Assembly (NCBI GenBank): GCA_009787025.1
Contig: WRGT01000062.1
Span: 1 to 41,833 of the forward strand
DNA: 41,833 nt
Source: Spirochaetota bacterium
Lineage (GTDB): Bacteria; Spirochaetota; UBA4802; UBA5550
Direction: 5' to 3'
Positions 1 to 41,833 of the stretch are shown here, piece by piece (position 1 is the first letter of the stretch; each line of letters begins with the position of its first letter). Under the pieces are notes generated by a model. That model saw only the letters and a list, made by a program, of their open reading frames with translations. It was not told where the DNA came from and did not search any database. Both the position numbers and the translations under genes were made by a program.

Positions 1-89
1 GATAACGGATAACGGATAACGGATAACGGATAACGGATAACGGATAACGGATAACGGATAACGGATAACGGATAACGGATAACGGATAA
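1..89. repeat. Heptamer tandem repeat (GATAACG)n
   Basis: Twelve perfect head-to-tail copies of GATAACG run from base 1 to 84, followed by a partial copy that decays at base 90. The array begins at the window edge, so its true length is unknown. A 7-bp unit is not a multiple of 3 and no reading frame uses it, so it looks like intergenic satellite DNA. A second simple array with a 5-bp unit lies at 20636-20682. Confidence 0.97.
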
Positions 90-90
90 T

Positions 91-389
91 CTATTATGCC
101 ATACTTTCAGTTTTCTGTCAATTAAAATATTTGTCATAAAATTTTTTTTTGTTATAATTATAATAAAATTCGGATTTTAAAAAAATTATCCTCTATTTAA
201 ATTCATATATTACAGTTAAACTTCGGCGTCAAGTTGTTTTTATTTTTTTAAGAACATATATTCAAAAATATTTAAGCAGGATTGATAAATTGAGAAATCA
301 TAATCATTAAAACAATATATTATATCTTAATCAATGTACAGAATAAGTTCATCAATAAAATGACAGCGCAGCAATTTTAAACAATAACC
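91..389. other. AT-rich intergenic stretch, nothing recognised
   Basis: This stretch between the heptamer array and the 3' end of the TetR gene is very AT-rich. I see no open frame with a ribosome site, no stable GC-rich hairpin and no tRNA-like fold in it. Confidence 0.6.
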
Positions 390-1055
390 CTACTCCAAAC
401 CATCTCCGTCATCAGGCTCTATCTTAATCTTAAAATTGAAATTTGGCATCTTACTATATTTTTGTATGCCGCCCATTATTAGTTTATATAAAGGATCGAC
501 ATTGTTTATAGGTTGAGTCTTATCATCAGGGCAGCCATACATTAACCATCTTACTACAACAAATTCAATACTTCCAATAATAACAGCTCTGACAAAGTAT
601 GGATTTATATCATTTTTTAACTCTCCGTCACGGATTCCCTGATTAACTACATTTACTACTATCTTATAGTATTCTATAAGGTCCTTGTAAATGTCGGTCT
701 CCATAAACTTTTTGTTGGTCTTGAGAGTCATTAAAGATATGGATGCAAAATAGGGATTTTCCTGATAATATTTGCATAGATGATAAATCATTGCTCTTAT
801 CTTGTTGCTTGTACCACTTATATAGTTTAAGTGGGAATTTAATATATCCTTACTTAATTCAATACCATCCCGCGGAATTGAAAAAAGAAGTTCTTCTTTT
901 GATGAGAAATATTCATAGATAGTTGTATCCGAAACGCCGGTCTCTTTTGCAACGTCGGATATAGTTGAATTAAGAAAGCCTTTTTCCGAAAAAACTTTTT
1001 CTGCTGATTTAAGAATCAGGTCCCTTCTTGTTTCTTTTAAAGATTTTACTGTCAC
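390..1055 (-). CDS. TetR/AcrR family transcriptional regulator
   Basis: This is a 221-residue one-component repressor of the TetR family. Residues about 8-55 form the helix-turn-helix domain, with the typical order of a helix ending in EKVFSEKGF, then TISDVAKETGVSDTTIYEYF and KEELL. The remaining roughly 165 residues would be the all-helical ligand and dimer domain, which is not conserved enough to name a ligand. The start codon is GTG at 1055, preceded by AGGA eight bases upstream. The gene is divergent from the RidA gene at 1325, with a 269-bp AT-rich gap that probably carries both promoters. Control of ridA or self-repression is inference; I could not pick out a convincing operator palindrome. 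The family call is solid, the target unknown. Confidence 0.9.
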   Translation of the reverse strand: MTVKSLKETRRDLILKSAEKVFSEKGFLNSTISDVAKETGVSDTTIYEYFSSKEELLFSIPRDGIELSKDILNSHLNYISGTSNKIRAMIYHLCKYYQENPYFASISLMTLKTNKKFMETDIYKDLIEYYKIVVNVVNQGIRDGELKNDINPYFVRAVIIGSIEFVVVRWLMYGCPDDKTQPINNVDPLYKLIMGGIQKYSKMPNFNFKIKIEPDDGDGLE

Positions 1056-1324
1056 TTTACTTTTCCTGCTTTAATTTTTTTAATACAATATAGAAAATAT
1101 ATTATAAATATCTACATTTTTTTTTAACAATCTTTTGAGTCAAGTTTTTTTAGTGATTAATTACACAGAGTTTTTAATTATGTAAATAGCTTTTTAAGCG
1201 AGCAGTAAACTTATTGTATATAGAATAGTTTGTATTAATTGAGTAATAATAAAATATTTATAAATAAACAGCATGATGTTTAATTATATTAATTTTTAGA
1301 CTGAATAATTTCTCGAGGCTTTCG

Positions 1325-1705
1325 ATGAAAAAAATTATTTTATCAAGCAAAAATGCGCCTGAAGCTATCGGTCCATATTCGCAAGGCGTTCGTGTAGGTG
1401 ATATTATATTCTGTTCAGGCATGATTCCTGTTGATGCGGTCTCCGGTAAGATACCGGCGACTATTGAGGATCAGACTAATTTGGTGATTCAAAATATACG
1501 GGGATTTTTAGAGGACAATTCATCTTCTTTACAGGATGTTGTTAAAACAACTCTGTTCATTAAAGATATGGATTCCTTTTCAAAGATAAATGAAATTTAC
1601 GGAAGATACTTTACCGAGAATCAACCTGCACGCTCAACAGTTGAAGTGAGCAGGCTGCCAAAAGATGTTCTTATTGAGATTGAGTGTATTGCTGTTATAA
1701 AATGA
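1325..1705 (+). CDS. ridA: RidA family reactive enamine/imine deaminase
   Basis: This 126-residue protein is a full-length member of the RidA (YjgF/YER057c/UK114) family. Members form trimers and hydrolyse reactive enamine and imine intermediates released by PLP enzymes such as threonine dehydratase. Visible family marks are APEAIGPYSQGV near the N-terminus, FCSGMIPVD, the arginine in PARSTVEV (the residue that binds the substrate carboxylate in the family), and IEIECIAV at the C-terminus. The ATG at 1325 has a GAGG element six bases upstream. The gene is monocistronic: it ends two bases before the convergent gene at 1708 and is divergent from the TetR gene. The name rests on strong family motifs; some relatives are not deaminases, so the exact activity is inferred. 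Confidence 0.9.
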   Translation: MKKIILSSKNAPEAIGPYSQGVRVGDIIFCSGMIPVDAVSGKIPATIEDQTNLVIQNIRGFLEDNSSSLQDVVKTTLFIKDMDSFSKINEIYGRYFTENQPARSTVEVSRLPKDVLIEIECIAVIK

Positions 1706-1707
1706 AA

Positions 1708-4266
1708 TTACCGAATATTAATATTCATAAAGAGATTATCTAATGTTTTAGTGAGATGTTTGTACATGTCTCCGCTTGTTTCGCCTGAAAATATTATTAT
1801 ATGTCCGTTTTTTGCAATCATATAAGATTCCATAATTCTGTTATATCTGTTCTTTGCAGTGCTTTTTATATAATCGCAGTTATCTTTTTTTCCCCAGTTT
1901 TTTTCTGTCATTGTAAAACCTTTGTTTTTTGGCCATACGCCTGCAATGTCTTGAAGTTTATTGTTTTCTTCACTGATTGAAGTTATTTTGATTAACGCCT
2001 TCATGTCGGGGCTTTCAAAGCATAAGTCATTATGGTTGTCATTATTTGATACTTTATTCCAGCCTGCGGGAGGAGTGAATGTAACCTTAATTTTTTCCTT
2101 ATCTTCAACAGTAAATTCTTCCTGAGTTATATTCTCTTTTTTATTATCCCATGCATTTTTATTCTGCATCTTCTTTAATTCGGTTGTTACGTTTGTATCA
2201 ATCTGTTTAAAATTTTTCCCATTCATCCGCCACGATGATACAATAATTTCAGGGGAGCGGACAAATATAGCCTTCATTGCAGTTATCTCTTCATTTGAAG
2301 GTACAAAATCTACAGGCGAGCCCTTTCTTTTGTAATGCTGTACAAGTGTGACAGCGCCGCTCAATGCTTCCATCCCCTCTTTTGCTATTAACTCCCTTGT
2401 GGCTGTTTCTCTTTCAATTAATTCATAATTAAATCTTTCAATTCTCCCGGAGAATGTTGCCCCGTTGTCATTATTAAAAAGGGTCTCGTCTTTTACGCCG
2501 TTCTTTAATTCCTCGCTGATTTTTAGATATTCATCTCTATATCTTTTTAATGCCTCTTCCGTATAATTCATCGCAGCAATGGTGTCAGAGCATTTTTTTG
2601 CAAAGTTAAATAATCTGTCTGTTTCATCCTGCCCGATTTTACTTTCGGAAGCAATGGATGATTCTCTTCGTTGTGCAGTAGAACGTGAAAATCCCGACAC
2701 AGCCTCATCGTAATTTTTCCTTATAGCGAGTATAAGCGGTGACCCAGCAGATCTATAATTAGCATTTATGGCAGCATAATCTTTAAGATGTTCTTTATTC
2801 AATACCTCTCTCTCTTCAATAGAGATTGTTTCCGGTTTAAATAGATTTTTACAAAAGGTAAGAATTTTGGGTATTACACCTTTATACACAGACAGGAGTT
2901 TTTCAGAACCGGATTCCGATAAACCTATTACGCCGGCTGTCAACTGCTCAAAAAATGAGATATAACGAATATATCTATCAGTCTTATATTGATGCAGTTC
3001 TACATATTTTTTAGGGTCGTTTTTACCGGATGAGCCCGCAGCCTTTAAAAATTCCGATGATAGTTCTGCATATTGATAAATAGAATCCCTTATTTCAATG
3101 AAATGGTTTCTTGATATTTTGAACATCTCTTCATTATAAATAATTATTTCGCCTTTTGTCTTTTTTAATTTATCAATACGCGTCTCTTCATTTTTAAACT
3201 GTGTCTCAATGCGGTTAATCTCTTTACTTGCTATTCCTCTATTATTGTTTATTATCTTTTCAGTAAAATTTTTATCTTCACTCCCGTGTATATTCTGCAT
3301 AACGGTTTTTCTATATTTATCTATTTCATCAATAGATGTTTTAAGCTTCTTTAAATCAGGTATTTCATAAAGCGGATTGTTCCCCTGTACTCCATTGCTT
3401 GGATTAGTATTTTCAAGCATAATGCAAATTCTATCTTTGACATCATTAAATAAGGCTTTTTCAACAGTGCTGAGATCGTTTACTCTTTCATTATTCTTAA
3501 GAGACGGATTTTGAGTATATGCAAAACTCAGCAACGCTCTGTTTCTCTCTTCAATATTAGAAAATTTTTCTTCAATAAATTTCCACTGTGGAACAACTGT
3601 AAGATATGCTTCATTGAATGGGGCGTTTTCAAAAAATTTTTTTGCAGATAGTGAGTTTTCGATATTTCTTTGAATAATTTTATTAACATCAATGTCATTT
3701 GAAGTATAATCGGTTTTGCTCAATTCATTAGCGGATTTACTTAAAATTTCCGAAACCGCTTCATTAGATGCTGATTGAAATTCAGCCGCCGCTTTCTCGA
3801 ATATATACTGTTCTGCCATTAGATTTATATCATTAAGCGGGATTTTTGTATATTCGCCAAATCTTTTCTTCGCATATTGTATAATGTGATTTGTAATTCT
3901 CTCTTTTTCTATGAGATTTATTGTAACTTTATATATATCATACATATAGTAGAGTGATATTGCCGGCATTGAAATATCAGTAACCTTTTTTTCTATCTCG
4001 CCGGCTGTATATTTTTTTGTTTCACATTTTAATGATCCGTCTTCTTTTATGTACTTATCGAGTATATTCAGGAACTCTTCGGAGGATTTTATTCCGTTTT
4101 CAGTAATCTCTTTGATAATATTCTTATCAATTTTTTCCGAAACAGAATCACTCTGTAGTTTTTTTAATCTATCTATCCTATGATTCCATCTTTCAATTCT
4201 GGCGTCTGCGGCAAATAGAGACGCTGTAATAAAAATTATTAATAACGACACTGTTGTTCTATACAT
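1708..4266 (-). CDS. Large exported helical protein with C-terminal PsbP/Mog1-like module
   Basis: I do not recognise this 852-residue protein as a named family. I chose the ATG at 4266 over an in-frame ATG at 4314 because AGGGG lies six bases upstream and the protein then begins with a clean signal peptide (MYRTTVSLLIIFITASLFAADA). The main body, about residues 20-700, is rich in Lys, Glu and Asn and predicted mostly helical, with coiled-coil-like stretches and no cysteine clusters or catalytic motif that I can see. The last 120 or so residues change character: a beta-rich segment with PPAGWNKV, ALIKITSI and HIIIFSG resembles the small PsbP/Mog1-like fold of many exported bacterial proteins. 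It converges with ridA at a 2-bp gap. A periplasmic or surface location is inferred from the signal peptide; the function is unknown. Confidence 0.75.
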   Translation of the reverse strand: MYRTTVSLLIIFITASLFAADARIERWNHRIDRLKKLQSDSVSEKIDKNIIKEITENGIKSSEEFLNILDKYIKEDGSLKCETKKYTAGEIEKKVTDISMPAISLYYMYDIYKVTINLIEKERITNHIIQYAKKRFGEYTKIPLNDINLMAEQYIFEKAAAEFQSASNEAVSEILSKSANELSKTDYTSNDIDVNKIIQRNIENSLSAKKFFENAPFNEAYLTVVPQWKFIEEKFSNIEERNRALLSFAYTQNPSLKNNERVNDLSTVEKALFNDVKDRICIMLENTNPSNGVQGNNPLYEIPDLKKLKTSIDEIDKYRKTVMQNIHGSEDKNFTEKIINNNRGIASKEINRIETQFKNEETRIDKLKKTKGEIIIYNEEMFKISRNHFIEIRDSIYQYAELSSEFLKAAGSSGKNDPKKYVELHQYKTDRYIRYISFFEQLTAGVIGLSESGSEKLLSVYKGVIPKILTFCKNLFKPETISIEEREVLNKEHLKDYAAINANYRSAGSPLILAIRKNYDEAVSGFSRSTAQRRESSIASESKIGQDETDRLFNFAKKCSDTIAAMNYTEEALKRYRDEYLKISEELKNGVKDETLFNNDNGATFSGRIERFNYELIERETATRELIAKEGMEALSGAVTLVQHYKRKGSPVDFVPSNEEITAMKAIFVRSPEIIVSSWRMNGKNFKQIDTNVTTELKKMQNKNAWDNKKENITQEEFTVEDKEKIKVTFTPPAGWNKVSNNDNHNDLCFESPDMKALIKITSISEENNKLQDIAGVWPKNKGFTMTEKNWGKKDNCDYIKSTAKNRYNRIMESYMIAKNGHIIIFSGETSGDMYKHLTKTLDNLFMNINIR

Positions 4267-4368
4267 ATTATTCCCCTGAAAATATGACTTTATCGATGTC
4301 ATGGGTTGTAACAAAATTTACGGGGCTGTTTGATAAAGTAACACATAGGTAATTGTATATGTTAAATA

Positions 4369-4545
4369 ATTAGTTACATTGTTTTCGTCATCGCGAGCCG
4401 TGTTTTAAGTTCGTTAGTAAGACAGTGCAAACTCGGCGTGGCGATCCAGAAGGATAAATTAAGACTCTGGATTGCCACGCGCAGGTTACACAATCTATAC
4501 TCAAACATGGTTGAAGCGCTCGCAATGACGTAAGAATGAACTAAT
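4369..4545. mobile_element. MITE-like palindromic element, copy 1
   Basis: A non-coding element with a conserved core at 4386-4530. The core ends are inverted (CGTCATCGCGAGC on the left, GCTCGCAATGACG on the right), and internal inverted segments read GGCGTGGCGATCCAG and CTGGATTGCCACGC. Outside the core, ATTAGTT at 4369 and AACTAAT at 4539-4545 extend the terminal inverted repeat. The reverse complement of this element matches 14222-14365 over its whole length with scattered substitutions. It encodes nothing and would have to be moved in trans. It occupies most of the 440-bp gap between the divergent genes at 4266 and 4755; I see nothing else clear in that gap. Confidence 0.8.
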
Positions 4546-4754
4546 CGTTTACTCTTGTTACTTATCAGACAGTTCCCTGTATTTTAAAATTTATTCTATT
4601 ATAATATATCTATTATCGGAATAAGTAAGAATAAATATTTGACATTAATTATAGAAGATAGGCTCTTTTAAAATCTATTGAATATAGATTTTTAGTTGAC
4701 TGAACGATATTTATAGTAAAAAATTATATAATAATTTATACGGTTTTATAATAT

Positions 4755-6752
4755 ATGGATAATGAAGATAATAGAAAACGCCTTGAACGCCACGCCAGAG
4801 CTCTCATATTATCAAAAGAGATATCTCTTGAAGATAAAGATACTATTAATGCCTATATGCGAGATCAAAATTTATCATACGAGGACAGATATACAAATAT
4901 TATAAAACTTCTAAAAAAGTCGCCTGATAAAGAAGTCGGCGAGATTGACGATGATAAAGATCAGAACCAGGATACAAAAAAACCTCAAGCAGAACATGAT
5001 GAAAAACAAGCTCAAACAGTACATAAGGCAAAACAAACAAACAGCAAAGAAAAGGAATTAATTGCGCGCAGAGCAAGGGGAATATATGCAATAGGTCCAA
5101 CTAAATCAAAGCTTTACATAAGCGATATATATCATAATTTCAAAGAGTACAAATTTTTTAAAATCAGATATATTGTAAGAAGAGATAATAAATTAGGATA
5201 TGGCTGGAACAAAAGACTCATCCCGACAAAAAGATTTCTTGTTTTAATGGATGATATTAAATCATTTCAAGATACTATTCTTTCCCGCTTAAACCAGATA
5301 CTTGAGATAATACTTAAAGATGAATCAATTGTAACGCCTTTAGAATTTAATTATTTGCGCAGCTTGAGAAGGTGGATGAGAATCACTCCATTTGCAAACA
5401 TACAATATGAAAAAATAAAATGGATGGAGCAGGCTAATTTTGAAAGAGAGTTGAAATCATATGTGATATATTTTCATTCATTTCTGAGAATGAATGTAGA
5501 GATAAGAGAGGTTGTAATTGCGCTTGTGGAGAAAATCCTTAGAAAAGAACCTGATCTTATAAAAGATGAAATAAGTGGTGATGAAGAAAAGACTGTTTTA
5601 GTCCAAAAAGAAAAAGATAACTATAACAAGGAAAAATATATATCAGAGTATTTAGGCTCAATCAGGTCATTTATGGCTATACATAAAGAATCGGACAGCC
5701 TTCTTGCAGAATTTTTAAAGGAGAAATACGGCATACCAACGTTAGAAGAGACGCTTAATATTGCAATTGAGGCGCTTGTGTTTCATAAGCCGTTTACTGA
5801 TAGTGAGTTACGGGAATATTTTGATATAAAGCCCATATCGGTAAGTTCGGTTATGTGGGATTTAAACAGCGAACGATTAAAAATATATGGTAAAGATGCG
5901 GAATCTATGAAGAAAAAGAGACTTGAAAAGCTTAAACGCGATCTCTTCTGGTATGATACTCTTTATCAGGCAGTGAAGATTGATGATGCCGGTAAAAATA
6001 TACTTGTTAAATCTGTTGAAGATTTATGGAAATATATTGACCATAGCAATAGAGATGCAGAGGAGTCGTTGAAGACCAACTTTATTGTTTTTCTTGAAGG
6101 TTTGATAAGCTATTTTAAGAATTTAATAGCGCCGCTGCTCAATGGTAAACCGATTATATTTGATCTCTATGGAAATATATCCGAAGGGGCAATTTTTTCT
6201 CAAAGCTTTTTTTTCGATGATCTGATAGAGATAGAGTCTCTGTCAAATGAGGTATATAATTTCAAAAATGAAAATCCGACATTAAAAGTAACATCCGATG
6301 AAATTAATAAAATTATTACAAAGAAAATATCTTCAATGAATCATGTGGAGGGTATTGTTTATAAAATCGGAAGTGTTTTTTATACAATAGGTGAGAAACT
6401 CCAAGAGGTTTATAATAACCATGTTAAGACCGTAAGAGAGAAAAAAACAAATGAATTAAGAACTACCCCTCTTGAGATTGAAGATAGAAATAAAGCAACA
6501 TGCGTACCATATAGTATGTGCGTATTTAAAGGTTTTGAAGAATCCACTCCGCTTGTTAAGAGAATAGAAGGAAGAAAGATATTGAACGATTCACTGAAAG
6601 GCGGATTACTAATCTTTATAATGTCATACTGCTATCAGACAGCCTTTATATGCGGCAATTCTCAGATAAAGAATATTCTCACAAAAAGAGAAATAATAAA
6701 AAGAGAGATTGAAGGATTAAAGGGCGGAGTTGAAGATACAAAAGAATTATAA
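4755..6752 (+). CDS. Conserved-looking cytoplasmic protein of unknown function
   Basis: I do not recognise this 665-residue protein. It has no signal peptide or membrane segment. Residues 1-60 are charged and helical. Residues about 60-100 are a low-complexity Asp/Lys/Gln/Glu linker. From about residue 110 (RARGIYAIGPTKSKLYISDI) to the end it is a continuous folded protein with alternating helical and hydrophobic segments, and a small Cys-containing patch near the C-terminus (ATCVPYSMCVFKG, then SYCYQTAFICG). The ATG at 4755 has no Shine-Dalgarno sequence, which is unusual beside its neighbours; TTATAATATATGG directly precedes it. The gene is alone on its strand and converges with the SrkA-like gene eight bases downstream. 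Nothing in the context suggests a function. Confidence 0.7.
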   Translation: MDNEDNRKRLERHARALILSKEISLEDKDTINAYMRDQNLSYEDRYTNIIKLLKKSPDKEVGEIDDDKDQNQDTKKPQAEHDEKQAQTVHKAKQTNSKEKELIARRARGIYAIGPTKSKLYISDIYHNFKEYKFFKIRYIVRRDNKLGYGWNKRLIPTKRFLVLMDDIKSFQDTILSRLNQILEIILKDESIVTPLEFNYLRSLRRWMRITPFANIQYEKIKWMEQANFERELKSYVIYFHSFLRMNVEIREVVIALVEKILRKEPDLIKDEISGDEEKTVLVQKEKDNYNKEKYISEYLGSIRSFMAIHKESDSLLAEFLKEKYGIPTLEETLNIAIEALVFHKPFTDSELREYFDIKPISVSSVMWDLNSERLKIYGKDAESMKKKRLEKLKRDLFWYDTLYQAVKIDDAGKNILVKSVEDLWKYIDHSNRDAEESLKTNFIVFLEGLISYFKNLIAPLLNGKPIIFDLYGNISEGAIFSQSFFFDDLIEIESLSNEVYNFKNENPTLKVTSDEINKIITKKISSMNHVEGIVYKIGSVFYTIGEKLQEVYNNHVKTVREKKTNELRTTPLEIEDRNKATCVPYSMCVFKGFEESTPLVKRIEGRKILNDSLKGGLLIFIMSYCYQTAFICGNSQIKNILTKREIIKREIEGLKGGVEDTKEL

Positions 6753-6759
6753 AAAAGAT

Positions 6760-7806
6760 TTATTCCATATCCCAAAAGAAATCCTTATTAGTCAACTCCT
6801 TCTCCTTGGATTTACTTTTCTTTTCAGTATCGATTATTTTCCCTTCAGTTATATCTAAGTTAATAATCTCTAACTGATCCTCCAAGTCTGATGTTTCATT
6901 CTCCCAATACTCTTCAGTTCCAAAGTGGGGAAAAATTTCCGGAAATGCAGGGTCATCCCATCTTCTGGCAATCCATGCAGCATAGTTAATATATCGAAGT
7001 CCCCTTAAAGGTTCAATCAGTTTCAGCCATGAATTGTCAAAATGCCGAAACTCTCTATACCCTTCTAAAAACAGATTTAATTCTCTGCTTATATCGCCGG
7101 TTCTTGAACTTGTGAGCATCCATATATCCTGCACTGCAGGACCAATAAGCGAATCGTCAAAATCGAGAAAGAAAAAAGTATTTTCACGCTTTAATAAATT
7201 CCCAAGATGACAATCGCCATGAATTCTGTGAAAAGGAACATTTTTTATAAGCGAATCATAAATCTTTACAATTTCATTAACAGCATTAGAATATCTATTT
7301 ATACAATGTATCGGCAAAAAATTGTTCTCTAAAAGAAACTGCAATGATTTAATACCGTATGATTCTCCGCTCAATCTTAACCTGTACTTAAATTCCTTTG
7401 CAGCGCCATTGTTATGGATTCTTGCAATCAATCTCCCAATATTTATCATATCATAATCCGATAATTCCTCTGGGATTCTCCCGCCTGTCCTTTGCCATAC
7501 CGTAAAATATATACCGTCATGGCAATGAACCGATTCACCGTCAGAAAATATTAATGGGGTGCAGACTGTAATTTCATCTCTTTCTAAGTCAAAGAGAAAT
7601 TCATGTTCCTCTCTGATCTGTTCTAATGTCCATCTATGGGGTCTGTAAAACTTAACTATTATATGCGAATCATCTTCAAGTTTAAGGTCATATACCCTGT
7701 TTTCATAGCTGTTTAAAACCATGTAGTGACCTGTAATAGAAAATCCGCTCTTCTCTACTGCGTCAATTACCTTATCAGGGGTTAGATTATAAAATTGATA
7801 ACTCAT
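6760..7806 (-). CDS. srkA: SrkA/YihE-like stress response protein kinase
   Basis: This 348-residue protein belongs to the SrkA (YihE/RdoA) branch of the aminoglycoside-phosphotransferase/choline-kinase fold, cytoplasmic Ser/Thr kinases linked to envelope and oxidative stress in Enterobacteria. The catalytic loop is HGDCHLGNLL (His196, Asp198, Asn203) and the metal-binding motif is LDFDDS (Asp215, Asp217), with FYRPHRW and GRLIARIHNNG upstream in family positions. The length is close to the usual 320-330, with a charged Lys/Glu tail of about 30 residues added at the C-terminus. The start ATG at 7806 lies one base after the stop of the upstream small protein (AAATGAAATG), so the two are probably translationally coupled. 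The pathway role is inferred from the family. Confidence 0.85.
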   Translation of the reverse strand: MSYQFYNLTPDKVIDAVEKSGFSITGHYMVLNSYENRVYDLKLEDDSHIIVKFYRPHRWTLEQIREEHEFLFDLERDEITVCTPLIFSDGESVHCHDGIYFTVWQRTGGRIPEELSDYDMINIGRLIARIHNNGAAKEFKYRLRLSGESYGIKSLQFLLENNFLPIHCINRYSNAVNEIVKIYDSLIKNVPFHRIHGDCHLGNLLKRENTFFFLDFDDSLIGPAVQDIWMLTSSRTGDISRELNLFLEGYREFRHFDNSWLKLIEPLRGLRYINYAAWIARRWDDPAFPEIFPHFGTEEYWENETSDLEDQLEIINLDITEGKIIDTEKKSKSKEKELTNKDFFWDME

Positions 7807-7807
7807 T

Positions 7808-8278
7808 TCATTTTAATACGCGAAAACTATCGGCAATAATACCTGTCTCTTTCACATAGTAATGGAGATCAATTGGGACTGAAGTTGAAAATCTAATCAT
7901 ATACACAAATTTCTGACTTTCATCAATAATCTTATCGCTTAATCTAAATTCACTTGTCCCTTCATATTTTCCTTTATATAAATCCCATTCCTCTTTAGTA
8001 AATATCCTTACATAGAATAGTTCGGAAAAACCGGAGGGTACATTCAAAGATTGCCACTCTTTTATTCTTGTAGGGAGGCCAAAATATATGACAGGTATAT
8101 CAAGCTTTGTATCTATTATCTCAGTCTTTTCAAAATCAATATAGTTTATCCATTCATCAGAAAACTGCATGGAAAATTTATATTTGGTATTAATATAACT
8201 AAGATGAGATTTCGGGTCACTGCTTGTACATAGACAAAATGAGGTCAAAGAGATTATAAGTAGTAATTTTATTTTCAT
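7808..8278 (-). CDS. Small exported (possible lipo-) protein, unknown
   Basis: A 156-residue protein with an N-terminal export signal (MKIKLLLIISLTSFCLCTSS). The cysteines at the end of the hydrophobic stretch might serve as a relaxed spirochaete-type lipobox, but the -1 residue is not a standard Gly/Ala/Ser, so lipidation is uncertain. The mature part is beta-rich (YKFSMQFSDEW, then FYVRIFTKEEW and DLHYYVKET) and resembles the small PsbP/Mog1-like module, as does the C-terminus of the protein at 1708-4266. I see no obvious Shine-Dalgarno at the ATG at 8278. It lies between pstA (65 bp upstream) and the SrkA-like kinase (one base downstream), so it may be the penultimate gene of the phosphate operon. 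Function unknown. Confidence 0.7.
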   Translation of the reverse strand: MKIKLLLIISLTSFCLCTSSDPKSHLSYINTKYKFSMQFSDEWINYIDFEKTEIIDTKLDIPVIYFGLPTRIKEWQSLNVPSGFSELFYVRIFTKEEWDLYKGKYEGTSEFRLSDKIIDESQKFVYMIRFSTSVPIDLHYYVKETGIIADSFRVLK

Positions 8279-8343
8279 GAATATATTTTATTTCATATCG
8301 CTCTATATGCAATAAAAAAATATTTTATAATAAAAAATTTGAT

Positions 8344-9201
8344 CTATCTGTTCATATTCTTTCTGATTCTGTATCTCAATATTAAACCTGTCGTATTTAA
8401 GACTAAAACTAACGATATTAGAATAATAGCAGTGCCATATTGTATATGTCGTGTTGCCTGAATATGAGTCCCTGCTGTTGCCATAACATAAATATGATAA
8501 GGGAGAGTCATAACCTCGTCAAATATTGATGACGGCAGGTCAGGAGAAAAAAAAGCCGCCGCTGTAAACATTATTGGAGCTGTTTCACCTGCAGCGCGGC
8601 CTAATGAAAGCATAATTCCTGTCATAATACCGGGGAGAGCGCTTGGCAATACTGCCTTATATATGGTCTGCCACTTAGTTGCTCCAAGCGATAAAGACGC
8701 CTCTCTGTATGTGTCGGGTACGGTCTGTAAAGCTTCTTCCGTTGATCTGATGATAACAGGAAGGTTAAGCAGTCCAAGGGTCAATGAGCCGGCAAGAATG
8801 GAAGTGCCGAACTCAAGGAATATTACAAAAAATGATAATCCGAATAATCCGAATATAACCGAAGGCACACCTGCAAGATTATTTATTCCAAGCCTTATGA
8901 TTTTTACAATCATTGGATTTTTTGCATACTCGGTAAGATATATCGCTGTTATTACTCCAATGGGTATTGAAACGATTGACGATCCCATCATAAGATAAAA
9001 TGTTCCAAGAACAGCAGGGAATATACCGCCTTCAGTCATTTCATTTCTTGGCATCTCTGTTAGAAATTCTATTGATATAGCTGAAACTCCGTTTTTAAAA
9101 ATATATCCAAGAAAAAAAATAAGAAATATCAATATAAAAAATGTCAGAAGCCGGATTATGGAAAACCCTGTAATTTGAATAATATCGCTCTTTGTTTTCA
9201 T
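8344..9201 (-). CDS. pstA: Phosphate ABC transporter permease PstA
   Basis: This 285-residue inner-membrane permease pairs with PstC to form the channel of the high-affinity phosphate importer PstSCAB. Six hydrophobic segments are visible, starting with a long one at residues 13-35. The binding-protein-dependent permease loop that docks on PstB is present (SLGATKWQTIYKAVLPSALPG), followed by GRAAGETAPIMFTAA, a segment typical of PstA. The length is normal. The gene follows pstC with an 8-bp gap; the Shine-Dalgarno is weak, which suits translational coupling. It is the last recognised transporter gene of the minus-strand operon. Confidence 0.95.
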   Translation of the reverse strand: MKTKSDIIQITGFSIIRLLTFFILIFLIFFLGYIFKNGVSAISIEFLTEMPRNEMTEGGIFPAVLGTFYLMMGSSIVSIPIGVITAIYLTEYAKNPMIVKIIRLGINNLAGVPSVIFGLFGLSFFVIFLEFGTSILAGSLTLGLLNLPVIIRSTEEALQTVPDTYREASLSLGATKWQTIYKAVLPSALPGIMTGIMLSLGRAAGETAPIMFTAAAFFSPDLPSSIFDEVMTLPYHIYVMATAGTHIQATRHIQYGTAIILISLVLVLNTTGLILRYRIRKNMNR

Positions 9202-9209
9202 AAACTTTT

Positions 9210-10130
9210 CTACTTATTCTTAAACTTATATTTATTTGATAAATAATCTGCTGTTATATTAAAAATAAATGTGATAATAAACAGTATAATCCCAATAGCA
9301 AAAAGCGCCCTGTAGTGTATTCCGCCAACTGCCGCCTCTGCCATCTCTGCTGCAACATTAGATGTTAGTGGGCGAACAGGATCAAATATAGATTTTGGAA
9401 TAACAGCTGCGCCGCCTGCCACCATAAGTACGATCATTGTCTCGCCGATAATCCTTGATATTCCTAATATGATAGCTGTCCATATACCTGATAGTGACGC
9501 AGGTATAACTATACGAACAACAGTCTGCCATTTATTTGCCCCCAGAGCAAATGAAGCCTCTTTAAGGCTCATGGGGATAGATGATATGGCATCTTCCGAA
9601 ATACTTGTAATTGTCGGAATTGCAGTAAATGCCAGGAGCAGCGAAGCATTGAGGAGATTTAATCCCGAATTTATATTGAAATTTTTTATTAAAAAAGGCG
9701 CCACAACAACCATCCCCAAAAAACCTATTACAACAGATGGAATAGATGCAATAATCTCAATTAAAGACTTAATAATCTCTTTAACCTTACCCTTTGAAAT
9801 TTCTGCTATATATATGGCAGTTGCCAAACTTATCGGAATAGCAATTATCGAAGCTAAAATAGTAATATAAATAGAAGATATTATTAAAGGGAATATTCCT
9901 AATCTTATATTATCGCTTACAGGATACCACTCCTTCCCAAAAATGAAATCGAAAATACCAACATCTTTAAAAAGGGGAATACCCTCTTTTATCAAAAAAA
10001 GCATAATAGCAAAAAGAATTAAGAGAGATGTTATACTTATAATTAAAAAGGATTTCTCTATTAAATAATCAAATATCAAACTATAACTTTTATTTTGTTT
10101 TTTTCTAAGCAGCATTATTTTATAATCCAT
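9210..10130 (-). CDS. pstC: Phosphate ABC transporter permease PstC
   Basis: This 306-residue inner-membrane permease is the partner of PstA. It has a long first transmembrane helix at about residues 28-50, a periplasmic loop carrying FIFGKEWYPVSD (a family landmark), five more helices, the PstB-docking loop SFALGANKWQTVVRIVIPAS and the GISRIIGETMIVLMVAGG segment. The start at 10130 has no strong Shine-Dalgarno; an ATG five codons downstream is an alternative. The gene lies 37 bp after phoR and 8 bp before pstA. PstC directly following the PhoR kinase is not the classical pstSCAB order and suggests that sensing and transport genes are made as one unit here. Confidence 0.95.
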   Translation of the reverse strand: MDYKIMLLRKKQNKSYSLIFDYLIEKSFLIISITSLLILFAIMLFLIKEGIPLFKDVGIFDFIFGKEWYPVSDNIRLGIFPLIISSIYITILASIIAIPISLATAIYIAEISKGKVKEIIKSLIEIIASIPSVVIGFLGMVVVAPFLIKNFNINSGLNLLNASLLLAFTAIPTITSISEDAISSIPMSLKEASFALGANKWQTVVRIVIPASLSGIWTAIILGISRIIGETMIVLMVAGGAAVIPKSIFDPVRPLTSNVAAEMAEAAVGGIHYRALFAIGIILFIITFIFNITADYLSNKYKFKNK

Positions 10131-10167
10131 TTGTTTTATATTTTATAGAAAATATTCTTAAGCCATA

Positions 10168-11919
10168 CTAATCATATTTATCATGCTCTAACTCAACTGT
10201 TACTATAAAAGTTGAACCTTTTCTATCGGAAAGAACTGATATATCCCACCCCATTACCATAATTGCATGTTTAACAATTGACAGCCCTAATCCGGTCCCG
10301 CCTGTTGCCCTTGATCTGCTCTTATCTACACGATAAAATCTCTCAAAAATTCTATCTCTAAACTCTTGCGGTATGCCTATCCCCGTATCGAAGATTTTTA
10401 TTGATAAGTTATTTGAAAGGCATGCAGCATCTATTGTAAGCGTCCCGTCTTGGTTATTGTAGTTAATCCCGTTATCAATAATATTAAAGAATATCTCCTC
10501 TGCTAAAAATCTATTACCAACAACAGAATAGTCGATGTCATTTTTTAGATTATTAACTACAGTTATACTCTTCTTTGCAATTTTAAGTGAAAGGAGTTCA
10601 ATACAGCGTTCAATAATAGCTCTTAGGTCAACTATCTCTTTTTCAAATCCCTTTGATGATTCTATCATGCTTAATTTAATTATATCCTGAATCAATGAAT
10701 TTTGTCTATCAATGTTATCTATTGCACTATCTATAAAATTCATTACTATCTCTCTGTTATCATAATTCTCCTGTATTGTCTCAAGATAACCCTTTACTAT
10801 TGCAATAGGAGTTTTAAGCTCATGAGATACATTGCTGATAATATCAGATTTAATCTTCTCTATTTTTTTCTTTTCCGAAATATCATGCAGTACAACAAGA
10901 ATCCCTTGTATAATATTTTCCTTTCTTATCGGAGTAAGAGCAAATTCAAAATATTTATTATACATCTCAGTTTCAAATATTTCTATTTCACCATCTTTAA
11001 GATTTTTTTCTATTTTAGAATTAAGCGTACTGTTGCGTATTATTTCAAAATATTGTTTATTCCTTATATCTGTATTGATATCAAGCATTGTCAAAAACGA
11101 ATCATTGTTTATAACAATATGTTTATTAGAATCTACCATTGCAATCCCGGCATTTATACTGTGCAGTATAGCTTCTAATTTTTTATGCTGGAGTATAAGG
11201 TTGTTTATAGTCTCTTCAATTGTATCCGCCATTTTATTTAATGACTTTTGAAGCAGCCCTATTTCATCTTTGCTGTAATTTAAAAATCTTCTTTTATAAT
11301 CGCCGTTTGCAAAGTCCGATGCAAACCTGATTGTATCTTTAAATGGTTTAGTAACTATTAATGAGATAATTATTATAAGAATAACAAAAATAAAAAGTAT
11401 AATAACAGTTACATTAAAAACAATCTGTTTCAGCGAACCCACGCTTTGATCTATTTCATACAAAGGTTTGGATAATCTGATAATAAAGCCTTCTTTATTT
11501 AAGGCATAATATAGCATATCGGTTTTAAGAGTGTTGCTGTATCTTGTTGAAAAACCATAACCTGCGCTTAAAGCGTCAATAACCTCTTTTCTATATTGAT
11601 GATTTTCAAGGTGAGAAAAATCTGTTATATCAGAATCTGCAATTACCGATCCGTCTTCTTTTATAATAGTAATTCTAAGATCCATTATATGTGAAAATTC
11701 GGACACAATCTTAGAAAGAGCGGAAGACGGCAGCGGTTTAACAGATAGACCTTTTAATTCCAGACTAATCAGTTCGCTATATCTATACATCTCCATTTTA
11801 ATAATGTTAATATGAACCGTCTTTAATATATCTCCAAGCAATACAAAAATAATGACGCTTAAAATTACCGTTAATGATATAAATGAAAGAATAAGTTTAT
11901 TGCTTAATTTGTTTAACAT
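10168..11919 (-). CDS. phoR: Phosphate regulon sensor histidine kinase PhoR
   Basis: This 583-residue membrane histidine kinase is partner of PhoB. Domain order: transmembrane helix about 8-30, extracytoplasmic sensor region about 30-165, transmembrane helix about 166-190, HAMP about 190-242, PAS about 250-340, HisKA with the phospho-acceptor His366 in NVSHELKTPIAIVKG, then the ATPase domain with N box NIIDNGINYN, G1 DTGIGIPQE and G2 GGTGLGLSIV. The large extracytoplasmic domain matches the Gram-positive/spirochaete style of PhoR rather than the compact E. coli form. The ATG at 11919 has AAGGAGT just upstream, inside the last codons of phoB, so translation is coupled. Assignment to phosphate rests on the operon context as much as on the sequence. 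Confidence 0.92.
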   Translation of the reverse strand: MLNKLSNKLILSFISLTVILSVIIFVLLGDILKTVHINIIKMEMYRYSELISLELKGLSVKPLPSSALSKIVSEFSHIMDLRITIIKEDGSVIADSDITDFSHLENHQYRKEVIDALSAGYGFSTRYSNTLKTDMLYYALNKEGFIIRLSKPLYEIDQSVGSLKQIVFNVTVIILFIFVILIIIISLIVTKPFKDTIRFASDFANGDYKRRFLNYSKDEIGLLQKSLNKMADTIEETINNLILQHKKLEAILHSINAGIAMVDSNKHIVINNDSFLTMLDINTDIRNKQYFEIIRNSTLNSKIEKNLKDGEIEIFETEMYNKYFEFALTPIRKENIIQGILVVLHDISEKKKIEKIKSDIISNVSHELKTPIAIVKGYLETIQENYDNREIVMNFIDSAIDNIDRQNSLIQDIIKLSMIESSKGFEKEIVDLRAIIERCIELLSLKIAKKSITVVNNLKNDIDYSVVGNRFLAEEIFFNIIDNGINYNNQDGTLTIDAACLSNNLSIKIFDTGIGIPQEFRDRIFERFYRVDKSRSRATGGTGLGLSIVKHAIMVMGWDISVLSDRKGSTFIVTVELEHDKYD

Positions 11920-11920
11920 G

Positions 11921-12607
11921 TTACTCCTTAAATCCGTAACCTACACCGGAAAAAGTCGTTATGATATTTTTATAAGTACCAAGTTTTTTTCTAAGATTCA
12001 TTATGTGAACATCAATGGTTCTATCTACAACAAATACATCCTCCCCTCTAACGCTGTTGATAATGTTATCACGGGTAAATATCTTACCGGGGTTTTCCAT
12101 AAACAGCGATAACATGTTAAGTTCTGTTTTAGTTAATTTAATCTCTTCACTGTCAACCTTTAATGAGTATTGCTCAGGATTTAACTCAACACCCTTATAT
12201 TTTAACAATTTACCTCTCCTCTCCTCAAGGGGTTCGCCTGACCTTCTAAGAACAGCCTTTATTCTGGATCGCAGTTCTTTAATACTGAATGGTTTTGTAA
12301 TATAGTCATCTCCGCCTAATTCAAGCCCCAAGATCTTATCAAACTCTTCGGACTTTGCCGACAGAAAAATTATCGGTATAGATTTCAACTTTTTATCAGA
12401 GCGTATATCTCTGCAAAATTCAAATCCATCCTTACCCTCCATCAATATATCAAGTATTATCAGATCGGGTGTTGTTGATTCAAACCCTTTTATAACTTCA
12501 ACAGTTGATGCAAAGAGAGAAACCGAATAACCTTCACTCTCAAGATTGATTTTTAAGATTTCTCTTATATCCTTTTCATCATCTATTACAAAAATATGTT
12601 TTTTCAT
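11921..12607 (-). CDS. phoB: Phosphate response regulator PhoB (OmpR family)
   Basis: This 228-residue response regulator has an N-terminal receiver domain and a C-terminal OmpR/PhoB winged helix. Receiver marks are the acidic pair Asp9/Asp10, phospho-acceptor Asp53 in LIILDILMEGKDG, the Ser/Thr position in IIFLSAK and Lys in DDYITKPF. The DNA-binding half carries LTKTELNMLSLFMENPGKIFTR and the recognition helix VVDRTIDVHIMNLRKKLG. An open frame continues upstream to 12700, but I chose the ATG at 12607 because the receiver fold starts there (MKKHIFVIDDE) and the extension would overlap phoU. The stop overlaps the phoR ribosome site. The target genes presumably include this operon and pstS. 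Confidence 0.94.
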   Translation of the reverse strand: MKKHIFVIDDEKDIREILKINLESEGYSVSLFASTVEVIKGFESTTPDLIILDILMEGKDGFEFCRDIRSDKKLKSIPIIFLSAKSEEFDKILGLELGGDDYITKPFSIKELRSRIKAVLRRSGEPLEERRGKLLKYKGVELNPEQYSLKVDSEEIKLTKTELNMLSLFMENPGKIFTRDNIINSVRGEDVFVVDRTIDVHIMNLRKKLGTYKNIITTFSGVGYGFKE

Positions 12608-12614
12608 GTATGTT

Positions 12615-13277
12615 TTACCCTTTTTTACTTTTATGCCTGATATCATCGCCTTGAATATAGTAAACAGCCCTCTCTGCAATATTTTTTGCATGATCGCCAA
12701 TACGCTCTAAAGCTTTGGCTACTCCGATTAAACATAGACCTTGCGATATATTTTTAAAAGATTCAACCATATATGTAAACAACTCTCTATTAACCTGTAT
12801 ATTGAGTTTATCTATTTCATCATCCATTGTAATAACATTTTTTGCCTTTTCAACATTCTTCTCTGTTATAGATACAAATCCCTCTTTTATCATCTCAATG
12901 GCGATTTCGCTCATTCTTGGAATATCTACAAGCGGTTTAATTAAGGGCTGCCCATTAATCTGCAATACCTCATGAGCAATATTTACCGCCAGATCTGCTA
13001 TCCTTTCAAGATCCGTATTAACTTTTAGTATAGCAAGAATAAACCTTAAATCTGTTGCAGCAGGCTGTCTTGTAGCAAGAATTTTGATACACTCGTTATC
13101 AATATCAATCTCTAATTTATCTATTATAGAATCATTTTGAATAATCTTTTTTGCAAGCTTAAGATCTACTTTCTTTAATGATATTATTGCAGAAGATACA
13201 GCCTCAATGGAAAGGTCTGCCATATTAAATATTTTCATTTTAATATTTTCTATATCTATCTCTAAGTGTGTAAGCAT
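12615..13277 (-). CDS. phoU: Phosphate transport regulator PhoU
   Basis: This 220-residue cytoplasmic protein is built of two tandem three-helix PhoU repeats. It links the Pst transporter to PhoR and represses the Pho response when phosphate is plentiful. Family marks include the first-repeat segment ATRQPAATDLRFILAILKVNTDLERIADLAVNIA (seen in two parts) and the second-repeat KALERIGDHAKNIAERAVYYIQG; the acidic ER-IGD/ER-IAD motifs bind metal in known structures. The ATG at 13277 has GAGGAG seven bases upstream. It sits 71 bp downstream of pstB and 7 bp before phoB. The length is typical. Confidence 0.95.
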   Translation of the reverse strand: MLTHLEIDIENIKMKIFNMADLSIEAVSSAIISLKKVDLKLAKKIIQNDSIIDKLEIDIDNECIKILATRQPAATDLRFILAILKVNTDLERIADLAVNIAHEVLQINGQPLIKPLVDIPRMSEIAIEMIKEGFVSITEKNVEKAKNVITMDDEIDKLNIQVNRELFTYMVESFKNISQGLCLIGVAKALERIGDHAKNIAERAVYYIQGDDIRHKSKKG

Positions 13278-13348
13278 TATAATCTCCTCATCATAAAATT
13301 AATTCAATATATAAACATTTGACCTATCATTTGCAAATATGTTAATTT

Positions 13349-14104
13349 TTAACCGAATTTTCCGGTCACATAATTTTCGGTTAAAATATTGCCCGGTTTT
13401 GTAAAGATAATCTCTGTTCTATCCATCTCAATAAGTTCTCCCAGATAAAAAAAGGCAGTATAATCACTAACCCTTGCAGCCTGCTGCATATTATGAGTTA
13501 CAATAACTATTGTATAATTCTTTTTAAGTTCCTGAATAAGTTCTTCTATCTTTTGGGTGGAGATTGGATCCAATGCCGATGCGGGCTCATCCATAAGTAT
13601 AACCTCAGGCTGAACGGCTATTGTTCTTGCAATACACAGCCTCTGCTGCTGTCCGCCGGATAAACTCATTGCGGATTTATTTAGCCTGTCCTTGACCTCA
13701 TCCCAAAGAGCTGTACTTTTCAATGATTTTTCGACTGTGCTTTCAATATCATATTTATCCTTAATACCTTTGATCTTTAAACCATAAGCTATATTATCAT
13801 AAATAGATTGAGGAAATGGATTCGATTTTTGAAAAACCATACCAACTCTTCTCCGAAGAGTTGTTACATCATAATTGTGACTGTAGATTGAGTCTTCATC
13901 AATCAATATCTCTCCTGTCATTTTAGTCCCGGGAATAATATCATTCATACGATTAATACATCTAAGAAAGGTGGACTTTCCGCAGCCGGATGGACCGATG
14001 AGCGCGGCTACAGAATTCTTCTCAACTGTTAAATTAATTTCTTTTAGAACATGGTTTTCACCGTAATAAAATGATACATTCTTTACATTAATTTTATAAT
14101 TCAT
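13349..14104 (-). CDS. pstB: Phosphate ABC transporter ATPase PstB
   Basis: This 251-residue ABC ATPase powers phosphate import with PstS, PstC and PstA. Walker A is GPSGCGKST, the Q-loop lies in [18 protein letters not shown] (PstB-specific wording), the signature is [14 protein letters not shown], Walker B with the catalytic Glu is [13 protein letters not shown], and the switch His is in [16 protein letters not shown]. All catalytic residues are present and the length is standard. It is the first gene of the minus-strand operon pstB-phoU-phoB-phoR-pstC-pstA. Its promoter must lie in the 14105-14603 gap shared with pstS, where a MITE-like element is inserted. Confidence 0.97.
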
Positions 14105-14221
14105 CTATTTATTCCGTATAAGATATATTTAGCATTAAGGCGGTAACAGAAGCCAACCACAATGTCACTGTTGTAAATGTTAAACAACATGTCAGGCTCA
14201 GCGTGATTAGTTACATACCTG

Positions 14222-14365
14222 CGTCATTGCGAGCGCTTCAGCTATGTTTAGTATAGATTGTGTAAACTGCGCGTGGCAATCCAGAGTCTTAATTTATTCC
14301 ACTGGATTGCCACGCCGAGTTTACATTGTTTTACAATGAAACTTAAAACACGGCTCGCAATGACG
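14222..14365. mobile_element. MITE-like palindromic element, copy 2 (inverted relative to copy 1)
   Basis: A non-coding element starting CGTCATTGCGAGC and ending GCTCGCAATGACG, with internal inverted segments GCGTGGCAATCCAG and CTGGATTGCCACGC. Its reverse complement matches 4386-4530 along its length. ATTAGTTACAT just to its left also occurs left of copy 1, so the mobile unit may be somewhat larger. It occupies the gap between the divergent pstB (14104) and pstS (14604) genes. The rest of that gap (14366-14603) is AT-rich; I found no clear Pho-box direct repeats in it. Confidence 0.8.
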
Positions 14366-14603
14366 TAAAATTGGACTTTTGTTACCCCCTCCTGCAATTA
14401 TTACTACAATTGTTGCTTGTGGTGAATTATTTATGAAGAAGATATAAATTTTTTGTTAAGATTAGCAATGGACATTTCATGTGATAATAAAAATTAATTT
14501 TCTAATCAGTAAATATTTATGATAATTTAAATAAATCTTTATAAAAAATTTATATTCAATGTCTAAAGAACTACAAACTAAAAAAACTTTGGATGGTAAA
14601 AAA

Positions 14604-15431
14604 ATGATAAAGTTTATTAAAAAATTTTTCTTGTTTGTATGTTTTGTATCAATAGTAACGGCAATTGGATGTACAAAAAACAGCGGGAATAAAGTTGTTA
14701 TCAAAGGCTCTACAACCGTATTGCCGATAACTCAAAAAACAACCGAAGAGTTTAGAAAGAGTAACAAAATATCAATTACCATAGAAGGAAGCGGATCAGG
14801 AAATGGTATAAAGGCGCTTCTTGACGGTACATGTGATATTGCAAATTCTTCCAGAGAGATGAAAGCCGAAGAATCGGAAGAGGCAAAAAAGAGAGGTATA
14901 GAGGTTCAGGAGATTACAGTGGCAATTGATATGATAGTCCCTGTAGTTAATACGGCTAATCCGGTACAAAATCTTTCTATGGCGCAATTAAAGGCTATAT
15001 ATGACGGCTCTATTAGCAACTGGAAGCAGCTTGGAGGAAATGATGCAAGTATTGTTGCCATATCAAGAGATACAAGTTCAGGCACTTATGAGATTTGGCA
15101 TGAAAAGGTTATGAAAAAAACCGACGTAAGAAACGACGCTCTTTTACAAGCTTCAAACGGCGCAATAGTTTCTGCAGTAGCGGGAAATCCTAAGGCTGTA
15201 GGATATGTTGGGTATGGATATGTTGATTCGTCTATTAAGGCATTATCTGTTGATAAAAAAAATCCTACTATTGAGAATGGCAAATCAGGCGTATATCCTA
15301 TTTCAAGAAAACTCTATATGTATGTGAATAAAAACAAACTCTCTGCCGAGACAAAAAAATATATTGATTTTGTTTTAAGTCCGGAGGGACAAAAATTAGT
15401 AAAAGAAACAGGTTTTATTTCAATTAAATAA
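14604..15431 (+). CDS. pstS: Phosphate-binding lipoprotein PstS
   Basis: This protein of about 275 residues is the substrate-binding component of the Pst importer, anchored as a lipoprotein. I chose the ATG at 14604 rather than the in-frame ATG at 14559 because the protein then begins MIKFIKKFFLFVC, a proper signal peptide ending in the lipobox TAIGC; GGATGG lies upstream. Phosphate-contacting segments of the family are visible: IKGSTTVLPI, SGSGNGIKALLDGTCDIANSSR and SRDTSSGTYEIWHEKV. The C-terminus (FVLSPEGQKLVKETGFI) is typical. It is divergent from the rest of the pst operon, an arrangement allowing it to be expressed at a higher level than the transporter. A hairpin follows at 15450-15486. 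Confidence 0.95.
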   Translation: MIKFIKKFFLFVCFVSIVTAIGCTKNSGNKVVIKGSTTVLPITQKTTEEFRKSNKISITIEGSGSGNGIKALLDGTCDIANSSREMKAEESEEAKKRGIEVQEITVAIDMIVPVVNTANPVQNLSMAQLKAIYDGSISNWKQLGGNDASIVAISRDTSSGTYEIWHEKVMKKTDVRNDALLQASNGAIVSAVAGNPKAVGYVGYGYVDSSIKALSVDKKNPTIENGKSGVYPISRKLYMYVNKNKLSAETKKYIDFVLSPEGQKLVKETGFISIK

Positions 15432-15449
15432 TTTTACGCTCCTTATGTG

Positions 15450-15486
15450 GAGGCGGACAATATCCAAAGGGATAATGCTCCGCCTC
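15450..15486. terminator. Hairpin between convergent pstS and ATPase genes
   Basis: GAGGCGGA (15450-15457) pairs with TCCGCCTC (15479-15486), and the intervening ATATCC and GGGATA segments can extend the stem imperfectly. It lies 19 bases after the pstS stop and 8 bases before the 3' end of the convergent gene, so it could stop both transcripts. The following T-rich tract (TGCAATTTTATT) is only moderate. Confidence 0.55.
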
Positions 15487-15493
15487 TGCAATT

Positions 15494-16834
15494 TTATTCC
15501 GTCAGCCATTGCAAAACATTAAGCCGCTTTATCCCACCAACAGCTCCGCTGCCATAATCCATTGTCAGTAAATATTTCGGAAAATTGTCTCTGATTTCTT
15601 CCAGCGAAGCCAACTCCCGGCGCAAGGTCTCCAGATTATCATTCATCACTAACCACGCCACCTGGTAGTATTCCACTATTCCGCCAGATTTTTGCGCGAC
15701 AAAATCAATTTCTATAGTTTTCTTTTCTTTCTTACCGTTTTGCGTTATTGTCTTGGTTCTTACTTTCCCGACAGATACGTCGTATCCGCGATTCAATAAT
15801 TCAAGATAAACGATATTTTCAAGAATCCGGCCCTTGTCAATACCTTCCTGCTTCAATATGGCCGTTCTCAGCCCCATATCCACTGCATAATATTTTGCAT
15901 CGGAGTTTAGAAAACTTTTGCCCTTTATGTCATATTTATTGCATTTATACATTAAATAACTATCCAACAAGCCTTTAACATAGTTATCTATTGTTGGGGC
16001 AGAAACATTTCGCCCGTCTGCTTTGAGTCCTTTTTCTATTCTCCGTAATGATGTTTCGTTACCGACATTATCAAACAAATATCGAACTACATTATCCAAA
16101 CGGGTGGAATCGGTTATGCCAAATCGTTTTATTATGTCTTTTTGGATTGTGTTTCGATATACGGTGTCGGTCAGATAGTCATTTATATTTTGCCTGCTGC
16201 CGCCCATTTCAAGCGTCTGCGGAAATCCGCTTTCGGTTATATATTTGTCGTATAAAGCCAGCAACTCACCGCCGCCCAGTACGCCGGCATTCGGTTGGAT
16301 TTCATCTAATCTTACGAGATTTTGCCTGAATGCAGACACATATTCCCTAAACGACAAAGGACGCATTTTGATTTCTATATATCTGCCTCCGAAAACATTT
16401 GCCAAGTCACTGGAGAACATATAAGCGTTTGAACCGGTTAGATACAAATCAACATTATCGCGCAGACGCAGCCCATTTGCCGCATGATGCCAATCAGTCA
16501 ATCGCTGTATCTCGTCTATGAATACATAATTCATTGTTTTTGGATTCAATTTTTTCAAAATAAAATCCAGCAGGATTTCATAACTTTCCAGCATATCATC
16601 ATTATTTGTCACAAGACCGATTTCTTTTGTTGTAAGCGGGTCTTCTAAATTTATGTTTATGATTTGCTCAGATTGAACTGCATAATTTGCGAGGAGACTT
16701 TCCTGAAATATGGTTAAAAGTTTTGACTTGCCGCAGCGTCTTGCCCCTGTGACTATTTTTACAAGGTCTGTTTGTTTTAAGCGGAACCATGATTCTAATA
16801 ATTCCCGATATTTCGGTCTGTCTATTAATTTCAT
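15494..16834 (-). CDS. AAA-family ATPase with DUF4143 C-terminal domain
   Basis: This 446-residue protein is of the widespread accessory family joining an AAA_14 ATPase domain to DUF4143. Walker A is GARRCGKSK (residues about 31-39), Walker B is NYVFIDEIQRL, and the sensor-like YLTGSNAYMFSSDLA and RYIEIKMRPLSFREY follow. The C-terminal part contains KYYAVDMGLRTAIL, LENIVYLELLNRGYDVSVGK, EIDFVAQKSGGIVEYYQVAW and YLLTMD. This restriction-endonuclease-like portion retains D, E and K-like positions. Function in the family is unsettled; toxin-antitoxin or defence roles have been suggested. It is richer in GC than the phosphate genes. The ATG at 16834 has AAGG seven bases upstream. The start region is duplicated at 16882-16907, and a 40-bp periodic dyad array lies about 100 bp upstream. 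Confidence 0.85.
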   Translation of the reverse strand: MKLIDRPKYRELLESWFRLKQTDLVKIVTGARRCGKSKLLTIFQESLLANYAVQSEQIININLEDPLTTKEIGLVTNNDDMLESYEILLDFILKKLNPKTMNYVFIDEIQRLTDWHHAANGLRLRDNVDLYLTGSNAYMFSSDLANVFGGRYIEIKMRPLSFREYVSAFRQNLVRLDEIQPNAGVLGGGELLALYDKYITESGFPQTLEMGGSRQNINDYLTDTVYRNTIQKDIIKRFGITDSTRLDNVVRYLFDNVGNETSLRRIEKGLKADGRNVSAPTIDNYVKGLLDSYLMYKCNKYDIKGKSFLNSDAKYYAVDMGLRTAILKQEGIDKGRILENIVYLELLNRGYDVSVGKVRTKTITQNGKKEKKTIEIDFVAQKSGGIVEYYQVAWLVMNDNLETLRRELASLEEIRDNFPKYLLTMDYGSGAVGGIKRLNVLQWLTE

Positions 16835-16907
16835 TTTATTACCTTTTTGTTAATTAGATGGAGGCTCTGACCCCAATACGACATTTTATTACACTTTTCG
16901 TTAATTA
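16832..16907. repeat. Direct repeat of the ATPase start region around a GGGGTCAGAGC unit
   Basis: The 25 bases at 16832-16856, which contain the start codon and ribosome site of the ATPase gene, recur with three changes at 16882-16907. The 25 bases between them carry GGCTCTGACCCC (16863-16874), the reverse complement of the dispersed GGGGTCAGAGCC unit. On the minus strand the upstream copy supplies an ATG at 16884 that opens a 17-codon frame, whose TGA overlaps the true start codon (ATGA). Confidence 0.8.
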
Positions 16908-16932
16908 TATCTGACAAAAAGATAAAAATTAC

Positions 16933-17027
16933 CATTTTTGCTAAATGCACTTTGCAATTTTGGCAATTATGCTATTTTTGTAAAATACATTTTACAATTG
17001 TGGTAATTTTACCATTTTTGTAAAGTG
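16933..17027. promoter_or_regulatory. Three-unit 40-bp periodic dyad array upstream of the ATPase gene
   Basis: Units begin at 16933, 16973 and 17013, exactly 40 bp apart. The first two share the 31-bp pattern YATTTTTGYWAAAT then RCAYTTTRCAATTKTGG; the third is a half unit (CATTTTTGTAAAGTG). The middle unit contains a perfect 20-bp palindrome at 16978-16997, TTGTAAAATACATTTTACAA. Forty bp is close to four helical turns, so bound dimers would stack on one face of the DNA. The position is roughly 100 bp upstream of the ATPase start, fitting an operator for that gene. Its protein ligand is unknown. Confidence 0.65.
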
Positions 17028-17089
17028 AAAATATTTTCCTTAATAGAAAAACATTTGAAGGGGGTCAGAGCATAAGGGCAAGGGCAAAA

Positions 17090-17167
17090 ATTACAAATTA
17101 CAATGTACAAATTACAAATAAAAGATTAAATGAAAATGGCATATATTTGTATATTGTAATTTGTAAT
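17090..17167. repeat. Inverted repeat within the segment array (15-bp arms)
   Basis: ATTACAAATTACAAT at 17090-17104 is the perfect reverse complement of 17153-17167, with 48 bp between the arms. Variants of the same AT-rich word (ATGTACAAATTACAAAT) recur near 18278-18297 and 18350-18410, so it belongs to a dispersed family. Confidence 0.75.
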
Positions 17168-17217
17168 TTAATCAGGGGTCAGAACCAACATCATAAACTA
17201 TAAACTTTAAGGGAGAA

Positions 17218-17285
17218 AGTCCGTAGGACTTTAACAGATTAAATAACAAAATATTTGGTGCGTTTTAGTTAAAGTCCTACGGACT
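17218..17285. repeat. Inverted repeat within the segment array (18-bp arms)
   Basis: AGTCCGTAGGACTTTAAC at 17218-17235 is the perfect reverse complement of 17268-17285, with a 32-bp AT-rich centre. Each arm is itself partly palindromic (AGTCCGTAGGACT). A related small palindrome, GCCCTACGGGC, follows at about 17324-17334 in the same segment. It resembles mobile palindromic intergenic elements rather than a terminator. Confidence 0.8.
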
Positions 17286-17520
17286 ATTTGTTTATTATTA
17301 TGCTATTATCTATTGATATGAATGCCCTACGGGCAAAATTTATGCCGTAATACCTTAAGTTTAGATGCGGGGTCAGAGCATTATGAAAAAATTATGTGAT
17401 GCAATAAGGTGATACAGTGATACATATAGGGGTCAGAACCTTGCTCTAATAAAGAGTTATAGCATACTAAAAACTCTAAAAGCAACCTAAAAAAACTCAT
17501 AGGGGTCAGAGCATACTACA

Positions 17521-17673
17521 GGAAAAGACAAAAAGCTGTCTCTTCAGCTTGGCGCCGCAATAAGAAACGCTGTACCGCAGGAACCAGACATGCCTCTGTT
17601 AATGACGTTTTTGGCTGTACAATTTCCCGATGACGGAACCGATATTTTTACTCTTTTGGATATACTTGAATAG
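17521..17673 (+). pseudogene. Orphan C-terminal gene fragment
   Basis: An open frame of 51 codons including the stop reads GKDKKLSLQLGAAIRNAV, then PQEPDMPLLMTFLAVQFPDD and GTDIFTLLDILE before TAG at 17671. The composition is protein-like and clearly less AT-rich than the surrounding repeats. There is no start codon or ribosome site, and nine bases upstream the frame runs directly into the GGGGTCAGAGC unit at 17502, then a stop. It looks like the surviving 3' end of a gene whose front was replaced by repeat DNA. I do not recognise the family. Confidence 0.5.
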
Positions 17674-17729
17674 AGCAGGGCATATAAAGCCAATATTCAT
17701 TGAGCGTTGAACATTGAGCGATGAAAAAA

Positions 17730-18332
17730 TCACCACCCCGATAAAATAACACGCCTTGGAACAGTCCGGTTTTCTGTTGTGCCGCTGCCTAATTGACCAG
17801 ACCCATTATCTCCCCATGACCAGAGTACGCCGTCCCTTTTGATTGCTGCTGTGTAATCGCGCCCTGCAAAGACTGCTATCCACCTGTCACCTATCAGAAC
17901 AGGGGCGCTTTTATTAGTTTTTGTGCCGTCGCCTAATTGACCGTAATCATTTCTCCCCCATGCCCAGAGTTTGTCATCTTTATCGATTGCTGCTGTGTGA
18001 CTATTACCTGCAGATACTGCTATCCATTTCCAGTTTGGTAGAGCTTGTTGAGCCGATGTCCCTACCTGAACAGGGACATTGCTGCTTGTTCCTGATATAC
18101 CACCGTCGCCTAATTGACCGTAAATATTTCTCCCCCATGCCCAGAGTTTGCCATCTTTATCAATTGCTGCTGTGTGTGCACCCCCTGCAGATACTGTCTT
18201 TACATTTGTGAAAAATTCAGGCATGCCCGAGCCTGCGCTGGGGTCGGCGCAGGAAGAAAGGCAAATTGCAATGTACGATGTACAAATTACAAATATTGTT
18301 TTAATTTTATTTTTTAGTGATTGATTTAACAT
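17730..18332 (-). CDS. Short RCC1-repeat lipoprotein (three blades)
   Basis: This 200-residue protein starts at the ATG at 18332, chosen because AAGGTG lies upstream and the N-terminus then reads as a lipoprotein signal (hydrophobic core then AICLSSC, cysteine near residue 28). An in-frame ATG at 18377 lacks these features. The mature part has three RCC1-type repeats of about 55 residues, each with [15 protein letters not shown]-like and YGQLGDG motifs. RCC1 proteins fold as seven-bladed propellers, so three blades would be incomplete unless the protein oligomerises or is a deletion product. Its DNA is nearly identical in places to the seven-blade gene at 19364-20584. It ends just before a TTGAGCGTTGA-type repeat. 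A surface or periplasmic role is likely; the ligand is unknown. Confidence 0.8.
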
Positions 18333-18426
18333 ATTTTTCACCTTGCTTGTTTTTTTGTAATCTGTACTTGTCTTCATTTGTAATCTGTCATAATTTGTAA
18401 TTTGTCATAAAATATGCGTCATCGCC

Positions 18427-18443
18427 GGCGGCAGGATGCCGCC
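18427..18443. repeat. GC-rich small palindromic repeat (GGCGGCAGGATGCCGCC)
   Basis: A 17-bp near-perfect palindrome with 7-bp arms around AGGAT-type centre bases, set in GC-rich DNA (GCCGGCGGC then CCCCTACGACC) that contrasts sharply with the AT-rich surroundings. It lies in the 132-bp gap between two minus-strand genes. It could act as a transcription attenuator between them, but there is no T tract, so a dispersed repeat is the better guess. Confidence 0.55.
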
Positions 18444-18464
18444 CCTACGACCGTTATTTCCGCA

Positions 18465-19295
18465 TTACAAACCAAACGAATATGTCGCCGTAAGCGTTAT
18501 GCCGTAAAATTGATTCTTTATATTATCTATGTAAAATGCCTCATACTCATCGTAATCTGTTATAAAATATTGAAACCTGAACCCAAGGCTTATTACAGTT
18601 GATATTGGCGCTATATAATATGCAACGGATACATTTGTATTGATGCCGTACTCGTTATACCCTATAGTCATTCTTACGGGTTTAGCGTATTTATGAGAAT
18701 ACAGCCCGTAATCTTCAAATTTTTCTCCAGCGCTCCATAAATAAAAGCCCGAGACTGTCGCGAGTATAAATATATTATTAGTAATGGGATAGGTGCAGTT
18801 TAAACCCAGACCGGGACCAAAGCTGTTATGTTTGCTGTTGCTGTACAAATGCTCGTCATTGGGGTCATCGTATGATAATTTAATTTCGTATCCTAAATAC
18901 TTTGCTCCAACAAAAAGTTTGAGATAATTATTTAACCTGTAATTAATGGTAAGGTCAGAGTCGCTCCGTTTAATATTCGATTTTACAAAATAGTCGCCGC
19001 CGTCATCTCCATAAAGGTTTTCTATATAATTAAATTTGCTGTATAAATATACAAATGTTAAATTAAAATCATCGTTTAATTTTACAGAAATGGCCGGACC
19101 ATAAAGGAACGTAGGGTCAAATGCATAGTTGTTATTCTTTCTTATGCTATAATCCTGCGTATTTTCATACCTGCTGCCCCATGCGTACCATGCAGTCGCT
19201 CCAACAGTAATGTCCATGGCATATACTTTACAAGGTATAATTATTCCTGTGATACATATTATGTATAAAAATTTGTGTAATAATAATTTTTTCAT
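18465..19295 (-). CDS. Outer-membrane beta-barrel protein
   Basis: This protein of about 276 residues starts at the ATG at 19295 (MKKLLLHKFLYIICITGI...), giving a signal peptide with cleavage after KVYA; an in-frame ATG seven codons upstream is less likely. The mature part alternates polar and hydrophobic residues in amphipathic strands rich in Tyr, Asn and Asp (NLTFVYLYSKFNYI, YLKLFVGAKYLGYEIKL, NTNVSVAYYIAPISTVISLGF), and it ends GITLTATYSFGL, resembling the C-terminal aromatic strand recognised by the BAM machinery. I estimate 10-12 strands. It lies between the two RCC1 lipoprotein genes on the same strand. I do not recognise a specific family; a porin-like or adhesin role is speculation. 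Confidence 0.8.
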   Translation of the reverse strand: MKKLLLHKFLYIICITGIIIPCKVYAMDITVGATAWYAWGSRYENTQDYSIRKNNNYAFDPTFLYGPAISVKLNDDFNLTFVYLYSKFNYIENLYGDDGGDYFVKSNIKRSDSDLTINYRLNNYLKLFVGAKYLGYEIKLSYDDPNDEHLYSNSKHNSFGPGLGLNCTYPITNNIFILATVSGFYLWSAGEKFEDYGLYSHKYAKPVRMTIGYNEYGINTNVSVAYYIAPISTVISLGFRFQYFITDYDEYEAFYIDNIKNQFYGITLTATYSFGL

Positions 19296-19363
19296 CTTTG
19301 TTAATCCCTCAATCAATCATTCTGCATTGAGCGTTGTGCGCTGAGCATTGAGCATTGTAAAAA

Positions 19364-20584
19364 TCATTCCAGGCTCAGTATAACTTTGACAGGCGTTGAC
19401 TTCGCTTTTTTTGTGCTATCGCCTAATTGCCCGTAATTATTATTCCCCCAACTCCATAGACTCCAATCATTTTTGATTGCCGCTGTGTGAGCATAGCGTG
19501 ATGCGGAGACTGCGATCCATCTGTCTCCTCCAAGTTGGACAGGAGCATTGCCGCTTTTTATTGTGTTTATTCCTAATTGACTGCTTTCATTATTCCCCCA
19601 TATCCAGAGTTTGTTATCTTTATCAATGGCTGCTGTGTGACTGCCACCTGCAGAAACCGCTATCCAGTCTTTATCTGTTCTTATCTGAACAGGAGCGTAT
19701 TTAGTATCTGATGTGCCGTCGCCTAATTGACCTTCGCCATTATATCCCCATGCCCAGAGTTTGCCATCTTCAGCGATTGCTGCAGTGTGCAATTCCCCTG
19801 CAGAAACCGCTATCCATTTCCAGTTTGGTAGAGCTTGTTGAGCCAATGTCCCTACCTGAACAGGAGCGCTTCTAATAGCTGTTGTGTTGTCGCCTAATTG
19901 CCCGCAATTACTACTCCCCCATGCCCAGAGTTTGCCATCTTTATCGATTGCTGTTGTGTGATAGCGCCCTGCAGAAACCGCTATCCAGTCTTTAGTTCCT
20001 ATCTGAACAGGGACATTGCTGTTTGTTCCTGATATACCGCCGTCGCCTAATTGACTTTCGAGATTTCGTCCCCATGCCCAGAGTTTGCCATTTTTATCGA
20101 TTGCTACTGTGTGAGAGAAACCTGCAGAGACTGCTATCCAGTCTTTATCAGCTCTTATTTGAATAGGTACGTTACCGTTTGTCGTTGAGCCGTCGCCTAA
20201 TTGACCATACACATTATATCCCCATGCCCAGAGTTTGCCATCTTTATCAATTGCTGTTGTGTGAGCGTAACCTGCAGAAACTGCTATCCAGTTTTTATCT
20301 GCTCTTATCTGAACAGGGATTAAACTTGTTGTTGTGCCCGCATCGCCTAATTGCCCATAAGTATTATTTCCCCATACATAGAGTTTGCCATCTTTATCAA
20401 TTGCTGCTGTGTGAGCGTCCCCTACAGAGACTTCTTTTACATTGCCAAAAAATACGGGTCCCCCTGAATTTTGGTCGCAGGCGTAAAAAGGTAATGTAAG
20501 CAGTAAAATAAGCCGTAAAGCGCGTCGCAATTGGCGCACCGCTTGTGATACAAGAAGCGGTAAGGTTAATTGTTGTATGGGCAA
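19364..20584 (-). CDS. Seven-blade RCC1-repeat lipoprotein
   Basis: A protein of up to 406 residues with seven RCC1 repeats of about 50-55 residues, the number for a closed beta-propeller. Each repeat carries a WAWG-N-GQLGD-type segment and an HTAAID-type segment. The N-terminus has a short hydrophobic signal ending LTLPFYAC, a plausible lipobox. No ATG precedes it: the longest frame begins at a TTG at 20584, but a GTG at 20539 or a TTG at 20530 (GGTG nearby, protein MRRALRLILLLTL) gives a tidier signal peptide, so the exact start is uncertain. The start region contains small inverted repeats (ACCGCTT and AAGCGGT), suggesting the N-terminus was rebuilt by repeat insertion. It shares DNA with the three-blade gene. 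Confidence 0.8.
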   Translation of the reverse strand: MPIQQLTLPLLVSQAVRQLRRALRLILLLTLPFYACDQNSGGPVFFGNVKEVSVGDAHTAAIDKDGKLYVWGNNTYGQLGDAGTTTSLIPVQIRADKNWIAVSAGYAHTTAIDKDGKLWAWGYNVYGQLGDGSTTNGNVPIQIRADKDWIAVSAGFSHTVAIDKNGKLWAWGRNLESQLGDGGISGTNSNVPVQIGTKDWIAVSAGRYHTTAIDKDGKLWAWGSSNCGQLGDNTTAIRSAPVQVGTLAQQALPNWKWIAVSAGELHTAAIAEDGKLWAWGYNGEGQLGDGTSDTKYAPVQIRTDKDWIAVSAGGSHTAAIDKDNKLWIWGNNESSQLGINTIKSGNAPVQLGGDRWIAVSASRYAHTAAIKNDWSLWSWGNNNYGQLGDSTKKAKSTPVKVILSLE

Positions 20585-20635
20585 TCGACCCGATTGCCAG
20601 ATTATTGATGGTAATATTATTTTTAGATTAAGATT

Positions 20636-20682
20636 ACGGAACGGAACGGAACGGAACGGAACGGAACGGAACGGAACGGAAC
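20636..20682. repeat. Pentamer tandem repeat (ACGGA)n
   Basis: Nine perfect copies of ACGGA at 20636-20680 plus two bases of the next. It lies about 50-100 bp upstream of the possible starts of the seven-blade RCC1 gene, in its presumed promoter or leader. A 5-bp unit is prone to slippage and could alter promoter spacing. The rest of the gap to the next gene remnant (20683-20957) is AT-rich and I see no intact gene there. Confidence 0.95.
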
Positions 20683-20957
20683 AATTTTTTTAAGTTTATC
20701 ATGGAGTCACCTCCTGTGTCAAGCAAATTTTTTGTGAAATTTTATTACACAAAATGACAAGTACGAGGATATATTTTTTGCAGCGGATGTCAAGTAATTT
20801 TTTTATCTCTTTTATACAGCCCGCACCTCTACAGTATGCGATATTATCCGCTGCAAATTTTAACAATTTTTTCTATTCTTGTAAAAAAAGATTTACCAAT
20901 GAAAAGCTGCAAAAGAATGTAATTTATAAATCAGAAAAATAACAATAAAAAAACAGA

Positions 20958-21177
20958 ATGAATAATAATCAAAACGAAATAATTCTTTATCAACCCGACA
21001 ATAGAAGTTGAAGTAAGGCTGGAAAACGAAAATGTTTGGTTGACGCAGACGCAAATTGCTGTGCTGTTTGGAACAAAATGTCCTGCTATTACCAAACATT
21101 TGAACAATATCTATAATATAGGTGAATTGGACGAATATAGCACATGTTCCATTTTGGAACATGTGGGTAACGGGTGA
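20958..21177 (+). pseudogene. RhuM-family pseudogene, frameshifted and truncated
   Basis: An ATG at 20958 reads MNNNQNEIILYQPDN and stops after three more codons. A frame change near 21000 restores IEVEVRLENENVWLTQTQIA, then VLFGTKCPAITKHLNNIYN and GELDEYSTCSILEHVGNG before a TGA at 21175. This is the N-terminal helix-turn-helix segment of the RhuM (virulence protein, Fic-neighbour) family, whose members run to about 300 residues. Here the rest is missing; the DNA to 21312 shows no continuation I recognise. It is therefore a remnant, possibly of a phage or toxin-related locus, immediately upstream of the HEPN/MNT pair. Confidence 0.75.
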
Positions 21178-21312
21178 AGAAGAACTCTTCATCGATTCAG
21201 TTGTTGCAAATTTTGCAACAGCTATTTTGATAGACAACTATCATCACAAAAAAAATTATTTCATTATATTTTTTTCTCGACAAAGCAAAACAACTTCCCA
21301 AAAGATAAAAAA

Positions 21313-21699
21313 ATGAATATAAAATCAAAATATTGGATAGAAATAGCCGATTACGATATCGAAACAGCAAAGGCAATGCTTATAACAAACCGTTTTTTGT
21401 ATGTTGGTTTTATGTGTCACCAAGCGATTGAGAAGACAATTAAAGCCTATTACTGTTCGAAAAATAATGATACTCCGCCCTTCACACACAATTTGAAGAC
21501 TTTAGCAGAACGGTGCGATTTGTTGTCTCTTTTTTCCGATGAGCAACTTGATTTTATTGAAGAATTACTACCTATGAATATTGAAGCAAGATATCCCACA
21601 CGCAAGGAGGAAATTTTCAAATTGCTCACTCATCAAAAATGTGATGAAATCATAAAACAAACGGAGTCTTTATGTCAATGGATCAAACAACGGCTTTAG
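21313..21699 (+). CDS. HEPN-domain protein of a HEPN/MNT pair
   Basis: This 128-residue all-helical protein is of the small HEPN family that accompanies minimal nucleotidyltransferases (HI0074-like). Family marks are KYWIEIADYDIETAKAML, MCHQAIEKTIKAYYC, FTHNLKTLAERC and EARYPTRKEE. The R-x4-6-H motif of RNase-type HEPN toxins is not visible, so this looks like the non-RNase partner class, or its activity is atypical. The frame overlaps the MNT gene by 28 bp, with the MNT ribosome site inside the HEPN coding region, so the two are co-translated. The ATG at 21313 has only a weak purine stretch upstream. Toxin-antitoxin behaviour is known for some HEPN/MNT pairs and is inferred here. Confidence 0.88.
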   Translation: MNIKSKYWIEIADYDIETAKAMLITNRFLYVGFMCHQAIEKTIKAYYCSKNNDTPPFTHNLKTLAERCDLLSLFSDEQLDFIEELLPMNIEARYPTRKEEIFKLLTHQKCDEIIKQTESLCQWIKQRL

Positions 21700-21977
21700 A
21701 ACACGCAAAACGCTATGCAAAGCTTGTTTTCGAGGAATTATCGCCTTGCAAAGTAGTTTTATTTGGTTCGCTGGCAAACGGAAATTTCAATGAAAACAGC
21801 GATATCGATATTGCCGTTATCAAAGATATTTTGGATGAAAACTATTGGGAATTATCCAAAAAACTTAATCGTCTCACGCGTAATATCGACAATCGCATTG
21901 AGCCTGTTCTTCTGGAAACCAAAGATGATCCAAGTGGCTTTCTAACAACTATTCTGAAATTTGGAATCGAATTGTGA
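21672..21977 (+). CDS. Minimal nucleotidyltransferase (MNT) of a HEPN/MNT pair
   Basis: This 101-residue protein is a stand-alone nucleotidyltransferase domain of the Pol-beta superfamily. The catalytic signature G-S-x10-D-x-D is complete in FGSLANGNFNENSDIDIAV, with a later acidic position in RIEPVLLE that may supply the third carboxylate. In characterised systems the MNT protein adds AMP groups to its HEPN partner and neutralises it; that chemistry is inferred here. The ATG at 21672 has GGAG five bases upstream, inside the HEPN gene; a second ATG lies two codons further. The gene ends 100 bp before uvrD and is the last gene of the accessory island. Confidence 0.88.
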   Translation: MSMDQTTALEHAKRYAKLVFEELSPCKVVLFGSLANGNFNENSDIDIAVIKDILDENYWELSKKLNRLTRNIDNRIEPVLLETKDDPSGFLTTILKFGIEL

Positions 21978-22076
21978 TACTCGTTTTAATTTATAGAAAT
22001 ATACATGTTGTTTCGCATATACGGCGGTGACAGCTTAAAATAAAAAAATAAATTTCTATTGCAAACAGGAACATCT

Positions 22077-24350
22077 ATGAACCTCTTAGAAAAACTTAAC
22101 AAGAACCAGAGAGAGGCAGTATTGCACACTGAGGGTCCCTTGCTAATACTTGCAGGAGCAGGTTCCGGCAAAACACGGGTTATTACACACCGCATAGCAT
22201 ATCTCATAGAAAAAGGGATAAGACCATATAACATATTTGCAGTAACATTCACCAACAAAGCTGCCGAAGAGATGAAAAACAGGGTAATGAATATTGTGGG
22301 TCCTGAAGGGAACAGCGTATTTATAAAAACATTTCACTCAGCCGCAGCATATATACTTCGTAGATTCGGGGAAGCAATAAATATAACTAAAAACTTTACC
22401 ATATATGATATGGGAGATCAGGAAGATTTAATAAAGAAAATCTTAATTGATCTTAAACTTGATCCTAAAAAAATCAGACCTGCAATGATCGCATCTAAAA
22501 TTTCGGAGATCAAAGATAAAGAAGATTATTTGGAAGGAGTCGATCCGGCTCTATTACTCCCGGACTACTTTGCATTCAACTTTGCCGAGGTTTTTGACCT
22601 GTACCGGAATAAGATGACTGAAAATAATGCTTTAGATTTTAACGATCTCTTATGTCAAACAGTCCGGTTATTAAGAGAATCGAAAGACTCATTAAAAGAT
22701 ATGCAGAGAATGTGGCGCTATTTTATGATTGATGAATATCAGGATACAAACTATTCGCAATACCTCATTGCAAAATATCTTTCATCTGCGACAAAAAATC
22801 TATGCGTAGTAGGAGACGACGACCAGTCAATATATTCATGGCGCGGAGCCGACATAAAAAATATACTAAACTTTGAAAGGGATAATGAGAATACAAAGGT
22901 TATTACGCTTGAAGAAAACTACAGGTCAACCAAACAGATCCTTGATGCCGCATATTGCGTAGTACAAAATAACGTCAACAGAAAGAATAAAAACATTAAA
23001 TCGTCCCGCGGAGACGGCGAGAATATTACATGGTGTATAGCAAACAATGAATATGGCGAGGGTGAATTTGTAATAAACAATATAATCTCGCTTAAATCAA
23101 GGGAAAAATTAAGCAACAGGGATTTTGCAATATTTTACAGAACAAATGCGCAATCAAGGATATTTGAAGATTACCTGCGAAGAGAAAAAATTCCGTACAG
23201 GATAATAGGCGGGATGAAGTTCTATGACAGAAAGGAGATTAAAGATATCCTTGCATATTTAAAATTTATAGTTAATCCTAATGATTCCATATCACTGTTT
23301 AGAATCATCAACACTCCCGTTAGAGGCATAGGAAAAGCAAGTCAGGATAAAATATCGGAAATCGCGCGCAGCGAAGGTATAAGCGAATGGACTGTTATTC
23401 GCGATGAGCTTATGACAGGAAAAGTTCCGAAGGGATTAGATGACTTTAAAAAAATAATTACAGCATTGATGAATGATCTCCCAGAAGTTCCGGCGCAGAT
23501 TAAACTCTCGAAGTTTATGACAGACATTGTTGAAATTTCGGGCTACAGGGAAAATCTTAGAGAAGAGAATACCTTAGAGAGCAGTTCCAGAATCGACAAT
23601 ATTAATGAATTAATAAACAGCATTTATGACTACGAGCAGTCGGATTTGGATGCGACTCCCGAACAGTTCATTCAAGACATTTCACTCTATACATCCGAGC
23701 AGAATCCGGAAGAGAAACATGACTGCGTAACGTTAATGACGGTTCATAACGCAAAGGGTCTTGAATTCCCTGTAGTCTTTTTAACAGGAATGGAAGAAAA
23801 TACGTTCCCTCATAAATTCTCAATCGATACCGAAAACGGGATTGAGGAGGAAAGACGGTTATGCTATGTAGGATTAACAAGAGCTATGGACAGGATATTT
23901 ATCACTAATGCCGAATTGCGAAGAAACTTTATGGGAACCGAATATAAGACTCCTTCAAGATTTATTGATGAGATACCAAGAGAATATATGAATATGAAAA
24001 GTTACATCTCACAAATGTTTAACAGAGAGAGTAAATTTGACGAACGATTTGAAACAAGACCATATATTCAAAATAGAGATAAATTTAAACAGGCCGCATC
24101 CATAAACAAAAACGAAAACAGAAACGATCCTTCCGACAAAATTATTATCAGCTCTGAGAAAAAAGAACCGGAGAAAAGAGAATCGGGATCACGGTTCTCA
24201 CTAAAAGAAAGTGTTGTTCATCCGGAATTCGGAGTCGGCAAAATTATAAAAATTGAAGGAACCGGTGATAACGTAAAACTCACAATAGACTTCGGAACAA
24301 AAAAAAGAATCCTGCTTGAGAAATATGCGCCTTTAGATAAGTTGAATTAA
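22077..24350 (+). CDS. pcrA: UvrD/PcrA-type superfamily 1 DNA helicase
   Basis: This 757-residue 3'-5' DNA helicase of the UvrD/PcrA/Rep group unwinds DNA in nucleotide excision repair, mismatch repair and removal of recombinase filaments. The start is the ATG at 22077 with AGGA seven bases upstream, not the in-frame ATG at 22059. Helicase motifs in order are LNKNQREAV (Q motif), AGAGSGKTRVITHR (Walker A, Lys32), FTNKAAEEMKNR, DEYQDTNYSQY (motif II), VVGDDDQSIYSWRGAD, LEENYRSTKQIL, MTVHNAKGLEFPVVFLTGME and EERRLCYVGLTRAMDR. The C-terminal tail has a Tudor-like RNAP-binding segment (VVHPEFGVGKIIKIEG), typical of PcrA/UvrD. Length and motifs are complete. It stands alone on its strand and converges with the gene ending at 24407. 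Confidence 0.95.
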   Translation: MNLLEKLNKNQREAVLHTEGPLLILAGAGSGKTRVITHRIAYLIEKGIRPYNIFAVTFTNKAAEEMKNRVMNIVGPEGNSVFIKTFHSAAAYILRRFGEAINITKNFTIYDMGDQEDLIKKILIDLKLDPKKIRPAMIASKISEIKDKEDYLEGVDPALLLPDYFAFNFAEVFDLYRNKMTENNALDFNDLLCQTVRLLRESKDSLKDMQRMWRYFMIDEYQDTNYSQYLIAKYLSSATKNLCVVGDDDQSIYSWRGADIKNILNFERDNENTKVITLEENYRSTKQILDAAYCVVQNNVNRKNKNIKSSRGDGENITWCIANNEYGEGEFVINNIISLKSREKLSNRDFAIFYRTNAQSRIFEDYLRREKIPYRIIGGMKFYDRKEIKDILAYLKFIVNPNDSISLFRIINTPVRGIGKASQDKISEIARSEGISEWTVIRDELMTGKVPKGLDDFKKIITALMNDLPEVPAQIKLSKFMTDIVEISGYRENLREENTLESSSRIDNINELINSIYDYEQSDLDATPEQFIQDISLYTSEQNPEEKHDCVTLMTVHNAKGLEFPVVFLTGMEENTFPHKFSIDTENGIEEERRLCYVGLTRAMDRIFITNAELRRNFMGTEYKTPSRFIDEIPREYMNMKSYISQMFNRESKFDERFETRPYIQNRDKFKQAASINKNENRNDPSDKIIISSEKKEPEKRESGSRFSLKESVVHPEFGVGKIIKIEGTGDNVKLTIDFGTKKRILLEKYAPLDKLN

Positions 24351-24406
24351 AGATACAAAACCATTATTACGATAAATAATTATCAAAACAGTATTAAATA
24401 AAAACT

Positions 24407-25693
24407 TTAAGACATTAAAGGGGGCTGCCCGTCGTTAAGTATAATATCCTCTATCCCTAAGTTTAAATTATTAAATAGATTTGGAAACTCACATTGATTA
24501 TTTATATGCTTTGAAATACACGCTGCTATATTAATCAGCATACTGTCGCTTAAATGTTTTTCAGCGCTTTCTATAAACGCATTGAGCAAGCCGGGGAGAA
24601 TCGATAAGTATCCCGTATCTTCAATTTTAATTAATTCGCGTACACCCCTTGCCTCTAAACTCTTTGCATCGGCAAAATCATCAGTTATGCCGGAAATAAT
24701 TATTTGCCCGGCTCTAAAGCTGTTAATATAATCATAGGATATTTTTTCGTCCATTATCATTAAAATATCAGAATTAGAGATTACGTTTTCAATTGTAGTA
24801 GCAAGACCCTTTCTATTTTCAAATAACATCATTCGCCGTTCATTGCTGTCATAACCTAATACTTTCATATATCCTGATTGTCCAAGTAGAGATGTGAGTT
24901 TTATTATACTATTGTTGAGTCCAATAATACCAATTGATGTTTCTGACGGAACTATATTATTCTTTTTCCCAAGTGTATTAATTATTGAGAGATAGTAAAT
25001 AGGATTTTCATTAAGCTCTTTGAATATAAGCGGAGTTGTAACTGAGTTTATAATATTTGCCAAAAGATAATCATCTTCATCATTATTCATAATCCGAATA
25101 CAGCAAAAATTCTGTTCTATACATTTAACAGCCTTAACCATATCTTCAATTGTGTTGTATTTAATAACTATTGGGAAAGAATTCTTTCCGGTAAATTTTT
25201 TTATAAGAGCTGAATCCCTTTCGGAATCTGCATACAAATGGTAGAAAAGCCTGTCATCCGCTTCATCTAAATTTTTTACACCGCTAATAAGAGCAATGCT
25301 GTTAAAACTGGCGCAATAATTCTTTTGTAAATCAGATTCAATCTTTTCATGTATAAGTTTATTTCCTCCAATCAGGGCTGTCTGTATATCATTAATATTT
25401 TCAATTTCAATCTTACTGGATGTTATTAATATACCGCCTTTAATTTTATCTTCAAGCATACTTGTAACAGTTACTTCTTTAAAGAATTCTATATTCTTTT
25501 TGAGTGTATCTACTAACCGAACAAGATCCTTTTTTACAGAATATACAATATCAATAGCATATTCTTCCCATTTACTGTCAGACTCTGTAAGATTGATAGT
25601 ATTAATATCCATGTTATATTTATATAAGGTTGCAATAAATTGAGGGAGTATATTTTTTTTCATCTTAATAGTCGCAGAGGCTATCAACTTCAT
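24407..25693 (-). CDS. ACT-domain protein with degenerate malic-enzyme-like body
   Basis: This 428-residue protein begins with an ACT-like regulatory domain (about residues 1-90, LIASATIKMKKNILPQFIAT). The remainder follows the order of bacterial NAD-malic enzymes when read side by side: NSIALISGV, SALIKKFTGKNSFPIVIKYN, EDMVKAVKCIEQNFCCIRI, TPLIFKELN, IGIIGLNNSIIKLTSLL with a Rossmann-like dinucleotide region, TIENVISNSDILMIMD, ILPGLLNAFIESAEKHL and DSMLINIAACIS. The catalytic pieces are gone: the HDDQHGT metal-binding motif reads FKELNEN, the LED metal motif is lost, and the catalytic lysine of the EGKA segment is replaced. It is thus probably not a malic enzyme but a regulatory or binding relative. 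The ATG at 25693 has AGGGGA upstream. It is the distal gene of a minus-strand group with the flavoprotein and PIN-TRAM genes. Confidence 0.65.
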   Translation of the reverse strand: MKLIASATIKMKKNILPQFIATLYKYNMDINTINLTESDSKWEEYAIDIVYSVKKDLVRLVDTLKKNIEFFKEVTVTSMLEDKIKGGILITSSKIEIENINDIQTALIGGNKLIHEKIESDLQKNYCASFNSIALISGVKNLDEADDRLFYHLYADSERDSALIKKFTGKNSFPIVIKYNTIEDMVKAVKCIEQNFCCIRIMNNDEDDYLLANIINSVTTPLIFKELNENPIYYLSIINTLGKKNNIVPSETSIGIIGLNNSIIKLTSLLGQSGYMKVLGYDSNERRMMLFENRKGLATTIENVISNSDILMIMDEKISYDYINSFRAGQIIISGITDDFADAKSLEARGVRELIKIEDTGYLSILPGLLNAFIESAEKHLSDSMLINIAACISKHINNQCEFPNLFNNLNLGIEDIILNDGQPPLMS

Positions 25694-25744
25694 ATATCTT
25701 CCCCTTGTAGTTTTTAGTAAAATTCTTTAAGTAAGTACAAATAT

Positions 25745-26298
25745 TTAAATTGAATATTTTTTACCAAGCATATGGCAGCTTTCTAATATATCGGAAGGAA
25801 TTGTATCTATATAATCACAATTTTTTAGCAGGATACTTTCATTTATATCAAATTCGGCATTTATAGTATTAAAAAAATGTTTAACGCCTGTAAGAACACT
25901 GCAAAAAATATCCCCATAGTCTGATCCGGCAGTGGAAAAAAAAAGCCCCTTTTTCTTTTCATGGTAATATTTTTTTTCTTCTCCTCCCAAAGTAACTGGC
26001 ATCTGTCAATGATTGTTTTTAAAGGAGCCGGAAAATGTGAAAAATAAAGTGGTGATGATACTGAGATAATATCCGCTTCTTTAATTAACCTGTAAATATC
26101 TGACATTTCATCATTTAAATTACACTGTAGTTTAGAAGCGCAATAACCGCATCCCATACATGGATTTATTTTGGTTTGATATGCATTAATAATATCCACC
26201 TTGAATCCATTTAAAATAAACGGATTCAAAAATTCATTTTGCAATTTTGACGATATACTCTCTTTACGCGGACTGCCTGTAAAAGCTAAAAGGTTCAA
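25745..26298 (-). pseudogene. NADPH-dependent FMN reductase-like flavoprotein with a frameshift
   Basis: Two overlapping frames together make one flavodoxin-fold protein of about 184 residues. The first, from 26298, starts at a TTG and carries LLAFTGSPRKESISSKLQNE (flavin phosphate loop), CMGCGYCASKLQC (a Cys cluster like that of iron-sulfur flavoproteins) and SSPLYFSHFPAPLKTIIDR. The second continues with GLFFSTAGSDYGDIFCSVL and ends LGKKYSI at 25745. The switch is at an A8 run on the coding strand (25970-25977): one A fewer joins them as WEEKKYYHEKKKG. It is either a recent inactivating indel, a phase-variable or slippage site, or a sequencing error in a homopolymer. The start follows the PIN-TRAM stop by one base, so the gene is translationally coupled. 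Confidence 0.75.
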
Positions 26299-26299
26299 A

Positions 26300-27301
26300 T
26301 CACTCTTCCTTCAATTTTGTAAAAATCATCCGCCCTGCTGTAGTTTGGAGAACAGAGGTAACAATAACATCAACTTCGTCATTCATCCTCCTTCTGCCGT
26401 TTTCAACTACAACCATTGTCCCATCATCAAGATATCCAATAGCTTGATTTGAATCTTTACCCTCTTTAACTAACAGTACGTTCATTTCTTCGCCGGGTAG
26501 AACAATCGGTTTAAGAGAATTGGATAAAAGATTTATGTTGAGAACCTCAACTCCATGAAATTCAGCTACCTTGTTAAGATTAAAATCGTTTGTTATTACT
26601 TTAGCCTTCATGACCTTAGCTAATTGAACAAGTTTGGAATCTACTTCGGGAATATCCTTAAAATCCATATCGGATATTTTAACCATAATAGACTGGTCTT
26701 TCTGCATTTTATTGAGGATATCAAGTCCTCTGCGGCCTCTGTTTCTTTTAATTGAATCGGCAGAGTCTGCTATCATTTGAAGTTCATTGAGTACAAAGTT
26801 TGGGATAACAAGTATCCCTTCAAGAAAACCCGTATCACAGATGTCTGCAATCCTGCCGTCTATTATTACACTTGTATCAAGGATTTTATATGGTATCTTT
26901 ATATCGGAATCTTTTGCCTCTGTTGTAATTATCTTATCAAGAAAACTTATATCTTCATGATTAATTAAAAAAAACATCATTATTGCAAACCCAAGTATAT
27001 GGTAGAGCAACGGCTTAATAATACTTGAATACTGCTTTACAATATCTAAATCAAATGAATCGAGCCCTTTAACAAACATATGAGCCAGAACTAATCCAAA
27101 AAGAAGACCGGTAATAGCAGCAAGCAACTGCCTTGACTGAAAACTATGAGAAAAATATTCTATTACTATTATTATACCTAATGCAATTATACCTGATATA
27201 ATTCCTGAAATTATAACAGCCTTTAATGAATATGAATAAAATAATGTTGTAAATAAAATTGATGTTGCTATAAAAACTGTTCTATAGATTATTATTAACA
27301 T
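26300..27301 (-). CDS. Membrane PIN-TRAM domain protein (YacL-like)
   Basis: This 333-residue protein has four N-terminal transmembrane helices (about residues 1-125), a PIN nuclease domain (about 145-265) and a C-terminal TRAM RNA-binding domain (about 270-333). PIN acidic residues are in [25 protein letters not shown], and DSKLVQLA with [12 protein letters not shown]. The TRAM part is [20 protein letters not shown] and onward. This matches the YacL family, found next to CarD in many Gram-positives and spirochaetes; an RNase activity is expected but the substrate is unknown. I chose the ATG at 27301 (GGAG eight bases upstream) over an ATG 14 codons upstream. The gene lies 115 bp downstream of carD, on the same strand. 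Confidence 0.9.
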
Positions 27302-27416
27302 AAAAATTACTCCAGATATAAAACTATAATAAATATTATACAAAATAGAAGTCTTTATTGAAGATGTACAAATTCTATAATTGGTTTTTTGCTAAGAAAT
27401 TATTCTTTCTTAAAAA

Positions 27417-27911
27417 TTATTCTTCCTTAGATCCGGAAGAAAGAGCTTCGGATACAATATTCCCCGCTTCATCAATTGGAATACTTTTTGACATTGCTAC
27501 TTCATAAGTAATCAACTGATAAGCATTTTCGTAAAGTTTCCTCTCCATAATGGAAAGTTCCTTTTCGGTTCCTCTTTTAAAAAGATCTCTGGCAACCTCT
27601 GCAACCTCATAGATTGAGCCGCTCTTGACTTTGTCTATGTTATTTTGGTATCTTAACTTCCAGTCCTCTTCAATAGCTTCAGCTTCGGTTGATAAGATTG
27701 CTATAACTTTTTTAATATCTTTCTTGGGGATTATACCTCTTATACCTATCTCTTTTGCATTATTAACCGGTATCATAACCTTCATACCATTGCTGATGAT
27801 AGTAATCATATAATATTCATTTCTCTTACCAAGAACAACCTTCTTTTCAATACCATCAATCTTGCCTACGCCATGCATGGGATATACAATTTTATCACCA
27901 ACTTTAAACAT
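27417..27911 (-). CDS. CarD/CdnL-type RNA polymerase-binding regulator
   Basis: This 164-residue protein has the N-terminal Tudor-like RNAP-interacting domain of CarD (MFKVGDKIVYPMHGVGKIDG, then YYMITIISNGMKVMIPVNNA) and the C-terminal helical DNA-contacting domain (RYQNNIDKVKSGSIYEVAEV, LSIMERKLYENAYQLITYE). In other bacteria CarD/CdnL binds the RNA polymerase beta subunit and stabilises the open complex at rRNA and other promoters. The length is normal. The ATG at 27911 has AGGAG upstream. It sits 78 bp after PBP1A and 115 bp before the PIN-TRAM gene, on the same strand; pairing with the PIN-TRAM protein recurs in other bacteria. Confidence 0.93.
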   Translation of the reverse strand: MFKVGDKIVYPMHGVGKIDGIEKKVVLGKRNEYYMITIISNGMKVMIPVNNAKEIGIRGIIPKKDIKKVIAILSTEAEAIEEDWKLRYQNNIDKVKSGSIYEVAEVARDLFKRGTEKELSIMERKLYENAYQLITYEVAMSKSIPIDEAGNIVSEALSSGSKEE

Positions 27912-27989
27912 AATTACAACTCCTAACCTCTATCTCTCAAAAAATGAAAAATATTTACAAATATATTAACGTTGTCAATGATTAAATTT

Positions 27990-30380
27990 CTATTTATCCG
28001 ACAACAATTCTTTTTCTATATATCTGTCATGAACAGTACCCATCTCGTAATGGATTCCGTCACAAACCTTTGATGCCCCGCTCCCTTTTAAACCGATCCC
28101 GCCTGAAATTTTATGACAATTTGGACCGGGTATTAAACCTGTGTACCAGCATACGCCCTTACTTTCAATTTGATCAGGTTTTGGATAGAATACCGGATTA
28201 GGCATACCATTATAAATCTCTTTCATATAGCGTGCCCAAATAGGCGCTGCAAGACTGGCTGCTGCCTGACCTTTCCCAAGTGACATGAACGATCTGTCAT
28301 AGCCTAACCACACAATTGCTGCAATATCAGGCGTATATCCGCAAAACCATGCATCTGTCCAATTCTGTGTAGTCCCTGTTTTCCCTGCCGCGCTTTTTGT
28401 AAAACCAACTTCTCTTCGTATTGAATGAGATGCAGTTCCGCCGTCAACTACTCCCTTCATCAACTCTGTCATTATATATGCTACCTGTTCGGGGATGACC
28501 TGAATTGTGCCGTCAATCTCTTTAGCGGCAATAATATTCCCCACTTCCTCTTCTATATTAGCAAGCTCATTACCATCTCTGTCAATAATATAGCGAATTG
28601 CAAATGGTATAACATCACGACCCCTGTTTCCATAAATTGCATAAGCAGTAGCCATTTCAAGGGGAGTAACCTCTGCCGTACCAAGAGCCAATGCAGGACC
28701 CGGAGTAAATCGCGATTCGGAAACCTTTAACATCTTTGAAGCATAATCAATTACTGCATCTGCTCCGGCAAGATCAAAAACTCTTACTGCTATGATATTT
28801 ATTGACATTGCAAGCGCCCTTTGAACGCTGACCATTCCTGAATATTCACCTTCGTAATTTCCGGGCGACCATGTAGATCCGGCAGCATCCACATCAACAA
28901 TAGGACCGTCGAAGAGAACGGTTGCCGTACTAATAACTTTATTATTGATAGCAGAGCCATAAACAAACGGCTTAAACGCCGAACCGGGCTGACGCCTTGC
29001 CTGAACAGCCCTGTTGTACTGATTTGATACCTCAAACTCGGAACCGCCGACCATTGACGTAATATAGCCTGTTGGAGGTTCCACTGCAATAAAAGCGCCT
29101 TCAACCTTCATATTTGATGAGATAGTCGAAATCTGTGTTCTAAAAGCCTCAATGACATGATGATCCCTTGGAGAACCGGAAAAGAGAGTCAAAATTTCTA
29201 TAGAATCGACAAGTTGGTCAACCATATATTTCTTAAACTGAGTATCCAAGTCATTTTTTACGATAACCGACGGAAGACTGAATATCATACTCAGAGCCCT
29301 GTATGCTCCGAACAGACTTCCGTCAACGGAACTATTATATATAGCATTCATTCTGCTTGAGTATTTATCCTGTTCAATAAGACCTTCGCTTAAATATTTC
29401 TGAGCCGCCCTCTGCCTTTTAAGGTCAAGTGTAGTATATACGGAAAGACCCTCATTATACATTACGTCTTTGCCAAAACGCGCATCTAATATCTGTCTGA
29501 CATAGTCTGTAAAATAGGGCGCGCTGTCCTCGTCTTTGGATATTGCCGTCTTAGTAGGAAATTCCATCCTTAATGATTCGATATAATTTGGCCAGAATGT
29601 GTTATAAATTTCATCGGAACGCTCTTTTGTCAAATATCCCTCTTTTACCATTCTATTAAGCGTATCTAAATTTTTTCTTGCAGCCTCTTTTGGATCAACT
29701 ATGGGAGAATATCCGGACGGTTGTGACGGAAGCGCAGAGAGCACACTACCCTCTATAAGCGATAAGTGCTTTACATCTTTCTCAAAGAAAAACTTTGAAG
29801 CGGTAGATATGCCATGACATCCATGACCAAGATATATCTGATTAAAATACATCTCTAAAATTTCTTCTTTGGAAAACTTCTTTTCTATTTGAAGGGCAAG
29901 CACAGCTTCAAGCGCCTTGCGGGCAAATGTTCTTTCACTCTCGGTAAAGAGCTGCTTTGCCAGCTGCTGCGTAATGGTTGAACCTCCTTGGCGGACAGTA
30001 GGTCTTCCCGATTTAATTGAAGCAGCGACATTTTTCACCATTGCTCTGGCAATAGCCATCGGATTTATACCGAAATGCTCATAGAAAGCTTTATCCTCTT
30101 GAGCTAAAAATGCATTAATCAACGTATGGGGAAGTTTATCAAATGAAACCAAATCCCGTTTTTGCTGGTATAATTCTGCAATAAGTTCGCCGTTTATATC
30201 ATATAGTCTGGTTGGAATACTCGGCTGAAATTTTTTGAGATTGTGAATTCCCGAATAGTTTTTTATCTCCGATGTTATATATCCGAATATTAAACCGCCA
30301 ATTACTGAAAAAACCGCTATTAAAGTAAGAGCAATTTTTTCAAGTTTTAATATTTTTTCTTTTATATCCATAATTTCCAT
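27990..30380 (-). CDS. mrcA: Bifunctional penicillin-binding protein 1A
   Basis: This 796-residue class A penicillin-binding protein polymerises and cross-links peptidoglycan in the periplasm. It has a short cytoplasmic tail, one transmembrane anchor (about residues 14-36), a GT51 glycosyltransferase domain with the catalytic Glu in AQEDKAFYEHFG, RQGGSTITQQLAKQLF and KKFSKEEILEMYFNQIYLG, then a transpeptidase domain with the nucleophile Ser467 in PGSAFKPF, SxN near residue 525 (MSINI) and KTGTTQNWTDAWF near residue 666. A short Cys-containing tail (CWYTGLIPGPNC) follows. The start is at 30380, or three codons later at 30371 where GGA is better spaced. The small membrane protein gene at 30438 is immediately upstream. 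Confidence 0.93.
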   Translation of the reverse strand: MEIMDIKEKILKLEKIALTLIAVFSVIGGLIFGYITSEIKNYSGIHNLKKFQPSIPTRLYDINGELIAELYQQKRDLVSFDKLPHTLINAFLAQEDKAFYEHFGINPMAIARAMVKNVAASIKSGRPTVRQGGSTITQQLAKQLFTESERTFARKALEAVLALQIEKKFSKEEILEMYFNQIYLGHGCHGISTASKFFFEKDVKHLSLIEGSVLSALPSQPSGYSPIVDPKEAARKNLDTLNRMVKEGYLTKERSDEIYNTFWPNYIESLRMEFPTKTAISKDEDSAPYFTDYVRQILDARFGKDVMYNEGLSVYTTLDLKRQRAAQKYLSEGLIEQDKYSSRMNAIYNSSVDGSLFGAYRALSMIFSLPSVIVKNDLDTQFKKYMVDQLVDSIEILTLFSGSPRDHHVIEAFRTQISTISSNMKVEGAFIAVEPPTGYITSMVGGSEFEVSNQYNRAVQARRQPGSAFKPFVYGSAINNKVISTATVLFDGPIVDVDAAGSTWSPGNYEGEYSGMVSVQRALAMSINIIAVRVFDLAGADAVIDYASKMLKVSESRFTPGPALALGTAEVTPLEMATAYAIYGNRGRDVIPFAIRYIIDRDGNELANIEEEVGNIIAAKEIDGTIQVIPEQVAYIMTELMKGVVDGGTASHSIRREVGFTKSAAGKTGTTQNWTDAWFCGYTPDIAAIVWLGYDRSFMSLGKGQAAASLAAPIWARYMKEIYNGMPNPVFYPKPDQIESKGVCWYTGLIPGPNCHKISGGIGLKGSGASKVCDGIHYEMGTVHDRYIEKELLSDK

Positions 30381-30437
30381 TAAGCAATAATTAAAATGAT
30401 TACTACAACTGTATAAATAAAAATGAAAGCTTATTAA

Positions 30438-30644
30438 TCAATCATTATTTTTATATGATTGATATATGAAATTACCAAGTAAATATAATACAAATATAAT
30501 TAAAGCCCACATAGCAACTTTCAGTACAACCGAAAGAACAACTCCAAGAAATTGCAATAAGACCGGTAAAAGGTATTTAAACAATATAAAAATGATAATA
30601 ATTACAAGTATATATTTTATAATCGTTTTAGGAAATTCAGACAT
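30438..30644 (-). CDS. Small membrane protein of unknown function
   Basis: A 68-residue protein that is almost entirely hydrophobic, with two predicted transmembrane helices (about residues 9-30 and 33-60) and a short polar tail (YQSYKNND). It is real rather than a chance frame: the ATG at 30644 has a strong AAGGAG five to eight bases upstream, and its hydrophobic pattern is regular. It lies 57 bp upstream of the PBP1A gene on the same strand and is probably co-transcribed with it. I do not recognise a family; an auxiliary role for the penicillin-binding protein is only suggested by position. Confidence 0.7.
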   Translation of the reverse strand: MSEFPKTIIKYILVIIIIFILFKYLLPVLLQFLGVVLSVVLKVAMWALIIFVLYLLGNFIYQSYKNND

Positions 30645-30833
30645 GGATTACTCCTTACTTAAATTTAGTTTATAATTTTAGTATAAAATGCTAATAATTT
30701 CAACCACAAAAATGATTATTTAAAAAAAGATTATTTATAATATAAAATCTGACAACTTTTTACTCAAAAGTGACATAATAGGCATTTTTATCAATAACAT
30801 ATATATAATTCTTTATAAAAAATAAAAAAAAAG

Positions 30834-30862
30834 TTGTCTATATTCAATAGGTAGTTTAATAT
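30834..30862 (+). promoter_or_regulatory. Sigma-70-type promoter for the gene at 30942
   Basis: TTGTCT (30834-30839), a 17-bp spacer and TAATAT (30857-30862) match the housekeeping -35/-10 pattern with good spacing. Transcription would start near 30869, giving a leader of about 73 bases before the ATG at 30942. The whole gap 30645-30941 is AT-rich, so chance matches are common and the call is moderate. Confidence 0.45.
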
Positions 30863-30941
30863 AAACATAGGGTTAAAATACGCTATTATATTTTAAGTAT
30901 GGATGCTTAAATTTTGTTACTTTAATAAGGAGATAAAAACC

Positions 30942-31700
30942 ATGAATTATGTCAAAAAACTTTTTTTAACTTTTGTATCTTTAATGTTGCTATTCAGTCT
31001 TTCGGCTGTTTCTCAGGATAACAAAGACCATGGAGATAAGCCTAATGAGAATTTTGATCAAGCTGACAAGCCTGATGATTCTTATCTGGCTAAATTTCAT
31101 GCTCAGGATATATCCGACAAACTGTTAAAAAAGAATCTTGATCTGATATATCTTTTGAATGTAATAATATCCAATTTTGATCAAGGCGGATGGAAGAGCG
31201 ACTACGATAAGATATATGAAGAGTACAAGAAAGGAGTTGAATTTTATTACAAAAGAGATGTAATCATGTCCAGATTTTGGTTCGAAAAGAATAAACAGTC
31301 TATTTCAGATCTTATGAAAAAAATGGCAGAACAGTACAATAAGGATACTATAACAATCCTTGATGAATGTCATAAACAGATTGTTGCAATTCACATGGAT
31401 CCAAAAACAAGATCAGATCAAAATAGGTCTAAGGAGCTTATTGATAATCAGGCGAAGTTAAGAATATCCTATGGACAATTGGGTGATGCAGAAAATGAGT
31501 ATAATGAAAAAAATTATGAGAAGTCCATATATCACTATAGGGTTGCAAAGGCATATGCTATACGAATCCTTGAAGCTGTAGCATACTCTGATGAAAGTGA
31601 AGGGAAAAATAACGGCTTAAAGGTTAAAGACATTAAAGAAAAATATAAAAAGGATAAAGCTGATAACAAAAATCGAATTTACGAAGATGTAAAAAAATAA
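30942..31700 (+). CDS. Exported helical protein of unknown function
   Basis: This 252-residue protein has a clear signal peptide (MNYVKKLFLTFVSLMLLFSLSAVSQ) and a helical mature part rich in Lys, Asp and Tyr. The ATG at 30942 is chosen over one at 30903 because AAGGAGAT lies seven bases upstream. In the middle, YEEYKKGVEFYYKRDVIMSR and NEYNEKNYEKSIYHYRVAKAYA look like TPR-type paired helices, so protein-protein contact is plausible. The C-terminus is highly charged (KEKYKKDKADNKNR). It is flanked by its own promoter and a strong terminator (31749-31782) and thus forms a single-gene unit. I do not recognise the family; a periplasmic location is inferred. Confidence 0.8.
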   Translation: MNYVKKLFLTFVSLMLLFSLSAVSQDNKDHGDKPNENFDQADKPDDSYLAKFHAQDISDKLLKKNLDLIYLLNVIISNFDQGGWKSDYDKIYEEYKKGVEFYYKRDVIMSRFWFEKNKQSISDLMKKMAEQYNKDTITILDECHKQIVAIHMDPKTRSDQNRSKELIDNQAKLRISYGQLGDAENEYNEKNYEKSIYHYRVAKAYAIRILEAVAYSDESEGKNNGLKVKDIKEKYKKDKADNKNRIYEDVKK

Positions 31701-31748
31701 ATTTTCATGATATTTTACCTCTTTAGTATTATAAAATTTTGTTGCTCG

Positions 31749-31782
31749 GCAAGGCATACTGCAGTATGCCTTGCTTTTTTTT
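31749..31782 (+). terminator. Rho-independent terminator
   Basis: GCAAGGCATAC at 31749-31759 pairs perfectly with GTATGCCTTGC at 31764-31774 around a TGCA centre, followed by eight T residues (31775-31782). It lies 48 bases after the stop of the exported protein gene. This is the clearest intrinsic terminator in the window. Confidence 0.92.
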
Positions 31783-31878
31783 GCAACTAACCACGAAGGT
31801 CACAGAGAATAAGACAATAATTCTTTATGAAAAAATAAATTAAAATTACTAAAAGAAAACTACTTTAGGTTTTGAACA

Positions 31879-33252
31879 ATGAATCGCACTTTGAAGATGT
31901 TAAAAAAATGGATATTTGTATTATTTATTATGATTTTTTTAGCATTTCTCCCTGATAAAAATATTGTAAAGGATGAATTTCCTCTATTTAAAGTTGTAAT
32001 TGATCCCGGTCATGGCGGTGTCTTTATTAAAGACAAAAAAAAGCATGGAGACAGGTTTGATATAATATCAGAAAAATATCTTGATTACTATGCAGAAGGC
32101 GCGAGTTATAAAGATATTCACGAACACAAAATAGTTTATAGTATATCTGCAAAGGTTATCGACCTGCTGTCAAATTGCTCCAGAGACGGCGATTTTGAAA
32201 AATTCAAAAAAATTTTGACTAAATATACTAACGGCAATATTAAAAAAATATATATAGAGACAATTTTAAGCAGAGGAGAAGCAATTCCTGCTGATACTAT
32301 TCAAGATATAGATGATCCGAATGCAGATTACAGATTATATGATTTCCCAAATCCTAAAGGGAAAATGCAAATGGGGCGTATATCAAAAATAAATAAATAC
32401 AAACCTCATTTAGTCGTATCTCTGCACCTTGCGCGATCAGCTCCGCCTGATTATAAAGGAATGAACGGCATAATAGTTCCGCCTTACAATGTATTAAAAA
32501 ACGGCTTCTTAATGCTTCAATCAGGAAAAACATCAAAAAATCTTAATGATAATAATATTCTCCGTTCATGGTTTAGAGAATTGAAAAACACTTCTCTCAA
32601 GTTTGTATTTTTTAAAGACGTATCTTACTATTTTACATCTTATGGAATGAAGAAAGATTATAGTATTGATACGGATGATTTTAAAGGATATAAGTATAAT
32701 ATGGTTACATGGCGCTATAGCGATCAGCCTAAGTGGAATCTCATTGCGGAGAAACATCCTGCAAATTCAAAATATTCATCGGATTACAAAACATTTAAGG
32801 AAGAGGGAGATTTTTGGGAAAGAGAACAATCGGTATATGAGGAATATAGACGGGGTACAAGCTTTAAAGATTTTGGAGGCGACAACTACTTTGCTACTTA
32901 TGAAATCATAAAATATATTCTCTTATCATTAAATAAAGCAGGAATCAGTCATAAGGACAAAATTCCTGGCAAGCCATATATATCCACATGGTCTATACCT
33001 ATGCTTATTAATGCAATAAGCGCATATATAGAATTAGGATATTTAGACAGAAAATGGGACAGAGAAGCACTCCTTTATAAACAGGATAAAATAGCGGAAG
33101 GCGTTGCAGTTGGGATTTATTCTTTATTAGCCGGTATTGAAAAAATAGACGGGAATTATAAAAACAAACCGACAGGAAATTTTATTGACCTGAAAAAATA
33201 TGATATTACAAAAGAGAGTAGTTATTTTGATATTGTTGTGGAACGAAAATGA
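31879..33252 (+). CDS. N-acetylmuramoyl-L-alanine amidase (Amidase_3), atypically large
   Basis: This 457-residue zinc amidase of the AmiC/CwlD (Amidase_3) family cleaves the bond between MurNAc and the stem peptide in peptidoglycan. The N-terminus is a signal or anchor helix (about residues 8-25). Zinc ligands are His45 in VVIDPGHGG, Glu82 in HEHKIVYSI and His183 in VVSLHLARSAPP; the catalytic Glu is likely Glu385 in AYIELGYLDRKW. Normal Amidase_3 domains are about 180-220 residues, so the roughly 200 residues between His183 and Glu385 are an insertion, with aromatic-rich sequence that may gate or direct the active site. The start at 31879 has AGG upstream; an ATG six codons later is possible. 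Its TGA overlaps the HtrA ATG by 4 bp. Confidence 0.85.
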   Translation: MNRTLKMLKKWIFVLFIMIFLAFLPDKNIVKDEFPLFKVVIDPGHGGVFIKDKKKHGDRFDIISEKYLDYYAEGASYKDIHEHKIVYSISAKVIDLLSNCSRDGDFEKFKKILTKYTNGNIKKIYIETILSRGEAIPADTIQDIDDPNADYRLYDFPNPKGKMQMGRISKINKYKPHLVVSLHLARSAPPDYKGMNGIIVPPYNVLKNGFLMLQSGKTSKNLNDNNILRSWFRELKNTSLKFVFFKDVSYYFTSYGMKKDYSIDTDDFKGYKYNMVTWRYSDQPKWNLIAEKHPANSKYSSDYKTFKEEGDFWEREQSVYEEYRRGTSFKDFGGDNYFATYEIIKYILLSLNKAGISHKDKIPGKPYISTWSIPMLINAISAYIELGYLDRKWDREALLYKQDKIAEGVAVGIYSLLAGIEKIDGNYKNKPTGNFIDLKKYDITKESSYFDIVVERK

Positions 33253-34544
33253 AAATACTCCCTCTTATTTTTTCGATAACCTTAATTACAATTGAAGTTC
33301 CTGCTGATACGGTTAACTTTAACAGCTATTTTATTAATGCGGCAGCTGCGGCAAAACCGTCAGTTGTTAAAATAATTGCCTTTAAAAAAGAGAAGTTAGA
33401 CGGCGTAGTTAAACTCAATCAAATTGCATACGGAACCGGAACTATAATAGCAAAGAGCGGATATATTGTTACGAACTATCATGTTGTAAAGAACGGAGAT
33501 CAGTTTAAAGCAATTTACAACGACGGCGCTTATGATGAATTTCAACTTTTTAAGAATGGAAAATATTATGTTGCAGATTATAAAACGGATATAGCAGTAT
33601 TAAAAATCAGTGATAATGGAGAAGAAAATTTTGTACCTATAAAGCTTGCTGATTCAAATATTCTTAATGAAGGGGAATGGGTTTTAGCAATAGGCAACCC
33701 TTATGGATTAAAACAATCGATAACAGCAGGGATTGTTTCATCAAAAGGGAGAGACAATATTGGGTTTACCGATATAGAAGATTTTATTCAAACAGATGTA
33801 CCGATAAATCCGGGAAATTCAGGCGGACCTCTTATAAATCTCAAAGGCGAAATGGTAGGGATGAATACTGCTATTAGATCGGTTTCAGGCGGATACCAGG
33901 GTATAAGCTTTGCAATACCGTCAAATATTGTAAAACAGGTATGCTTTGACTTAACTGCTTATGGCAGGGTAAAAAGGGGATGGATTGGTTTTATAGCAAG
34001 AGATAAAAACATCCATCAAAGCGATGATATTAAAAGCGTTGAGATTCTCTCTGTTATACATAATTCTCCTGCTGAAGCTGCAGGAATTAAACAGAACGAT
34101 ATAGTAAAAAAAATTGATGATGAAAAAATAGACAGCCTTGGCAGATTGATAAAAGTTGTCGGCAGTAAAAGTGTCGGTTCAAAGATAATTATTCAAGTAT
34201 CGCGAAATGGAAAGATTATAGATTTTAAACTTATCTTAAGAGAAAAAGATGAGTATGTCAAGATTCAAGGTGAATTAGAACAACTGTTTCAATCTTATGG
34301 TTTAGAGATTGATGAGGATGCCTCTAACAGGCATATTGTAGTTACTTCTATTTCTCCAAGGGGTCCATATAAGGAAATCATGGAGGGAGATGTAATTGTT
34401 GCAATAAATAACAACAGAATTTCATCTCTTGAAAATTTTATTGAAAAATATAGATTAGCTGAAAGAATAATCAATAATATTACCGTATTAAGAGACAAAA
34501 AAACTTATGACATATACTTTGAAGATTCAAGAAAAAAAGAATAA
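33249..34544 (+). CDS. HtrA/DegP family serine protease with two PDZ domains
   Basis: This 431-residue periplasmic S1C protease acts in protein quality control. A signal peptide occupies about residues 1-19. The chymotrypsin-fold domain (about 25-230) has the full triad: His78 in TNYHVV, Asp114 in KTDIAVLK and Ser191 in NPGNSGGPL. Two PDZ domains follow, about residues 235-325 (SVEILSVIHNSPAEAAGIKQ) and 335-425 (VVTSISPRGPYKEIMEGDVI). The length and layout match DegP/DegQ. The ATG at 33249 overlaps the amidase stop (ATGA), so the two are translationally coupled. The downstream small-protein gene overlaps this gene's end by 38 bp. Linking the amidase and protease suggests regulated cell-wall cleavage. 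Confidence 0.93.
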   Translation: MKILPLIFSITLITIEVPADTVNFNSYFINAAAAAKPSVVKIIAFKKEKLDGVVKLNQIAYGTGTIIAKSGYIVTNYHVVKNGDQFKAIYNDGAYDEFQLFKNGKYYVADYKTDIAVLKISDNGEENFVPIKLADSNILNEGEWVLAIGNPYGLKQSITAGIVSSKGRDNIGFTDIEDFIQTDVPINPGNSGGPLINLKGEMVGMNTAIRSVSGGYQGISFAIPSNIVKQVCFDLTAYGRVKRGWIGFIARDKNIHQSDDIKSVEILSVIHNSPAEAAGIKQNDIVKKIDDEKIDSLGRLIKVVGSKSVGSKIIIQVSRNGKIIDFKLILREKDEYVKIQGELEQLFQSYGLEIDEDASNRHIVVTSISPRGPYKEIMEGDVIVAINNNRISSLENFIEKYRLAERIINNITVLRDKKTYDIYFEDSRKKE

Positions 34545-34983
34545 TAAATTTAGATATAAAATATTAAATACATTGATTGTTGCTTTGATCAGCTCTAATC
34601 TGCCTGCTCAAGAGGCTGATATTGTCTTTGATAATAATTTTTTTAAAGAGTTTAATAAAAAACAGGTAATTCAGAGAGATGAGTTTCTTGAAAATATAAC
34701 AAATAAGGTTGTTATTGGAAGAGGAAAGATAATAGAGATAACGCCAAATCAAAGATATAAAAAAAAGTATAGAATCAAAATAGAATCATCGGATTCTACC
34801 GCTTATAGTCAAAATTTTATTTTTTTTGTATTTATTGAAAACAAAGATATGGTGGACCTCCTTAGCATAGATTCTAAATTTGAATTTAAAGGACAATTTA
34901 TGGGCTATACGCCTCTTAGTACAAAAAGGAATGAATATATTATTGATATAATAATTATGGACGGCTCAACAGTCATTGAATAA
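34507..34983 (+). CDS. Small exported protein, possible OB-fold
   Basis: A 158-residue protein that overlaps the 3' end of the HtrA gene by 38 bp. After a polar start (MTYTLKIQEKKNNKFRYK) a hydrophobic segment ending ISSNLPAQE looks like a signal sequence; if translation begins at an internal TTG the signal would be shorter. The mature part is beta-rich (VVIGRGKIIEITPNQRY, YRIKIESS, NFIFFVFIEN, FEFKGQFMGYTP, EYIIDIIIMDGS), a pattern like an OB-fold of the tRNA_anti-like kind, but I have no diagnostic residues. Position suggests a partner of the protease or amidase. It ends 14 bp before the AICAR transformylase start. Confidence 0.65.
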   Translation: MTYTLKIQEKKNNKFRYKILNTLIVALISSNLPAQEADIVFDNNFFKEFNKKQVIQRDEFLENITNKVVIGRGKIIEITPNQRYKKKYRIKIESSDSTAYSQNFIFFVFIENKDMVDLLSIDSKFEFKGQFMGYTPLSTKRNEYIIDIIIMDGSTVIE

Positions 34984-34997
34984 TTAAGGAATAATTG

Positions 34998-36284
34998 ATG
35001 AAAGATATAAAAAAAACCTATAGTACAATACTCGACGATAATTTCCCGAATGAAATGACAATAACTTTCGGCGATCAGAAATTACATTATAGAAAAAAAA
35101 TCTGGAAGATCAATGATGACGGCGTACAGGTTGAACGGGGTTTAAGATATGGAGAAAATCCAAGCCAGGAGGCAGCGATGTATGAACTCGTTAATGGAAA
35201 TCTTCTCCTTGCCGGGTGTGAATTTATAGGACATGGCAACTCTCTTGTAAGCGGTATTGACGAGAATATGCTTATCCAGTTTGGAAAACATCCCGGCAAA
35301 ATCAATCTCACCGATATTGACAATAGCCTTAATATATTAAAATACCTTATGGATAAAACAGCGGCTGTTATTGTGAAGCATAATAATCCGTGCGGTGTTG
35401 CATATGCGCCTACAATTGCAGAAGCATTTAATAAAGCCTATAGAGCAGACAGGATTGCAGCATTTGGCGGATGCTTAGCTTTAAACAAAGTATGCGATAA
35501 GGCAACAGCCGAATTGATTAACAATTACTATCTTGAGGTAGTTGTTGCCCCCGAGTATGACGGCGAAGCCATTAATATATTAAAGAATAAAAAAAATTTA
35601 CGAATTGTAAAAATACCAAGAATTGACCGCCTTGCAGATTTCCGCAATGCTGTTTTCCCTGATTTTAAATCTCTGATTGACGGAGGGATAATTGTTCAGC
35701 AATCTTCAACTACTAAGATAAGATCAAAAGATGATCTGCTCCCCGCTGAGACCGAATATAAAGGGGAAAAGTATTCCATTGAAAGAAAACCCACAGATAG
35801 AGAATTTGATGATATGCTATTCGGCTGGTATGTTGAGCAGGGCGTTACATCAAACTCTGTTTTATATGTAAAAGACGGAGTAACCGTAGGGATTGGTACG
35901 GGAGAACAGGACAGAGTAGGCGTTGCTGAAATAGCAATATATAAAGCCTGCACAAAATATGCCGATCTTGTATGCTATGACAGGTATGGAATTTCATATA
36001 AAGAACTAACACTGTCAATTCAAAAAGGGGAGAGAAATATATCCGATAAAAATATGATTGATGAAGAGACCGCTGCAGCAAAGGGCGGACTTAAAGGGGC
36101 TGTAGCAATATCAGATGCCTTTTTCCCATTCAGAGATGGTGTTGATATTATTATTGAACATGGGATTTCCGCAATATTGCAACCCGGAGGATCTATAAGG
36201 GATTTTGAATCTATCCAAGCCTGCAATGAAGCAAACCCTAAGGTAACAATGATGTTTACAGGCGAAAGGGCTTTTAAGCACTGA
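34998..36284 (+). CDS. Stand-alone AICAR transformylase (PurH C-terminal type)
   Basis: This 428-residue cytoplasmic enzyme matches the transformylase half of PurH, which uses 10-formyl-THF to convert AICAR to FAICAR in purine synthesis. Visible marks are YGENPSQEAAMYE, the catalytic KHNNPCGVAYAP, RIAAFGGCLALN, YVKDGVTVGIGTGEQDRV, KGGLKGAVAISDAFFPFRDG, ILQPGGSIRD and the C-terminal MMFTGERAFKH. The MGS-type IMP cyclohydrolase domain (about 200 residues) that normally precedes it is absent, so IMP cyclohydrolase must be encoded elsewhere. The start is the ATG at 34998 with AAGGA upstream; a TTG one codon earlier is also in frame. It is the last gene of the amidase-HtrA group and converges with the gene ending at 36290. 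Confidence 0.92.
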   Translation: MKDIKKTYSTILDDNFPNEMTITFGDQKLHYRKKIWKINDDGVQVERGLRYGENPSQEAAMYELVNGNLLLAGCEFIGHGNSLVSGIDENMLIQFGKHPGKINLTDIDNSLNILKYLMDKTAAVIVKHNNPCGVAYAPTIAEAFNKAYRADRIAAFGGCLALNKVCDKATAELINNYYLEVVVAPEYDGEAINILKNKKNLRIVKIPRIDRLADFRNAVFPDFKSLIDGGIIVQQSSTTKIRSKDDLLPAETEYKGEKYSIERKPTDREFDDMLFGWYVEQGVTSNSVLYVKDGVTVGIGTGEQDRVGVAEIAIYKACTKYADLVCYDRYGISYKELTLSIQKGERNISDKNMIDEETAAAKGGLKGAVAISDAFFPFRDGVDIIIEHGISAILQPGGSIRDFESIQACNEANPKVTMMFTGERAFKH

Positions 36285-36289
36285 TATTA

Positions 36290-36964
36290 CTATCTTTTTT
36301 TCTGTTTTTCATACTCTTTCATATATTGATCTATAAGGCTGGTCCCTTTAGATTCAACATTCTTTGCTTCACCTTCCTTAACAGGCTGTAATTTCTTAGC
36401 AAAAAGTCCGCCCACCAGTTTAAAAGGCTGCACTATTATGTTTTTAACTGCAGTTGCATATTCGGCTATAAACTCGCCAACTGTCTTAAAAAATGATTTT
36501 TTTGCGCCCTTCCCTGAAGGAGGAGTTTTTAACGAAGTAAGCTTACTGGGAGATGTACCCGGAGGTACAATTTCTACAGTAGTTTTATTAGCTGCAGGCG
36601 TTACAGGAGTAGCTGCAGGCGTTCCCACATTAGAAGCCGCTACGGTCTTTCTCTTATACATTGATTGTACAACAGACGGTGTTGGCTCGTATTGTACACT
36701 GGGAATTTTTGATACTTTTTGCGATTTTTTCAACCCTATAATTGTTGAACCGGTTGACTCTGATCCTCTATCTATCATAAAAAGAAATAGATAATAGATA
36801 TACATGAATACATTATAAAAAATCCCGAAAAAAGCCGACCAGATCTCTACAAATCCCCAAAATAATAAATTTAAAATTTTACCGAAATCTACTATTTTAA
36901 AAACAAAACTGTATGCATTATCAATAGCAAAATTGGAAAACTGCTTGACCATACTATATTTCAT
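36290..36964 (-). CDS. Membrane-anchored protein with Pro/Thr-rich linker, unknown
   Basis: This 224-residue protein has a strongly hydrophobic N-terminal part (about residues 10-65, one or two membrane segments ending YYLFLFMIDRG), a low-complexity linker rich in Pro, Thr, Ala and Val (about 110-155, with TPAATPVTPAANKTTVE), and a basic amphipathic C-terminal region (KSFFKTVGEFIAEYATAVKN, then a Lys/Glu tail). The ATG at 36964 has GGAG seven bases upstream. I do not recognise a family. It lies between the AICAR transformylase and the next envelope-type protein. The linker suggests a scaffold or attachment protein, but that is a guess. Confidence 0.7.
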   Translation of the reverse strand: MKYSMVKQFSNFAIDNAYSFVFKIVDFGKILNLLFWGFVEIWSAFFGIFYNVFMYIYYLFLFMIDRGSESTGSTIIGLKKSQKVSKIPSVQYEPTPSVVQSMYKRKTVAASNVGTPAATPVTPAANKTTVEIVPPGTSPSKLTSLKTPPSGKGAKKSFFKTVGEFIAEYATAVKNIIVQPFKLVGGLFAKKLQPVKEGEAKNVESKGTSLIDQYMKEYEKQKKR

Positions 36965-37144
36965 AACATTACTCCAAAATATTCATTATTTAAATAAAAA
37001 CAAAAAAACATTATTAATAAAGATTACTATTTATTGCCATGTTGAGTCAATTATTTTTTACAGTTAATAGATATTTAGGAAATGAATAAGTCAAAAAATA
37101 TATATTCTATCTCCTCTTGGATTTTCTACAAAGCAGGAAGTTAT

Positions 37145-37759
37145 TTATCTTTTAATTGGTCGTACAATATAATTTTGACTAAAAACTAACTTTTCATCAT
37201 CTGCATCAAAGAGTAGTACTGTTATTGTATTAAAGAAATAGTAGTTTTTTACATACTTGCTAAAGTGTCTTGCCCTAAAAATCATCATATCATTGATAAC
37301 ATACGGTTTGCCCGTATCCTGATCCATACCGGCTTTTATATTTTTGGGATATTTTTGATAAACCTTTTGCGAAACGCCCTTCTCATCAGTTTCGGTATAT
37401 TCAAAATTTGTCAAATCATCAGGATATGCTTTAATATTTTTTATCAAAATTTTATCTTCAAGATCAGGACTTTCAAAGCTGGATTTCGGAATATACTCTT
37501 TTTCATAAGTGGCAACAACAAATGCATATAATTCTATTGGAGTATTTGTTAAATTTTCAATTTGGAAGGATGTTTCAAGATATTCTCCTGCAATATCATA
37601 TTGAAATCTTGCAAAATTTATATTTTTTACTTTAAACACCTTTGACGAAAGTGATAGGACCGGTTTCTTTTTAATATCCAATTTAACTTCAGAACTTTTA
37701 TCCTGAGAGAAAAGGACTATTGGGATAATAACAAAAAAAGATGTTAAGAACCGTTTCAT
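37145..37759 (-). CDS. Exported beta-rich protein of unknown function
   Basis: This 204-residue protein starts at the ATG at 37759, where GAGGGA lies five bases upstream and a short signal peptide follows (MKRFLTSFFVIIPIVLFSQ); an in-frame ATG at 37801 is less good. The mature part is dominated by beta strands (LETSFQIENLTNTPIELYAF, VATYEKEYIP, YYFFNTITVLLFDADDEKL), a pattern like an immunoglobulin-style or DUF-type exported domain. There are no cysteines or obvious active-site motifs. It lies 13 bp before the 5'-proximal large dehydrogenase ends at 37815, hence may be co-transcribed with it. Function unknown. Confidence 0.7.
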   Translation of the reverse strand: MKRFLTSFFVIIPIVLFSQDKSSEVKLDIKKKPVLSLSSKVFKVKNINFARFQYDIAGEYLETSFQIENLTNTPIELYAFVVATYEKEYIPKSSFESPDLEDKILIKNIKAYPDDLTNFEYTETDEKGVSQKVYQKYPKNIKAGMDQDTGKPYVINDMMIFRARHFSKYVKNYYFFNTITVLLFDADDEKLVFSQNYIVRPIKR

Positions 37760-37814
37760 TTTGTTCCCTCTTATAAGTATACTACTGATTAATTTCGACA
37801 TCTATATCTTTTTT

Positions 37815-40800
37815 TTAAAGTATAATTCTTTCAATACCATTTTTTTTAGTTACGTTTGATATAAAATCCTTCTTCCAGCCTCGTCCAAGGAAAATTTCAG
37901 CAAGGTAAACAGCCATTGACTTCCCTTTTACCGAATTTTTACTGTTTATCTTAGAAAGTCCCTGAACACAACTGGGACATGTTGTAATTACAGTAATATC
38001 ATCCTGTTTTTTTAGCAATGATGATATATTAGAAGCTTTTCTATCCCTTAGCGAATTAGATATAAATGGAGCCGAAAGTGACATTGTTCCTCCTTCTCCG
38101 CAGCAATTTGATGTTACTATAGGTTTATTCCCTAATATTGTATTAAATGTTCTATCAACGCCTATAGATTTAAGCGGAGAATGGCATGGATCATGATAAT
38201 ATATAGTCTCTCTTTGAATTTTTTTATACAGATCCTCCTGCGCAATAAACTCATTTATATCGATAATCCTTGATCTGGGGAATATATTCTCTATTTTATA
38301 CTTATCAAGCATTTCATAACATGTGCCGCATGATACAATAACATCTTCAATACCCATATAGTTTATTATATCTGCCATCCTGTGAAATAAAACCCTGTTT
38401 TCATAACTTTTTGTCTCTGCCTCTTTCTTTTTACCATTTGCAAGCAGGGGATAGCCGCAGCAGAGATATTCGGGCGGAATTACTACTCTGACACCTGCAG
38501 CATATAACAGGGCTATTGCTGCAAAACTTATTTCGGGAAACATCCTCTCGGAACCGCACCCGGGAAAATAAACTACGCTTTTAATTATCTCCTTATCGGG
38601 ATTCTGAAATGCAAAAAAGATATTTACCCCTTTTAATCCAAGACGCTCTCTTAAAGAGGTTGAACCTGCTTTTGGAAACCGCGCCTGTAGCATACCGTTA
38701 ATTTTAGGTATAACTTTCTCCGACACCTTATTAATAGGTTTATTGACAATATATGCAAATCTCTGCATTGAATAACCAAACCTCAATAAAAGTAATCTAA
38801 ACAGCTTATTTGTATAGTAGCCTTTCCTTTTAAGATAAAAAAGGACAAAACTTGTAATAAGCTTAGGTTCAGCCCTTTTCCTGTCATGAAGCAGGCTTCT
38901 GATTGCCAGAGATACCGAAGCAAAATCTATACTCACAGGACACGGGTTATTACAGTTGTGACACATTGTACAGTGATCCGAAACATCGCGCAGCATTCTA
39001 AAATTTCTAAAGGTTAGATTATTTGTAGTCTGAGCTTCATAGAGTACAGCCTCTGTTATAAGGGTAACAGCCAATATCTTATTTCTGGGACTGTAAAACA
39101 TTGTACAACTTGGAACATGCGTATTGCATACATCTTTACATTTTCCGCATCTTAAACATGAGGCTATGGACTTTGTAAGGTCCTCCATATCTGCCACCTC
39201 AAGAATAAATGCTTCAAGTTCAAGGAGATTAAGTGAAGGCGTATAAACAAAATTGTGAGGAAAATCATGCTTTAATTTTCCGGGATTAAAAAGCTCTTTA
39301 GGATCAACCTCTTTTTTATACTCAGCGAAATCATCCAGTATATCTTTATCTAAAAATTTAAGCTTAGTAAGTCCTATGCCGTGTTCGCCTGAGATAACGC
39401 CGTTAAATTTATTAACAGTCTCTTTCATAATAATCTCAGCTATCTCATCGGCATCCTGCATCATCCTGTAGTCATTGGAATGGACAGGTATATTAACATG
39501 AATATTTCCATCACCTGCATGCATGTGAGTTGCTATGATGAGTTTTCTGCTAAGCCTGAAATTTACTATTTCATCAAATGAATTTATTATTTCATTATAA
39601 CCATGGAAATTCTTTCTAAACCTGTCTATCACAATATCGGAAATTGAATATTCTAATCCTCCGTCACGCAGAAGTTCAAAGAGATACATTGAGCTGTCAT
39701 TTTTATCTTGAATAAAATTACAAGCAGTTACAGGTTTCTCAATATTATTAATATATTCAATCTGTTTATCTTTTATATCTCTAACGTGCCGTATAAATAA
39801 TTCTATTTTGGATTGCAGAAAAACATCCCTATTATCTTTAAGAGTTTTAAAATATTCGGTTACATCATCTATTATAGAACAATTATTCTCTAACTCTTTC
39901 TGAATATTCAGTCTGTCAATAAAATCAGAAAACTGCGGGAGAGCCTCAACCGGGATGACAATATCTTCATTCAACTTAAAAGCATTTGTATGCCGCGCAA
40001 TAGCCGACAGATTTTTTCTGTCTTTCCAGAATAATTCCCTCTTCTCTTCGGAATCAGCTGCAAATCCCTCGGTGTTATAGGGTTTTACTATATCAAGAAT
40101 TTTTTCCGAAGCCTCTTTGAGTTTATCAATATCATCGCTTTCTATGTCTATTAAAAGCACAGCCTTAGGGAACTCAATCCTGTTAGATTTATTTCTATAA
40201 GCTATTGCTCCGACATATTTCCCATCAAAGTGCTCTAAGGCTGTAAGATATACATCTTTGTCGGAATTGAATGTTTCTCTGATTTTTACTATAGTCTTGG
40301 ATGCATTAATCATGTTAGTGCCGAAAAATTCAAGACAGATTGTCCGGCAGTGAGTAAACGGCTTATATAATACAAACTTAGCTGAGACAATAACTCCGTC
40401 ACACCCCTCTTTCTGAATTCCGGGCAGACCCTTTAACGCTTTATTTGTAATATCCTTTCCAACACCCTGTTTCCTTATATCTAATCCGCTTAATGTGATA
40501 GTCTTTAATAACTTTTCGTTTTTCTTTTTCGGCGTTGAATAAACATCAAATACAACCGTATCCTCCGGTTCGATTTTTCTGTGAGGGTGTTCCCTTCTTC
40601 TGACTTCAAGTATATGACCAAGCGCATTGATAATTTTAAACGAATATATATTATCAACAGCAGTCCCCCAGATTAACCCCTTTTTACCGCCTGCATTTTC
40701 GGCAATATTCCCACCGATTGTTGATGCCCATGAAGATGTCGGATCTGTTGCAAATATATAACCTCTCTCCTTACAGAAATGTGTTACGGTCTCTGTAATA

Positions 40801-41528
40801 GCTCCTGCTTCAACTTCAACAATCGGTATATTTTTGCCGTTAACCAATATAAACTCTATCTCTTTTATGCCATTCATCTTTTCGGTATTAATAATCATTG
40901 TGTCGGGATATACAGGGATGGCTCCGCCGGTAAGCCCTGTCCCGCCGCCACGCGGTATAATCTTTAAATCAAGAACAACAGCAGCTTTTATCAATCTTGA
41001 TATTTCTGTTATCGATTCGGGATATACAATAACCTCAGGATACTCAACTCGCCAATCGGTTGCATCTGTAACATGGGCAACCTTATGATATGCGCTAAAA
41101 TGTATATTTTCTTTGGATGTTATAGAATTTAAGGTATGAAATATTTTTTTTCTCTTTTTTTTCTCAGTTTTGAATTTATTAAAAAATTTTTTATCAACTC
41201 TTTCTAATTTTTTTACTAATTCAGGTATTCGCTCATTTGTTGTTTTACTGATAATAGATTCAAAGCGTATCTGATGGAGTTTTTTTAATCTCTTCTGCTT
41301 CTTTACGTTGTTTAGAAGATCGTTAAATATATAGGGATTCCTGTCAATAATGAAAATATCGCCAATAATCTCAAAGATAGATTTTGCACTTTTTCCTGTT
41401 ATTCTGCGGTGTCTGAGTTCATCTAACAATCTCCATGTCTCTTCGTCAAAGTATTTAAGAATAATCTCTTTGTCTGAGAATGACGTATAGTTATAAGGAA
41501 TCTCTCTATATCCAAAATCTTTCTTCAT
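37815..41528 (-). CDS. FAD/Fe-S D-2-hydroxyacid (D-2-hydroxyglutarate-type) dehydrogenase, YdiJ-like
   Basis: This 1237-residue flavoprotein oxidises a D-2-hydroxyacid and passes electrons to iron-sulfur centres. Domain order: an N-terminal extension (about 1-150), FAD_binding_4 with PRGGGTGLTGGAIPV and DPTSSWASTIGGNIAENAGG (about 165-330), an FAD-oxidase C domain with HMHAGDGNIHVNIPVHSND and VISGEHGIGLTKLKFL (about 560-770), two Fer4 motifs (CLRCGKCKDVCNTHVPSC, CTMCHNCNNPCP) and two CCG domains (YFPGCGSERMF with EYLCCGYP; YHDPCHSP with NCCGEGG). E. coli YdiJ has the same fusion at about 1018 residues, so this one carries about 220 extra residues. Start ATG at 41528. The substrate is inferred from YdiJ. 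Confidence 0.88.
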   Translation of the reverse strand: MKKDFGYREIPYNYTSFSDKEIILKYFDEETWRLLDELRHRRITGKSAKSIFEIIGDIFIIDRNPYIFNDLLNNVKKQKRLKKLHQIRFESIISKTTNERIPELVKKLERVDKKFFNKFKTEKKKRKKIFHTLNSITSKENIHFSAYHKVAHVTDATDWRVEYPEVIVYPESITEISRLIKAAVVLDLKIIPRGGGTGLTGGAIPVYPDTMIINTEKMNGIKEIEFILVNGKNIPIVEVEAGAITETVTHFCKERGYIFATDPTSSWASTIGGNIAENAGGKKGLIWGTAVDNIYSFKIINALGHILEVRRREHPHRKIEPEDTVVFDVYSTPKKKNEKLLKTITLSGLDIRKQGVGKDITNKALKGLPGIQKEGCDGVIVSAKFVLYKPFTHCRTICLEFFGTNMINASKTIVKIRETFNSDKDVYLTALEHFDGKYVGAIAYRNKSNRIEFPKAVLLIDIESDDIDKLKEASEKILDIVKPYNTEGFAADSEEKRELFWKDRKNLSAIARHTNAFKLNEDIVIPVEALPQFSDFIDRLNIQKELENNCSIIDDVTEYFKTLKDNRDVFLQSKIELFIRHVRDIKDKQIEYINNIEKPVTACNFIQDKNDSSMYLFELLRDGGLEYSISDIVIDRFRKNFHGYNEIINSFDEIVNFRLSRKLIIATHMHAGDGNIHVNIPVHSNDYRMMQDADEIAEIIMKETVNKFNGVISGEHGIGLTKLKFLDKDILDDFAEYKKEVDPKELFNPGKLKHDFPHNFVYTPSLNLLELEAFILEVADMEDLTKSIASCLRCGKCKDVCNTHVPSCTMFYSPRNKILAVTLITEAVLYEAQTTNNLTFRNFRMLRDVSDHCTMCHNCNNPCPVSIDFASVSLAIRSLLHDRKRAEPKLITSFVLFYLKRKGYYTNKLFRLLLLRFGYSMQRFAYIVNKPINKVSEKVIPKINGMLQARFPKAGSTSLRERLGLKGVNIFFAFQNPDKEIIKSVVYFPGCGSERMFPEISFAAIALLYAAGVRVVIPPEYLCCGYPLLANGKKKEAETKSYENRVLFHRMADIINYMGIEDVIVSCGTCYEMLDKYKIENIFPRSRIIDINEFIAQEDLYKKIQRETIYYHDPCHSPLKSIGVDRTFNTILGNKPIVTSNCCGEGGTMSLSAPFISNSLRDRKASNISSLLKKQDDITVITTCPSCVQGLSKINSKNSVKGKSMAVYLAEIFLGRGWKKDFISNVTKKNGIERIIL

Positions 41529-41833
41529 ATAAAATATCCGTATAAAATATAGATAAACTCACATATACTGTAAATTAATGTCAAGTAATTTAGAGGTATT
41601 TGCCGCAGGAGGCTGTCTGATATAACATCATAAACTTAAGGAAAATAAGAAGAAAATAGTTTCGTACTTCGTACAAATACAATGTACATACAAGGGGTCA
41701 GAGCCAGCATCAAATATCATAAACTTAAGGAAAATTTTAAATATGGGGTCAGAGCCAACATCATAAACTTAAGGATTTTTAACATCGAATTATACGAATT
41801 AACACGAATATTTCAATAGCATTTAGGTCTTTA
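41529..41833. repeat. Right-end non-coding region with GGGGTCAGAGCC and CATCATAAACTTAAGG repeats
   Basis: This region carries no gene I can support. GGGGTCAGAGCC occurs at 41694 and 41745, 51 bp apart and in the same orientation, the same unit as in the 16863-17512 array. A second word, CATCATAAACTTAAGG, occurs near 41626, in altered form near 41715, and at 41759, each next to the first word or close to it. A version (CATCATAAACTATAAACTTTAAGG) also follows the unit at 17175. The sequence continues beyond the window. Confidence 0.85.

Follow-up and report, generated by a model that had tools for sequence, protein, structure and literature searches.

The window analyzed here, a whole stretch of 41,833 nucleotides from a Spirochaetota bacterium (contig WRGT01000062.1), carries a gene for a pseudoenzyme that derives from malic enzyme and begins with an ACT-like domain (Table 1). 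Homology, position in the tree and loss of the catalytic and metal-binding residues show that this protein is a pseudoenzyme which arose when a malic enzyme with an ACT domain and a shortened Rossmann domain was duplicated. It is also shown to be a maintained, working protein by the purifying selection acting on it, its near-universal presence in the order, its operon position and its new invariant residues. The family to which it belongs is, on the comparisons below, of spirochaete occurrence and malic enzyme descent, and is unnamed in Pfam and NCBIfam. As the catalytic and metal residues are lost, oxidative decarboxylation of malate by the window protein is almost certainly impossible, and a role as metabolite sensor is our best guess. 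The host genome measures 1.66 Mb and is 73.6% complete. A genome of the same genus (G001) holds a copy 68% identical to the window protein, and a scan of the genome contigs of close relatives matched a single locus, in HGW-Spirochaetae-5.

Table 1. Positions in the window of the pseudoenzyme gene, its domains and altered sites, and its upstream neighbors.
Feature	Position	Strand	Basis
ACT + malic-enzyme-derived pseudoenzyme, 428 aa	24407..25693	minus	ORF, ATG start; family profile; AF2 and Foldseek
ACT-like domain, residues 1-77	25463..25693	minus	AF2 topology; hhalign against ACT of active relatives
Malic enzyme N-terminal-like domain, residues 79-248	24950..25459	minus	hhalign against active ACT malic enzymes
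Short Rossmann domain and C-terminal helices, residues 249-428	24407..24949	minus	hhalign against active ACT malic enzymes
E158-R159-D160, replacing catalytic E-G-K	25214..25222	minus	Alignment of 48 against 26
R200, two residues ahead of the lost metal ligand Glu	25094..25096	minus	Alignment
FKELNEN (224-230), replacing HDDQHGT; E229, acidic, where active enzymes have Gly	25004..25024	minus	Alignment
E292, newly fixed Glu following Rossmann strand 2 (FE..xGxA[TS])	24818..24820	minus	Alignment
Degraded nucleotide loop GLNNSI (258-263), replacing GxGxxG	24905..24922	minus	Alignment
NADPH-dependent FMN reductase, upstream, frameshifted	25745..26298	minus	PF03358, E 7.5e-17 (N-terminal part); two overlapping frames
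PIN/TRAM protein	26300..27343	minus	Pfam PIN and TRAM; same-strand upstream neighbor in most relatives
CarD-type transcription regulator	27417..27911	minus	Pfam CarD_C, E 7.6e-26; conserved neighbor
Putative class A penicillin-binding protein (PBP1A-like)	27990..30380	minus	ORF of 796 aa, named by sequence inspection; conserved neighbor

On its own, the window protein reached the threshold of none of the families in Pfam or NCBIfam, and six of its relatives compared with the malic enzyme families gave sub-threshold matches or none. As a single query against the PDB, its best match was weak (malic enzyme 2a9f, E 0.012, residues 80-277). Detection became clear with a profile (A1) built from 39 homologues of the same order as the window, hereafter clade I. 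In hhalign, A1 aligned with a spirochaete malic enzyme profile at 99.7% (E 1.4e-25) over 354 columns, and hmmsearch of A1 on the PDB recovered the malic enzymes 2a9f (8e-14) and 1ww8 (2e-11). When the domains were aligned separately with active ACT malic enzymes, the malic-N domain gave a probability of 98.3 (E 1.1e-14), and the Rossmann domain with the C-terminus 99.3 (E 4.5e-20). Since the malic-N domain gives a match by itself, a generic, Rossmann-only similarity was ruled out. A weak hit to the Pfam family DUF7903 (E 0.043) was taken as chance. The AF2 model of the window protein (pLDDT 87.6, pTM 0.82) led to the same family, as the top 44 Foldseek matches in the PDB by E-value were all malic enzymes, with TM-scores mostly of 0.5-0.66. 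The sequence-only reading of this gene had proposed a malic enzyme fold throughout, down to a C-terminal LPG(L/I) motif, and the profile comparison and structure prediction that it had suggested bear this out in all domains and beyond a generic Rossmann region. The motif itself is retained in clade I (Pro in 35/39, Gly in 34/39).

The active site was compared in an alignment of 48 pseudoenzymes (39 of clade I and 9 of a second group, clade II) and 26 bona fide malic enzymes. The catalytic tyrosine of YTPGVA occurs in none of the 48 and in all 26 active sequences; it is L, V, I or F throughout clade I (39/39), and Leu107 in the window protein. At the catalytic lysine of EGK, a motif intact in 26/26 active enzymes, every pseudoenzyme has aspartate (39/39 and 9/9), which is Asp160 in the window. 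The Glu of LED, first metal ligand, is absent from 48/48 and present in 26/26; the adjoining Asp is kept in 3/48, and the pair reads Met202/Asn203 in the window protein. Also, the second Asp of HDD, another metal ligand, is kept in only 4/48, most sequences having E. Of these five residues (two catalytic, three metal ligands), at most one is retained in any of the 48 sequences. The malate-binding asparagine motifs are affected as well, the first Asn (NP.PE) being deleted in 38/39 and the NN before FPG replaced. In human ME2, Glu255, Asp256 and Asp279, the equivalents of the lost ligands, are needed for metal binding and catalysis (PMC10202922). The replacement of HDDQHGT, of the LED ligand and of the catalytic lysine, noticed initially in this one sequence, therefore extends to the homologues, and the possibility that these retain the catalytic residues was ruled out by the 48-sequence comparison. 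Given this, and a similarity that spans all domains, the designation as pseudoenzyme stands: the homologues also lack the catalytic residues and are under purifying selection.

The N-terminal part had been read as an ACT domain, and the model topology agrees with this. Residues 1-77 of the AF2 model run E3-12, H16-25, E29-38, E42-51, H54-66 and E71-77 (block pLDDT 84-95), that is, in the beta-alpha-beta-beta-alpha-beta order of an ACT domain. Alignment with the ACT domains of active relatives gave an hhalign probability of 90.6 (E 1.3e-6); Pfam ACT did not match the window protein. The loop glycine of the ACT relatives is Gly in 24/39 clade I sequences, and Asn14 in the window protein. An ACT-like N-terminus is thus supported by the predicted fold topology and, more weakly, by sequence.

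In place of the lost site, a new set of residues has become fixed. It starts from Glu158, the Glu of EGK, which is unchanged and invariant (39/39 in clade I, 9/9 in clade II). The next position, Gly in active enzymes, is R in 32 and K in 5 of the 39 clade I sequences, and Arg in all nine of clade II. Position 200 is Arg in 38/39 and 9/9, whereas the 26 active enzymes have N, K or Q. Position 229 is E or D in 39/39 of clade I, E in 9/9 of clade II, and G in 26/26 active sequences. A further glutamate, E292, is found in 39/39 and 9/9, where active enzymes mostly have T, A or others. Together, E158, R159, D160, R200, E229 and E292 show little or no variation across two clades of low overall identity.

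The nucleotide loop has followed another course. In clade I, the first Gly of GxGxxG is kept in 39/39, the second in 0/39 (D, N, T, E or S instead), and the third position is mostly S or A; at the start of the following helix, a new Arg appears in 37/39, with Lys in the window protein. The Asp of Rossmann strand 2, D282, is kept in 38/39 of clade I and 9/9 of clade II, and the second Gly in 6/9 of clade II. Binding of NAD(H), which the sequence-only reading had considered for this protein, is weakened for the clade of the window; ordinary NAD binding by the window protein appears doubtful because the second Gly is never Gly in clade I. For clade II, it would be possible.

Of 59 relatives, 42 carry the family, and the ORF is nearly always intact. 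When only genomes with a completeness of 90% or more are counted, 28 of 30 in the order have it, versus 10 of the same 30 with a Malic_M match; the pseudoenzyme is therefore independent of a malic enzyme partner. That it might be the regulatory subunit in a hetero-oligomer with malic enzyme was also considered and is unlikely, as in most genomes of the order the family occurs with no detectable malic enzyme. Searches with PF03949 and PF00390 found no malic enzyme in the window's own incomplete genome. Nonsynonymous rates lie far below synonymous ones in the three close pairs compared, with dN and dS of 0.020 and 0.306 (L004/L005), 0.102 and 0.694 (L023/L029), and 0.199 and 1.178 (L013/L016).

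A search of 296 Spirochaetota genomes revealed clade II (group f34: L073-L080, L091) and also, in family f22, active malic enzymes that combine an ACT domain with the same short Rossmann domain. In the tree, clades I and II were each recovered at 100/99 and joined at 100/100, and the ACT short-Rossmann malic enzymes were their closest relatives (100/97). As the branches in this grouping are long (1.1-1.6 changes per site), the joining of I and II leans also on the shared replacement residues. Two genomes (G013 and G027) carry both the pseudoenzyme and the active ACT enzyme, as expected from duplication.

In the order of the window, the pseudoenzyme gene holds a constant place. An automatic count found PBP1A-like, CarD and/or PIN/TRAM genes upstream on the same strand at 23/27 loci. 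Two more (L103, L107), missed by this count since an antisense ORF was picked, show the same gene order by coordinates, so that the pseudoenzyme follows pbp1A-carD-PIN/TRAM at 25/27 loci. An FMN reductase gene often lies in between, and is not always present. It is intact in the same-genus genome G001, and its frameshift in the window may reflect either genuine decay or a fault of the assembly. The neighborhood of clade II differs, with GDPD and CsgG/LpoB-like genes. A search of the literature gave nothing relevant on a spirochaete CarD operon.

Some other genes were observed around these loci. Directly downstream of the pseudoenzyme, in convergent orientation, most of the order has a lipoprotein that matches a Cache domain weakly (E 7e-4 to 9e-4; L098:10985-11752, L123:10332-11096 and equivalents); beside the window copy there is a UvrD/PcrA helicase, and this lipoprotein is absent. 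Elsewhere in the window, two small overlapping ORFs on the plus strand (21313-21699 and 21672-21977) resemble, by eye, a HEPN and MNT nucleotidyltransferase pair of toxin-antitoxin type. A plus-strand ORF of 429 aa (34995-36284) matches PF01808 (AICARFT_IMPCHas, E 1e-63), but only from position 74 of the profile onward, and is possibly a stand-alone AICAR transformylase.

Our leading proposal, to which we give about an even chance, is that the protein is a non-catalytic ligand sensor, with an anionic ligand in the old cleft and the ACT domain as second site or relay. The former active-site cleft would bind an anionic metabolite without metal by means of R159 and R200, to which E158, D160 and E229 would be the acidic partners in the cleft. 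Like substrate in malic enzymes, the bound ligand would draw the malic-N and Rossmann domains together and so close the cleft. The ACT domain may provide a second small-ligand site or relay the change across a dimer. In this way the pseudoenzyme would act as an allosteric metabolite sensor on a putative partner. The operon neighbors (cell wall, CarD, PIN/TRAM) point to no particular metabolite; an amino-acid ligand at the ACT domain of the window protein is possible. However, the conserved polar cluster would suit a new catalytic site equally well, and charged residues at former catalytic positions, near-invariant over two deep clades, are typical of such a site. The protein could then be a neofunctionalised enzyme with a metal-independent site made of E158/R159/D160, R200, E229 and possibly E292, whose substrate in another reaction would be an acid or an amino acid, and which may or may not use a nucleotide cofactor. 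The retention of D282 in both clades, and of the second Gly in most of clade II, also favors a new enzyme. Yet clade I has no cofactor-type Gly loop, no Cys, His, Lys or Tyr is fixed at the site, and the FMN reductase, itself inconstant, is the only conserved metabolic neighbor; we consider a new enzymatic activity possible, with the balance against it.

The same charged residues could have a purely structural meaning, with Arg-acid salt bridges locking the cleft and the protein serving solely as a dimeric platform to which others bind, perhaps one encoded in the CarD-PIN/TRAM operon. The replacement of the metal site by opposite charges in pairs, the conserved operon position and the loss of the nucleotide loop in clade I are in line with this. 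Against it, clade II has the same residues in a different neighborhood, and therefore the two clades have no operon partner in common; so strict a fixation of cleft residues would also be rare in scaffolds, and we judge a structural role unlikely. The retained fold, and the occurrence of the family where no malic enzyme was detected (the window's genome and G001), might suggest a malic or malolactic enzyme that works with the replacement residues. This is highly improbable, as the whole family has lost Tyr, Lys, the LED Glu and both asparagine motifs (NP and NN), with at most one of the five residues kept, and malic enzymes need the metal ligands for catalysis (PMC10202922). Decay of a pseudogene, or an accident of one genome, could be evoked by the frameshifted FMN reductase next to it in the window, but is refuted by the spread among relatives, nearly always with intact ORFs, and by the excess of synonymous over nonsynonymous change; the invariance of residues across 39 sequences also speaks against it, and we attach next to no weight to it.

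To go further than the sensor proposal, the family may be an ancient spirochaete invention that predates the split of two major groups, in which a Tyr-Lys-metal site was turned into a metal-free Glu-Arg-Asp / Arg / Glu site, and which would serve as a new enzyme or as the sensor in a regulatory circuit not yet described, beside carD and pbp1A in one order. We offer this wider scenario tentatively, as rather improbable in its entirety. Bacterial pseudoenzymes derived from dehydrogenases of central carbon metabolism have seldom been described, and our search of the literature found no account of a pseudoenzyme from malic enzyme, nor of an ACT malic-enzyme pseudoenzyme. Since this family is unnamed, near-universal in one order and sharply defined in its replacement site, it would give a clear example of how an active site is remade for a different use, and a candidate sensor in little-studied bacteria.

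Among known systems, an ACT domain ahead of a malic or malolactic enzyme is described for ACT_MalLac-Enz (CDD cd04887; Bacillus subtilis MleA/YqkJ type). Its members are presumed active, and their likeness to the pseudoenzyme, which is by description, serves as a lead only. The prokaryotic malic enzymes whose structures have been solved (2a9f, 1vl6, 5cee, 1ww8/2dvm, MaeB) have the fold in common with the window protein (Foldseek E 6e-17 to 5e-12, TM about 0.65) at 12-18% identity; the pseudoenzyme differs by its replaced active site and shorter Rossmann domain. To our knowledge, none of these enzymes has an ACT domain. Clade II shares with clade I both the losses and the E-R-D / R / E / E replacements, but, in addition to its other neighborhood, has GxGxxG or a near form in most members, and its N-terminal domain is ACT-like in predicted topology and not by sequence. 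Its model, of moderate confidence (pLDDT 72.6), also has malic enzymes as top PDB matches.

As for the ACT short-Rossmann malic enzymes of spirochaetes (L032, L033, L081-L089), Malic_M matches them in two pieces only, and the core of two of them (L032:3814-5109, L033:3603-4901) also matches 2-hydroxyacid dehydrogenases (PF02826). Their domain order is that of the pseudoenzyme (ACT, malic-N, short Rossmann, C-terminal helices). However, they hold the YTPGVA, EGK, LED, HDDQHGT, NP and NN motifs and GLGAAG, all of which the pseudoenzyme family is without.
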